Source of the DNA: Saksenaea vasiformis B4078
Lineage: Eukaryota; Mucoromycota; Mucoromycetes; Mucorales; Saksenaeaceae
DNA: 64,000 nt
Assembly (NCBI GenBank): GCA_000697055.1
Contig: JNDT01002032.1
Coordinates: 1-64,000 of the forward strand
Direction: 5' to 3'
A program made the position numbers and the translations under genes. The notes under the pieces are model-generated. The model did no database searches. It saw only the letters and a list, made by a program, of their open reading frames with translations, and was not told where the DNA came from. Positions 1 to 64,000 of this stretch are shown here, in pieces; position 1 is the first letter of the stretch, and every line of letters starts with the position of its first letter.

Positions 1-187
1 TGGTGAACATCGATGCTTGCATTCAGTATTAGTTTGCAATAACTGTCATACTGTCTGGCAACGGGATGTCAATGCATCAAGAAACATTCATGCAATATTC
101 ATAGCTGTGATTCAGCAAGGACAACGACCAGCGGTCTTTACTAGACCAAATTCAACTGAAACTGCTCCACGTAATAGAAACGTGTGA
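1..187 (+). CDS. Fanzor (TnpB-like) nuclease, C-terminal end only
   Basis: The frame is open from base 2 to the TGA at 185-187, so this is the last exon of a gene that begins outside the window. It reads VCNNCHTVWQRDVNASRNI near its start: a CxxC zinc-ribbon half, then the RuvC-III motif with its Asp (RDVNASRN). This pairing is characteristic of TnpB and Fanzor proteins. About 35 residues with Pro, Arg and Asn follow and end the protein. The same arrangement (CPQC, then WNRDVNAGRN) ends the full-length Fanzor at 33844-37198, but the tails differ, so the two are paralogues rather than a recent duplication. Whether the missing part is intact cannot be seen. Family assignment is firm; activity is unknown. 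Confidence 0.8.
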   Translation, partial: GEHRCLHSVLVCNNCHTVWQRDVNASRNIHAIFIAVIQQGQRPAVFTRPNSTETAPRNRNV

Positions 188-189
188 TG

Positions 190-1754
190 TTTACGGCGTC
201 GGTATGTGGGCAAGAAGGAATACCACCCTGCAATCGTATGCTAACCAATTAATTTATTTTCCGATTCTTCTCATTCGTCCTGAACTTGAATTTGAAGAGG
301 AGACACTGTAGGATCAACTGCTGGCATATTTTCTATTTCTATCAGCGGTTGCACACGATGCTGACTGATACAATTGATGAGATATTTGTTTCTTTTTTTT
401 TTGTTAGACGATCGTAAACACAGCCACGCCTGTCTATCCACAAAACCTTATGACAAATTAGTAAATGGGGCGCTATCAGCTGGTGTCATGAATGCTGCTT
501 TAGACTAAGTCGATTGGATAACATTGCGGATAATAAATCAGCACTTTTTTCCCACTCCACATTGCGTGGAGGGAGACCGCCCGAGTTCTTTTTCGCGACA
601 GAGGAAGTGATTACAGCACCTCATTTGCAGATTGACGAGATAAAAAACCTATCAATATGCCTTTTTTTTTTTCGTCAGTCGCACATTGGTTGGATTAAAA
701 AGTAATTTCACCAACCACAGATATTGTTTCTGGAAATATCAAACGGCCCCTTCACAATATCTTTCAAATGGCTTAACAAACCATTCTGACAGCGTAAACT
801 GGTATGATTATAGTTTTACTTTCGTGAATGAGAAAAAATTACGGCTGAATTGTTAACAGACCGTTATTGTATTAACTTTCCCAGAACACGGGTGCGGTTT
901 TCGTTTCTGAGCTGGCAGACTTTTTTTTTTCACTGTCCGATGGAGAAACAAAGATTCTGCTCGCTCAATTTCTTAGTAGTTGGTGCAACATAGGTATTCA
1001 GTCCTCTATTGGACGCTGGGACCCGGAACGCATAAAAGATGTTGTGAAAATGGTAGATGCTACATATTTTATGAATAAGGCATGGAGAATAGACGTGCAC
1101 GCCAAAGAAATGTGCTGAGTTGTACGGGTGTGGGGTCGACTCTAATAGCTGACGAATGAAGAGAAGATAATGTGACATGCAAGAACGGGCGTAAGGTGGA
1201 TGTCCAGAAATTTTGAAATCGCTTTTCGAATCGAAACATGATGAATAAATATGCGATATCCGAGTCACCGCTAGTGTTCTAAGAAATACGGTTGATTAAA
1301 CTGATCACCGCCGTACGATAGTACAAACGTTTCTAAAGAAGACGGATTCGTTTCATTCAAAAAGGATCGTTTGAATGAGATGACGTGTGATGTGCGAACA
1401 CGCAGCATTCACTCAACTGTTGGACATTCCGAGAGACACAGCCATCCTCCTACGTTGACATCGATAGATTATTCAAATTATAATACAATAGATGTATCAC
1501 GATCAATCGACACTCCAGGAATTATAGGTGGTCCGCCTCGGATCTTTTAGGGGCCGTAGGTGTTACACGACGCAGACCGCCTTGAGCATATTCTAAGCTT
1601 CAATTTTACTAGAGTATTCTTTATTCACGTTTGGAACAGGATAGTGGCTGTAATCTATCGTGCGGGCCATAATATACTTGCTAATAGTTTGTAGTAACTA
1701 GGGAAGGGGCATGCGTCTCTTTATCGGGATCTCATTTTCCTGGACTATAATCCG
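190..1754. other. Non-coding stretch, no gene supported
   Basis: Only short ORFs with no recognisable motif and no chain of splice-compatible exons. AT-rich with several T-tracts. If the left-edge Fanzor has a downstream guide-RNA gene it would lie in the first few hundred bases, but no hairpin stands out. Confidence 0.5.
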
Positions 1755-1875
1755 ACTTCGTCGCAATTTGCCGCATTTGGGCGCATTTCGTCTCCTGTCT
1801 CATTTTGGATCATGTGTTAAAGCATGCGTCGAAATGCGTCAAGAGACGAAATGAGTCAAAGTGCGACGAAATTTG
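1755..1875. repeat. MITE-like palindromic element, copy 1
   Basis: A segment of about 120 bp whose ends are inverted copies of each other (TTCGTCGCA at the left, TGCGACGAA at the right). It has a further inner inverted pair (ATTTCGTCTC and GAGACGAAAT). The reverse complement closely matches 2925-3038. Non-coding, with no target-site duplication that I could define. Confidence 0.75.
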
Positions 1876-1915
1876 GCTCCAGTGGTGGTAACTAGTGAAA
1901 AAAAAAGTATATCAA

Positions 1916-1960
1916 ACTACTGTTTATTGAAATACGTTTTACGCTACTCTACAATAAATC
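1916..1960 (+). repeat. Dispersed repeat, copy A
   Basis: Carries the core TGTTTATTGAA followed by TTTTACGCTACTCTA. This core recurs, diverged, at 4618-4740 and 20745-20865 in this orientation and at about 15412-15500 and 51318-51390 inverted. It is probably the end of an unidentified mobile element. Confidence 0.5.
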
Positions 1961-2404
1961 TTAGCATCCAAAAAGAAACCTTGCACTGAAAAGAAAACGG
2001 AATACGTAGCTAATACACCAATTATGACAGAAAGGCCATGTATTACTTACATGAAGTTGGTCCCCCCATGGATGCAAAATTTATTGGAGCGGCGTATAAC
2101 ATATTTCATGGTTAGTAAAAGGAATGGTATCTTTTACCGCTTTTGCCAGACGCTTCCTTTGGGAGATTCCTGGATATATCGTTTCTGTATTCCAGCAAGA
2201 CATGGTGCTTCTTGTCGTAAAGATCGCATTTGAATTCAAACTCAGATACACGGGATTCGTACGGTTATACAATTTGCGTCGTTTTAAGGCTGCGTGTTTT
2301 CGCTTTTCAGATAGTTTCCCGTATGTTGGATTGGTAAACAAGACGAACAAAATGTACTAAAAGAAAAAAAAAAGGAAGAAAAAGTGCTCCCTTAAATATG
2401 CATC

Positions 2405-2670
2405 GCTTTCCGTTCTCTGAGACATCCCTTTTGTGTGAGATAAAAAGGAATCTATCTTCAACACACTTTTTGCATGAGACGACAGAATCCTGTTTCTGAC
2501 ACACCGTTTGTACGAGTCGAAAAGAACCCGATCACTGATTCACCTTTTGCATGAGACAAAGAATCCTATCTTTAACACAGGATAATCGAGTCCTATCGTT
2601 AACACGTCCTTGCACGAGACAATGAAACCCTGTCCCTGACACGTCTTTTGCATTAGACAATGGGACTTAT
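2405..2670. repeat. Degenerate minisatellite, unit about 42 bp
   Basis: About six head-to-tail copies of a roughly 42-bp unit. The conserved parts are TTTTGCATGAGAC, then AATCCTATC or a variant, then TTAACAC or CTGACAC. Copies differ at many positions, so the array is old. No coding frame runs through it. Confidence 0.7.
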
Positions 2671-2924
2671 CAGTGATATACGGGTAACGTGGAAGAATAT
2701 GACATGCAAATCATAGCATCGTATGAACGTAAAAATACATACTCCAAAGCGCAGATTTATCTGGAAGTAGCGCCAAATATCTTCAAATAGACGCAAAGTC
2801 GTAGGAAAAACCCAATAGTAAAAGCCAGGCTCACATGTGTTCATATCCATATGAAATACTTCCTATCACGCCTTCTAAGGTTTGATTCAAGGAAAGAATC
2901 ATTGTTTTGATACCAGACGATTGC

Positions 2925-3038
2925 CCAATTTCGTCGCATTTTGACGCACTTCGTCTCTTGACGCATTTTGACGCATGCTTTAACACATGATCCAAAATGA
3001 GACAGGAGACAAAATGCGCCCAAATGCGACGAAATTGG
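2925..3038. repeat. MITE-like palindromic element, copy 2
   Basis: It has perfect 17-bp terminal inverted repeats, CCAATTTCGTCGCATTT and its complement. The body is the reverse complement of 1755-1875 with few changes. Size, lack of coding potential and inverted ends fit a miniature inverted-repeat element. Confidence 0.8.
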
Positions 3039-4617
3039 AGTACAGTAGTACAACAATGACTGTGTAGAAAGAATAATGTATCCGCTGCGTGAGAAAAAAG
3101 CATGCCAGAAGAAGAGTTGAGTATACGGGTGCCGACGTTCAGTAGAAGCCATTTCGTACTTTATGAAGAACGCTAGCAAATCCAAAGTTCTAATAAAAAA
3201 ATGGAAGGAATTGTAAAAGTCTCACGGTATCCTGCCATTAGTGCAACCACAATCTTCTGGGCCGCATCTGAGCGAGTTGAGATCCGACGCTTTTTGTTTG
3301 TAAGGGCGACTGTGCGCCGTTTATTTGGTTACATGTTCAAAGGGAGGGACGTGCCTACCAAAGTTAAAGGAGGGAAACTACAGAATATTACGACGATAGG
3401 GAAGAGTGGAGGAGGTGTTCGTCTATGAAGCGAGAAAGCCTTTTCGAGCAATCACGATCTGCACCGTCGGGGGAGTCGCTATTTGACGAAACGTAGTGCC
3501 AAGGAATTGGGGAGGGGTAAACCATTACTCCATAACACAGAAATAGCTATGTTCAAAAAAAAATATCGACGGCAATATACCCAATTCGTCAAATGCTCGG
3601 AAGCCAACCTTCCTCGGCGCACGGATAGCTTACAAATCGTTGGTCATCAGCTTGATTGACATGGCATTCATGGGTTTGGTGTCCATTTCAGGAATCACCA
3701 GGGATGCCTCGCTTCCTTCAGAATCAAGTGATTAGAGACAAATTCCGAGCGCTCATGGTGTAACACATTGGACAATGTGAGTGGTGAAACTGGGGGTACC
3801 ATACAATGGAATTGTAAGACCGAGACAGCGCGTCGTTGGATATTCCCATTTTCTTTGGCGGGAAAAATGGTTTAAATATTTCTATTCTAAGAGATTCAGC
3901 CACGCTCACACATGAGAACCACTGTCAACAATAGAATCGTGCGTGTGATGGACGTTTGCACTGGTATGCGGACTACCAAATGCGTCTCATCTTCCGTTTG
4001 CCCGCGGCGTAGAAGGATAACTCCACGTTGTTTTACAACCATCTTTCTCGCGAAATATATTGTTTGACAGAATAGCTGGATTCCATGCCATCCAATCCAA
4101 AGGTCCCTTGGACGGACTTTGACTGCGTCTTACCACGTTGTCTGAGGTTTTTTGGCATTTTCTCCAAAATAGGAAGTAATGGCTAAACGCGAGGTACGTA
4201 ATGATCTTCTCTGAATTTTCTTGCATTAATTTAACCCTCGAGATATTCGACTTGTTTAAGGAATGGAGATAATAAATTAATAAGGGTCGATTGTTAAGTG
4301 GAGCAATAATAATCACAAGGAACACGGTAAGCTTCGCACGACGTTTGGTACACAGGCGGCGATGTGGTATAGAAATAGTATCTACAGAAACACCCCATCG
4401 TACTATTTTTGTTTCCAAGGCAACAACTGAAGTATCTCCATTTCCTTTTTTAGAAGGTATCATTTAACATGGTCGCTGCTTCTTCCTCTGGCACGTACGT
4501 TTCGCTCTTGGACAATTAGAGTACGAGACGGCTGGATAGATCAGCTATGCAGATAATAAAGTGTCTTAGATGAAATGTTTGAGGATTTGGTCGCGAGGTC
4601 AGCCACTCAGGTCTCCT

Positions 4618-4740
4618 ATTACTGTTTAGAAAGAATTTTTTTACGCTAATCTATATCAATTTCTGAGGCCGTGGAGAGCCAAGCTTGCGTTAATGAAGAA
4701 TTGGATATGCGGTCCTTAATACATAAATTGGAAACAATCC
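4618..4740 (+). repeat. Dispersed repeat, copy B
   Basis: Shares TTTTTACGCTAATCTATATC exactly with 20745-20865. Weaker similarity continues for about 110 bp on the 3' side, so this is a real interspersed repeat and not a short chance match. Confidence 0.65.
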
Positions 4741-5886
4741 CATACTTACGCTAGTTGGTTCAAGGAGAATGCGAAGTCTATATCGAGTTGCATAATAATT
4801 GATTCATGATTAGTAAGTAGAATAGCCCATGGGGATGGCAATTACTCATAAAGGTAATACCGCCAACAGCGGTGGTTGACCCCGCGCCATGACCGGCGGG
4901 GGCCACATGGGGGAGGGAACCTGAAGCTACAGATCAGTGACAATACGCACTATAAAGAACTTGAAGCGATAGATCGTTTAGCTACCTAATACCAAAAGAC
5001 GAATGATTCTGCAACAAACATGTACTTCAGTGATGGGCAAATGGCACTATTACAGCCAAGCTGGATCGGACAGAAGTTTTGCAGGCTAAATGACAGATAA
5101 AAGAACATAAGTGATCCTAGATGTGTATTTCATCTAAAGGACCTACTGGGGACCGTTGAAACGAAGAAGAAAAAAAGAGAGGGTGTACATCCCTTCAGGC
5201 ACCCATCACATCTCATTATCTAAAGCGGTGGTTACAATTGGACACTGGAAAATGAATCAGAACAGTGAACTAATAATGCACTTTGAGTTGATGCATAAAG
5301 GTATGCTTGCTTTCCATGCAACATTCAAGACTTCAAGAACTACTTTCTAATGCATAATTATGGAATAAATCTGATATGTCCATCTCCCCTTTTCCTTTTT
5401 CCTTGACAAAGAGTACAGTAGAAGCTCAATTATTTGATACAGAAACAATCGTATCGTAGGGATGAAGTTTCTAGAAAGGTCACTGCATTCATTGCATAAA
5501 AATATACTCGTCTTCAATCAAGCGGTCTGCTCTATTATAGGGAAATTCCTACAATTTCCTCTTATAAAACCTTTGTCGAATTTGGTTGGCTTTCTTGGCG
5601 CACTATCTAGCATTCTATCCGTTAAATTCCTGTGCACAGTACAAGCATTCATTGATTAAGCGACAAAAAGGGAAACAAACAAAAATGTGCTGGCTCATTG
5701 GCCTGGCATGAGTAATTCAATGCATTTTGGAACCACTGCGTAATGAATAGAATAGAATAGAATAGAATAGAAAAAAAAAGCGTTTATGAACTAACTGCAT
5801 AAAGTAATTTTGGGCTAGATTGTATGCGTAATGGCCATGGCGAGAGTGTTGGTAAGAAAGAAAAAAAAATGTGCGTGCGTGCGTGC

Positions 5887-5887
<1 letters not shown>

Positions 5888-5922
<35 letters not shown>
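5888..5922. repeat. GT dinucleotide microsatellite
   Basis: An uninterrupted run of about 17 GT units, preceded by a short GTGC run. Confidence 0.95.
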
Positions 5923-5925
<3 letters not shown>

Positions 5926-6149
5926 TGTATACATGTGTTGTGTGCGAGTTTTGCTATCTGGAATTGCATATGATCAATAAGGTGGAACCAGCCAACGAAG
6001 AAAATAAAGGGAAAAAAGAAAAAAGAAAAAGAAAAAGAAAAGAACAACAATAAAAGAAGAAGAAAGGAAAAAGAAAAAAAGAAAAGAAAAGGAAAAGGAA
6101 AAGGAAAAGGGAAAACTCTCTCTGTCTCTGCTTCTTGGGTTCGTTATGT

Positions 6150-8570
6150 TCAGATGCTGTTGTCTACTGGACTACTTGTGTCGGTGCTGACTTCGTCCGG
6201 TGTCATGGATTGACTTCTGTCGTCTTCTTCGGGCGATTCAGTACGCGAAAACATGTTGCTTCTCTCTATAGTTGTTGGATGACTGATACGTGCGTTGATT
6301 CGTCGAATGGCTTTTCCTTTGTTGCCGCTCATTGCTTCAAAGTTTTGCCAAATATAATTTTTGCATTTGTTTGCGTTCGGTAGATCTTGGATCATTTTCG
6401 CTATTGTGTTTTTTCGTAGACCAAAGAAGTCAGGTCCCACTGGGTTATGACCGTAATCCATATTACGAATGGCAAATGCTCTAATAATAACAGACAATTG
6501 ACTTAGCATCGTCATTTTTCATTTTTCTTTTTTCTTACCTTCGAACAGCAATTGTCCACACCGTTGTAGGTGTAGGTCCACACCATACTTCTCCAGGATT
6601 ATCATCGGCATCCAGTTGGAACTGAAGAAGAATGAAAAAAAAAGTTAGATGAATAGGGTTGTTATGAGGGGGTTTAAGTTTCATTATCTACATACAATAG
6701 GTTCATCTCCGCCATCAAGGATCTGGCAGGTGTACTGTGTGTCACTGTGGGGATCGACCATGCTACGATACCACCTAAGAGAAAAAAAAGAAGGGACGAG
6801 TTACATCGCGTGCATCCCCTTTGAAAAACGTGTTTACTTTTTTACTCGGTATCCCACGGGATAGATGTAGCGTTGATTATGGAAGGCTGCGCGGTCCCAG
6901 ACTACCCTGCCGAGGTCTAATACGGTCCACGAATCTACCTCGGCTGGCAGAATATACTCGCCATTCTCGTCTTTTTTGACTTCCACAAACGGACGGATGT
7001 CGTTCGCGTTGGGTGGCTTGGTGTCTCGCTTTTTCCGTCGTGATTGATGGTAATGAGCATCCACCGTCGCTTTGGGATAAGTAAATGATCGGGGTGGCGG
7101 ACGTGGGTAGGGTAGCGATGCTACTTGATCAGCCGACATGATTGACGTTCGTCCTTCATTATCACTCGTGCCATGTTCTGAAATGGTAGGTGATCGTTCC
7201 TGTTGATAGGCAACAACGCTGTTGCTGCTTCCTGTTGAAGAAATTTTTCGTCTTTTCACTGCTACTGTTATCTGTCTTTGATCGTCTGGAGGACCGGCAG
7301 GTAGTCGATTCCACGAGGATGAAGAGGACGGTGAAGGGGACAGTGAGAGTTGTTGCTCGTACACAGAGTCGAAGGGGTGATGGCTCAATGTCACTGGCAG
7401 TTTCTGCAGTGCACGCTTGTTTGCATGTGAAATTGCATCTGTTGATAACTGAAAAGATGAAGCAGGAGATGATGATAAACCTGCTTGTGTCGGCGTGGGT
7501 GGAAATGAAGAGGTGAGGGAGGGGAAAACGTGGTCATACGGTCGGTCGACAGGTGCCGAATCTGGAAACGTGTTTGGGCGATCATCCGTGAAAAGTCGAA
7601 TTGTCTTGGGTTTGTGCAACAACGATTTCATGGGCGGCAACATGCGCTTGTTTGTGGTCTCATCATGTATCGGGACACGATGAATCTAAGGAGAAGTAGG
7701 AATGTGGTTGTCAGGGTGAGGTTAACCAAGGATGTTTTTTTTTTTTTTTTGCTGGAACATACCGGATGTAACTGAATCAAGACTTCGATTGTATAATCAT
7801 AGGTAGAAGCGGATGGTTTGGTGACTCTTCCTGTAACTTTCAAAGTGTCTGTTTCTGGGGCATCGCTCAAAATAAAGGATAGTGATCCATGACCTTCCCA
7901 GACAACAGAAAGAGCGGACTCCTTTGGATCGCCCAGGGGACTTTCTTCAAAATTGGCACTGTAAACAGCCGTATCATGATCGGCACGCATCAGTTGGTCG
8001 GGGCTACATTGTGACGCGGCTTTAGTATGGACCATTCCGAGGAGAAAGGGGGGGGGAAAAAAGCAAAGGGAAAAAAGCCGAAGAAAAAAAGGGAGGGGTT
8101 TTTGGGGGTGAAAGGGTCAAAGTTTGTGGGGGAAAGATGAATAGACGGAAATTAAAAAAGCAAGGACGAAGTGGGGTGTGGTTAAACTCGGAGATGACGA
8201 CAGCAATACATACCATGATGAACAAACGCAGAAAAGACATCGTTTCAAAGGAACACTAATCCAACTGTCGGTTTTGAGATGGGCTTCTAATGCCATATCA
8301 AATGAGCACAGACAATTCGTACCGGAACCCTTGAATGTGTAAAATATCTTCACTATACAAAAAGATGATGAGTTAGAGCACGAGAATGTATGCATGAACA
8401 CGCTGAAGATGAGAGTTGCCCTGTTTCAATTTGCACTGGCATCCTAATGAAGTAATAAACCATCATTGCGTACCTTTCCCGGTTAACTTTTGTGTAGGAC
8501 AAGCTTGATTGGATTGAGTCGTATCAGGTTGTAATATCTGATCGATGGACATGCTTGTTTGTTGAGACAT
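6150..8570 (-). CDS. FYRN/FYRC domain nuclear protein (TBRG1-like)
   Basis: Seven in-frame exons: 8570-8474, 8352-8214, 8003-7763, 7685-6838, 6774-6696, 6621-6539 and 6480-6150, giving 605 aa. The FYRN domain spans exons 4-5 (GRVVWDRAAFHNQRYIYPVG, then RSMVDPHSDTQYTCQIL). FYRC spans exons 6-7 (GPDFFGLRKNTIAKMIQDLP). The pair occurs in chromatin proteins such as trithorax/MLL and in TBRG1; with no SET or PHD seen here, the TBRG1-like layout fits best. Exon 2 encodes an unusual Cys cluster (CLC, then CLFCVCSSC) that could bind metal. The middle (about residues 190-400) is Ser/Pro-rich and disordered with a basic KRRK stretch. The start at 8570 is the first ATG of exon 1. A nuclear, chromatin-related role is inferred from the family. 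Confidence 0.88.
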
Positions 8571-11500
8571 GTTGCAATATATTTAAAATCGATTTAAGAA
8601 ACAGAAAAAGCAGAAATAGATCAAACTTACTGCCGAAGCAGCATACTGTTATAATAAAATTGGTGTATATATAAAAAAAGAAAATATGGTCTTTTTTTTT
8701 CTTTCTTTCCTACCACTGAAGTGATGATGAAAAAATGTAATAAAACCAAAAAATAGATATATCAATATAAAACGAGTGATATCTTAAGTTTTGAAAAGAA
8801 AGAAAGAAAGCAAGTAAAAAAAAAAAAAAGAGAGGAAGAAGAAAAACAAAAGAGAGAGAGAGAGAAAGAGATAGTGAGATAAGAGAAAGAAAGATGTAAA
8901 AGATATATAATAAAATAAAAAAAGAAAAGAAAAGAAAAGAAAAAGGAAAAAGAAAAAGAAAAAAAAAGAGAGAAAAAGAGAGAGAGAGAGAGAGAGAAAG
9001 AGAGACACAAAACGAATTAGGTCTCAACTAATGTAATCCGATGCCACAACCAAAGGGCGGGATTTACGTTGAAAAAGTGTAGGGTAACATTGAGCCTATC
9101 TTTGCGTTAGGGACAGAATAAGTGGACCAACAACATTTTGCATTGCTGTGGATAAGTCTATGAATGCAAGGGATTTAAGGGATAGCACACACACTGCATT
9201 CCTTAGAGATAACTTCTGCCGGGATCCCTTTTTGCTACCAAATGATGCAACCTGCAAAGATTCATAAAAGGTGCAGCATTTCATATATTCAAGGCACATG
9301 CACTAAATAGACTGGAAGCTAGGGCAACTGATATGCTGTAGCATCAAGGGAAACTGTATACATATATACACATATTCAGCGAAAAAGATATAAAAAAAAC
9401 TTTGATTACCACCACGTGCTCACCCTCCTTGCGAAGAGAGAACAATAGCATAAAGCGTTCATCAACGGCAACCACCGAAAGTGTCTTTTTGTATAGTTAA
9501 CGCGGATTGTTTTTTCTTATTTTTTTTTCAGTTTCAGAACAGGAACGTCTTTTTGATCATAGATAGTTCCCCCCTCCCCTTCGTACCTTTGGGTCTTTGG
9601 CTGTTTTTTTTTTCCTCCTTGAATCTATTTTACTTCAATCCGTTGCGATCTTCCAAAATCCACGTTGCATCCGCGCGCCGCAAAATTATAGTTTTGAAAC
9701 CATGGTAATATGTTCCTGGCAATGATATATAGATTATAAAATCCCAGCTCCTTAACCTGTGATTTTATCGTGTTACTTGCCGTTCTGTACTATAAAAAAT
9801 CGATCGGGTATTCGATTATTAGGTTGTTATGCAAGGGCGGCAAATGACGCGGCTGTGGCGAGCATGCAGAAAGTTTTTAATGGAAATACTCCCTCAAACT
9901 CTAGGGTCCTACAAAGGGTTTCCTTCATACAGAACTTCTTTTTTTTTTTTGCCATCATTCTTGAGGGCTCTTGTTTGATAGGGAGCACAATTCTGGGTTC
10001 CAAATACTTGATTTGAACTGGGATCAACCCAATCCCATTCAATCAAAACCTACCCAATAGTTATGTTAAAATTGATAAAAGACTATCAGTTTCAAATCCG
10101 ATCAATTAAGTCTTCTCTTTTTCTATGTTTGATGAGAATAGTGAACAATGAGAAATTGTACTGCTTGCCAATTCAAGTTAAGGACCACACGGGATGGGCT
10201 TTTTGGTTACGGATGCCTTAAAAGTCCGCCTGTTGACCAATGTGTGTAAATCGTTTAACCGTTCGCCAGTAAAACCCCATCGATCGACTCTTGTCTGGGA
10301 AGTGAGATCTGTGTCACCCCACGTTTGACAACCCAATAAACTTTGTTTTCGGTCCCGAAGCCCAAGCCGCGGATAAAAGAGTTAAAACATTGCCAAGACT
10401 TTAAGATGAACGTGTGGGATTAGACTCCCGAGAAGATTCGACGGAGAAAACACTGGTCATTCCTTTTTCGGTCGAGCCACCCTTAGTTCTAGTTACTCAA
10501 TTCACTTTTTGCTTGTGCTCCGCAATGGCTACACCATTTCATTTCTCTGGGATTTATTCCTCATGGACCGTTTATTTTTGCAGAACGTGTACCATCCTAT
10601 AAACAGAAAAGCTACCTTTGTAGATCTCTACGAACACATGGCTCATTTATCTCAACAAAACACAGATGGATCGTGCGAAGCTAAATTGTCTCAGTTGTGG
10701 GCTCTTCCAAGTCTTTCATTGGCTCCTCTTCCCGCGCCACGATCACTATGGTTGCACCAAATGCGTACATAATCACTCTTTGCCATTCCCAGTTACTCTT
10801 TTTATCCTTTTTCACAAGGACCGTGATCTTCCCATTTAGTCAGCAGACAAGGACCCTCTTGCTCTCCACTTGGATTCGCCATTTTCTTTCAGCGGACTGA
10901 GTTCTGTACGCCTCCAGTTTCTCGGCCTCCGTGCCCATCCACCGTTCTGGATTCACACGTGATCGGAGTCGTTTTCAGCTCTAGGGGCTTTACAGTGTGC
11001 CTCCTCCTGCTTTAGGCTGCGACTTCTATCCTAGCACCCGAATCTCGATTTACTATCCATACTACGAAAGAAAGTCCGAGAAACATCATCTATAGCTTTA
11101 AAGTGATCTACACAAAAAAAAAAAAGATCTCAAACCTTTTGCCACTTCAGGACAATAGTCTCCGGAACCAATCATCTATTTATGGTACCTTGCGAAGAAA
11201 AATTTTAGCCGGGAAAATGTCGCCATTGCTTGGCCGGTGTATGCGCCGAAAAACAAACCAAGAAAACGTAATAGATAATCAGTAGGTGCGGCGACAAAGC
11301 AACAAACAGGCTTGTTTAGGTCACGATAAGCGTTCATTTTTTGTTATTACACGAGAGAGAAAGTATGGGAACACGAAGCAACCATAAATGGAAAGTAAGC
11401 GATCGGTCTTACTCGATTTCGTGTGTTTTTCGGTTGTACACATCTTTATCACTTTTTTCTTGGGGTGATTAGTCACTGACTTCGTACTTCTCGCCCAAAA

Positions 11501-14500
11501 AATTGACCAAATCTAATCTGTAACCGCGCGCTGATCGTTGATCCGTGTCTCAACCTTATTCTATCTCGCTCATACTATCTTTTGCCTACCATGCAGTTTG
11601 TTTTGTTGTTACAGAAAAAAAAAAAAGAATAATACTTCTGGTTACCGTTTTTTTTTCTGGCGACTTTTCCCGTGTTTCCACCGAACACAGCGTGACGTAA
11701 GCTGTCGTAAAGCAAAACCTGTCATCTTCATTAGATCTTTAGATCTTTTATTTTTGGATCGTAAAAAGATCTACTTAGTATTTCTGTAGAATGGGTATAT
11801 GCTTCTACAGAAGATCAAAAAGAATCGTCTGATGTTGTATGGAAAAATTTCTTCTCAAAACCGGACTTTGCAATTCCGGTCTTTTTCTTCACAGAATTTT
11901 CCGGGGATTGGCTACATTAGAATGTATGAAAATAAGAAACTAACCTACGAAAGCCTCATGTATTAAGGCTAAAGTATGACGATCGCTTAAAAAAAATTGA
12001 TTTACTTCAATCTATCTTGATTTCTTGGGGCTTTTACGCGACCTGCTTGGGTAGATCTGTGCGTGCTGTACGTTTTCAGGAACACCAGTGAAAGATAACC
12101 CCCACTAGACGGCACACAAGTTGGGTGCAGCATTACCATTTCTGGTTGCCCGCCCTAGTCGCGAGGTTATATCTCCTCGGTAAAAAGCTTCTGCAGAAAA
12201 AATTTATCACACCATACCATGTAACTAGATCAACCCTGTAAATCCTCGAGGATAGAGATACAGGATACAGTCAATGATTTGATTTGCCAACCCCTGTGCT
12301 ATTACGCTTAATACTTCTAAATTCTGTGCTGAAGAACTTCCACTATTTGAGACATATTTGTTTACACTGTAAGGGAAACAAAGGAGCCCAAACTGAAACC
12401 GGCAAAGAATGGTAAGCGCCGGCAAAATCTGCGGATTCCGCATCATTTTCCCGCGATTTGTAAATGCAAGTAGCTTCATGAATCGTCTCCTTGTTCTTTA
12501 CCATTGATTCGACTGCCCCGCCAGAAATCAGGTGCAGTTCAATATACACATTCTGGGCTAGTGATCTCGTTGTACTCCTCCATGAGGGAACTTACTAATA
12601 CCGAACCATTCATCGTTCATAATTGCAATCGCCAAACAGAAAAAAGAGATGGGCGACAAGGACCGAAATTAGGTGCAACCGTAACACAAACGAAGGTGGT
12701 AATAATAATAATCATATAAGCCAAGGCCGAACTTCGGCCGTCGTATGCACACTATGCAGGCTCCTCAAGACCCTGATCAGCAAGTATTGGTTATGACTAA
12801 CCTGTTTCAGTTGCAACGCGTTGTAAGCATTACCATAGTTACCCCTGAAGGTCATTCTTCAGGAGTCCTTCTAAAATAAGGGCATTTCTTTTTTTTTTGT
12901 GTGAGTGCAAAACTCAGGGGCCTATCTGCCAATCAATACGGTTTTGCGCTGTCATCGTAGGCAAACTAGAAGAAGAATCCCCTGTTAGAATCGGGATATC
13001 GTATTTCCCTATTGTAAAAAATAGTTCAGAAAGAATATTAGGAAAAATCAATGGCATTGAGCTAGCGTAGCGCTCGCAATGGTCTTGTTCTGCTGAAAAA
13101 ACTCAGTTTGTGAGGATACCTCGAGGTTTCACTGATTCGTGCGCGTATACACCGAGAATTTTTACCCTTGCTGAAATTTCAAAGTCAAACGGTGGCAGGT
13201 TTGCTCGAGAAATCTAGGTTCCACGGGAAGGACGTTTATGGCCTGGAGTCCTGGCGATCCAGCTAGTCTTCAGGCTAATGCAAGCTCATGAAACCCTGAG
13301 ATTTCAATTCGTCTCGAGGTGGAGATACATTGCATCCATCGGGCTTCTGTTGGAACATAGACAGAGACTCACCATATTTGTATTTTACGGAGGCCAAAAG
13401 GAAAAGAAAAAAGGGATAATCTTGATAGATATGCGATGCACGTTAATAGCCTCAGGATACATTCAGACAATGTAGCATAATATTCAAAAAGAAAGGAATC
13501 ATGCCCTAACTAGGTATCGCGCAGTTCATGCTCATGTGGAGAACTGCATCATAAGTATATTGTAAACATATGGATGCACCCAGTCGTCACCTCTGCACAT
13601 AAGTTATGCTGATAAACAGTGTCCTGATCCTACTTCGTTTTCAAAAATGGCTGAACAGAATGTAGCTTGAGCTACCCGAAAAATGCTTCATAAGTGTTGC
13701 AGACGTAGAAAATATGTTTTAGGTTTCAGACAAATTTAGGTATTGCTGGATGGGATTGTGCACGGCATGCTAACCTTCAGATGTGACATTGCGCCATCCG
13801 GTCGACATATGAATTGTCATGTGAACGTTTGCATATCATGACAGAGTTTTTACTTGCAGTTCATATTAAACAAGGATTTTACCCGGGCTGCAGGCACAAT
13901 TCATCTAAGAAATTATTACTACTTTAACTCGCATCAGCGAAGATGTGCAATTGCCAATATAGAAGCTAAGGTTGCAGCTAATTGCATCGGTTGACGACAT
14001 CATTAAAGAAACTGTAAGTAACAGCGCGTAGTTTATCAAAAAAAAACAGTCTTGCAGATAAATTACGTACACACGTACGGCTGCATCTGAAAAAGGGATG
14101 TTAATCTTAATGCTTTAGACGCAAATAGCGCTGCAAGGCTTTGCATACCACGCGATGCTGAATAAGCCATACAAGTAAGGTAAGCGGAATCAGGTTAACT
14201 CACCGTACATACGCGACGCAACGGTGCCTTTGTTCCAAGACAGCCTTACAAGACGGATGGTGATGGATATGGATGTGGATATATGGTCTCGGCGCACAGA
14301 CATGTCATCTAGAATGACAGGTGTGAGAATATGTTATCCTCACGTTTAAAAGGGTAGGACAGGTTTTGTGTTTCACAGAATTTGTCGTGACAATATTCGT
14401 TCTTAGGTACCTTGCTACCGACTTCTCCTTAGTGCCACTAACAGCAAGACATTGGTCTTGTTAATAAAGCGGCAGAGTGCATTTTTTGTGATAATCATTT

Positions 14501-16115
14501 TGCCATTGGCAATGCCTCATATGTCGTAGTCCCGCATTGTATTTTACTTAAGAAAACACATTACCAGGTGATCCTGCGTCATAGTGCAATTCCTTCTCTC
14601 TTTCCCAGCTAAACATATAGATACCACGAATATAGACGAATTCCAAATATAACTTCTTTATCGTGCATTAGAAAATTGAGTAGCTCTTCTCTCTACAAAG
14701 ACTGTGTGATCTTTTGGTGTCAATATGTCTCTGTAAAACTGTTAACAGCACGTCGGGGTTTCTTTTTATGAAATTGCGGAGCACACATCTGCAGAGGATC
14801 TGCATTGTACCTGAGAACTTCCGTGTTTTAGGATCATAACGAGGTACGCATTTAAACAGTGATCTATACCTCCTATGATTGGCTGTGATTATGTATGGAA
14901 GAAACGAGTCTGAAGAAATTCTTAGAATAACATGATGTTTCCTGATGCAGCTTTTACTCCAAATGTTGTACTATAGGGAATAAACCTCGTCTGAAACCGT
15001 CAATTCAATACGTGCTTCACCGCCTGAAAAGATTAGAAAAAATATTTCTCCTTGTAAAGAAAAAAAAGAGCAGCAATCATTATTGAATACTTACGTGCGT
15101 AATTCAGCTACAGACTTTACTATGAAAATTAAAAGATACGGTAAATTTGGGATGAACACAGCGAGTCAACACTGGGTTGGAGGCAACAAGAGGGATGTCA
15201 CACGCAAAAGGAATGATTGAGTAAAATACATTCGACAGCGATTAATACACCACCCCTGTGTGGCCTCGTCCTGGAGCCAACATTCACTTTGAGGTGCCTT
15301 CATATTGAACTCGAAGTTCATCTTAAATCGAGCGCGAATATCAGGCTACAACTGTATCTGAAGTTGTCCCGAACTATCGCGTCTTCAGGATGTATTTATG
15401 CCATTGAAGTATTGCTTTGCGTTAACAGCGCATCAATAGTGCGCTGAGGAGCATAGTTTATATAGAGTAATGTAAAACTTCGTTCAATAACCAGCATGTG
15501 AGTTCCCCCAGGAAGATGGATCGTCTCACAGACGTCTAAATAAAATTAACGGATGTCTAGGGTTGCTGTAGATATCTTTAGATCTGCTTGCAATACAAGG
15601 GTACCAAACCCTTAGTTGCATGCAAAAGATCCAGAACAAGGATGAAGATCCTGCTTGAATGATAATGGAATGACAGAGTCTATCAAGTTTATACATTTGC
15701 CAAGCCTCAGTATAGATTACCATTAGAAATAGACAAAGCTAGGCGCAAGCTGGAATATAGACTGCTTTTGAAAAATGTACATGTTCACATTAAGGGAGAA
15801 AAGAGCGATAGTGCAGGACAAAGCGGGGGGTTAATGACAAGTTATCGTAATGTTTCCTACTGCGAAGATCAACAGCAGCCATATTGCCCTTTTGTAGCCG
15901 TTGCCACGAAAATCTCACCCACTTACGCGTCGCATTTTGTAAATATCGCTGTAAAAATTCGCGCTGTACGCTACTATTGGATAGTCTTACATGGGCGTGG
16001 AATTATACAAAAATCCAGCAAAGAATCAGTGTCTCATGGGCATAGCGGTTCCACCTAGCAACCATCAGGGTCGGGGCGACAAATAACCAGCCAATCACGC
16101 AAAAACCTTTCTGGT
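8571..16115. other. Long gene-poor region
   Basis: The first 450 bases are the purine-rich upstream flank of the FYR gene (GA and GAAA tracts at 8805-9005). Beyond that I found no exon chain, tRNA or known domain. There is a short open stretch at 9080-9265 (+) and an unassigned open frame at 15768-16058 (+). A dispersed-repeat copy lies at 15412-15500. Small palindromes occur at 11735-11775 and 12725-12739 (GGCCGAACTTCGGCC). It probably consists of decayed mobile DNA. Confidence 0.5.
15412..15500 (-). repeat. Dispersed repeat, copy D
   Basis: Inverted relative to copies A-C. Contains TATAGAGTAATGTAAAAC and GTTCAATAA, the complement of the shared core, next to a perfect palindrome AGCGCA-TCAATAG-TGCGCT. 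Confidence 0.5.
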
Positions 16116-17531
16116 ATGCTCTTTCAAACACCTAATCTTCACTACCACATCCTCGATCGACGGGAGAATCTGTATATCCCGACAGACGCAAATTGTTACT
16201 ATATCATAGGCAGGGTAAATCAAACGAGGAACCTTTTCCGCGATAACGTTATTCATAAGCGATCGGCAGTTGCATATAGCAACGAATGCGGAAGAGAATT
16301 TGACACTTATCGTTGCTGAACTTACCGATGGATTTTATCATGTACCGGCTATCTTCACCGTAGACAATTTTAAAGGCATTGCAGAGTAAGACGTGAGCAG
16401 ACTAAGGACACATTCATGCTGACAGTGGAAGCAGTCGCGACAGCTGGGCCGAAATGCTGTTGGACAAAGTTGTGAACGTGAAAAAATTGGCTGTCGGCTT
16501 ATACAGAAGAGGAGGTCAATTGGCAGCTCACTTATTGGTGTTCGAATCCATGTTTGAAGGAACTCCAACGACACCTCGCCACGAACCATCGGAAGATGTC
16601 TGTCTTTGTCGCGGCGTACGTTCGTGGCTACAAGAATTGCAGTATACAATGCCAAGGTTTGTGCAAAGTAGCGGGTTTGCGTGGTTTCTAACCCATGAAT
16701 ATGATTAGCTTGAGCGATGCGGATATGGCCACATGGTACCGGCTAGAAGGTTTTTTTTTTCTTACACACATGTTTCAACGTTGGATCGCTCTCTGACTTT
16801 CGTAATTCGTAGAGAGTTCAATGACGCTTGAATATTATCAACGCGTGATACCCGTCCTGGAACACATAGCTTTTCGAAATCATGGCGCATTACCTCCTAC
16901 TGTAAGTTATCGGGTACCCAAGTGCGGCGGATTTACGTGTTGCGTGTTTAGGAAGCGCCTTCAATGTCTGAAGAGCAAGTCATGGACAGCCTTGCAAATA
17001 ATTCCAGCGCATCAGATGCGAGTTACACAGGGAAATGGGTGAGTAGTAGTAGTTCACGAGTAGGAAACTGAATGAGTAAAATATTAACCAATTATTTTTT
17101 ATTATTAGGCTGCACCACCTATAAGATTAGAGATGATTGAAGAAATATGGGAAGCTGGCTTTCAGGATATCGAATCATTTATGATCGCACCTGAGCAACG
17201 AGCCTATCTTGATTCTCTTGTCGGTAAGCGGGGAGTCAGAACCAAGGGAGCATTGATCTTAACCATGCATCATGAAGGTGATACGGGTAACGGGTTGATG
17301 AGAGTGGGAAGTGTCAGTGACTTTGGTTCGTCGTTTCTTGGTTCATCCAAGCAAGAATCGCCCGATTCGGCTATGAAGATCGAGGATCCGCCTCTGAGCC
17401 AGGAGATCGGAGGCGTTCTAGCAGATGAATTCTTTGATAATAACGACTGGATGGACGAGGATCAGGCAACGGCCGAAACAAACGAAGATGATGATGTGAA
17501 GAGTGAAGACAGTGACAACATGCAGTACTAA
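16116..17531 (+). CDS. OB-fold protein, possible shelterin TPP1/Tpz1-like
   Basis: Seven frame-consistent exons: 16116-16214, 16270-16385, 16426-16656, 16709-16749, 16813-16901, 16952-17038 and 17109-17531, giving 361 aa. Residues about 30-125 look like a single OB fold: GRL, then LTLIVAELTDGFYHVPAIFT, then KVVNVKKLAVGLYR, then AAHLLVFESM. The strand pattern and the ELTDGxxxVPAIFT segment recall the OB domain of telomere proteins TPP1/Tpz1, usually one OB fold near the N-terminus followed by partner-binding motifs. A conserved-looking segment (IRLEMIEEIWEAGFQDIESF) and a strongly acidic C-terminus follow. ATG 16116 is chosen because its frame is open and splices cleanly, though an earlier exon is possible. 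One intron is only 40 bp. The telomere role is a hypothesis; other OB-fold proteins are possible. Confidence 0.6.
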
Positions 17532-18057
17532 TTAGCTTACGATACATCTGCACCATGGTCATCCAGTGCATAACAAGATCGAGTTACTGCAACCGGTCGA
17601 TGATTTTCCTTTGGAGCTACCGAGAAATCCGGAATTTTGGAAAGACGCAGGAAAAGCATTTCCGTCCTTTGGCTTTTTGTTTTCTTATGGATGCATAACG
17701 TGAACAGGTGGAAAGGGCTGTTTAACGATAGTATCCTCTTGCGCTGACCTCATATGTCAGTTAATATTCCGATATGTAGTGGCTGTTTAGTTGTGAAATA
17801 GGGTTAATTTTGAAGCTCAATGGATTTTTTGAAATAATTGCAGTTGACAATGAATCATTGGCTCCGAGAGTGATTGATACTTACAAGAGGCCAAAAGGAA
17901 GACGTAAGTTGAGGTAGTTATTTTTGCAGAAAATGGAAATGATTTCCGGGGAAGGTAATAAAGCACCGACAGCAAGCCAGTTCCGTGCCACAAGATGATA
18001 TCAGGGGAGTAGTCCCTATCTGTGTGGCACATAGCTGCCGCCGAATCACTGTCTTGT

Positions 18058-18132
18058 GAGGAGAAGAAAAAGAAGAAGAAGAAGAAGAAGAAGAAGAAGA
18101 AGAAGAAGAAGAAGAGGAGGAGGAGGAGGAGG
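18058..18132. repeat. GAA/GAG trinucleotide microsatellite
   Basis: About 25 units, GAA changing to GAG. In the plus frame it would encode only poly-Arg, so the long open frames here are artefacts of the repeat. Confidence 0.95.
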
Positions 18133-18802
18133 AAGGGAAGGAGGAGCGTGGGGGAGTATGCTTTTCAACGTTAATAAAAGGGAGTATTCCATTCTCAGGA
18201 CACTGATATTCGTACGCGATAAATTGGAAACGATAGTGGAAATACAGTGCGTTCAACAGGTCTAGCTAATGAGATACATAGGTATTGCTTGTGTATCTTG
18301 GTTTCAGACAGCATGGTCCATCTGGTAGAAGGGATAGCGAATGCTTATCCGTACTGATGGACCGTTGTTCGATCGATTGTTACTCCTTGCTAGCCCTTGG
18401 TCGAATTATAGGTTTGAAGCGAAAACATAGATTTCAATGCTCAATCCTTGTTTGGGTGTCGGTAGCAGTGCTTTCATAAATAAGCACATCCTCGTTTACT
18501 TTTGATCGTTAGTCTGTGTGTCCTATCACCCTTCCCTGAGCGCCAATGCTCATGGTAGTCGTGCAGCTCCTTGAATAAATTTTTATTCATGCACTGCAAC
18601 TTTATCGTACATCCATTCTCGAGCGTGCCTCTCTTTCTAGGTGCAAGAGGGAAAGATAATGTTTGTGATTGTTACCATGACGTTTTCCCTCGGTTTTCTT
18701 CCGGGGTATCGGCCTTTACAACTTAAGTTACATTTGAAAACCCCAGATATACCCTTGAAATTTTTTATGCAATTAACAAAGTAGAGCAAAATCGTAATAG
18801 AA

Positions 18803-18822
18803 TTATATATATATATATATAT
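18803..18822. repeat. AT dinucleotide run
   Basis: Short alternating TA/AT run (TATATATATATATATAT), a simple repeat. Confidence 0.9.
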
Positions 18823-20744
18823 TATGCGTCTTATGGGTGACTTCTGAACGGCGCAATTCTTTGCAACTACTATGCGACAGGTGCGCGACTATAGTGACCG
18901 ATAACGCAATAAGAACGTTGCTATCTAGTGGTTGAGGTAATCTATGCTGATCGCAGTACCGTGAATTATTTTGGAATGTTCCCAAAATACACATCGACAG
19001 TCAAAGACTCATCTTACCAAAGGAGCATTTAATTACTGCTTCTTTATGAAGAATGGAAGAAAATCATATTTGAAAAGCTTGGCAATACCACTTCCCAGGA
19101 TCAAATTCCCATAGAACTAGCCTAAAGAAGGAGCACAAGAGACCCATATTACCTACAATACCCGTGCAAACTTCGAGACACACGTTTTCTGGGATTAAGC
19201 GTTATGGGAGACTAGTGTATATGCATGGAGTGATCTTGACACGTAACAGTTAGAGGTTATATATCCAGAAAATGAATTTCTCCTGGGATATAGTGTGAGA
19301 GAATCCGAAAATAAGGAATGTTGAAGGAGCGTGTCATTGGATCATGCACGAAATGAAGTAACCATTTTGGTTTTCGAATTAGCATCGCTTAATTACCATT
19401 TATTGGACACCACACTATTCATTTTGCTGTCCATAAAGAAGCAAATTTATGCTAAGCAAGGAGTTGATTGTGCATCACTCAGTTAGACACGGATTCGGTC
19501 TCCCAGATGACGCAAAGCTCTGTTCGAGCATCCATCGATATTACTCGAATGTCATCTTATTTAACTCCCAAAAGATAAAGAGCTGTGCAAATGCAGGGGC
19601 CTATTCCTGCATCTTGGACTAGTGGGGACGGCGTGAGGAGTTGACTCTGGCGACGTATGGCCAACAATGAATGAGTACACATCGCAGCATCTAGCGATCT
19701 ATCGTGAAGATGAGTGACGAATTTTAGGTCCATGAGCAATGATTGCGCTACAATCGAGGCCATTCGCTACAGAGACGATGCAGACCGAATGACAGATGAA
19801 TAATCATGTCTATGTGGCCGATCGAAGCTACATACCGGGGATATACAGTCGAAAAAAGAAAGCGCACCTTGCTTTTTTTTTTAAGTATGCTTCGTTACAA
19901 TGAAAGAAGTCTTTCTCTGAAGGAAACGCAATAGGCAAATGAACAATTACTTTCCAATGCAGTGTTTCTTTTTTTTTTTTAATATTGACATGCAGATGAA
20001 ACACTGTAAAAAATGATGATTTTCCTGGTGCAGTATGAAATAGAATACATGTACTTCTTGGTTGTCGGATGATTCGGCATGACTCCCGAATTGTGTACAG
20101 CAATCCAGTGTATTGTCGTCCTAGCACTAGAAAATAGAGCAACCTTAGCATTTCTAGAACGAGGAGTGCTATTTACCCAGCCCCCTTTTGGGCTGCTGGT
20201 GCAGGGACTGATCAAACAGCTTGCACGCAGTAGACCGAAGGTTTGGTCGAAAATCTCCGCAGAGCATGATAGTTTGATTCTATGCAGTGGAACCTCTATC
20301 ACTCGTTTCCTTCGAAACTCAACGAACCTTTTTTTTTTTTTTTTTTTACTCGGACGACCGAACAATGAATTCAAGGAGAGGTCCGAGGTGGACCTTTCCT
20401 TTTATCGGCTTACCATTCCTGGTATTAGAAGGGGAGAAGCTGCTTTGCAGTCTTAACATACGACCGTAGCGATCTGCACTACCAAACAAGGAAATCTCTG
20501 CGGTTGCGTGAGTGCATACTAGAAGTGAGCCAAGGAGCCAACCTGTAAAAAAAGAAAAGAAGAAGAACGTTTGTTTTGTTTCAGATGCTCATAAGAGGGG
20601 AGAGTTTATGCATCAGCTTCTTGTCTCTGTAGCTTCTTTTTCTTTACAGATAAACAAATGACTTTGGTCAAACCATATTGACCGAGAAAAAAAAAAGAAA
20701 GACATTCATCGTCCTTGTTGACAGCAATGTGTTAGTCTCCTCCT

Positions 20745-20865
20745 TATTGTTTATTGAATGTATTTTTACGCTAATCTATATCAATCTTCCGTCCGTAGAG
20801 AGAGTCAAGTCTGCGCTAATAAAATATCGAAGGAATGATCATCCGTACATGAATTGGGCGACACG
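20745..20865 (+). repeat. Dispersed repeat, copy C
   Basis: The best match to copy B. It carries TGTTTATTGAATG, then TTTTTACGCTAATCTATATC, and a homologous 3' part ending near ACATGAATTGG. Confidence 0.65.
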
Positions 20866-21504
20866 CTTCCAGGTTGAGTCGGTGCAAAAAATACAGAGCT
20901 ATTTGCCTGGCATAAAGTTTATTTGAAACTGACACCAAATAACCTAAAAGCGACGCATGATTAGAGGATAAATCTGGTAGATCCCAGTTTTCGGGATATT
21001 TGGCATTAACGCTACAACAGACCCAAAGGAGAGAATACGTTCTGCCATTTTAGAAAAAAGGAGAAGATGGATCCAAAAGCCGCCGTCTTCTGATCATAAT
21101 GCTGTGAACGCAGGAACATGTGGTATCACAAAAAAGAAAAAAGGAGACAGATCCTGTTTATTAGGTCATTGATGAATTCAATCAGTCTTGCTTAGCAGTT
21201 GTATCCCCATTTGGAGGACTGATTGAAAGACTTATTTTTGATCAAAAATGGCTAAGTTCGCAGCACCATAAGGATGGATAGAAATGAATTTTTTAAAATA
21301 TTTTACTATGATGAAAATAACACTCAACAATGTAAAATGGCGACATACATCTTTGCATATCTACAAGAACGGCAGAGGATAGAAAAAAAAGAAAAAGAGG
21401 AGAGTTAGATATACTATATTCAAAAGAATGGAGGAGATGAGGACAAAAAGGAAAGGAAAGGCCAGAACCAATAATTGCCGTGAGAGGGTACAGGAAAAAG
21501 AAAA

Positions 21505-21670
21505 AAACTCTGTGCGTATGTGTGTATAGGGTTGTATTGTGTGTATGGGCTGTGTGTGCGTTTGTGTGTGCGTTCGTTTGTGTGTGTGTGAATGTGTGTG
21601 TTGTGTTTGTCAGGGATGGTAAGGTTTGTTACGTGTATTCGCGCGTGTGTGTTGTGTGTGTTTGTATGTC
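21505..21670. repeat. GT-rich imperfect microsatellite
   Basis: An irregular GTGTGT/GTGTGCGT tract of about 165 bp downstream of the kinase stop codon. It produces a spurious Val/Cys-rich open frame. Confidence 0.8.
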
Positions 21671-21708
21671 GCTTTCTCTGTGTTTATATTTTAGAAATAA
21701 TCACATTT

Positions 21709-25490
<3,782 letters not shown>

Positions 25491-25938
25491 GATTAGTTAG
25501 TTCTAACTTTAATTATTAGGATAGTAAAGAAATTAAAAAGAAGATAAAAAGAGAGTAGAGAGGAAAGAAGAAGGAATAGAAAAAGAAAAAGAGAGAGAGA
25601 GAGAGAGAGAAAGAAGAGAGAAAGAAGGAAGGAAAAGAGAAAGAAATAGTAAGATAGATCAAGTTATATTCACAAGATTGAAAATGGGGAAAAAAAGGGA
25701 TAGGGAAAAAGAAAGAAGCAGGTGGAATCCTTTTAGTTTTCTCAACTGACAGGGGTCAATTACAAGGAAGGACCGGGCTCATATGTCTCCAGGAGAAAAT
25801 AAAAGAACGTGATATAAAAAAGAAGATTAGGAGGTGTACTCGTTCATACAGTAACAAACATCATGGATAGAGTAAAAAAGAAGAGAAATGCCATAAGCTA
25901 CTTTTGAATTGCACCAAAAAAAATTATTCCATCAACAA
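25491..25938. other. Spacer between kinase and CSL genes
   Basis: Purine-rich (GA tract around 25588-25612), 450 bp. It must hold the kinase promoter and the 3' UTR of the CSL gene. No other feature seen. Confidence 0.5.
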
Positions 25939-28900
25939 CTAACTCGTGGCTATTTCATTCTCCTTAACGGTAGAAAAGTCAAACCATTCTCGTGTTCGAT
26001 ATACAACGCCATCTCCACGTACTAGCAACAGAGGTGCCTTCTCATTCAGTCCCAGCGGAAAGATGCATTCAATCCTATCAGGTCCTGCATGTAAAGTCGT
26101 CGCCACGTGCGTTCCTAACCATATCACCATATCGCTCGTAAAATGGCGCCCTTCAACCAAAAGCCTATCATCTGCCAATAAGCGCCACTGAGTCACAAAT
26201 GGCACAGGCGTCACTGGTTGGCAAACCGGCTGTGTTGGCCAAAAACTATATGTAGCACAATCTATGACGGCAACTCGCATGAACAATTCAATCCAACCCC
26301 GCATTCTCCTTTCATACCTGTTCCAACAATAGTCCATACTGCTGAATCCGCCACTTCCTCGTACCACACTGTCTGTGCGGTTGAGGGTGGAGCAACGGAG
26401 ATACTCGCTCGACGTTGATGTATTGCCCTGGAGGGTTGCACGTATGCATCCAGTTCTCGATCAAGTAACGCAGCATCGCTCATACTACTCACACGACGAC
26501 GATTTGCATTAAGTACGTTGACTGGCATCGTCTCCGAAAATGGCTCATTATGTACCGGCTGTTGTTGTTGCTTGGCATCCGCTGACACTCTCCTTTTTCG
26601 AAAAACTCGCTCTCCGTCTTGTGCAGATGCAGCTGCAATATCATATTCGTTGTTGTTCAAGTTTCGACTCGACCACGAGAGTGGTACAGGCGTCGATAAT
26701 GTACCATGCTGTGTTTGTTGCTGTGATGATGATGATGTTGTTTGCTTTGAACTACTGGTGCTGGAAGGTGAAAGCGTGGCGATTTTCCTATTCGCCGATG
26801 TCCTATGGACACCTACAACTGCTTTTGCACAACTCAAGTAAGATGCCACTTTGCCTGATTTTGGAAGCATGAGTCCCGGCCCAGTTTCTGCAAGAGATCG
26901 AGGTTGGCGTATCACGGTGGTTGGATCTTGTACAATTTGGAAAGCAACCTTGTGTAGTTGAGAGACTGGATCACCTAGCATTTCATCACCATATTCTCCT
27001 CCAGCAATCGTACTACTTCCTGCATACATGCCTCCTGTCGCTGCCGTACCATGATCGATTCGTCGAATAATCATGACAGGACTGACGAGACCTGTATTTA
27101 AGCATTGCAAAACGATCGGTTGATTATAGTATACCGGAATAGGCGTATCGCCTATGTGTTTTAGCGCCAATGCAGGTGGGACAGGCCATTCACCCGTCTC
27201 TTTGCTAGAAGAAGTTTTCGCTGCCCTGGTTTCTCGGTCTACGCCCAGCGTATCGACAACCCAAATAATAAACGGGTCCCAGCTCTGTGTGCGTGCTGCA
27301 AAACAAGTTCCGCTCGTATTGGACGGATCATCTGCCGCCTGTGCCGTCCGCCAATCCAATCGACGGTTACCTCCATAGGAAACTGCAGATCCATCTGCAT
27401 TGGAAACACCAAGATAGCGCGTAGATACTGTTTGAGATCGGATACGGTTGAAAAGCGAAACCGTGGATCCATGATGGATACATACTATAAATAGCAAGTG
27501 AGATGGTGTGGGCTAACTATCGCTCTCGCTCTCGCTGTCGCTCTCTCTCTTTTTTTTTTCTGTCTCTCAACTTTATACATACAGTCCATGTTCTTGAGGC
27601 TTTGTCGTTTTTTGCTTGGTTTGCTAATCACTCGAATATCACAGCTACGAAAAACGCCAAGATCAACACCGTTGGCCATTTGAATATCTACAAGCATTTC
27701 CACTTTTTTTCGTTTTTCGTCCGTATCGCTAATGTACAAATTTTTTGACACACTTCGGCCCGATACGATTGGTTCGTTCATTCGAACAGAAGGGGTCGAT
27801 GAAGATGATTTCTTGGATGCATTGGATGCACTCCAAGATAGTCCCGACAAGGTGGACCATTCCATTGGTCCAGGTGGTACCGGCACAGCCGTCCTTGCTG
27901 ATGAAACATCACCTAACATGCGTACTTTGATGGTCGGTGGACATAGCGTATCTGTCTCCGTGCCACATTGGTTTCCTTGTGTCCACCAATGAGCTCCTAG
28001 CAAAACGATGGTAGGCGGAGGGCATAGAAATCTTGGGAGACAAAAACGGTTAACTTAAATGACTCCATGCAGGCAAAAAAAAAAAAAAAAAGGAAAAAGA
28101 AAAAAAGAAAAAAAGAAAAAGTAGGCAGCATGGGAGAAGAGGGTAAAAAAGAGAACGCACCTTTTTTCGGTGCCATAGCTCTTTTGCGCTACTCTGCTCG
28201 TGAGGATCATCAAGGTTAGTTCGTTTGTGGTTATGACGTTCGGATTGGACAGGAAGTCCTGCACCATGGATCGGAGTTGATCTGGACTATGCAGCATCGG
28301 GCTGATCTTTGGACGAGGAATACAGAGCTCGTTATTTGTTTGGACCTGTTGTTCTTCTTCTTCTATAATAGTTGGATGTGGCTGTGGGTAGTAGGGGCTA
28401 TGTACTGCTCCCATATAGCCTTTACTTGTTTGCGAGTAGGAAGGGGAGGGGGAGGCTACATTGGACTGGCGATGGTTCAGCACAGATGAAGAAGAGGAGC
28501 TGCCAATACAAGAGGCTATTTCTGATGAGTCACAATGTTCATCAGAACCACTGCAAGGAGTACTACGCGTTGCATTTTCTACAGGAAAATAAGCGGGTAG
28601 TCCATCCTTTTGAGATTCAGACATAAGCATGTCATGGGGGTTGATAAATTGTTGTGAAAACGAGTAACTTTCTGGACTGCCATTTGTAAGTTGGATATTT
28701 TCCAGAGCCTCGAGAAACGCAGGAGAAAAAAAGGCAGGCGTCATAGGTGAAGCTTGTGCTTCTTGTTGTTGGTAGTACAGTAAATCAAAATGGCGGGTAT
28801 CATTGGGACGGGGGAGATTATCAAGCCGCAGCGACGGAGCGCGATGGCGTTGGAAGTTGACATGGGGTAGCGAAGCAGAACGCGACGAGGAAGGACTACA

Positions 28901-29728
28901 GGCGCAGTCTGCAAATCTGTCGTTTTCATTTGTCTGTAGCTGTTGATGTAGGCGTATATCGTGCAGAGACATGTGACGATTAGCAAAGTAAGGCCGTGCC
29001 ACGTTCTCTTGTTGTTGATTCTGCGCAAAAGAAGAAGACGTGGGGAATTCTGACGTCGTCGTTGTTGGTGATGGGCCATGCAGGAGATGATTACGATCAT
29101 ACGTCAAATCACCCACTGCAACAGAGTGTCGCCGCATATGCCCAAAGTCGCATCTATTATGCATCATCCAACTAGCCTCTTGATCCGGTAGACGTGATTG
29201 CTCCATGGTTGCTATTAACGAGTTGACGGAATCATCCAAGTGACCAGCTCTTTTGGTATCTCCTTTTTCGGTCAAACTATTCTCACCTGTCGTAGGCATT
29301 GATTGTATCAAATCTGTCCACTGTGTTAACTGTTGAAGATGAAGACTTTCTGGATAAGACAGTTCAAACATGGTATCGTCCTGTGCAGTAGAACATGGAA
29401 GCTGCCAAGTGCCAGAAGTTGATACGTTATCACTCACTAAAGAAAACAGAGATAGAGAGAGGTGTGTAAGAAGAGAGATTCGTCATCTTGTTTTTTTTTT
29501 TTTTGGTAGGGAAAAGCTACCTGATTCCTCCCGTCCACCAAACCCGTCGTCATACTGTTTTCTTTTGCGTGACGCAGAACAAGTAGGTTGTGGTTGACTA
29601 GCATCTCCGGGTGTATACTCAAACATGTAGATGTCGTTCAGTGGCGATTCTTCCTTGACAATCTTAGATTTCTCATTCTCAGATTGTTGTGGAAGAACAG
29701 ATATCATGTCATTATCTCGACTAGCCAT
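25939..29728 (-). CDS. CSL (CBF1/RBP-J/Su(H)/LAG-1) family transcription factor
   Basis: Five in-frame exons: 29728-29521, 29436-28161, 28031-27583, 27484-26318 and 26261-25939, giving 1140 aa. About 490 disordered residues lead into the LAG1-type DNA-binding region. It starts at SYGTEKRFLCPPPTIVLLG, the family hallmark, and continues to KNLYISDTDEKRK. The beta-trefoil follows, with GSTVSLFNRIRSQTVSTRYL, nearly the RBP-J sequence. Then come WTIVGTD, PVTPVPFVTQW and an Ig/TIG-like C-terminal domain. CSL proteins bind GTGRGAA-type sites; fungi have them without Notch, where they act in adhesion, cell cycle and differentiation (S. pombe Cbf11/Cbf12). The length, long N-terminus and Ser/Gln-rich insert in the trefoil (about 26600-26790) are common in fungal members. 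Confidence 0.93.
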
Positions 29729-30026
29729 CGATACAGATAGAAGTAGAGAAAACAGCCACTAAAAAAAAAAAGAAAAAAAAAGAAACGTTCTTGTTGTTTG
29801 TTTTGTTTTTTGAAAGGAAAGAAGAAGAGAAGAAAAGAGAAAAACCAGGTTGTTAAGAAATATATGCACGTTTCGTATGGATTCTTATGTACATGAAAGT
29901 AAAAAAAAATAAAAAAAAATAAAGGGTTGAGTAGGTTAAGGATCTCCCAAACACTTGAGAGAGAGAGAGATTCTCTCTTCCATTGGTCAGCCTGGGAGCC
30001 TGCTACCAATTCATGCGACTGTTGTA

Positions 30027-31736
30027 TCACTTGGAGAAGTAGCCTTCCCCATAAACAACATTCTCAAGTAATCGCAGGTACTGAATCCGACATGTCAATT
30101 GTGCTTTTAAACCATTTCTTGTTGTCTTATCGTCACACGTCCAATGGTGCATCAACCATTTCTCCAATTGCAACATATTCCGGATTCCGTCAATATGCCA
30201 CCATTTACGTTCTGTTCCGCCAGAGTAACCCGGACCAATCACTATCACACTATATGACCAATAGCGTTCACTGTTTCGGAGATCTGTCGCGTGGCCCAGT
30301 TGAGAAGTAAGAAGGTCATTGAAAAACCAATATTCGTTTCCTTTTTCATCTTTCCATCCTCTTTGTAATCGTATCTCACTTTTGTACTTGTCGATCATCA
30401 ATTCCATCTCTTTCTTTTCCATTTCGATCCGCTCGTCTCTTATTTTGATATCCAACGCCTCAAGCTCACTTACTACTGTAATCATCTTATCGTTTTTACC
30501 CACTGCTGTTAACTGCTCTATCCGATTGACTAAACTTCTTCTTTTCGCTTTCTGTACCATTTCCTCCATTTGATATTCTTTTCGCTCTCTCTTTAGTGTC
30601 GCTTCTCTTTCCTTTAAGATCTTGGCTAAATCAATCATCTTCTGACGAACAGTGGTGTCAAATAACAGTATATCCAAAAGCATCTGTATCATTCGGAGTT
30701 CATCTGCTACTGTCAATGGACATGCTGCTCGGCTTAACTTTCGGAATTTTGTTATTTGTTGTACATCCTCCGTATTGCGTAGCGTAGGAACAGGTATATT
30801 CGTGCATTCTGCTGCTGCTAATAATTCCGCAATATCCTGCCAACATCGTGCGGACATCCCTTCTTGACAAAACATGAGAAAAAATGCATCACGTCGTTCG
30901 TTTTCCTCCAATTCTGGATCCCCGAGTCCTCTCTCCTCCATCCATTGATTCAAAATATGATGTGCTAGTAATGGTAAATGATTGGTCTTCGTGAGATAAT
31001 TCTGTTGAGCCAATTTTGGACGTTCTTCCAAAGGAACCATCTCGTAAAGACTTGTGTCCAAAGTAATAAGTGCTTTCCATACAATGTATGCTGTTAAACG
31101 TTTCATCCGCCAATCGCCTTGTGCATTCTGCACACTTTCGATGATACGAGGTTGAAAATCAAAATGTTCACCAAATCGAAACATAAATTCGCGTATTTGA
31201 AGTCGAATCCATAACTCTTCCTCCGAATATTTAAGATCAATTGGGCAAAGTGTTGGTGGCTCAACTTTCTTGCTGAATCCATGATCCATTCTACAAAAAG
31301 TTACATAAGAACAACTTGCTAGGAGATCAATATGTTTACCTGTTGGAAAAGACCTTGAGTGTATCTTTCTATATAATCATGAGTCGAAACTGTCAACTTT
31401 CATGGTTTTTTTTTGCTTTTTAGATTACATGAAATTCTCCACGACGTGTAGGTTCCTGAATTTGGCGCTCAGAATTGTCTTTCATGTATTACAAGGACAT
31501 ACCTGTGCATCTTCCTTTGTATTATTATCAGTAAGTTTCAGTTTCTTAAAACCAAGAATAGCTGTTTGCTCCTCCTTTCTCTTTTTGGCGTCTGCAGACG
31601 GTTTAAAGCATAGTCTAACAGACCCAGCGCGATTAGACTTGTTTCATAAAGGAATGCTTTCCCATTAGCGCATAATGGCTGTTCCATACTTTGTCTGGAA
31701 AAGTCCTTTTTTGCCTTCTTTTGGTGTTTCTACCAT
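30027..31736 (-). CDS. WHIM/DDT-like chromatin-associated protein
   Basis: One large exon (31290-30027) preceded by four small in-frame exons: 31736-31690, 31614-31503, 31455-31429 (27 nt) and 31368-31340 (29 nt). Together they give 492 aa. The N-terminus is basic (KKGLFQTK, then DAKKRKEEQTAILGFKKLKL). Residues about 90-160 (EEELWIRLQIREFMFRFGEH) resemble a DDT-type helical domain. A segment about residue 270 (ADELRMIQMLLDILLFDTTV) looks like WHIM1/WSD. A charged coiled coil of about 80 residues follows, then a WHIM2-like part (LQRGWKDEKGNEYWFFND) ending in ENVVYGEGYF. Such proteins are accessory subunits of ISWI-type remodelers or related DNA-linker readers. The domain calls rest on pattern resemblance, so a specific orthologue is not claimed. 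Confidence 0.75.
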
Positions 31737-32123
31737 ATCACCTGTGAAATAACGGTTGACCACGTTTATTGAAGACGAAAAGGAAAAGAAAAAAAAGAAA
31801 CGAGACAGAATAAAATGACCGTCGCGTCCGAAATGTTGTTCAATTCAATCTTTTTTAAAGAACCGCTCCAAGCTTATTCTTGGCTGGCTGGCAGTATGCC
31901 TGGACCAATTTGAGCGAATGACAGCTCTAGAACAAAGTGCGGAGTACCCCCTACCCCAATCATCTCTTTAGAACAAAGTGCGGACCTTCTCTGCTGGCGA
32001 ATAAAATATGGTAAAACAATCGGTCCTTTTTTGGGACAAGCAAATGCTTTTGGTTCCTCATAGAAATAGCTTATATATAGCGTCCACTTTTGACGCTAAT
32101 CCATAATTTTGTTTCTAATTATA
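31737..32123. other. Spacer between divergent units
   Basis: Contains the upstream region of the WHIM-like gene (minus) and of the DUF6729-like pseudogene (plus). A short direct repeat, AGAACAAAGTGCGGA, occurs twice (about 31930 and 31972). A TATATATAGCG stretch lies near 32072. Confidence 0.5.
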
Positions 32124-32808
32124 ATGGATTACAGTCGAAGCCAGTCGTCTCAGCAAGATCCAACACCTTCGCCGTCAATATCTGGTCTCAAACTGTGTAT
32201 GTATTGATGTTGAATTCTCGTGAAATATACATTAATGCTAAAAGTTAACAGACCACTCGTCTGATGAAGTCAATAGAATGGGATTAGCTTCCATGGAGGA
32301 AACGCAATCAATTCCAGAGGGACTCCCTCCAAGCGAAGACAATAGCAATGACGAGACGTCAGATGGATCGCTACATGTTCAGTACCTGACCAGCCTGCGA
32401 GATAGACTAAAGCAAGAAATGGAACAATCACCAAAAAATATTCCCAAATGCTATCAGAATCAGAGTTATCGGGTGACACCACCTAGTCCGTATTTTGCTC
32501 TCCGTGTCCGAAAAAGATTAGACCCTTCACCGCTTTACCATCCTCGCATGTTTGCGTGGCTAGTCCATCTGCTCATCAAGGAGTTCAATGCTCTGGAAAT
32601 TTTCACGTGTGTGGCTGGGCAGACAGACCAATTGCAAGAAAAGTTTTCGATATGCATGACAATTTCTATATCATGTTGTACAGATGTCAATGAAATTATC
32701 AAAGTTCCACCGTGCTCCTTATCAGAAGAGTTTCCTGCAATACTTTCTCAAGATGGAGCAGTATCTCGAGAATTGATGAATACGATGCGTAGCTGCTTTC
32801 ATTCCTGA
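32124..32808 (+). pseudogene. DUF6729-like transposon-derived gene, frameshifted
   Basis: Exon 32124-32196 splices (GT-AG, phase 1) to an open frame from 32252 to the TGA at 32806-32808. The product begins MDYSRSQSSQQ and has RMFAWLVHLLIKEFNALEIF, like the PxxFxWxPHLL start of DUF6729. The next expected part lies in another frame (CGWADRPIARKVFDMHDNFY, about 32613-32675). The first frame resumes with SEEFPAILSQDGAVSREL, again DUF6729-like. Two compensating frame changes therefore interrupt the domain, and the zinc-ligand cysteines of the first frame are lost. Fungal DUF6729 proteins are commonly tied to mobile elements (recalled, not checked). The gene sits 1 kb upstream of the Fanzor on the same strand. 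Confidence 0.5.
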
Positions 32809-33843
32809 ATGGGACCTGGTCCATTTTCTCGAGCCATTGGCGAGCATCATCACCTGATATGATATACCTTGCTGCATGTTTGGTACTGGATTTTCGAATG
32901 AGTATGTCATGCAGTACGCATCCCTTCATTTGGACCTTGTACTACTCGACACGACATTTAGCTAACGTCGTTTCCCGCGTAATTCCAAACGGATTGTGAC
33001 AGAAGAACAGCGGGGAGCCTGGATGGTGTTTCTAATATAGTAAGGATAGCAAATCGACATTTTCCTCGTTTGGAGATAAAGACGATTACGGCGGCACATC
33101 TCGAAGTGCAAAATGTTTAAAGAATATATACAATGATTGCGTGGAATTGTGTTCGATGGACTATTATCTGCATACGAGTACATTGCCAGCTACAGTTCTC
33201 ATCACAGCGAGCATAAGATAGCAAGTTATCTCTACTGTGTTTGACTACACGTAGCCTGTAGGTCACAAGGCATGTCTCTAAATTTCTCATCACTCATGTT
33301 TCTGATGGTCTTGGACTATGAAAAACGAATGCGCATAAATCCGGATTTATGGCTAGAAAAGAAACTGCCAGTCAAATCATCATCTTTTATTATCGAGAAG
33401 GCAACAGCGCCCGTTTAGCATCAGTTAGTATAGATATAATACTTAGATAGAGCTGGAAAAGACAGCAGTTTTTATTTTGAATAAATCTCTGTAAACGGTC
33501 TTAAAGAATTTCTGTCTGTTTTCTCTGCTACTAATTTCATGTAAAAGTTAGTTCGCGCATGAAGAGACGTGCTGAAGACGTCTGACTTGAATAAAACGTG
33601 CCATAAACATGTCTCATCCATGGTGTGATAGATTGAACATCCACAGTATGATAGATCCTTTTTCTTAGGAACTACAAGCTATGGCTCCAAAAGGTGCGGG
33701 TCGGATTAGATATTGTTTGTAAGAGATCTGGTGATCTGGTGATAGATCAACAACAGTGATTTCTTTGTATAGTGAACTATAAGATAGGAACGACCACCAC
33801 ATTTTAGTCCTCATTTTCTTATTTTGTCGTTTTTGCCTTTATC
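32809..33843. other. Decayed sequence between pseudogene and Fanzor
   Basis: No intact frame. It may continue the decayed transposon gene in several frames. The last 250 bp are AT-rich and must include the Fanzor promoter; no clear TATA box or terminal inverted repeat was found. Confidence 0.45.
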
Positions 33844-36800
33844 ATGGAGGAGGTTCAGGGACCACCTCGCCGTCGGAGACGATATGGATATCAGCACAGT
33901 CCTCTATCCGACCTCCCTGGTCGTGATTATTCGTTTGTGCGAAAACTAAAACTGTCCAGCTTTCTGAGAGAGGACTATAAGCACCTAAGGGTATATGTGT
34001 ATTCCGACTTTCTCTGGACAAAAGCTAAGTCCGTTGATATAGGTTGCTTTTCGGGCACTTGCGGAAGAATACGCCGCTGCTTGCCAGTGTGCGATGTTTC
34101 TTGTCAATCTCCACATTCGTCGTTGGCTTGAAGGCCAAATAGAACTTTTCCCTCCGATTTCGAAGGAATATTTCTTCACTGCTGCTTTCAAGATGGTATT
34201 GCGACGAGAACCCCACGCTAATATCAGAGTAGCTTTTGTATGATGTTGCTATAATTGTGCAATCAGCTGACTAATTTCTTTGTCTTCTGTATACTTTATA
34301 GTCCCCCTACCGATGGTGCGTTGACCTAAGAGAAACTTTTGAGACCGTGTTTGATTTGTGCAGATTCAATCCACAAGCATCAGAAGGTGCATAAAAGAAC
34401 TTAACAATTTTAAGAATATTCATACATTATTAGAAAACTATTCTCTCCCGAGACTGACCCACGTCTTAAGAGACCTGGCTCCTTCGTTTGCAGGGAAAAT
34501 AACTGCCAGTGAGCACTTAATATCAAAGGGGCAAAAAGGCAGTTGTATATTTACGTTTTTTGCCTTCGTAGACACCTTTGAACATGTCACGACAAATCTC
34601 CCAGTCTATATGAGAAGAACATTTAAAGCATTCTTTCTTCGCCTTTTCGAACAGTATCCTCAAACCCAATACCACAATGTGAATGGCCTAGGTATTATAT
34701 TTTATTCATTTCCTCTACAGTAGCTAATGTGATATTTGTAATTCTAGCATCTCGCTGCACGAACGCAGTCTTGGCACAGAACAATTTCGACCATAACGCA
34801 TGGCCAGCGTTTGGTACTGATGCGGTTGCAGAGTTCGAAGCATTCTATACGTAGGTTTTATATGATTGTTAACCATTTCGCGATTGTCTATCACTAACTG
34901 CTCCATGTTTTATAGGGAGTTTCTATGGACTTACACGGAAACGTTTGGAAACACGGACATTTCAGGCGATTTAAGCGATGAGCAGAAGGAAAGTTTACTT
35001 CCCTCCATGCTACAATTTTCTTTCCAGATGCTTAAACAATCGAACGAGTACGATGGAGAAGGGTGGTCGCTATTACCATTAGCGAAGAATCAAATAGGCA
35101 TGATTGAATGAGCGAAAGCCTCTACTTAGGTATTATGGTCTAACATGCACGCTATAGGATATGTGCCGGTTCCCCACCCCATCCTATATTGGATTTTACA
35201 AGGTGTTGCTGTGGACCTCCCGGATCACCTCTTCGTAAGTGGTCTACAAGAAAAGTGAATGAAAACTAACTGGCCATCCAAAAGCCTCCGTTACATAATC
35301 CTCGTACTTTTTCCAGTGCCCATCGGAGCGCAGTTTACCGTGAGCAGCTTTGGGAAGAGATTTTCTGTATAGACCGTGTCATGCCTAGGCGTTGGCGTTC
35401 GCAAGGTTTGCTTATAATTGATCACATGTAAATGCTGATTTCATCGCTCTTTGCTTAGGAGAAAACAACGAACAGCTTCCGCAAATCGAATTTGACTACG
35501 GTTTCGAAACAGACGGTGTGATGGCAGCCATCAGGTTCAAGTCTCGCAAGCCCAATCGAGGTATGGCTAATGTTTGCCACATTATGAAGCAACTAATGGG
35601 ATATCTGCGTCTCAGCTTCTTACCCTTCATCCAGAAGAGACTTCCAATTCTTGCCCCGAAATAGAGACATGTCTATTATCCAACGTGGTTTATACCACTT
35701 AAACAAGGAACCCACAGGTTTCACTGCAGCACAAAACCTAGACCCCGGATTGACCCGCATAGTGGGGATTGACCCAGGTATGTCACCCGCTTTGAAAAAA
35801 ATTCAGTGATAGCTATATATTATATAGGCATCCGATCCCTGGTAACTTCTGTTGACACGGCGGATAACTTACGTGATCGGGAAACAAGGCAGCACCATAC
35901 GTTTACGGTCACCAATGATTATTACCAGTAATATAACAGGATGATGTTGGCCATGGTGTGATAACCATATCAATTTCCAGGAACTGCTCCAAGTTCACCT
36001 GGAGTCTTCAAATGGAGCGGAAGAATCGCTTAGCAGCGAATATGCAACAGGTGTATGATCGTCTGGCGGAGCACCCAAGCACGCAGGCATCGGTTTTAGG
36101 GTTTCAGAGCTATCTTTCGACGCAATTTGCCGAGAAGAATAGGTACTTTCTGGATATACACCGCTTGTATGTGTCCGTTCTAAAAGGATTTTGCTAGGAC
36201 TGAGGAATACAATCGTCACTATCGTCATAGAGAAAGACGTGGGCTCCTGGAGTCTGCGAGAAAAATGACAATGGACGTTATTGCGGATCAAGCTGCAGGC
36301 TTCTATCCTAATACAACTTTGGTAAGCCCACCAATGCATCATACGAGTACATTGATCGTTATGCGAATAGCCACCTATCCAACATGTACACAAAGAGAAC
36401 AAGAGGCAACGAAAACGAAGACGCCAGCAGCACCGGCGAAATCAGGGAGGCGGCCAACGGGACCAGCGCCAGGTTCTAATCGCTTACGGTGACGCGGACC
36501 TACATACCGGCACGTATACGACGTATGGTCCTCTGCCGGTCAAGGCAAATATTTTTGATCCATGTTGATATTGAATTTTTAATTGCTGTTCTATGTAGAC
36601 GTTTCGCAAAGTCTTGGCTCGGCGATGCCCACTGATATGTGTAGATGAGTATAAGACCAGCAGGGTCTGTAGCGTCTGTCATAACGATACTATCCAACTG
36701 CGTGATCCTAACCTACGCATTTGCAACCACAAGTATGTATAATATGCAACCAAACGCGACCAAAGGCTAAACATTAGAAATCGTTCATTAGAAAAAAGTA

Positions 36801-37198
36801 CCTAAGCAAGCGCCCGAACAAACGAAAGCGGCAATACTGTCTCAATGAAAACGATGAAGTATTGCACGCTACATGCGAATGCCCTGACAGGCGTCAACTA
36901 GGTAGAGTCTTGGTACATTGTCTCTGACTAACCACCTTAATAGCTCCAACCGATTTCCGGAACATTGTCTATCCCATTCGGCTGTGTCCCCAGTGCGTGT
37001 ATGATAGGCAAGGAGAGATGACACCTTTGGTAAGTAATATGATTAGTAGGATATACTACCTCTCTAACATTACATTAGTTTTGGAATAGAGACGTTAATG
37101 CCGGCCGTAACATGCGTGAGATACTTGTCCGTTACATTGAATCCGGATGCCAGTTAACGTCTCGTCCCGAAGCGCTGTCTCGGACAGCTCAGCAGTGA
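33844..37198 (+). CDS. Fanzor RNA-guided endonuclease (eukaryotic TnpB homologue), full length
   Basis: Eighteen exons splice in frame: 33844-33990, 34043-34237, 34302-34386, 34434-34691, 34748-34850, 34916-35097, 35158-35234, 35285-35405, 35459-35560, 35616-35777, 35828-35927, 35981-36166, 36198-36321, 36371-36544, 36599-36732, 36792-36901, 36944-37029 and 37079-37198. The product is 821 aa with no internal stop. A basic N-terminus and helical recognition region lead to FDYGFETDGVMAAIRF, then RuvC-I RIVGIDPGIRSLVT (Asp476). After a helical, Arg-rich insert comes QVLIAYGDAD (Asp655 at the usual RuvC-II site). Next is ICVDEYKTSRVCSVC (Glu689 and a CxxC), a Lys-rich loop, a second CxxC (LCPQC), and RuvC-III FWNRDVNAGRN (Asp787). 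The family uses an omega RNA from its 3' flank to cut DNA. Introns 6 and 14 need GC donors. Being intact suggests selection or a recent arrival. Confidence 0.93.
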
Positions 37199-37360
37199 GG
37201 CACTGCTATCTGGTCACTCGTTTGACAAGTAAGTATTGGAACTAGGTCTTACGAGTCACGCTTTGGAACCACGTGTTAATGAAAATTAGGGCTATCCAGA
37301 CACCGTCTGTGAGCCTTATTCTTCTTTTTATCTGATTGGGCGGTCGTAATATTGTTGTTT
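37199..37360 (+). promoter_or_regulatory. Short Fanzor 3' flank; possible guide-RNA or UTR-intron region
   Basis: Only 162 bp separate the Fanzor stop from the next gene's ATG. Bases 37216-37256 can pair (ACTC...GTAAG with CTTAC...GAGT). This is where Fanzor omega RNAs usually lie. The same stretch also looks like an intron, with GTAAGT at 37229 and AATTAG at 37290, so it may simply be a UTR intron of either gene. An inverted CCAAT box (ATTGG) is near 37335. Confidence 0.3.
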
Positions 37361-37994
37361 ATGGACATCCATGATGAAACAAAACGATTACCACGCTGGC
37401 AATTTAGAAAGCAATGTAAACTAAAACGACGACGTGAGAAAAGACAAAAGGAAGCTCGGGAACGAGAACAGAATGCACCTCCTCCAACAGAAGAAGACAT
37501 CAAAGAACAGCATGAAAAACAGCAAGCTGATCGGTTGGCATACGAACAACAAAAAGCTTTATGGGAAGAACGAGAGAAACGGTACACAATGATCAACATT
37601 GCGCGTAAAAGAGCACAGGAATTGGAACAGGAAGCCCGAGTCAAAGCACAGGTTTAAAAGAAAACAGAAACACGATCTCACAACAGTTGACCTAACGCCT
37701 CACGTTTCTTCAATAGCGAAAATGGCAAGAAGCGTTAAGACGAATACCCATGTTACCGTCTGAATTTGAGGCGCTAAAAGATGAAAGTTCAAAGGTAGAC
37801 ATACTGATATTAGGAAAAAGGAAGTTTGTACCAACTACAAAGGATGATAGAACATCATTCAAGGTATGCCGACTTTTGTATCTAGCAAAGAGGATACAGA
37901 CACAGCACAACCGAGACGGCGTTACAAGGATTTATTTCGAGAGCAAAAAGAAAAGAAGAAACAACAAGAAATGGCAATGAACAAACTGCTCTGA
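37361..37994 (+). CDS. Small basic coiled-coil protein, unrecognised
   Basis: Start ATG 37361 (MDIHDETKRLPRWQFRKQCK). Exon 1 ends 37651 and a 65-nt intron follows, then exon 2 from 37717. A GTTTGT donor near 37826 spliced to the acceptor near 37891 joins a last exon ending RRRYKDLFREQKEKKKQQEM before the TGA at 37992-37994. Without that last intron the frame stops at 37980 with a less natural tail. The protein, about 155-170 aa, is dominated by Arg/Lys/Glu/Gln-rich helix, including LAYEQQKALWEEREKRYTMI. It resembles the charged arms of splicing or RNA-binding proteins, but I cannot name a family. It begins 162 bp after the Fanzor stop, on the same strand. Confidence 0.6.
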
Positions 37995-38962
37995 GAGCAG
38001 ACAACCACGCTTTTATACATATATCCTTTACTTGAACCTCATACACTGTACATACTTCTCCTTGACATATTGGGCTGCTTGTCTTTGTTGTTTGCAGGTG
38101 AATTACGCTGTGTCTGCTTTGGCAACTGTCGCAAAAAAAAGGTATATATGTAAGCTACTCCCAACAGTATAAAATAAAGGAAAGGACCCAACGCGTATCA
38201 ATAGATAGATTTCATTTGGTATGGTGCCGTCCCTACTTGCTGATCATTGACTTGGGATGCAGCAGAGACTTTTAAAATGCAGGATGATGGCAGTTTTTCC
38301 TATTGTAACCCAATTTTAGCAACCTGGGGAAAAAGAAAGATCGGTTGCTATCCTTATCATATATCACTAGTGCCGCTTGACAATAGAGTGGAGAGAGGCT
38401 ACTACCTTCTTTTTTTTTCCAATGCTTTGGGTAAAGGAGATACAAATAACCCATAGTGATCCCCTTGCGCCGAGACGCTAGAGGAGATACAACGCCATTT
38501 GCTGCATGCACAATAAAGATGTGCTCCTCTTGATAGATCTTAATGCATATGTGGAGAGTTGTATTTGGATCCCACGCAATACTAAAGACCGTAAAATCAC
38601 CAACTACCATGCCTCCTCTCTGGAGAAAACATTAGCGTTAGAGAGTTCTCCTTCTTTGCTTTTGTATGATCACTTGTATCTTCATATTCAGTTAGTAAAA
38701 GCTTATGCAATCAAACAAGTTTTTCTTTTTTCCGGGAAAGGGATGAAGAAGCCCTACATCTTCTAGTGATGATCATAAGAACAAAAACTTGTAGAGAACC
38801 GAAGCGATTTGTTTTGCTGTTGTTCCTTGATTAGGAGGTGTATTTAGGAAAACACTTGCCTTTTTCTCCTACAAAAAAAAGGCACAATCCCCCACGCTAA
38901 CGTGTGCACGTCCTCCCTACAGGTATCGTTACCAATGGAAGAAATGAAAAATAAAATCTGTT
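37995..38962. other. Intergenic region
   Basis: Between two convergent genes. Short open frames at 38247-38766 on both strands show no domain and no clean splice signals. AT-rich, probably both 3' UTRs. Confidence 0.5.
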
Positions 38963-41900
38963 TTATTTAACAAATCGCGATAAGCTGTCTACTGAGTTTA
39001 CTAATGTCATGGTTTCACTTAATTCAAGAGCATACATAAAGCATTCTTTTGCTTGTTCTATTCTTTCCACATGCTTATTGACCATCCCAAGCCAGTACCA
39101 TGCATCTGAATGATTCCATCCTGGGCCTTTTGTAGTGCGATCCAGTAGACCTTCGGCAAGATCCCATTCTTCTAGCTCAATATACATAGTTGCCATGTTT
39201 AGATGTGTCGCAACATGATCAGGATCGATGGTGAGGGCCTTGTTAAAGGCTTCAAGAGCAACCTTCCGTAATTCTGGATGAGGATCCACTTGATCTGCTT
39301 TCAGGCACAGTACACCAAGAACGTGCCACACATCCGGATCATCAGGACCTAGCTCTTCCGCTTCCAAAATGGCCTTGCTAGCCTCTTCCAGTCGTCCTGC
39401 CTGGATATAGCTGTTTGTACACATCAGCCATAATTTGACCAACAACTGATGCCACTGATGACGCTGGCTCCTCATGAATGCGTTCTCTTTAAACACAGAT
39501 GGTAAAGGGAAACTGGGGCCACTGAAGCTATTGCTCCGCAATGTACTCATGGATCGTGTCAGCACCGAAGCCAATGAAAATGAAGACGTCCCTTGAAGAA
39601 CGAACGGTCAGTTCAAACGCTTCATCCCTAACTTAATCCTTACTTGGCTTTCCGTGATGATCAGTGCTTGCAGTAGTGGTGGTGGTAGTAGTGCTAGGCG
39701 AGAGATGACTATGGATGGCATTGCTATTATTGCTACTACTGGCGCTGTTGTTGCTCGCGTTACTGCCACTGTTACTGTTGCTGCCTATCCGCTTTGCCAA
39801 TCCTAGATCAATAAGCTGCAAACTTTTCTTTCTAAAAGATCGGCTAGAAGTAACGCTTGTTGCCGCACTGTCCGTGTCCATAGGGTTGCTTCGGGCAGTT
39901 TCACTGTTACTTGGTTTTGGCGACCTCTCCTCTTCATCATCGTCTGTGGTACGACCTGGTATACCATTTGTACTAGTGCTACTGTTGCGGCGTCTTTCAT
40001 GCATGGTGAAGGAGAGAGAACGTCTGCTACGCGAAGTCTTTGCGACAGCAATGGGTGCAGGGGTCAAATCAACGGGTTTGCCATTGATGCCAAGTTGCTG
40101 TGTTAAATGGGCATACATATGGAATAGCTCCTCATAAAGTGTCAGTACGGATTCTGATCCTTCGATCAGCTCCAGTATCCGAACTTGTGACATCCGCGCA
40201 GTAATGTAGGCATGTGCTCGATCAAAGTGCTTTGCAGCATCGTCTTCACCCGTCCAGGATAAGAAAGGGGTCCCAGGATGCAGCTGTGTCGGGAGATCAA
40301 TCTGAGCATCTTTTAATCCTGTTTGAATGATCTGCAGGGCCTGGGGAAGCTTGTTGTAACGCCTACATGCATACAAAAGCGCAAGCAAATGCCACGAAGA
40401 TAAATGGTACTTATTTAATTCAATGGAACGAACGATGGATGCACATGCAGCCGTGATATCTCTGACATGGAACTGTTGCACCGCAAGCTCGTAGTACGTC
40501 TGCCATGATTGATCCTCTAGTGCCAATGATTTTTGGAAAGAAGTGATGGACTCCACATGATGACTTGATCGGAGCTCCGGATTATTGGCTTGCAAAAAAA
40601 AACAAGTTAAGCACCGCATACAGCTATCCCTTTTTCACCCTTACCTTGCGCTGCAAGCAAACCAAAGGCTACGCCACGAGCGCGATAACACGTAGCTACT
40701 AGCGGTGCTACTGCTCTTTCTTTTGCTAGACCTGCAGCCAGATCGGCAACAGTGGCAGCCATAGGCCCGTCTGATTCACGTTGGTACAACTCCACGGCAG
40801 CCAACAAGAGTTTAACGATAACCTCTATCTCTTCGTCTGCTTTTCGTTGGAGCACCTTTTCGACATGACTTTCCATATCCTCCAAAGTCATCGTCATCTC
40901 ATGAAGTTTGTCCACATCAGACAGACCAATGAGTTCTAAATATGTCCGCAGAGAATACTTGGCTTCCTCAAAGTTGCCCAAACGTAACAGAGTAAAGAAC
41001 ATGTGACGTGAGATACAAGGGCTGTTGAACGTCCTTTCTTTGGCACGGTATAGAAACTAGTTCCTCCGTTGAATTATATTTAGAAATAAAAAGATGAATT
41101 TTTTTTATTTTATTTTTTACCTGAAGTACACGACGGACATGACTGATCTCACCCCAACCAATGGTGTCGTGTGCATCAACCATTAGATTGGCCAATTCGA
41201 TAACACGTTCGTTCTGTTGTTTAGCACTCAGGGTAGGGATGAGTGCTGACAACAGTTGTTGAAATAAGTTAAGTAGACAATCCAGTTCTTCAAGAGCGGA
41301 AGGACGTTGCAATGCTCTAAAAAAAATTCGGATTGGTTATCCATCCCTATTTTCATAGGATTTGTTTATGTTTACCTGTCTGTCGCAGGAGCATAGGCAT
41401 TTCTTTGGCAGATCTGGATCAGGTATTTTCCGTAATGACGAAAAACAACCCAGCGTCTGTGCATACGCCAATCAGGTGACCATAACGATGCAAGTTGCGT
41501 ATACGCACGCGCCATCTTTAATGTTTGTTGCTGCTTACTACTTGCCAATGTAAATTCAGAATTCAACGACCGACTTTCCTACCTTGTTTGTACAGACAGT
41601 AGGACACCACGAAACAGACACTCTTCAATCCAGGAGGACAAGGCTTCACCTCTTTCAGAAGCATTTTGAACAACATCCCATGCACTTTCGTATGTTTCTG
41701 TGGCCATGGCTTTTTCCTCCTCCATCTCAAAGCAGATGCCTTTTTCAAACAGGCGTGTGAGTTACCATGTGGCCTTTTTTTTTTATAGTGTCACTTCTCA
41801 CCCTTTATGACTCGTGCCTGAACCAACAGGACAAGGCCATAACCGTCGGTCACATCTTCTGCACGTAACACAAGGTTTTGCAACAAAGTCAAGGCTTTCT

Positions 41901-42406
41901 TATACCGTCCCATTTCAAAATGAATTCGAGCCAGAATGATTTTGGACAGCTGAATTTCCCATTTAGCGTTTGTTGTGCAACCTTCTCCTGTTACCTGTGC
42001 TTGCCAATCGTCTGGTGTCGTCAGTTCTTTCTCTCCATCACCAAGCTGGTCTGCAATGATCTGCTCCAGTCTGCGCATAATACTATGTGTCTGCCCTGAA
42101 TTGAGTCTGGGTGGAAGCGTCAGCAATTGGTCATCTTCCTGATCGGGTTCATCGTTCGCTCGGTGTTGAATCAGCTGTTCCAACTCGGCTTCCACGCGTA
42201 CCGTTGCTTCAAGTACTAAGATAATAAACGACGTAGTTCGTAAGTTTTCTTTTTTAAGTAGGGCCTTTTTTTGTTTTTTTACCAGATTCTTCGGGATGAT
42301 ATTTTTTGTACCGTTTGGCCAAGTCAGCGATAGCCAACCATTGACCTTGACATCGAGCACGATCGAGGTCTGCAGCTGATTGGCGTTGCTTCGTCACAGG
42401 TTCCAT
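38963..42406 (-). CDS. TPR protein of the TTC7/Ypp1 family
   Basis: Eight in-frame exons: 42406-42283, 42215-41802, 41739-41583, 41540-41376, 41316-41121, 41056-40645, 40588-39644 and 39591-38963, giving 1013 aa. Tetratricopeptide-like helical pairs run from the N-terminus (KIILARIHFEMGRYKKALTL) to residue about 560. A Ser/Asn-rich disordered insert covers about 630-800. Canonical TPRs close the protein (NSYIQAGRLEEASKAILEAE, AFNKALTIDPDHVATHLNMA). N- and C-terminal TPR blocks with a low-complexity break match Ypp1/TTC7. That protein scaffolds PI4-kinase III-alpha (Stt4) with Efr3 at the plasma membrane to make PI4P. The assignment rests on length and layout. It is divergent with RPL7, 658 bp apart. 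Confidence 0.85.
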
Positions 42407-43064
42407 TCTATTATTGTGAGAGGAAGAAGAAAAAGGTCCGGTGTGGATCGTCTCTTCTGCAACCTTTTTTGTGTAGCTTCACGCTAATAGATTTGGGTAT
42501 ATCCACGTGTTTGGTTAGTCAACGAATTTTACCCGAAAAGGGCGTTGACACACTTTAACATGAACGATAGCAACGGGTATTACTTTAGAAAAGAATGAGA
42601 TAGTAACGGGTAGCCCGTTTTTCTGTTATGTCTCCTTCGTTGTAAAGAGTAGAAAGTAGAATAACCCCGAGATTTTCTGTTTACAATAATAAAATGGAAT
42701 AGACGAAATGTTTCTTCTTTTATGATTGATTTCAGCCTATCCATTGAATAAGCCTATCCCTTGAATGTGGCACGTTAAAAAAAGGTCGCATTTCTGTTCT
42801 TTCGAACCATCAGCATGATGATCTGTCCTTTTTTCTCTCACTTTTCTTTTTCAGCCTCATATGAAATAGTACACCTTAAAAGCGGGCCCAAGCTTCGTCC
42901 TTCGCGCTGAAAATTCAGCTCATAAAAGGTGAAATATCTTAAATTGACATGCCTGAGCCCAATCAAATGAGCTGAGTTTCCCAATCAGTGACGTTGAATT
43001 TTTTTTTTCCTTTCAATTTGTCCCGACAAAAAAAAAAGAGGAAAAAAAAAGCTCTTCCTGTATT
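42407..43064. promoter_or_regulatory. Divergent promoter region of the TTC7-like and RPL7 genes
   Basis: A 658-bp intergenic stretch between two start codons on opposite strands. A T-rich/A-rich block (about 43000-43050) directly precedes RPL7, as is common for fungal ribosomal-protein genes. GGGCGTTGACAC near 42540 and repeated CCTATCC(A/C)TTGAAT (about 42737 and 42755) are the only notable motifs. Confidence 0.55.
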
Positions 43065-43951
43065 ATGGCCGACAATCAGTAAGTGAGATCCTGCAATGCC
43101 TTTGGATTACCATTTTTTCGGTCGATCTATGTAGATCTAACACATTGTTATTAGAACAGTTGCTAATCCCACGTATGTGCCTGAGACACTCTTGAAGAAG
43201 AGAAAGATCAATGAACGACAAGCCATTGAGAATGCGCGCAAGCGAGCGGAATTGCGTAAGGTGAGTCCTACTATCAGCCTTTTGTTAAAAGAGACAGCGT
43301 TCTGACCGAGTGTGTTATGTTTGCTAGGCTAAAAAACAGAGTTTAAAGACCAAATTTAAGCGTGCGGATGAACTTGTTCGCAAGCACCGAAAGATACAGA
43401 AAGAGGATACTCGTATTCGTCGTCAGGTCAAACAGCCATTGAAAGTGCCGGAAACTCCCAAATTATTGTTTGTATTGCGCAACAAAGGTGAACGAGATCT
43501 CCATCCGAAGATTAAGCGAACATTGAGAAAGATGCGTCTGCTCCACTTGCACCATGGTGTGTTTATCAGATTGGATGACAAGTCTGTGGAACAGCTTAGA
43601 TTGGTTGAACCCTATGTGACATATGGTGAACCCAGTCTGAAGACAGTGCAGGATCTGGTGACCAAGCGTGGTTATGCTAAAATTAAGGGCAAGCGTGTGC
43701 CAATTTCGGACAACACCATGGTGGAAGAGGCTTTGGGAGAGCACAACATCATTTGTGTTGAAGATATCATCCACGAAATTGTGTCAATGGGCGAAAATTT
43801 CTCGCGTGTCAGTCAGTTCCTATGGCCATTCCGACTAAATGATCCAGTCAAGGGATGGCGTATGAAGAAGATGGAGAGTTACAATGAAGAAGGCAAGGAG
43901 GTCCAGCGCATTGAAGATGATATCAATAAGTTAGTTGAAGCCATGAACTAG
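43065..43951 (+). CDS. RPL7: 60S ribosomal protein uL30 (L7)
   Basis: Three exons: 43065-43078 (only 14 nt, MADNQ), 43155-43260 and 43328-43951, giving 247 aa, the usual size of eukaryotic L7. The basic N-terminal arm (ETLLKKRKINERQAIENARK) precedes the L30 core (PKLLFVLRNKGERDLHPKIK and LRKMRLLHLHHGVFIRLDDK). The L7-specific C-terminus (FSRVSQFLWPFRLNDPVKGW) follows. The tiny first exon and early intron are typical of fungal ribosomal-protein genes. Part of the large subunit near the 5S rRNA and expansion segments. The call is secure. Confidence 0.98.
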
Positions 43952-46005
43952 ACGTGTGTAGTATTTCTTTTTCCCTTTTTTCTTTGTTCGCATTTTCTTT
44001 TTGTTCACCCCTTTTTCAAATGCATTAATTAAAAACTTCACTCTAAAAACGTATCCTATCGTCCAGAAAACTTTACAAGGCGCCCTCTTGCGATACATCT
44101 TCTTACGGCTACTATGTTAGACTAACGAAATCAAACAAGAACTCTTTCTTCCTTACATGTGCAGCGATGACGATAACAATTTCCAGCTTGCTGGTCACCG
44201 CTCTTTGGAACTGAGTTTCAAGCATGCGCCGGAACGACGGATCCTTTGCTGCGTCTCTTTCTTCTCTCGCCTTTAAAGAACAATATAGGGCTGTGTTCCA
44301 GGAGCAATCGGTATGACGCGCAAATAGCTACTCTTTACTATATTGAATCATTTTTGATTACTGATTGGTCCAAGAAAGAAGCGCTTGAATAATTATTCTC
44401 CTTTTCAAAGTGATTTTCCAGACCCTAAAAATGATGCGAAGCGTTCGGTAATTAGCGTACACAAATAGAGCAATGGAATACGTGCGCCTTAAAAAAAAAA
44501 AGACGTGCCGAAATTCGGCTCCTATTGACATCATTGAAGGAACAGTGAAAATTTGCATGCTATTCGCAATATGGGTATCTTGTATGTGTTTTGCGGAATC
44601 GGCAACCGTAGCCGCTGATGAGTCACAGTTTCTATTATTCGATTTTGATCCTTATCGCAAACACAAGCTCAAATCCATCTCCATCGACAAAATCAATTCA
44701 CAATGCCTTCCTATCTAATAAGTAATACTGCAAAGAATTCATGCCATTGATATCGCTCGAAACGAGGTAAATATAAGAAAGAACACGAGACAACGTCGCG
44801 GAAAAGTTCTGCTATAAGGTTCCATGATATCATTTATAGATAGTGGCATAATTATGAACAACAGTACCTCATCTTTTCATGCCTTGGATGCTTCATGCTC
44901 TTCAATGCACAGACAGCCAGATGCCTATACCAGAGTGACATCGCGAAAATGTGTATCAGTTGGACGTATTTATCAAATAGAATTTTCTCAGACTTTGATC
45001 GGAAACAGAGGCGTGTTCTCTCAAGAAATCGACAAAGAAAGCAACAATTACAATAGAAAAGTCAATTCATTCTTCCGGTGAAGTTTATCGATCCGAACGC
45101 AGCAGCATTTCTCTTTTTTTTCAGTCTCTTAGATTGTAATTATGGCACACTACGTCAATACAAAATTATCATCTGTGGAAATGCAGAGCTTTATGCCATT
45201 GTTTTTGATCCATTTTTACAAAAATAAAGTATCTTAACCAAGACCCACGTCCTCTCTATCCGATTTTTTGAAGGATATGGATCGTTTAAAGACCAATTCT
45301 TAAAGCCTTTGGGCGAGTCGCTTCTTAAAAGCCATCTTTAGGTGAGGATGTATGATTTCTTGCTAGAACAGGACCTCTCATCTCAGATTTATCCTACTTG
45401 CAGGAATGACATTCAAAAAAAAATGCAGGAAGAGCCAAACGTCACAATTCCAATGGTCGTCTGCCAGCAGCAGGCATTCGTTAATCTAGTTAATTAAATT
45501 GCTATTTATGTACAGGAGTAATCATATATGAATTCTTAAGGGATGACATCTTTCTGTCCCTGACCTGTTGTATCATAACGGTGATTCTGTCGATGTACAA
45601 TAGCGTCATTCTATCCTGTTTCTCATCGGCCATTCCGTCGCATGCATTGTCATGGCAATAGCATACCAGCCTTGCCTTATATTCTAAACAATGAACATCA
45701 ACATATGCCGATCCAACAGAATCCATGAGATGCTTGTTAACTAGGCAATCGTGTGAATTTTCGGAAAACATTCTCATTCATGTTCTCGCGCAAATACGAG
45801 GGAGTCAGGAAGAGGTTTCTTCTTTGTTTGTTTCATGAGTGTTACATGTTTTCAGTTTTTTTTTCGTTGTGTTCGCCAGCTGACGTTGGACAAAAAGAAA
45901 TGAGATCCAATAGCCGAAGTCTTCCCAGAGCGGAAGGTTACCCGTTCATGCAGATAAAAAAGAAAGAAAACGCGTTTCATTTTCTGTCTTCTTTTTTTTT
46001 CCCAC
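43952..46005. other. Intergenic region with weak coding candidates
   Basis: No confident gene apart from the doubtful secreted peptide at 44563-44718. Minus-strand frame 45777-45502 is Cys-containing (CLEYKARLVCYCHDNACDGM) and might be an exon of a small secreted protein, but I could not find a start or splice partners. Confidence 0.4.
44563..44718 (+). CDS. Possible small secreted peptide (doubtful)
   Basis: From the ATG at 44563 the frame reads MLFAIWVSCMCFAESATVAA, a plausible signal peptide with cleavage after an Ala, then about 30 mostly polar residues to a TAA. A second frame at 44824-45081 lies close by and may belong to the same gene, but no in-frame splice joins them. No family recognised. 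Confidence 0.22.
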   Translation, partial: FAIWVSCMCFAESATVAADESQFLLFDFDPYRKHKLKSISIDKINSQCLPI

Positions 46006-46661
46006 ATGCGACTTCCACTGTTTCCTTGTTTGTATTATTCAAGTGTTTTACTATTCATGGCTGCGATAGAGTCAGTCGATGCATCTGCATTTGTCGAGGT
46101 GGATGGGACAGGATTCACGCGGTTTGGCAAACCTTATTTTGTGGCTGGCGCCAACTATTGGCAAGGCATCAACCTTGGAGCATCGCATTGTAGTGGTGGG
46201 GACCGTCAGCGCCTGGAAAACGAGATAGCTCAGATGGCTGCCATGGGAATTAACAACCTTCGTGTCATGGCTGCTTCTGAAGGACCGGATGATCAACCTT
46301 ACCGGATGAGGCCGTCTTTGATGCCACTGCCCGGACATTACAACGAAGATATCTTTGTTGGGCTTGATTATCTGCTTGATTGCGCTGCCAGGCATAATAT
46401 GACCGTGATAAGTAAGTTTAATCGAAAATGGAAAAAAAAGAAAAGAAAACTCAGTGTCCCTCGCCTGTTCAGTGACCTTGAATAATTTCTGGCATTGGAG
46501 TGGTGGATTTAGCCAGTATGTTGCTTGGGCCGATGGCAATCAATCCATCCCTTATCCAGATGATCCACACAAATACAACGCGTTTGTAGAGTATGTTATG
46601 AAAAGATCAGGGAGATGAAAAAAGCAAGATTTATGAAGGAGTAGTAGTAGCGAAGAGAGGG

Positions 46662-46694
<33 letters not shown>

Positions 46695-47711
46695 AGAGAA
46701 ATGAGGTTTGGAAGCGTGAGTTTTGCTAAACTCTCTTTTGTTTTTTCTTCCTATCAGATACGCATCGCGATTTTACAACGATAGCAAGGTCCGTGATCAT
46801 GTCAATCAGATGTTTAAGAGCCATATTACGGAGGTTCAATCACGACATAACACGTTGAACGGCAGGGTCTATCGGGAGGATCCCACTATCATGGCCTGGC
46901 AAATTGCCAACGAGGCACAGTCAGCCCCAGCGTGGTGGTATGAAGACGTGGCCAGTTTTATAAAAAAAGGAGCTCCCCGTCAGTTGGTCAGCAGTGGCAT
47001 TGAAAGTAAACTTGATCGGTCGGATTTTCTCCATGCACATCAATCCAGGTCGATTGACTACACGACATGCCATTGTTGGGTTGAAAAGTAAGGAAACTTC
47101 CCCCCCCCTTTGGTCACCGATCAGCAAAAAAAAAAAAAAAAAAATCACTAAAAAAAGAACTCCTTGTTAACTTTGTTTTTATCTTTAGTTGGGGTTACTA
47201 CAATGCTAGTGATCCGACAGCGTTGACAGGTGCCCAAAGATTTGCTCGTCAGTTTATTACAAGCCGTGCCGAATGGGCCGAGACGTTAGGTAAACCTATC
47301 GTTCTCGAGGAATTTGGGATGGCACGGGACGCCTGGCGTCAACCTGCGGATGACAAGTACAAATATGACTCCACTACACCTACTGAACACAAGGACAAGT
47401 ACTATGATGGTATCTATCAACAGATTGAATCACTTGCAGCATATCGAAAGTTTGCAGGTTCCAATTTCTGGGCATATGGTGGTATGGGTCGACCCATGGA
47501 TCAACCAAATGCGTACGGCATGGTATGGTTAGGTGGTGAGTAACAAAGCAAAAGTGTATTCTATGTTTGATAAACAATAACATGCATAATTATCATTATA
47601 GATCCACCGCATGAACGCAGGGGATGGTATAGCGTGTATGACAAGGATAATTCAACAGTGCAAGTAATCAAAAGTTACTGCCGAAACCTGAAGGAGTTAA
47701 TGAAGGAGTAA
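46006..47711 (+). CDS. Secreted GH5 endo-beta-1,4-mannanase
   Basis: Five in-frame exons: 46006-46411, 46473-46590, 46758-47087, 47189-47535 and 47602-47711, giving 436 aa. An N-terminal signal peptide (about 27 residues, hydrophobic YYSSVLLFMAAI) precedes a complete (beta/alpha)8 glycoside hydrolase family 5 domain of the fungal mannanase type. Visible landmarks are FVAGANYWQGINLG, GINNLRVMAASEG, and LNNFWHWSGGFSQYVAW. The acid/base Glu227 lies in MAWQIANEAQ, and the nucleophile Glu325/326 in IVLEEFG. SNFWAYGGMGRP contributes a substrate-site Trp. It is predicted to hydrolyse beta-mannan in plant or fungal wall material outside the cell. No carbohydrate-binding module or GPI tail is seen. 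A GA microsatellite sits inside intron 2. Confidence 0.93.
46661..46690. repeat. GA microsatellite inside mannanase intron 2
   Basis: A pure AG run of about 14 units within the 167-bp intron, making it longer than its neighbours. Confidence 0.9.
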
Positions 47712-48178
47712 TAAAAAAGAGTTATTGGGAGTCGAAGGGACATGTGTTTTGATGGGAAATAGAGCAAAAAAAGTTATTTTTGGGAAATGGCATGTTGAGC
47801 ATGGACCTCCAAAGACAACAAAAAAAGAGTGTGTGATGGAGTAATGTGTGTGAGAAAAAGGGGGGAGAGACAGAGACAGAGAGAGAGAGAGAGAAAGTTC
47901 GACTAAAACCGATATGAAAGCCGTTTTGCAGAGTTTTGAGATCAACGGAAAAAAAAGGGGGGAACAAAGACTTTGATGAGAAACAAAAAGGTTAGTTTTT
48001 ATGAATCGCATCTTTTTTGTCCATTGTACATTGAATGAAAACGTTTGTCCCCTTATCTGTTCTTCTTCTCCTGATGATCTTGTGAGACCCCTGAATTTGA
48101 ATCACTTTTCATATATAATAGTCTGCACTTCTTTCTACTTCCATTCTCTATTCCACAAAATTTAATCAATTTATAATC
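47712..48178. other. Spacer between mannanase and kinase genes
   Basis: Same-strand spacer with an AG tract (about 47870-47895). A TATATAATA box-like motif lies about 70 bp before the kinase ATG (48112). Confidence 0.55.
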
Positions 48179-49258
48179 ATGTCTTCTGAATCAGTACAGT
48201 TATACAGCTACAGTTCGGTTCCTAGACCTTGTCTTCAACAATCTATTGAGCAACAACAACAACAACAACAACAACCTGAACCTGCTACTATGTCTGAACG
48301 TTGTTTGAAGAACCATCGCCTTCATCCTGATTTTAATGCCAAATATGAACTCGGTCAAGAACTGGGCAGCGGAGGTTTTGGCTTTGTTGTTTCGGCATAT
48401 GAACGTCGTACTGGTATCGAACGTGCCGTCAAATTCATTTTCCGTCACCGTGTCCCCAAATCCGCCTGGCGTCCGGATCCCGACATGGGCATGATCCCCA
48501 TGGAGATCTTCGTGTTGAAAAACGTTCGACACAAAAACATTATTGGATACCGCGATGCTTATCAAGACGAGGTCTTCTTCTATTTGGTGATGGAACTTCA
48601 CGGAACTGAGTGGACTCAGCCCCCCGTTCCTCAACATACACCTACACTTACACATACATCCGACGACTCGCAGACTTCCTCCGTGATGGAATCACTGATG
48701 GATAGTCAGCCAGCGCCAGCCGCTCTTGGTCGTCGTACATCTTGCGATCTCTTTGAATGTATCGAACAACACCACAACTTGGATGAATCGCTTGCGAAAT
48801 ACGTCTTCCGTCAAATTGTGGATTGTGTGGCCTATCTCGATTCGCTCGGTGTGTGCCATCGCGACATCAAAGACGAAAACATTGTTATTGACGCGGACTA
48901 CAAAGTCAAGCTCATCGATTTCGGATCTGCTGTCATTTTACCTGTTGATCGCAGCCGGTTCTGCTTGAACAAATTCTATGGTACTGTTTCCTTTGCATCA
49001 CCTGAAATCCTCCGATCTGAACCATATCGTCCTGAACCTGCTGAGGTCTGGTCTCTCGGTGTTCTCCTCTATACGATACTTTTTGGTGAAGTTCCGTTCC
49101 ATGATTTCCAGATGGCTATGGCAGCACGCTTTGCTAAACCCAAGATCGATGTTTCCCCAGAATGTATGCACCTGATCTCTTGCATGCTCGAGGAATCACC
49201 AAGCAAGCGACCTACAATCTATCAAATTCTGTCTCACCCCTGGTTGCGTGAGAACTAA
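48179..49258 (+). CDS. PASK-like Ser/Thr protein kinase, single exon
   Basis: An intronless frame of 359 aa. A Gln run (residues 25-32) precedes a complete kinase domain: ELGSGGFGFVVSAYERR (glycine loop), AVKF (Lys85), CHRDIKDENIVI (Asp229), DFG (247-249), and SFASPEIL in place of the usual APE. The end is LSHPWLRE. The HRDIKDEN loop and the short lobe spacing resemble the PAS kinase/PSK1 group within CAMK-like kinases, but no PAS domain is encoded. A Thr/Ser/Pro-rich insert of about 45 residues (141-185) interrupts the hinge region. A TATA-like TATATAATAG lies about 65 bp upstream. Substrates are unknown; a nutrient-sensing role is only suggested by the relatives. Confidence 0.88.
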   Translation: MSSESVQLYSYSSVPRPCLQQSIEQQQQQQQQPEPATMSERCLKNHRLHPDFNAKYELGQELGSGGFGFVVSAYERRTGIERAVKFIFRHRVPKSAWRPDPDMGMIPMEIFVLKNVRHKNIIGYRDAYQDEVFFYLVMELHGTEWTQPPVPQHTPTLTHTSDDSQTSSVMESLMDSQPAPAALGRRTSCDLFECIEQHHNLDESLAKYVFRQIVDCVAYLDSLGVCHRDIKDENIVIDADYKVKLIDFGSAVILPVDRSRFCLNKFYGTVSFASPEILRSEPYRPEPAEVWSLGVLLYTILFGEVPFHDFQMAMAARFAKPKIDVSPECMHLISCMLEESPSKRPTIYQILSHPWLREN

Positions 49259-50608
49259 TCTCCCTTTTTCTTTACTTTTGCATCTACTTTCAAACAAACT
49301 CGCACACACACACGCACAACATACACCAATTTTTTTCTGCTTTTTGATACACATAATTTCTTTATTTTTCTTTTCTTTTTTCTCTACACACAAACACACA
49401 ATGGCATCTATTCTCTATTTTTAATTGCATATCATGTTTTCTTCTTCTTTTTCTATTTTTCTTTTCTCTCTCTCTCTTTCTCTCTCGCTCTCTCTCTCTC
49501 TGTCTCTCTCCTCTTTTTTCCCCCTTTTCTTGCATTTTTTTTTTCACTCTAAGCTAATTTCTACACCTCCCAAAAAAAGTAAGTATATCACTTCCCATAT
49601 TACGATTCGCATTCAATCTTTATATGTCTTGGCTTGCCCAAGAATCAATACACTTATTACATGTTTTTAATTTCACACTTCTTCTTTTATTCGTTTTACC
49701 TATGAAATTTCTTTCTTTTTTATACACACTTTTAAATATAAATCGTACATAAAGTATCAGACTCATACAGCATGCAAAATCCAACTATGGTTTAGCCACT
49801 CATCTTAAACATGTGTGGGGGATATCGTCTTGTCTCTTAGGAACGACTGCTTTATCACTATATCTTGCTTCCCCCTCGCTTCCATTATATTGGGTTACAG
49901 CTTCTTATCAAAAACAGTTCTATACAACGTGCTCTGTGACAAACAAAAAAAAAGTTTAATCTTTTACCCCGCAGTATAATGACAACCTGTCAAAAAAGGG
50001 ATTCCAGACTCAGGGAAGTGGGGAAATAGGGGTCCTTCGAAAGAGAGGCCTTCCTGCTGGCCGATCATCCAGTTTATTGCACTTTACATGTGGAATGCAA
50101 ACGGAAAGAAGATAATCTTTTAGTCGTTATATAACCCCAAAACAACGTCTTATAGTTGTTTATATTACATGGACAGGTAGTCTAATTTTCGAAAATGCCA
50201 GAGCGTCCAGTTTGAACTGCAGGTGGTTCGTGCAACTTTCCAGACGATGTGCCGAAAAGGCTTGGAGCTTCTCAGTACAACTTTCAGCCAACAGAGGTAA
50301 ATTTCTTAAGCATTATTGTCCAAATTGTGCTCTATGAACTGGTGCCGGAATTTTCAAACAAGTCCAAGCAATAGTCTCTCTTATTTTCTTTTTTAATAAA
50401 AAAAAAAGATGCGTTGCCTAGGCTACGATTCCATGACGAAAGTGAAAAATAAAATACTGAATTTGAAATCCACGTTTGCGTCAGATAAATATTATGAGAC
50501 GTCCAAGCCAAATACTTTTAGCGTTAGAGAGTGATGCGTCTTGGAGTGAAGAAGCGGTTCATTTGCGTTAATCCAAGAAATAGTTCGTGCCTGGGTAACC
50601 TCAGTTCT

Positions 50609-50812
50609 GCATTAAAGTGCTTCAGCGAAGGTTTTTCGGTATTCTTCCAGAAGCAGTAAAAACGTCTCAAGGTAAGTCAAATGTTCCGTTGAAGCAAGAA
50701 TATTATTTTTGCATTGAGGTACTTCAGTGATCGATTTCCCAATATTCTGTCGGAAAGCAGTAAAGATGTTTCGAGATAAGAACAGGTTTCATCCAAAATG
50801 ATCCGTGTTTAA
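50609..50812. repeat. Diverged tandem duplication, period about 102 bp
   Basis: GCATTAAAGTGCTTCAG at 50609 is matched by GCATTGAGGTACTTCAG at 50711. The similarity continues through AGAAGCAGTAAAAACGTCTC against GAAAGCAGTAAAGATGTTTC. Two old copies. Confidence 0.6.
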
Positions 50813-51317
50813 AGGCTTATATGAATGATTTTTAAATTCTTTGGCTCTGTTTTTCAAAAAGGCATCCCCGGCAAGGATGCCTATTTATATACGTGCAGGA
50901 TTACTCATGTTTTGATGTCTATTCTTTAGCCTGCATGACCTCTATCCCAAACCGTCTCGGCTGTGGTGTAGCCCATTGTTCACCACCAGGTAAGTAAATG
51001 TTGTCATACGCAGCCTCGCTCCAACTTCCACGACAGAACTTCGCCAGCCATTGCATCGCTTCAAGTCCTCTGCACGGCGTTAAGATCCAAACTGGCATTT
51101 ATGTCAGTATAATCTCTCCTGCCGCCATTGGATGGCTTAGCCCTTCGGGGGTTAAGTAAATTATCACCAAAGTATCTTCCATTTACTAACCGGAATGAAT
51201 TTCTATGCTGCTCGAATAAATTTTGAGACCATCTGGGGACCAAGTTGATGTAAGTGGAGTATTATTTTATCCAATTTGTATACTGATAACCGCATGTTTC
51301 ATCTCTTCCTTAGCGCA

Positions 51318-51390
51318 ATACTGGCGCCTGATGGACGCAAGGTTTACATAGAGTAGTGTAGAAACGCATTCAATAAACAGTATATGCTCA
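51318..51390 (-). repeat. Dispersed repeat, copy E
   Basis: The complement reads ACTGTTTATTGAATGCG, then TTTCTACACTACTCTATG, matching the core of copies A-D. The adjoining GCGCCTGATGGACGC corresponds in position to the palindrome of copy D. Confidence 0.5.
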
Positions 51391-52799
51391 ATATGCTGTA
51401 GTACTAGTGCCTCATTTTATCGCAAGCAAAATAATGTCGAATTTGAATCTCTTCTTTTTGAACACCTGAAGGCATCGACAAGGTGCCACGACAAAGCATG
51501 CTGGAAGATACCATCGATGGAAGGATTCAAGGCCACCCACAGCATATGACAATACATCAGAGGGACTCTATAGAGCGCGTTTTCCAGGTGTTGCTAATGA
51601 AGGCAAAGGGGTCCATCTGTCAGCTCTACTGATCATCATCCCACCCGCGTCATGCCATGGAAGGTATCTTCTCAGCTCTGTGGTAAGAAAATAGCGATAG
51701 CAGTAACGATGATATGCGCCCGTTATAACGAGCAATAGATGTTTGGAAATGTTAGACGCATTCGCGTTGTCCAGTTGCTGCAAGAACTAGAGCCAGAGTC
51801 GCGATCTGAACAAGATGATTCGCGTTTAAAAGGCAATGCAAGCGAATATCGCCCACAACTTTATATATATAATTGATTTATTTCCGCTTCGTTATGTTAA
51901 GACGATGCCTTTAGCAGTAATGATTTAATTCCTCAGAGAAGAAAACGGGTGCGCATAGAAATTTACCAATGCGGTTGAATAATACGGATAAAATGTTGCC
52001 GAAGACAGTAAAGTCCGTACAAGAGAACAGCGAGTCTTAATTGGGGTTATGGGGATCTGTACAAGCAAACTGATTAGCGTTGTGTGCTTGTATGTTAGCG
52101 GTGCGTCGCCGGACTCAACATGTCTGACTACCTATTTGCCTTACCTTGCTCGTTTGTTGTAAGCGTTCCTCGAGGCCTCTCGCGCAAGGAACGCAGCACA
52201 CTTATTTTCTTTGGTGCAAATTTAGATTCCTTGGCCATAGATTCCTATTTACCGAAGAAGCTGATGAGACATGTATCGAAGATTTGTCGCCACATCTGAC
52301 AGTGATCATGCATTTTTGGATTGAGAAGGAAGTGGACTGACTATTTTACTAATCCCTCGTATCTATGATGGCAGTTCTCGGGTAAATGTTCATTGATGGC
52401 ATCGCAAGCAATGATAAAAGGAGTGGAGCATTAAAGACTGCGAACATTCTGATGAATCTGGCAAGGCAGTCTACACGTTCACCTTTACTTCCATATGCAC
52501 CACGCATATACTGACGACTCTGACTTTAATAACAGGACAAATCCTCAACCGGCTGCATGCGTCACATTGCCATCATGGAAGTCAATCTCGGAATCAGAAG
52601 CGATTTGATCATCAGCATCCATTCCTAAATCACAAGCATCTACGCGGAACGCGATCGCGTTCCTTCCCCTTGTAGAGTATCCCTCGATAATTTGACCTTC
52701 TGCTTTCAGGCTTGAGATATTTCAACCTTTATTAGGTTCTTGTCCATAGGCTACAACTATATGATCATATGTTGAGTCAGCCTCATAGGTATTCCTTGT

Positions 52800-53280
52800 C
52801 ATGGTCGACTAGACCGCTTTATCAACAGACCCTGAGGATGACATCTGGGACATAATCCCCATGTCGAGATATCCGCAACCACAAACTACTTCAGAAACAC
52901 AACAAGGATAGAGGCGTAGCCAAATGCGATCATGCTTTACCTTCACTCCAAATAAAGTCCACTGAGGCTTCGTCGAGGATAATGGTCGCTTTGTTTTCTG
53001 GTTTTTGGCACCACGATTATGCAGAAACACATTGTTTCGGCTATGTCAGTCTGTACTTCGTATTACTATGGGATGCGGACTCATCAATGAAGAGACAGTC
53101 TTCAGGCTCGAAGCGAGGCTTTTCCATGACAAGTAACCTTCTTTTTCACCAACTGTGTAACCTCGTTTCTGACACTTGACGCATTCAAGTTTCGGAAGCA
53201 ATGCTTCCATCAGTAGCTCTATAATAGCCGACAGATCCTCGCTAACCCATAAAGACAGCTTCCTTGTAGATATCACTTAA
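52800..53280 (-). pseudogene. Decayed Tc1/mariner-type transposase
   Basis: On the minus strand one frame gives EDCLFIDESASHSNTKYRLT, like the first catalytic Asp block of Tc1/mariner transposases (VFLDEAGF type). Just downstream in another frame is VVPKTRKQSDHYPRRSL, matching the VPKTRG segment seen in zygomycete Tc1-like transposases. Several stops and frame changes separate the parts, so nothing functional can be made. Ends of the element were not found. Confidence 0.5.
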
Positions 53281-53895
53281 AATACGGAAAGCGTTGCTTT
53301 TATACTTTTTCAAGGCGCTTTTATGGACCTTTTGGCACTGTAGCGCGCATCTATGCACGGAGCAGGACTCCTCAACAGCTTCGCAGCCATTCACACAGTC
53401 AAAGGCTTCTCAAACTTCGTTTTCGAATATCCAACTTTAAGTTAGTCAGGCGTATTTTTTAAGCATGCTCGGGAACTGGCTCTCTCATGTGGATATCAGC
53501 GGTCGTTGGATCATCGACAACGTAGCAGCCGACGCAGGTTCTATTCGCGATAGAGGGCACACTTAACAAGTATGAGAACCCGTGGTCTGACAGATGCGAG
53601 TTTCCTCATCAACAAGACGGCTTGCCTATCCTTGTAGAAAACGTGTTTGCTTATTAAAAGAAACAAGGGCGTCTGTGCAAATTGATTTCTATTCTTGTTG
53701 ACCTACGGCTACAAAGTTGCGGAGTGCGAGGTTGGATGGAAAGAGTACACGATGTAGGCCATTTGAAGCGCAGCAATCAGATAGTTGGTCAAACCTACCG
53801 GACAAAGCCTTCCAATGTTCGCAAGCTGCCAATGAAAATTCGGCAGAAGAAAGTGGAGAAATGTAACACCATCAAATTTGTTGCCTAATGAGATA

Positions 53896-54737
53896 CTATA
53901 TCCGTTGATATGGCAACGGGGTCCCGTTCATTGAATCATATTCTTGCAATAACATAAATTTCCCACTGCAAAGATCATTCAGGCCTAACGTCAAATAGCT
54001 TTCAATCGACGCCAGAACTATACGGGAAATCCAGATATTTCCGTTTGCCCATCCTGTGAATTGTTTCGGGTGTTCTGGCAATTTGTCCCACGCTTTCATG
54101 CACAGGTGATTGGAGAACCATGAAGGCGAAGCAATGCTTGTTAGATCATGTACAACGACAGATCCCCTTCCTTCGTTCTAGTCAGTTATGAGGAAGGGAG
54201 GGGGAGGAGTTGTTGTACTTCTTATTCCGAAAAGTTGGTCGTTACCACGTTGTTGTCAGTTTGAGTCGGTGTTACTTCATATGGCGAGGAAATGGCGAGA
54301 TCGTCCAAGGCTTTGAATTGATTGATAGAACAAATCGACATGGCGTCTTCCTGCACGACGATGGTCACATTACTATTCAAAGAAGGCGATGGGTCTATCT
54401 TATTCGCGAACTTTAAGTACGAATGGGCATTCTGCAGTAGCGTATAACTGTTCCTGAATCCCGCTTGCCAGGAGATCTCAGTGTCAGCCCAAATGAAAAG
54501 GTCTCTTTTTTTTTGGTTGTTCTGTGGATAGTATGAAAGGGGATAAAAAAAATCTGACAGGCTGAAAAATGAACTAGTTTTTTTCAAACGGGTGGGGTTA
54601 GCACAGGTGTCAAGGAGTTGCCACTTTGCCGTCTCCACCGGTTTAAACAGCAAGATCATCATCAGCTGGTTCATGTCTCCTACACCTTCTCCATCATTGT
54701 AGATGGATAGTGAATGATGAGAGTCATCATTGCATAA
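53896..54737 (-). CDS. Unrecognised protein, C-terminal two exons
   Basis: Two frame-compatible exons, 54737-54246 and 54177-53896 (GTAACG donor, ACTAG acceptor, phase 0), encode 257 residues to a TAG-type end (YQRI, stop). The acceptor at the upstream end (TTTCAG) implies earlier exons beyond 54737 that I could not place. A stretch around 54950-54840 on the same strand looks coding. The product has DLFIWADTEISWQAGFRNSY and GWANGNIWISRIVLASIESY, Trp/Tyr-rich, not Lys/Arg-rich. No transmembrane helix or known motif was recognised. Possible alternatives are a fungus-specific family or a transposon-borne gene. Confidence 0.5.
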
Positions 54738-55191
54738 CTGAAATTTTTTTTAATTTTCGGTCCTTAGTATTTGTCGGGCTGAGCCTATCTCTGTTCACTA
54801 CTACGCAGCAAAAAAAAAAGATATGAGATGGGGCCGTGATAAGACTGAGTTGCTGGGATTGAAAATGTATCACTTTCATTAACACAAAGGATTTCCTTCT
54901 TGGGCAGGGTATGGCGCAAAACGTTGTTAAATTGGTTCTCGAGCTACAGATGAATTAAATACAATCAAAGAAATGGGGGATTTGTACAATAAAAAGCGAA
55001 GAGGTAGATGTGATCTGACTAAAATCGTAAAGTAGGAGTAAAAGGGGCATAGAGGGAAAATATTTTTTGTTGTTGTGGGCGTGTGGAGGTGAGAGTGTTT
55101 GTTGTTGTTATTGCTGCTATTGCGGATAGGAAAAGTAGTAGCAGTGGATCGCCATTGGTGGAAGATGATGGAATCGAGTCATCTTCATTAG
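54738..55191. other. Spacer, possibly with upstream exons of the unrecognised gene
   Basis: Minus-strand stretch 54950-54840 is open (LRHTLPKKEILCVNESDTF) and might be an earlier exon. The rest is GTT-rich 3' flank of the 86-aa gene. Confidence 0.35.
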
Positions 55192-55518
55192 TTAGATGCA
55201 GATCTCGCAGGGATTGGTATTATTGTTGGTGTTGCTGTAAATGTATGAATCCTGTTCCATTTCTTGTTCTTTGGCAGCTCGTTCAGCAAGCATACGTTCC
55301 ATGTCTCGTCGCCATTGTGATTTCATGACCAATAATTCAGCCATATCTTTGTATGTCAATTTAGCGACTTCTTGAGCAGTTCGATCTATCGAAAAAAGAA
55401 ATGATGGGTTGGTATATTGGGCTTATTGTTTACTATTCTGTTGATAATTACCATATTCTTCATTATCAAAGGTGCTAGCAAATTCAACTTGGCAGGAAAA
55501 TTGGACTCGTTTTGTCAT
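55192..55518 (-). CDS. Conserved-looking small fungal protein (86 aa)
   Basis: Two exons, 55518-55452 and 55385-55192, with a 66-bp GT-AG intron, phase 1. The product starts MTKRVQFSCQVEFASTFDNE and continues EEYDRTAQEVAKLTYKDMAE, then a charged helix WRRDMERMLAERAAKEQEME. I recall short fungal proteins with the pattern VxFSxxVxxxxTYxxEEYDR followed by LTYxDxxEL, usually unnamed and sometimes embedded in longer regulators. That memory is not a database result. Too short for the ORF threshold in one piece, but the splice and composition make it convincing as a gene. Confidence 0.68.
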
Positions 55519-57009
55519 GATAAGAGAAGAGAAAAGAAGCAACTTTTTTTTTCCTTTTCTTTTTTTTCGGATTAGGAAGACTAGATGCATATTTATAACA
55601 CTTTTTTCGTTCCGCGGAAAGCTAACTTGACCTAATTTTGGCCAGTCTGTGCCCACTCCGCCTTTTTGCGGCTGTTGAAAACAAAAGGGAAATCATGATT
55701 GGCGGCGGGACCGCCTGCCATTGGCTGAGATGCTTGTCACGTTTAATGATAATGCTGAAAAAGGAAATCACTCTCGGTTCACCGAAGCGAACCTGATGAT
55801 GCCTTCATCAAACCGGGCTCTCATGAGATCACGCACTTTATTGTTTCAAAGTAGAAACAAAGAACTACTATCATTTCGCTCGTATTCAGACAACAATAAT
55901 TAGCAAATTTAGTATAACAAAAGAAGATAAGAGAAGTTCAAAAAAGGTTCCTCATGTATAACACGTGTTTTGCTAAAACAATAGATTCCATGTGTTTATG
56001 GCTATCTGACAGCTCTTCCAACTGTCGTGGTCAAAAGGCTTTACCGAGAATAGAAAAGACACCAACTTTGTCAGGCCATCCATCTATCGGTTCGGATTAT
56101 GCCATTGGATTGGTAGCTGCGATCGAAATGTGCAAGGGACCTTGAAGGGGGGACCCTTCTCCCTTCACCTCCTTCGCTACCCTTCTTCCCGGTTTATAGC
56201 TTGGCTCAATTCTAAAGACCACATGAATCCAAAATGATAATAATTTTAAAGCCTTGGCAAGTGAAAGGTACATCAAAATCTTAGTTATTCATGAATACAA
56301 GGCCGTCTTGCGCACAGTCCCATTGCTACCGTTACACTGCTTCCGGGTTTCTATGAATATTGAAGCCAGAAAAAGAACAAAGCAAAAGCAGAAAGGAGAC
56401 TCTTCTCTTATTTTATTTTATTAGTGTGCTATCTGAATTCCATGATTAGGCTCCTGATAGTGCATGTTTTACTGATTAAACGCATTGACATCGATGCAGA
56501 CGATGATATCAACGGGCGGATATGCAGATGAAATTTAGTGGTTCGATTCGTTAGCTATCTTCACAGGTCTGTTCTTTCAATCTATCAAGGCTAGACTCCC
56601 AACGCTGAAACAGAATCACGCGAATCCGTCCGCGTCCTTGCGGGATCTCGCTACGTATTGTGTGTTCCCCCACCCCTTCCCGTCGGTATAATACCACCAC
56701 CACCACTACTATTAATGCAGTCGTATGTTTATCAACAGCCATGTCGTCGGGTCGCTTTTCCCTTCTTTTATTTTGGATGTCTGCATAAAAGTCAAATAAC
56801 CCTTCCTAATGAAGCACATCCATGCTTTCAGAGTAACGACAAGGGACCCTTTCCTTGTTTCTTTCGAATGCAGGAATCAGCTGATATTTCCCCACAATCC
56901 AATGACACTTTGTTTTCCCCAGATATTTATCCACGTAAATAGATAACGTTATTGCTTTCTTTCTTTTTGTTTGTTTTCGAAATCAATTGTCTATATATCA
57001 ATTCTTCAT
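55519..57009. other. Intergenic region, no supported gene
   Basis: Includes the promoter of the 86-aa gene and the 3' flank of Tim13. Plus-strand frames at 55954-56145 and 56658-56942 are open but lack motifs, good starts or splice partners. A CAC trinucleotide run lies at 56694-56706. Confidence 0.5.
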
Positions 57010-57445
57010 TTACAGGCTGCCGCCCATCTGGCTGTGGGACTCGCGCTGAAGTCTAGCAACGTAGGAACGCGACACGACGTTCCAGGCTTCCATGTAGCGA
57101 TCCATGCACTTGGAGAGACAAGCCTGTTCACCGCTTTCGAGGCGAGCACCGGGCTTAGGCACGCACTTCAAGTAGCACTTCTCGTTGATTTTCTATTAAA
57201 CGGTCCAATAATAAAGCTAAGTACCGCGTGCTTTTTAGGTCCAAGATCTCCTTTGTCTTACGTTGATCAACTCCTGTGCATTGGCCAAGGCAAGTTCGCT
57301 GCGAACTTGGTCCATGACTTCTTGCTTCTTGCCGCTCTATTGATATATATTAGCCACTTGTCCATGTACGGAATAAGTACGCTTTTTTATTTCTCTTTAC
57401 CAAATCGCCACCACCGAGGTTATAGTTGGAAGAATAGTCGCTCAT
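57010..57445 (-). CDS. TIM13: Mitochondrial small Tim protein Tim13
   Basis: Three in-frame exons: 57445-57401, 57336-57262 and 57192-57010, giving 100 aa. The twin CX3C motifs are Cys46-Cys50 (CYLKC) and Cys65-Cys69 (CLSKC), spaced as in small Tim proteins. VPKPGARLESGEQACLSKCM and DRYMEAWNVVSRSYVARL are close to Tim13 of other fungi and animals. With Tim8 it forms the intermembrane-space chaperone that passes hydrophobic precursors such as Tim23 to the TIM22 route. It is imported by Mia40 oxidation, so no cleavable presequence is expected or seen. The plus-strand frames over this gene are shadows. Confidence 0.96.
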
Positions 57446-58146
57446 GTTTGTTGTATGTATATATGACCGTGTGGCAGAAAAAGCAAGGGCTTGTTTGTGG
57501 GCTGGCAGATTTTGTTCATTCGCAAGCCACCCCAGCCTGACGTGTCAGACGGAGAATCAAATACTCATTCACTTTACCCAAATGGATAAAGCCGACATCG
57601 TATCGTCACAATGTCATTGTGATAAAGAAACCGATGGCATACTCTCTTACAGAGGAAGTCTCTAGAACCATTGAACGTTTTTAGCAATTATCAGACACAT
57701 GAACCATGGATTGCAGCCATGGATAGTAATGAGAAGCCTTGATCTAGTACACTATCAGATGGTGGCATGATTCCTTATAAACAAACCTATGACAGTAGCA
57801 TGAAAACTGTTTGTTATCAAGATGTTACGATTACTGTTTTATCTATTGGTGCTTGAATTGGTACAAACAGTATGCGGAGATTTTCTAAGCTCATAACGAT
57901 CTTAGCCAAGTGATCTGTATAACCTATGGCGATTTTCGACATGATCGGTAGAAAGAAAGCATACAAACAAGTTACCTTTCATTAGCAGCTTGTCCCGATG
58001 TGTTCACTGAGCGCTGCTGCTGAAGGGTGCCCTTAATAAAGATATCATTCATAGTCACGGAGGACAATCAGGCAGCAAGAATCAAAACGTCGTGCGGATT
58101 TCTTCCCCTTTCCCTTTTTTTTTTCCTTTTAGTTTTTGTTTTATCC
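57446..58146. promoter_or_regulatory. Divergent promoter region of Tim13 and SUN genes
   Basis: About 700 bp between opposed start codons. It ends in a pyrimidine tract (58106-58140) just before the SUN ATG. CCATGGATTGCAGCCATGG near 57702 is an imperfect palindrome. No certain box. Confidence 0.45.
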
Positions 58147-60495
58147 ATGGCGATTATTAGCCCTCGACGTGGCATGCATCGCTCGCCATACCAAACACCT
58201 GAATCTTCCATGCAAACAGTGCTGGACTCTAAGGAGCTACATGCACGTTCTGCACCACATCCAAGCATGACTTCCTCTCGCGACACAACAGTTAACATCG
58301 CTACTGCATTTAATCAGGCCATGTCTTCCCCTTCGCCACAAACCTTACCATCTTATTCACGAAGGAATGTCTACTTCTCCTCTCCTTCCATGCGTTCCCA
58401 TAATGTTATCAACCACACTGATCCTGATCTGGACGGTGAATCCATTATGATTGAGCACGACTTCAAGGGTAAAGTAATGCCTAATATGGATGTTCTCTAA
58501 CCATCGCTACCATGAATAGGACAGGAACAACAAATGGACGATTTCTTCAATGACAGCGATGATGAAGAGGACAATCCATTTGCAGAAGTAGAACTTTTAG
58601 CAGATAACCCTGAAGAAGAGGAACGGCAACGGCTTTGGGTAGAGGGTTTTGATTCTTCTAGTACTATTCGTACACCACTACGTGGTCTTCAAGACGATAT
58701 CAACGGAACGGTTCCTACAAAAGGCTCAGAAGAGGATGAAGAAGAGGACAGTGGTAGTTCAGACGAAAGTCAGATCCGGCAGAGTGAAGATGATTTATTT
58801 TGGCCGCGAACAAGACGAGTATTTGACACAACTTTTGAACTTAGCATGTTCTGTATTTTTATGGTGTTCTACACGATCAAAGAGACGGGTGTTGCCCTCG
58901 TCACTTGCTTGTTCCACGTCGTGACCAGTCCGTTTCTGACCGTACTGCGGTTGCTAGGGTGGAATGTGGACGTGAACTTTCCAATGTATGCAAGCCATCG
59001 CTGGTCGTGGCTTTTCCTGGCGTTAGTCGCTACTCTCCTTGTGAGGGGAGGGAATGTATCTAGTGAGACGTCGGTCATCCAACACGTCAGCATGTATGGT
59101 CAGCACGCGCTGAATACGATTTCGACCTGGTCACACGCACTGTTCGATAGACAGCCACAGCAGGTTCAGCCAATACCTGAATGGGTTCCTAGGAACACAG
59201 ACGATGTCGCGAAACGACTCATAGCGGTGGAAGAGGCATTGATACTGTTGACACGAGGCTACGAGCAGTTGAGGGAACAACCCCATACTACAGTCGAACA
59301 AATGTCGAACCTATTAACGGCAATGCAGAGACTGAAGGAGCAAGCGGAACAAGAACAACAAAGGATGGGAGAAATTTTGGCGAAAACAATGGGATTTGAT
59401 GCCTTATTGTCTAACGTGCATAGCCGGCTGGACCAGTTGGAGGTATCGCTTAATATGACAAGCATCAAACAGCAACATGTAGACGAACAGCTAGAATCGA
59501 TTGATCGTCGTGTGACAGATACCCAGAGACTGGAACATACTGTCAAGGAAACCCTTGAAAAATTATCGCAGAACACTTTGATACGGTCGGAGGATGGTCA
59601 TGTGAACGTCTCTCCTGATGTCGAGCGTTGGCTCAAGGATCACTTTGCTACAAAGGATGCAGTGGAGGAGAAACTAGCGGAATTGTCGTTGTCTGACAAA
59701 TGGGATATGCCTTTAGAGCAGCAGCTGCCAATGATAGAGAGCATGGTGAAGAATATGATGGAAAAGTTTATCAAGGATCAAATAGAACAGGGGTCGATTG
59801 TCAGTAGAGAAACAATGACGGAGGAGATCGCTCGTCTTGGCCAGACAGATCACGAAGCCGGTTCGATGTTACTTGACTCGTTACTCCAACGACATCATCA
59901 AGACATGCTTGGCATACCCGATTTTGCACTTGCTTCACGGGGAGCACGCATTGTTCCTAGGTTAACGTCAGACTCATATGCAGTATACCCTCGCAACCCC
60001 TTGGCGCGCGGTATCTCTAAACTGACGGGCATTGGGAACAAAGTAACGACGTCACCATGGACAGTTCTCACCTCAAGCATGCAAGCAGGCGAATGCTGGG
60101 CTCTAGACGGCCACAACGGTACGCTAGGCATTGAGTTGAGCCAGCCAATAGCCGTGGAGAGTATAACGCTTGAACATTTGACACGCCAGATGGCCATCAA
60201 TATCGGCAGTGCACCGAAGGATATCGAAATTTGGGGTCTCAAACGTGTCCCTTTCAGCCTATTGAGCACCCCCGACTGGCCGTGGGACGCCCCTGACAAG
60301 AACGCCGTTTTTCTCGGCCGCTTCCAGTACGATATCAACAAGTCTACGCCTGTACAAACATTTCAATTGAATACGAACGATTACACTATTTTTAGGGCAG
60401 TGATAGTTCGTATCATGTCCAACTGGGGTAACAATGCATACACCTGTCTGTACAGGGTGCGAGTTCATGGCGTACCTGCAGAAGAAACAAAGTAA
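58147..60495 (+). CDS. SUN-domain nuclear envelope protein
   Basis: Two exons, 58147-58468 and 58520-60495 (GTAAAG donor, AATAG acceptor, phase 1), give 765 aa. The N-terminus is Ser/Pro-rich with an acidic block (113-200), presumably nucleoplasmic. Hydrophobic segments at about 216-253 and 269-283 are candidate membrane spans. A coiled coil follows (about 330-520, for example LSNVHSRLDQLEVSLNMTS). The C-terminal SUN domain covers about 580-760, with WTVLTSSMQAGECWALDG, VESITLEHL, PKDIEIWGL and a final YRVRVHGVP. This matches Sad1/UNC-84 proteins, which anchor KASH proteins across the nuclear envelope and link spindle-pole body or telomeres. Compared with yeast Sad1 it is larger, near animal SUN1/2 in layout. 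ATG 58147 follows a pyrimidine tract. Confidence 0.95.
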
Positions 60496-61641
60496 TTCAT
60501 ACATCTATCCCCCTTCCTTCCTATTTTCACGCAATACGCATACACCATATTTATACACACAAACACTGTCGCATACACTTTCTCTCTCTCTCTCTCTTTC
60601 GAGCATTGTAAAAAAGAAATTTATAATGAATAGTAATAATTGTTTTTTAACGGATCCGAGCTGAGCACGAAAAGAATGAGCTGTGCTTTCAAACATGGAC
60701 TTTTTACATTCATTCAAAGGAGAACTCTGCGTCATAATCCAAAGAATTGCCTCAGTAGAAGGATATCTGTTCAAATCGTAGCAGGATAGTGTACGACAAG
60801 GTCTCCACGGCTAACGAATCATTAAAGGGACCATGGATAAGCCATTGCGGATGGTTAACTTCGAAAGTGATCTTACCGTCTGGCCGTGTTTGACTATTTG
60901 CAAGATCGACTTTTGCTTTTCGCTTCTTTGCCGCAACAGCTGTGGTTCCCACCTTAGCTTTCTAATATCTTGCTTAACGTTTACAAGCAACCAAGTTCAT
61001 GTACTGACGTTTCAAATGGTGACAAACCCTAGGAGCTGTTATATAAGGATCCAAAAACAGCACGTAAACATGGTGCCCGAATAGAGGAGCGACTTTATGT
61101 CATGCATGGGAATACATGTGCCGGTTTACTGCCGAACTATGACATTAAACACCGTGACTTTGAGATCCGAGATTGCTGAGCTGCAAGGCGGATTCATGTA
61201 ACAAAGGGTTATATGCAAACGCTGCAGTACCCATTCATGAAGACGCAGAAAAACGCCTTCAGGGACAGACGTCCATCGCGTCGTTTAGGTCTCAAATCTG
61301 CCATGCAAAACTTGCATAAAAGTAATCGTCTTCGTGTTCTGCGAGTTGTGTATCTCATGAATATTATGCACGCGGCATTCTAAATCACTCGTGTTGAACT
61401 GGTTCTGCTTTCTCAATTACTGATGCCCAATTCTACCTTGCCCTATACGTGCGAAGCTTACAACTGAGAAGCAACAAATCGGATGAAAGCTGAGCACGCC
61501 ATGAAGTCGGAAATCTCATAGAGCAGGGATAACTTATGATCAGTCTCAGTTGATGCCATCCAATCATCACTTTCTACCCGCGTGCTTGTTCATTCACAAT
61601 CAATATATGCAAGCTTTTTTTTTCTTCTTTTTCTTTCTTCT

Positions 61642-62061
61642 ATGTGCATGGTAGAAAACTTCGATGATGACGAATGGCTTGTTTGTCTGACGGTTGTACC
61701 GTGGCTTGACGGTACAACCGACACTGTATTTGTAAGACACCGTTCAACAGTTCTTAATCATACGGGGGACTCCGTTGTGATGTTTCGAAGACGCATGACA
61801 AAGGTGGTTTTAGGGTGTATTTTGAGTTTCATCGGCGGTCTTTGTATGATCAACGGGGGGATAGATGACAATAAAATTCTCAGACGCAAAATATATGTTA
61901 TTTTTAGTCAAAAAGGGATTCTGGAATTATGGACGTCTGTCGTGCCACAATTAAACCAAGCCGGTGAAGGTAGCAAAGAGATTGAACACCTAGGCAGTTT
62001 GTGCACGGGCCGTGTTGCAGGGCATCCAGCTTTCTCGGAGCTTTGGCTAACAAAGGTATAA
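61642..62061 (+). CDS. Doubtful ORF with one hydrophobic segment
   Basis: An open frame of about 139 codons from the ATG at 61642 (MCMVENFDDDEWLVCLTVVP). It has one possible membrane helix (VVLGCILSFIGGLCMINGGI). A perfect 12-bp inverted repeat lies inside it (61691-61720), unusual for coding DNA. No domain, and the upstream T-tract could be a splice acceptor or promoter element. Probably either an orphan or chance. Confidence 0.25.
   Translation: MCMVENFDDDEWLVCLTVVPWLDGTTDTVFVRHRSTVLNHTGDSVVMFRRRMTKVVLGCILSFIGGLCMINGGIDDNKILRRKIYVIFSQKGILELWTSVVPQLNQAGEGSKEIEHLGSLCTGRVAGHPAFSELWLTKV
61691..61720. repeat. Perfect 12-bp inverted repeat, 6-nt loop
   Basis: CGGTTGTACCGT, then GGCTTG, then ACGGTACAACCG. 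It would form a stable hairpin in RNA or a cruciform site. No poly-T run or known operator context. Confidence 0.9.
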
Positions 62062-62591
62062 AAGCCAATCGGAGATATTTTTGTTTTAAAGCTGTCAGTA
62101 ACAAGTCGCATTTTATTTTTATTTTTCAGCTGACACCTGTTGTTGTTGTTGCTTTAGCAAGATAACGAAAAAACCTTTTCCCCTTCAGCTGGGGCACGTC
62201 TTTTCCTTACTGGGGTGCAAATGATTCGTCCACCGCAGGAAAAACGGAAGGGCAATAGTGCATGGTCAGGGACATGTGGGTATGTATATATATGTGGGTC
62301 CGAACTTTTATTATTATTGTTGTGATCGACGGTTTTTCGTTTATGAGTGAATGTGTGCTACATGAGATCAATGGAAAATCGGGAAAAAACAAAACCAGGG
62401 AGACAGCGACGATCTGTTCAGCCAATGACTTGTCCGGATTTGCGAGCGTGCTTTTTCAGCAAGGATAAATTCAAGCCGCTTTAAAATAGACGTGGAGCAT
62501 AGGTATGGGAGGTTAAATAAATATACAGTTATTGAGGAAGGAGAACGGGGGTGGGGGAAGGAAGTATGGACAAGAAGACAGGATTGACGTT

Positions 62592-63888
62592 TTAGAGCGA
62601 GACCCAACCCGTTCCAGGTTTGACCCATATGCCACCTTTCTGGAGAAAGGCTACAATAAAATTAGCCGTATCCAAGGAGACGGAAGACAACGGGAGTTTT
62701 ACAAGGGATTGGACAATCAGAACGGCTTTGGGATCACCTGATGCCACGATGGCCTGGATGCATTCGGGAAAACTAAGGTGACAAGCCATGGCAATGTTTG
62801 GTTCGGGTCGTGGGCGACCCTGGATAATATAAGTGCAAATTGTGGCGAGATATTGTAGCCGCAGGAGACTATCAATGGAGTCTGGTGTTGCAAGGGACCG
62901 AATGGCCAGGGCTGAGGCTAGCAACTGACCACCTCCGAGAAACCAATCCAGATGGATTTGGCCATCACTCGTATGTCGTGCAGATACATGGATCAACCGG
63001 AGTGCGGTCTGGATAAGATCTGAAAGTGGGTCATCATCGGGGGGTATCCACTCCGCCATGTACGTCCGAAGAAGGTCGGGTTTGCTCTTTAGCAACAATT
63101 TGACTGCTGAACAGAAGGTGTTGCTACCGTCCATTTTGCCATCAAAACGTTGATCGGCATTAATCAAATCAAATAAGATCTGATTTGTTGTCTTGGTGCT
63201 ATGATGCCCCCCGGTGGAACTGTTTGCACGCCCGACCACGAGCAGCTCCGAGACGTCAAGATAGCTACATGCCAGATAGGCCAAACCTTGTGACACCATC
63301 TCTGGCAGTTGTTGCTCAAGTCCACATGCCAGATGAACTAGCGGCTGCAGTTGGGAACCGATGGATGTATATAATCTCGATTCATAAAAATAGCGTTCGA
63401 CTGTCGTTTGAACGCCGTAACGCTGGATTTCTTGGTCGAAAAAGTCAAGATAATCGCCATAAGCTCTATATAGATAAAGAAAAAGGATCAGCTCATTTGT
63501 CATTCTCCCTGAAAAGAGTAAAAAAAAAACTTACGAGTGGTGACCCAGATATTCTTGCCAATTATGTTGATGAATAACATGACTTGGTCGTTGTAATGGT
63601 TCCAAGTCTGGGAGAATCGTATGGTAGGCTTGTGTCAATTGTCTTTGATCAGCTACGGTCAATGGAGTCAGTCAGTAAAGGATTGCCTCATTCGTTATTT
63701 ACAGGCATACCTCCGAATTCATGCAACGTCAGCAGAACTCTTGTTAAAACATTAGGTCTGTCGCGATGTTCCATATGATAGACATTGTGATGTTTCTGGA
63801 TAAGTTCAGCTAACAGTGAACGTGTATCATTTGTTGGGCGAGGAAATGGTGATATTGGCGCAGGAGCAATTTGCATGGTGGTGTTCAT
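62592..63888 (-). CDS. Questin-oxidase-like protein (DUF4243 family)
   Basis: Three in-frame exons: 63888-63711, 63652-63535 and 63465-62592, giving 389 aa. Family features are an N-terminal LLAELIQKHHNVYHMEHRDR, then a Leu-rich HEFGAD and HNWQEYLGHHSAYGDYLDFF. The middle has QPLVHLACGLEQQLPEMVSQ and repeated helices follow. This layout fits the questin oxidase-like group (including GedK of Aspergillus). Those enzymes open an anthraquinone ring by Baeyer-Villiger-type oxidation without an evident flavin motif. Many fungi carry several such genes outside pigment clusters, and no polyketide genes lie nearby, so the substrate is unknown. ATG 63888 is chosen over an upstream one at 63990 because the intervening stretch is low-complexity Phe/Ser. 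Confidence 0.82.
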
Positions 63889-64000
63889 AATGGTAGGACG
63901 CAAGAAGAAAGGGTGAAAGGAAAAAAAGAAAAAAGAGAAGGAGATAAGGTAGATGGTGTTTTCTCTGGGCTCTTTTATATGCGCAGGCAAAAAGGGTTAG

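Follow-up and report, generated by a model that had tools for sequence, protein, structure and literature searches.

A Fanzor transposon family of Saksenaea vasiformis with a guide RNA scaffold that is probably joined by splicing

The window analysed in this study, a stretch of 64,000 nucleotides from the genome of the fungus Saksenaea vasiformis B4078, harbors a copy of a multi-copy DNA transposon, with a Fanzor1 nuclease as cargo and, probably, an omegaRNA scaffold whose parts would be joined by splicing. Sequence comparisons lead us to favour the view that in at least four Fanzor families of this genome the gene for the guide RNA is split, and the hairpin adjoining the guide is either made or brought to the scaffold only by splicing. 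Since Fanzor1 proteins have already been described across fungi, with families listed for Mucor, Rhizopus and Phycomyces (excerpts of PMC10432273 and PMC3627910), the finding of a fungal Fanzor is unsurprising in itself. The nuclease is of a known kind, whereas a split guide RNA would be new, and in the titles and beginnings of abstracts that were searched we found no description of a spliceosomal assembly of omegaRNAs.

After splicing, the open frame of the nuclease extends on the forward strand from an ATG at 33844 to a TGA ending at 37198. Comparison with eight other copies defines 19 exons, 18 coding introns and a protein of 792 residues (Table 1), which replaces the 18 exons and 821 residues of an earlier note on this DNA. 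A reading with 17 introns (813 residues) was rejected, since the comparison identifies the segment 34509-34571 as an intron whose different length in the window would, if it were coding, shift the frame in all eight other copies. The complete frame with RuvC-I, RuvC-II, zinc-ribbon and RuvC-III motifs that the earlier note had described is retained in this corrected model, unlike its exon count and length, and the span 33844..37198 assigned to it lacks the 5' part of the element and 117 nt downstream of the stop codon. The gene does not stand alone, and that description had missed its location as cargo of a multi-copy transposon and overlooked the arrangement at its 3' end.

The protein contains a RuvC-I aspartate (D455 in GIDPG) that is invariant in three aligned proteins, a glutamate (E660 in DEYKTS) followed by a CxxC motif, and a RuvC-III aspartate (D758 in the NRDVNA part of WNRDVNAGRNM), with CxxC pairs located at positions 667/670 and 739/742 of the 792 residues. 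The sequence EFRTS is found at the equivalent place in the proteins L072, P0001 and P0002, and we take the glutamate beside the zinc ribbon (DEYKTS/EFRTS) to be the rearranged RuvC-II of Fanzor1. Against the PF07282 profile, the window protein alone scores 18.9 bits, which is under the cut-off of 26.3, and its gene is absent from the at least 137 PF07282 matches detected at E ≤0.001 in the 38.7-Mb genome (scores were obtained for 150 of 388 candidates, and 6 of these 137 matches lie under the family cut-off). In a family alignment, all three members match PF07282 (best E 7.6e-6), and hhalign against three Fanzor-like proteins yields a probability of 98.8 (E 4.3e-17) over 143 N-terminal columns. 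The profile search proposed in the earlier note supports the identity by way of the family alignment and hhalign, the profile evidence for the protein taken alone being weak. When the spliced protein was searched with phmmer, no match to PDB chains and nothing useful among 5.8 billion proteins was obtained, as the family is too divergent. Collectively, these results support the assignment of the gene as a Fanzor-like, divergent Fanzor1 nuclease.

The gene resides within a DNA transposon flanked by an 8-bp target duplication, with four additional bases (GGCT) between the left duplication and the element, which is inserted at TTnAAAnnnCCG. Of 15 right-end matches, the window itself counted, 13 reach position 37315. 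Among the eight copies of the window family (F1) with both ends readable, an exact 8-bp duplication is found in five (the window, where the four bases GGCT intervene on the left side, and C422, C277, C527 and C639), a duplication matching at seven of eight positions in C578, and none in C416 and C476; in the sister element C431, seven of eight positions match. The introns kept in the compared copies, together with the 8-bp duplications flanking most of them, indicate transposition at the level of DNA. An intact transposase was not recognised; the element contains only fragments related to a DUF6729 protein and is thus probably mobilised in trans. The similarity to DUF6729 lies in separate frames, as a consequence of either decay or unrecognised introns; the fragment listed in Table 1 has no Pfam match of its own, and no mention of DUF6729 was found in the literature searched. 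No TAM was recognised beside the duplication. A tRNA-linked insertion, considered because of a fixed upstream motif, was rejected as a scan of 29 loci did not find a tRNA.

Table 1. Positions in the window of the transposon, the Fanzor gene and its putative omegaRNA scaffold
Feature	Position	Strand	Basis or remark
Left 8-bp target-site duplication TTATTCTT	31874..31881	.	identical to 37316-37323
Transposon copy, 5430 bp, 5'-GGCTGGCAG...GAGCC-3'	31886..37315	+	copies share sequence between ends
ORF fragment with similarity to DUF6729 protein L070 (PF20499)	32242..32805	+	similarity; separate frames in copies compared
CDS exon 1	33844..33990	+	copy comparison
CDS exon 2	34043..34237	+	copy comparison
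CDS exon 3	34302..34386	+	copy comparison
CDS exon 4	34434..34508	+	copy comparison
Intron 4	34509..34571	+	coding in 17-intron reading; 63 nt here, 64 nt in 8 other copies
CDS exon 5	34572..34691	+	copy comparison
CDS exon 6	34748..34850	+	copy comparison
CDS exon 7	34916..35097	+	copy comparison
Intron 7	35098..35157	+	donor GC in window copy, GT in 8 of 8 other copies compared
CDS exon 8	35158..35234	+	copy comparison
CDS exon 9	35285..35405	+	copy comparison
CDS exon 10	35459..35560	+	copy comparison
CDS exon 11 (RuvC-I begins)	35616..35777	+	copy comparison
CDS exon 12	35828..35927	+	copy comparison
CDS exon 13	35981..36142	+	copy comparison
CDS exon 14	36198..36321	+	copy comparison
CDS exon 15 (basic stretch KENKRQRKRRRQQHRRN)	36371..36544	+	copy comparison
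CDS exon 16 (DEYKTS, first CxxC)	36599..36732	+	copy comparison
CDS exon 17	36792..36901	+	copy comparison
CDS exon 18 (second CxxC)	36944..37029	+	copy comparison
CDS exon 19 (RuvC-III, stop TGA)	37079..37198	+	copy comparison
Hairpin a of putative omegaRNA scaffold, within CDS	37174..37188	+	first pair AU 7, GC 4, GU 1 (12 sequences)
Putative SL1, 7 bp, spanning stop codon	37191..37207	+	conservation, joined-sequence helices
Putative SL2, 4 bp	37213..37226	+	invariant in 12 sequences
Putative 3'-UTR intron GTAAGT..GTTAAT..TTAG, 61 nt, splitting scaffold	37229..37289	+	signals, divergence pattern
Putative SL3, terminal hairpin adjoining guide	37290..37315	+	conservation, joined-sequence helices
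Right target-site duplication; predicted guide begins, extends into flank	37316..37323	.	guide position by analogy with SpuFz1 (excerpt of PMC10432273)

Six other copies match almost the entire gene at 91-96%, and the family is under selection at the level of the protein, as reflected in dN/dS values of 0.14-0.19 when the window copy is compared with eight further copies. Copy C422 retains the same frame with neither an exon indel nor a stop codon, and the sister element C431, whose protein is 66% identical, has an unbroken frame (leaving the start codon aside) and 18 introns with positions and phases identical to those of the window gene. These properties argue against the unlikely scenario of a decaying Fanzor gene that is no longer functional in this genome, which would account for the stop codons, destroyed splice sites or indels that break the frame in seven of the eight other copies compared and for a peculiarity of the window copy itself. 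In the latter, introns 7 and 15 both begin with a GC donor, that of intron 7 being private to this copy, and retention of intron 7 would lead to a stop after 306 residues, upstream of RuvC. It is thus doubtful whether the window copy is undamaged, as had been assumed, and while the proposed selection holds for the family, intactness does not imply expression of this copy.

The likely omegaRNA scaffold at the 3' end of the gene extends across the stop codon and is split by what would be a 19th intron. The segment between 37229 and 37289 contains a donor, a branch-like site and an acceptor. Among 27 3' ends examined, 25 could be parsed, 24 of which read GT...YAG and one (C416) GT...TAA, whereas the donor is lost in C527 and C343 is incompletely parsed; 24 of the 25 also contain a YTRAY that resembles a branch site. 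Between families, this segment is 52-59% identical to its equivalent in the window, compared to 48-49% for random sequences and 57.5-63.8% for coding introns (in the four of five comparisons available), whereas the piece preceding it is 73-83% and the piece following it 57-81% identical, the lowest value belonging to the terminal piece of C577, a sister that is barely more conserved there than in its intron. Within the family, the window differs from eight copies at 0-1 of 59 nt before the intron, at 5-7 of 62 within and at 0-1 of 26 after it, in a comparison that leaves out C416, C527, C532 and C343 as damaged, truncated or incompletely parsed. The flanking hairpin pieces are thus conserved, whereas the 3' intron diverges like the coding introns.

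The putative hairpins extend up to the right end of the element and are conserved and partly covarying. In 12 distinct joined sequences derived from 22 ends (5 of the 27 being left out), 90.4% of cells in the scaffold helices are paired, compared to 27-39% when the helices are slid along the sequence, and seven cells have changed on both sides, a number that averages 3.1 in shuffles and was reached by 0 of 500. The covariation is modest, since pairs with changes on both sides were reached by 52, further pair types by 341 and the covariation score by 9 of 500 shuffles, while only 71.7% of the cells in helix 5 of SL3 are paired and SL2, being invariant, shows no covariation. In the window family, a search for a hairpin divided by the intron was negative, as the intron there separates SL2 from SL3, and an unspliced omegaRNA containing a 61-nt spacer is thus conceivable. 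The family might accordingly contain an ordinary 3'-UTR intron that is removed from the mRNA, with the omegaRNA originating from unspliced or separate transcripts and splicing competing with guide production. This alternative, to which we assign some but limited weight, is compatible with the ordinary intron signals and with a window-family SL3 that is complete downstream of the intron, but it leaves unexplained why in three other families, F2, F3 and F4, the halves of a guide-adjacent hairpin meet at the splice junction. In the genome, no already joined, contiguous F1 scaffold was found at up to two mismatches.

In these three families, whose right ends were fixed independently at the positions where copies stop matching, the guide-proximal hairpin would form only after splicing and end at the right end of the element. 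The predicted hairpins (with a slash at the junction) read UACAUC-UUCG-G/AUGUA and UACAGUU/GAAA-AACUGUA, with a third case of 9 bp, and their loops consist of UUCG, GAAA or another four nucleotides. With a consensus donor, such hairpins were reached by 2 of 1000 shuffles for F2 and by 0 of 1000 each for F3 and F4, the latter resting on two distinct sequences. Perfect stem halves and the GT donor are both kept in four of eight parsed F2 copies; in two of the eight AT replaces GT, and C442 has no acceptor string. The acceptor of F3, CAAAAG, is atypical and lost in one of six copies. A single contiguous F2 match, with two mismatches, is located in C214 in no obvious element (L104). In the stretches examined of a fifth family (C531/C666/C599), no such right end was found and the right end was not reached.

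The complementary halves could in principle be terminal repeats that act in the DNA as binding sites of a transposase, with GT and AG occurring by coincidence. Short palindromes are indeed present at both ends of the element (GGCAGTATGCC at the left, CAGACACCGTCTG at the right), and once any GT is accepted as donor the F2 hairpin is no rarity among shuffled sequences (60 of 1000, compared to 7 of 1000 for F3). We nevertheless regard this explanation as very improbable in light of the rarity of a combined consensus donor, acceptor and end stem (2, 0, 0 and 0 of 1000 shuffles), the prevalence of YTRAY in the window-type introns and the intron-like evolution of the intervening segment. It also appears distinctly improbable that the 3' splice site near the right end is irrelevant to the guide RNA and instead allows the whole element, or its transcript, to be spliced into mRNAs of the host, so that the element would be camouflaged as an intron or would capture a poly(A) signal located further downstream. 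In F1-F4, 5-27 nt separate the acceptor from the right end, and an open reading frame begins with its ATG 45 bp downstream of the window element, as such a role would suggest, but the co-conserved donor resides in the 3' UTR of the element itself, next to conserved hairpins, and not at its left end.

In the mechanism we infer for splicing in vivo and the function of the omegaRNA, a transcript reading through the right end would supply both the mRNA, from which 18 coding introns are removed, and the omegaRNA. The scaffold would begin in the last coding exon, cross the stop codon with SL1 and SL2, and resume as terminal hairpin SL3 after a 61-nt spliceosomal intron, with the next nucleotides, which originate from flanking host DNA, acting as guide. 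As the intron is placed between SL2 and SL3 and the guide after SL3, we propose that splicing joins the scaffold in such a way that it abuts the guide. The Fanzor-omegaRNA complex may then cut DNA that matches; its most likely target would be the emptied donor site, either on the sister or on the homologous chromosome, and repair of this site would copy the element back.

The described features resemble those of the Fanzor1 proteins SpuFz1, GtFz1 and PpFz1 with respect to the order of RuvC-I/II/III, the glutamate beside the zinc ribbon, the location as cargo of a eukaryotic transposon (here defined by ends, copies and 8-bp duplications) and a putative right-end scaffold overlapping the end of the ORF, an overlap which in GtFz1 amounts to 17 residues (excerpt of PMC10432273). 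The predicted joined scaffold of about 64 nt from SL1, with its 7-bp SL1 and 4-bp SL2, is close to those reported for PpFz1 and SpuFz1 (excerpts of PMC11423790 and PMC10432273), where a 7-bp SL1 is shared and PpFz1 also contains a 4-bp SL2 before the guide. In contrast, the window protein exceeds the usual 600-700 residues given in these excerpts, shows no sequence match to PDB chains and contains a long insert with more cysteines between its two CxxC pairs, and the gene is distinguished by its 18 coding introns, a putative scaffold split by an intron and the additional hairpin SL3 ahead of the guide. The Fanzor1 elements of Mucor, Rhizopus and Phycomyces (Bao and Jurka 2013; excerpt of PMC3627910) are similarly fungal, multi-copy and in several cases without recognised transposase, but their duplications comprise 9 bp (MuDr), 11-12 bp or 6 bp instead of 8 bp, and the DUF6729-related fragments and the insertion site distinguish the element described here. 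IStrons, which are IS elements of bacteria that contain a group I intron capable of self-splicing (excerpt of PMC4227781), likewise combine splicing with mobility in the realm of TnpB-carrying elements. In these, a ribozyme removes the element from host RNA, whereas the introns described here are of the spliceosomal type and located inside the putative scaffold; no Rfam match at E ≤1, and hence no group I intron, was found in the region 31800-37500.

The abundance of PF07282 matches identifies the genome of S. vasiformis as a rich source of Fanzor-like genes. If the proposed arrangement is correct, omegaRNAs of such families predicted from contiguous genomic sequence would be wrong or missed. 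The mRNA of the nuclease and its guide would be linked to one transcript, active guides would be limited to spliced nuclear RNA, and the maturation of the guide RNA, and hence the targeting of the nuclease, would depend on nuclear splicing by the host. An omegaRNA assembled by the spliceosome would couple the guide of a Fanzor to the expression of eukaryotic genes, a coupling that is impossible for bacterial TnpB.

Judged by its sequence, the protein encoded in the window is very likely a Fanzor. Its motifs follow one another as RuvC-I (D455), DEYKTS (E660) with a CxxC, a second CxxC and NRDVNA (D758), which we take to be the order of Fanzor proteins. The profile PF07282 scores 18.9 bits against it, under the cut-off of 26.3 bits, and matches all three members of its protein family, while a profile-profile comparison with a Fanzor-like set gave a probability of 98.8 over 143 N-terminal columns. 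The set combined two database proteins, with PF07282 scores of 29.2 and 23.1 bits, and the intronless C419 protein encoded elsewhere in this genome, which scores 32.5 bits. A sequence search of the PDB with the window protein returned no Fanzor or TnpB match. The window occupies positions 1-64000 of contig C475 in a genome of 38.7 Mb and 666 contigs, presumably that of an early-diverging fungus, judging by its intron density and gene content. In the whole genome, at least 137 PF07282 matches were found at E up to 0.001, with 150 of 388 candidates scored; these span several families, with intron-rich and intronless (C419) forms side by side, and among the weakest is one on C475, beyond the window.

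A simple splice search of the locus did not yield a unique gene model, which was instead fixed by comparison with eight other copies in the genome. Since one stretch measures 63 nt in the window and 64 nt in all eight other copies, it is an intron, and the 18 exons, 17 introns and 821 residues of the earlier note are thus replaced by 19 exons, 18 introns and 792 residues. The coding introns (42–65 nt) have 16 GT and 2 GC donors and 15 TAG, 2 CAG and 1 AAG acceptors, and the exons of the C422 copy are in register with those of the window, free of indels and stops. In the sister element C431, the protein is 66% identical, its frame is unbroken and its 18 introns reside at matching positions and phases. 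The dN/dS ratio is 0.16 between the window and C422 and 0.14–0.19 for the seven remaining copies. The exons of the window copy are undamaged; in seven of the eight others, the frame is interrupted by indels or stops, or splice sites are lost. The donor of intron 15 is GC in the window and all eight other copies, and that of intron 7 is GC in the window compared to GT in the other eight; read-through of intron 7 would end the protein after 306 residues.

The gene is carried by a transposon whose copies align with the window over the entire element, with similarity ending at both limits; of 15 matches to the right end, one being the window copy itself, 13 extend to the final base. Since introns are retained in the copies compared, the element moves at the DNA level. 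Both ends could be read in eight copies of the window family. Five of them, the window included, have exact 8-bp duplications, with four extra bases at the left in the window; C578 matches at 7 of 8 bases, and C416 and C476 show none. C476 and C343 are internally deleted derivatives. The insertion-site preference for a CCG-containing motif is strong: in 12 of 16 left flanks (13 of 17 with C639 added), CCG precedes the element by precisely 16 nt, of which 8 are the duplication, usually with a TTnAAA-like run upstream; each of the six window-family copies with a duplication has CCG precisely 8 nt ahead of it. PMC10432273 reports CCG as TAM of NlovFz2, but its place at these insertions is not where the TAM of a right-flank guide would be. 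Fragments related to a DUF6729 protein, split over different frames among the copies compared, are present in the 5' part of the element. A locus on C566 encodes, in neighbouring frames, a DUF6729 domain and after it a 3'-5' exonuclease domain, and its product, a candidate mobile-element protein, could relate to these fragments. The 5' part of the C431 element contains a nested Tc1/mariner-like transposase frame, and on C133 the right end of a sister Fanzor element is followed, 6 nt downstream, by a left end of the window family. An ORF without significant Pfam match begins 45 bp past the right end of the window element, which may have inserted into its promoter or 5' UTR.

Features of the window and related loci (positions in the window unless a contig is named)
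Feature	Position	Detail
Transposon copy	31886-37315	
Spliced frame coding for Fanzor-like protein	33844-37198	
Intron of 63 nt in the window	34509-34571	
Putative 3'-UTR intron	37229-37289	
Insertion-site motif	31838-31885 + left flanks of 16 other insertions	TTnAAAnnnCCG
Downstream ORF	37361-37657	
DUF6729/exonuclease locus (L070)	C566:4001-12000	
Nested transposase frame (L068)	C431:57001-65000	1136-2246 of this stretch
Adjoining element ends (L079)	C133:35301-35550	
PF07282 match	C475:87133	

Two conserved blocks are found between stop codon and right end of window-type elements. Three hairpins belong to the first, one within the final codons, one of 7 bp spanning the stop codon and one of 4 bp; the second has a hairpin that terminates at the element's last base. 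With an inter-block spacing of 48–62 nt, 25 of 27 right ends parse, the others being C527, whose donor is lost, and C343, which our script parsed incompletely. The inter-block segment starts with GTAAG, GTAAA or GTGAG and ends with YAG in 24 of the 25 (GTATT...TAA in C416), and all except C362 contain a branch-like YTRAY site. Across families, this segment has diverged like the coding introns, whereas the flanking blocks are better conserved (at the weakest 57%, in the last piece of sister element C577). Within the family, the window differs from eight copies, with four damaged, truncated or unparsed ones omitted, at 0–1 of 59 positions before, 5–7 of 62 within and 0–1 of 26 after the segment. 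In 12 distinct scaffolds joined by in silico removal of this putative intron, 90.4% of helix cells are paired and seven cells are compensated, versus 3.1 in shuffles, of which 0 of 500 reach seven; the observed counts of pairs with compensated change and of further pair types are reached by 52 and 341 of 500, respectively. A dinucleotide-shuffle test detected no junction-spanning hairpin in the window family.

The right ends of three other Fanzor families of the genome (F2, F3 and F4) all terminate in TGTA, and in each the TACA..TGTA hairpin is split by an intron. In F2 (C419 and relatives, with intronless ORF), the match of all 18 other records breaks off within query 503–526, in nine cases at 513, the last base before the copies diverge; the right end reads TTCTTTTTCAG/ATGTA and the pre-donor stretch TACATCTTCGG, and the joined halves form a 6-bp stem with UUCG loop. 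Eight of nine F2 copies were parsed, five with perfect stem halves, six with a GT donor and four with both. In F3 (L003 and relatives), where all nine other matches above 400 bases end at query 459–462, the halves in all six copies join into a UACAGUU/AACUGUA stem, with a GAAA loop in five and GGAAA in C533; one copy is missing the acceptor AG. F4, comprising the two distinct sequences C33 (identical to C428) and C382, ends at query 219 in ten other records, at 218 and 214 in two more and at 174 in C88, whereas matching continues through the flank in three identical records; in both sequences the joined halves form a 9-bp stem with 4-nt loop. With a consensus donor, dinucleotide-keeping shuffles reach the observed stem in 2 (F2), 0 (F3), 0 (C33) and 0 (C382) per 1000, and with any GT as donor in 60, 7, 0 and 0.

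According to PMC10432273, the SpuFz1 scaffold stops at the right end and the following 14–15 nt of flank constitute the guide. In the families described here, this scaffold-to-guide arrangement would arise only after intron removal, a strict requirement in F2–F4, whereas in the window family removal would bring the pieces next to each other. Counted from the 7-bp hairpin spanning the stop codon, the joined window scaffold is about 64 nt long; in PMC11423790, omegaRNAs of 75 nt (PpFz1) and 90 nt (SpuFz1) are reported, and splicing is mentioned among possible cyclophilin roles. Titles and abstract openings on Fanzor splicing and TnpB introns contained no splicing-assembled omegaRNA, which does not establish its absence in print, and the word 'intron' does not occur in PMC10432273, PMC11423790, PMC10711439 and PMC3627910. 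The main rival explanation holds that the segment is an ordinary 3'-UTR intron, whose splicing competes with guide production. Since a SpuFz1-like end is predicted to be reached only after intron removal, we propose that the omegaRNAs of these elements are assembled by splicing.
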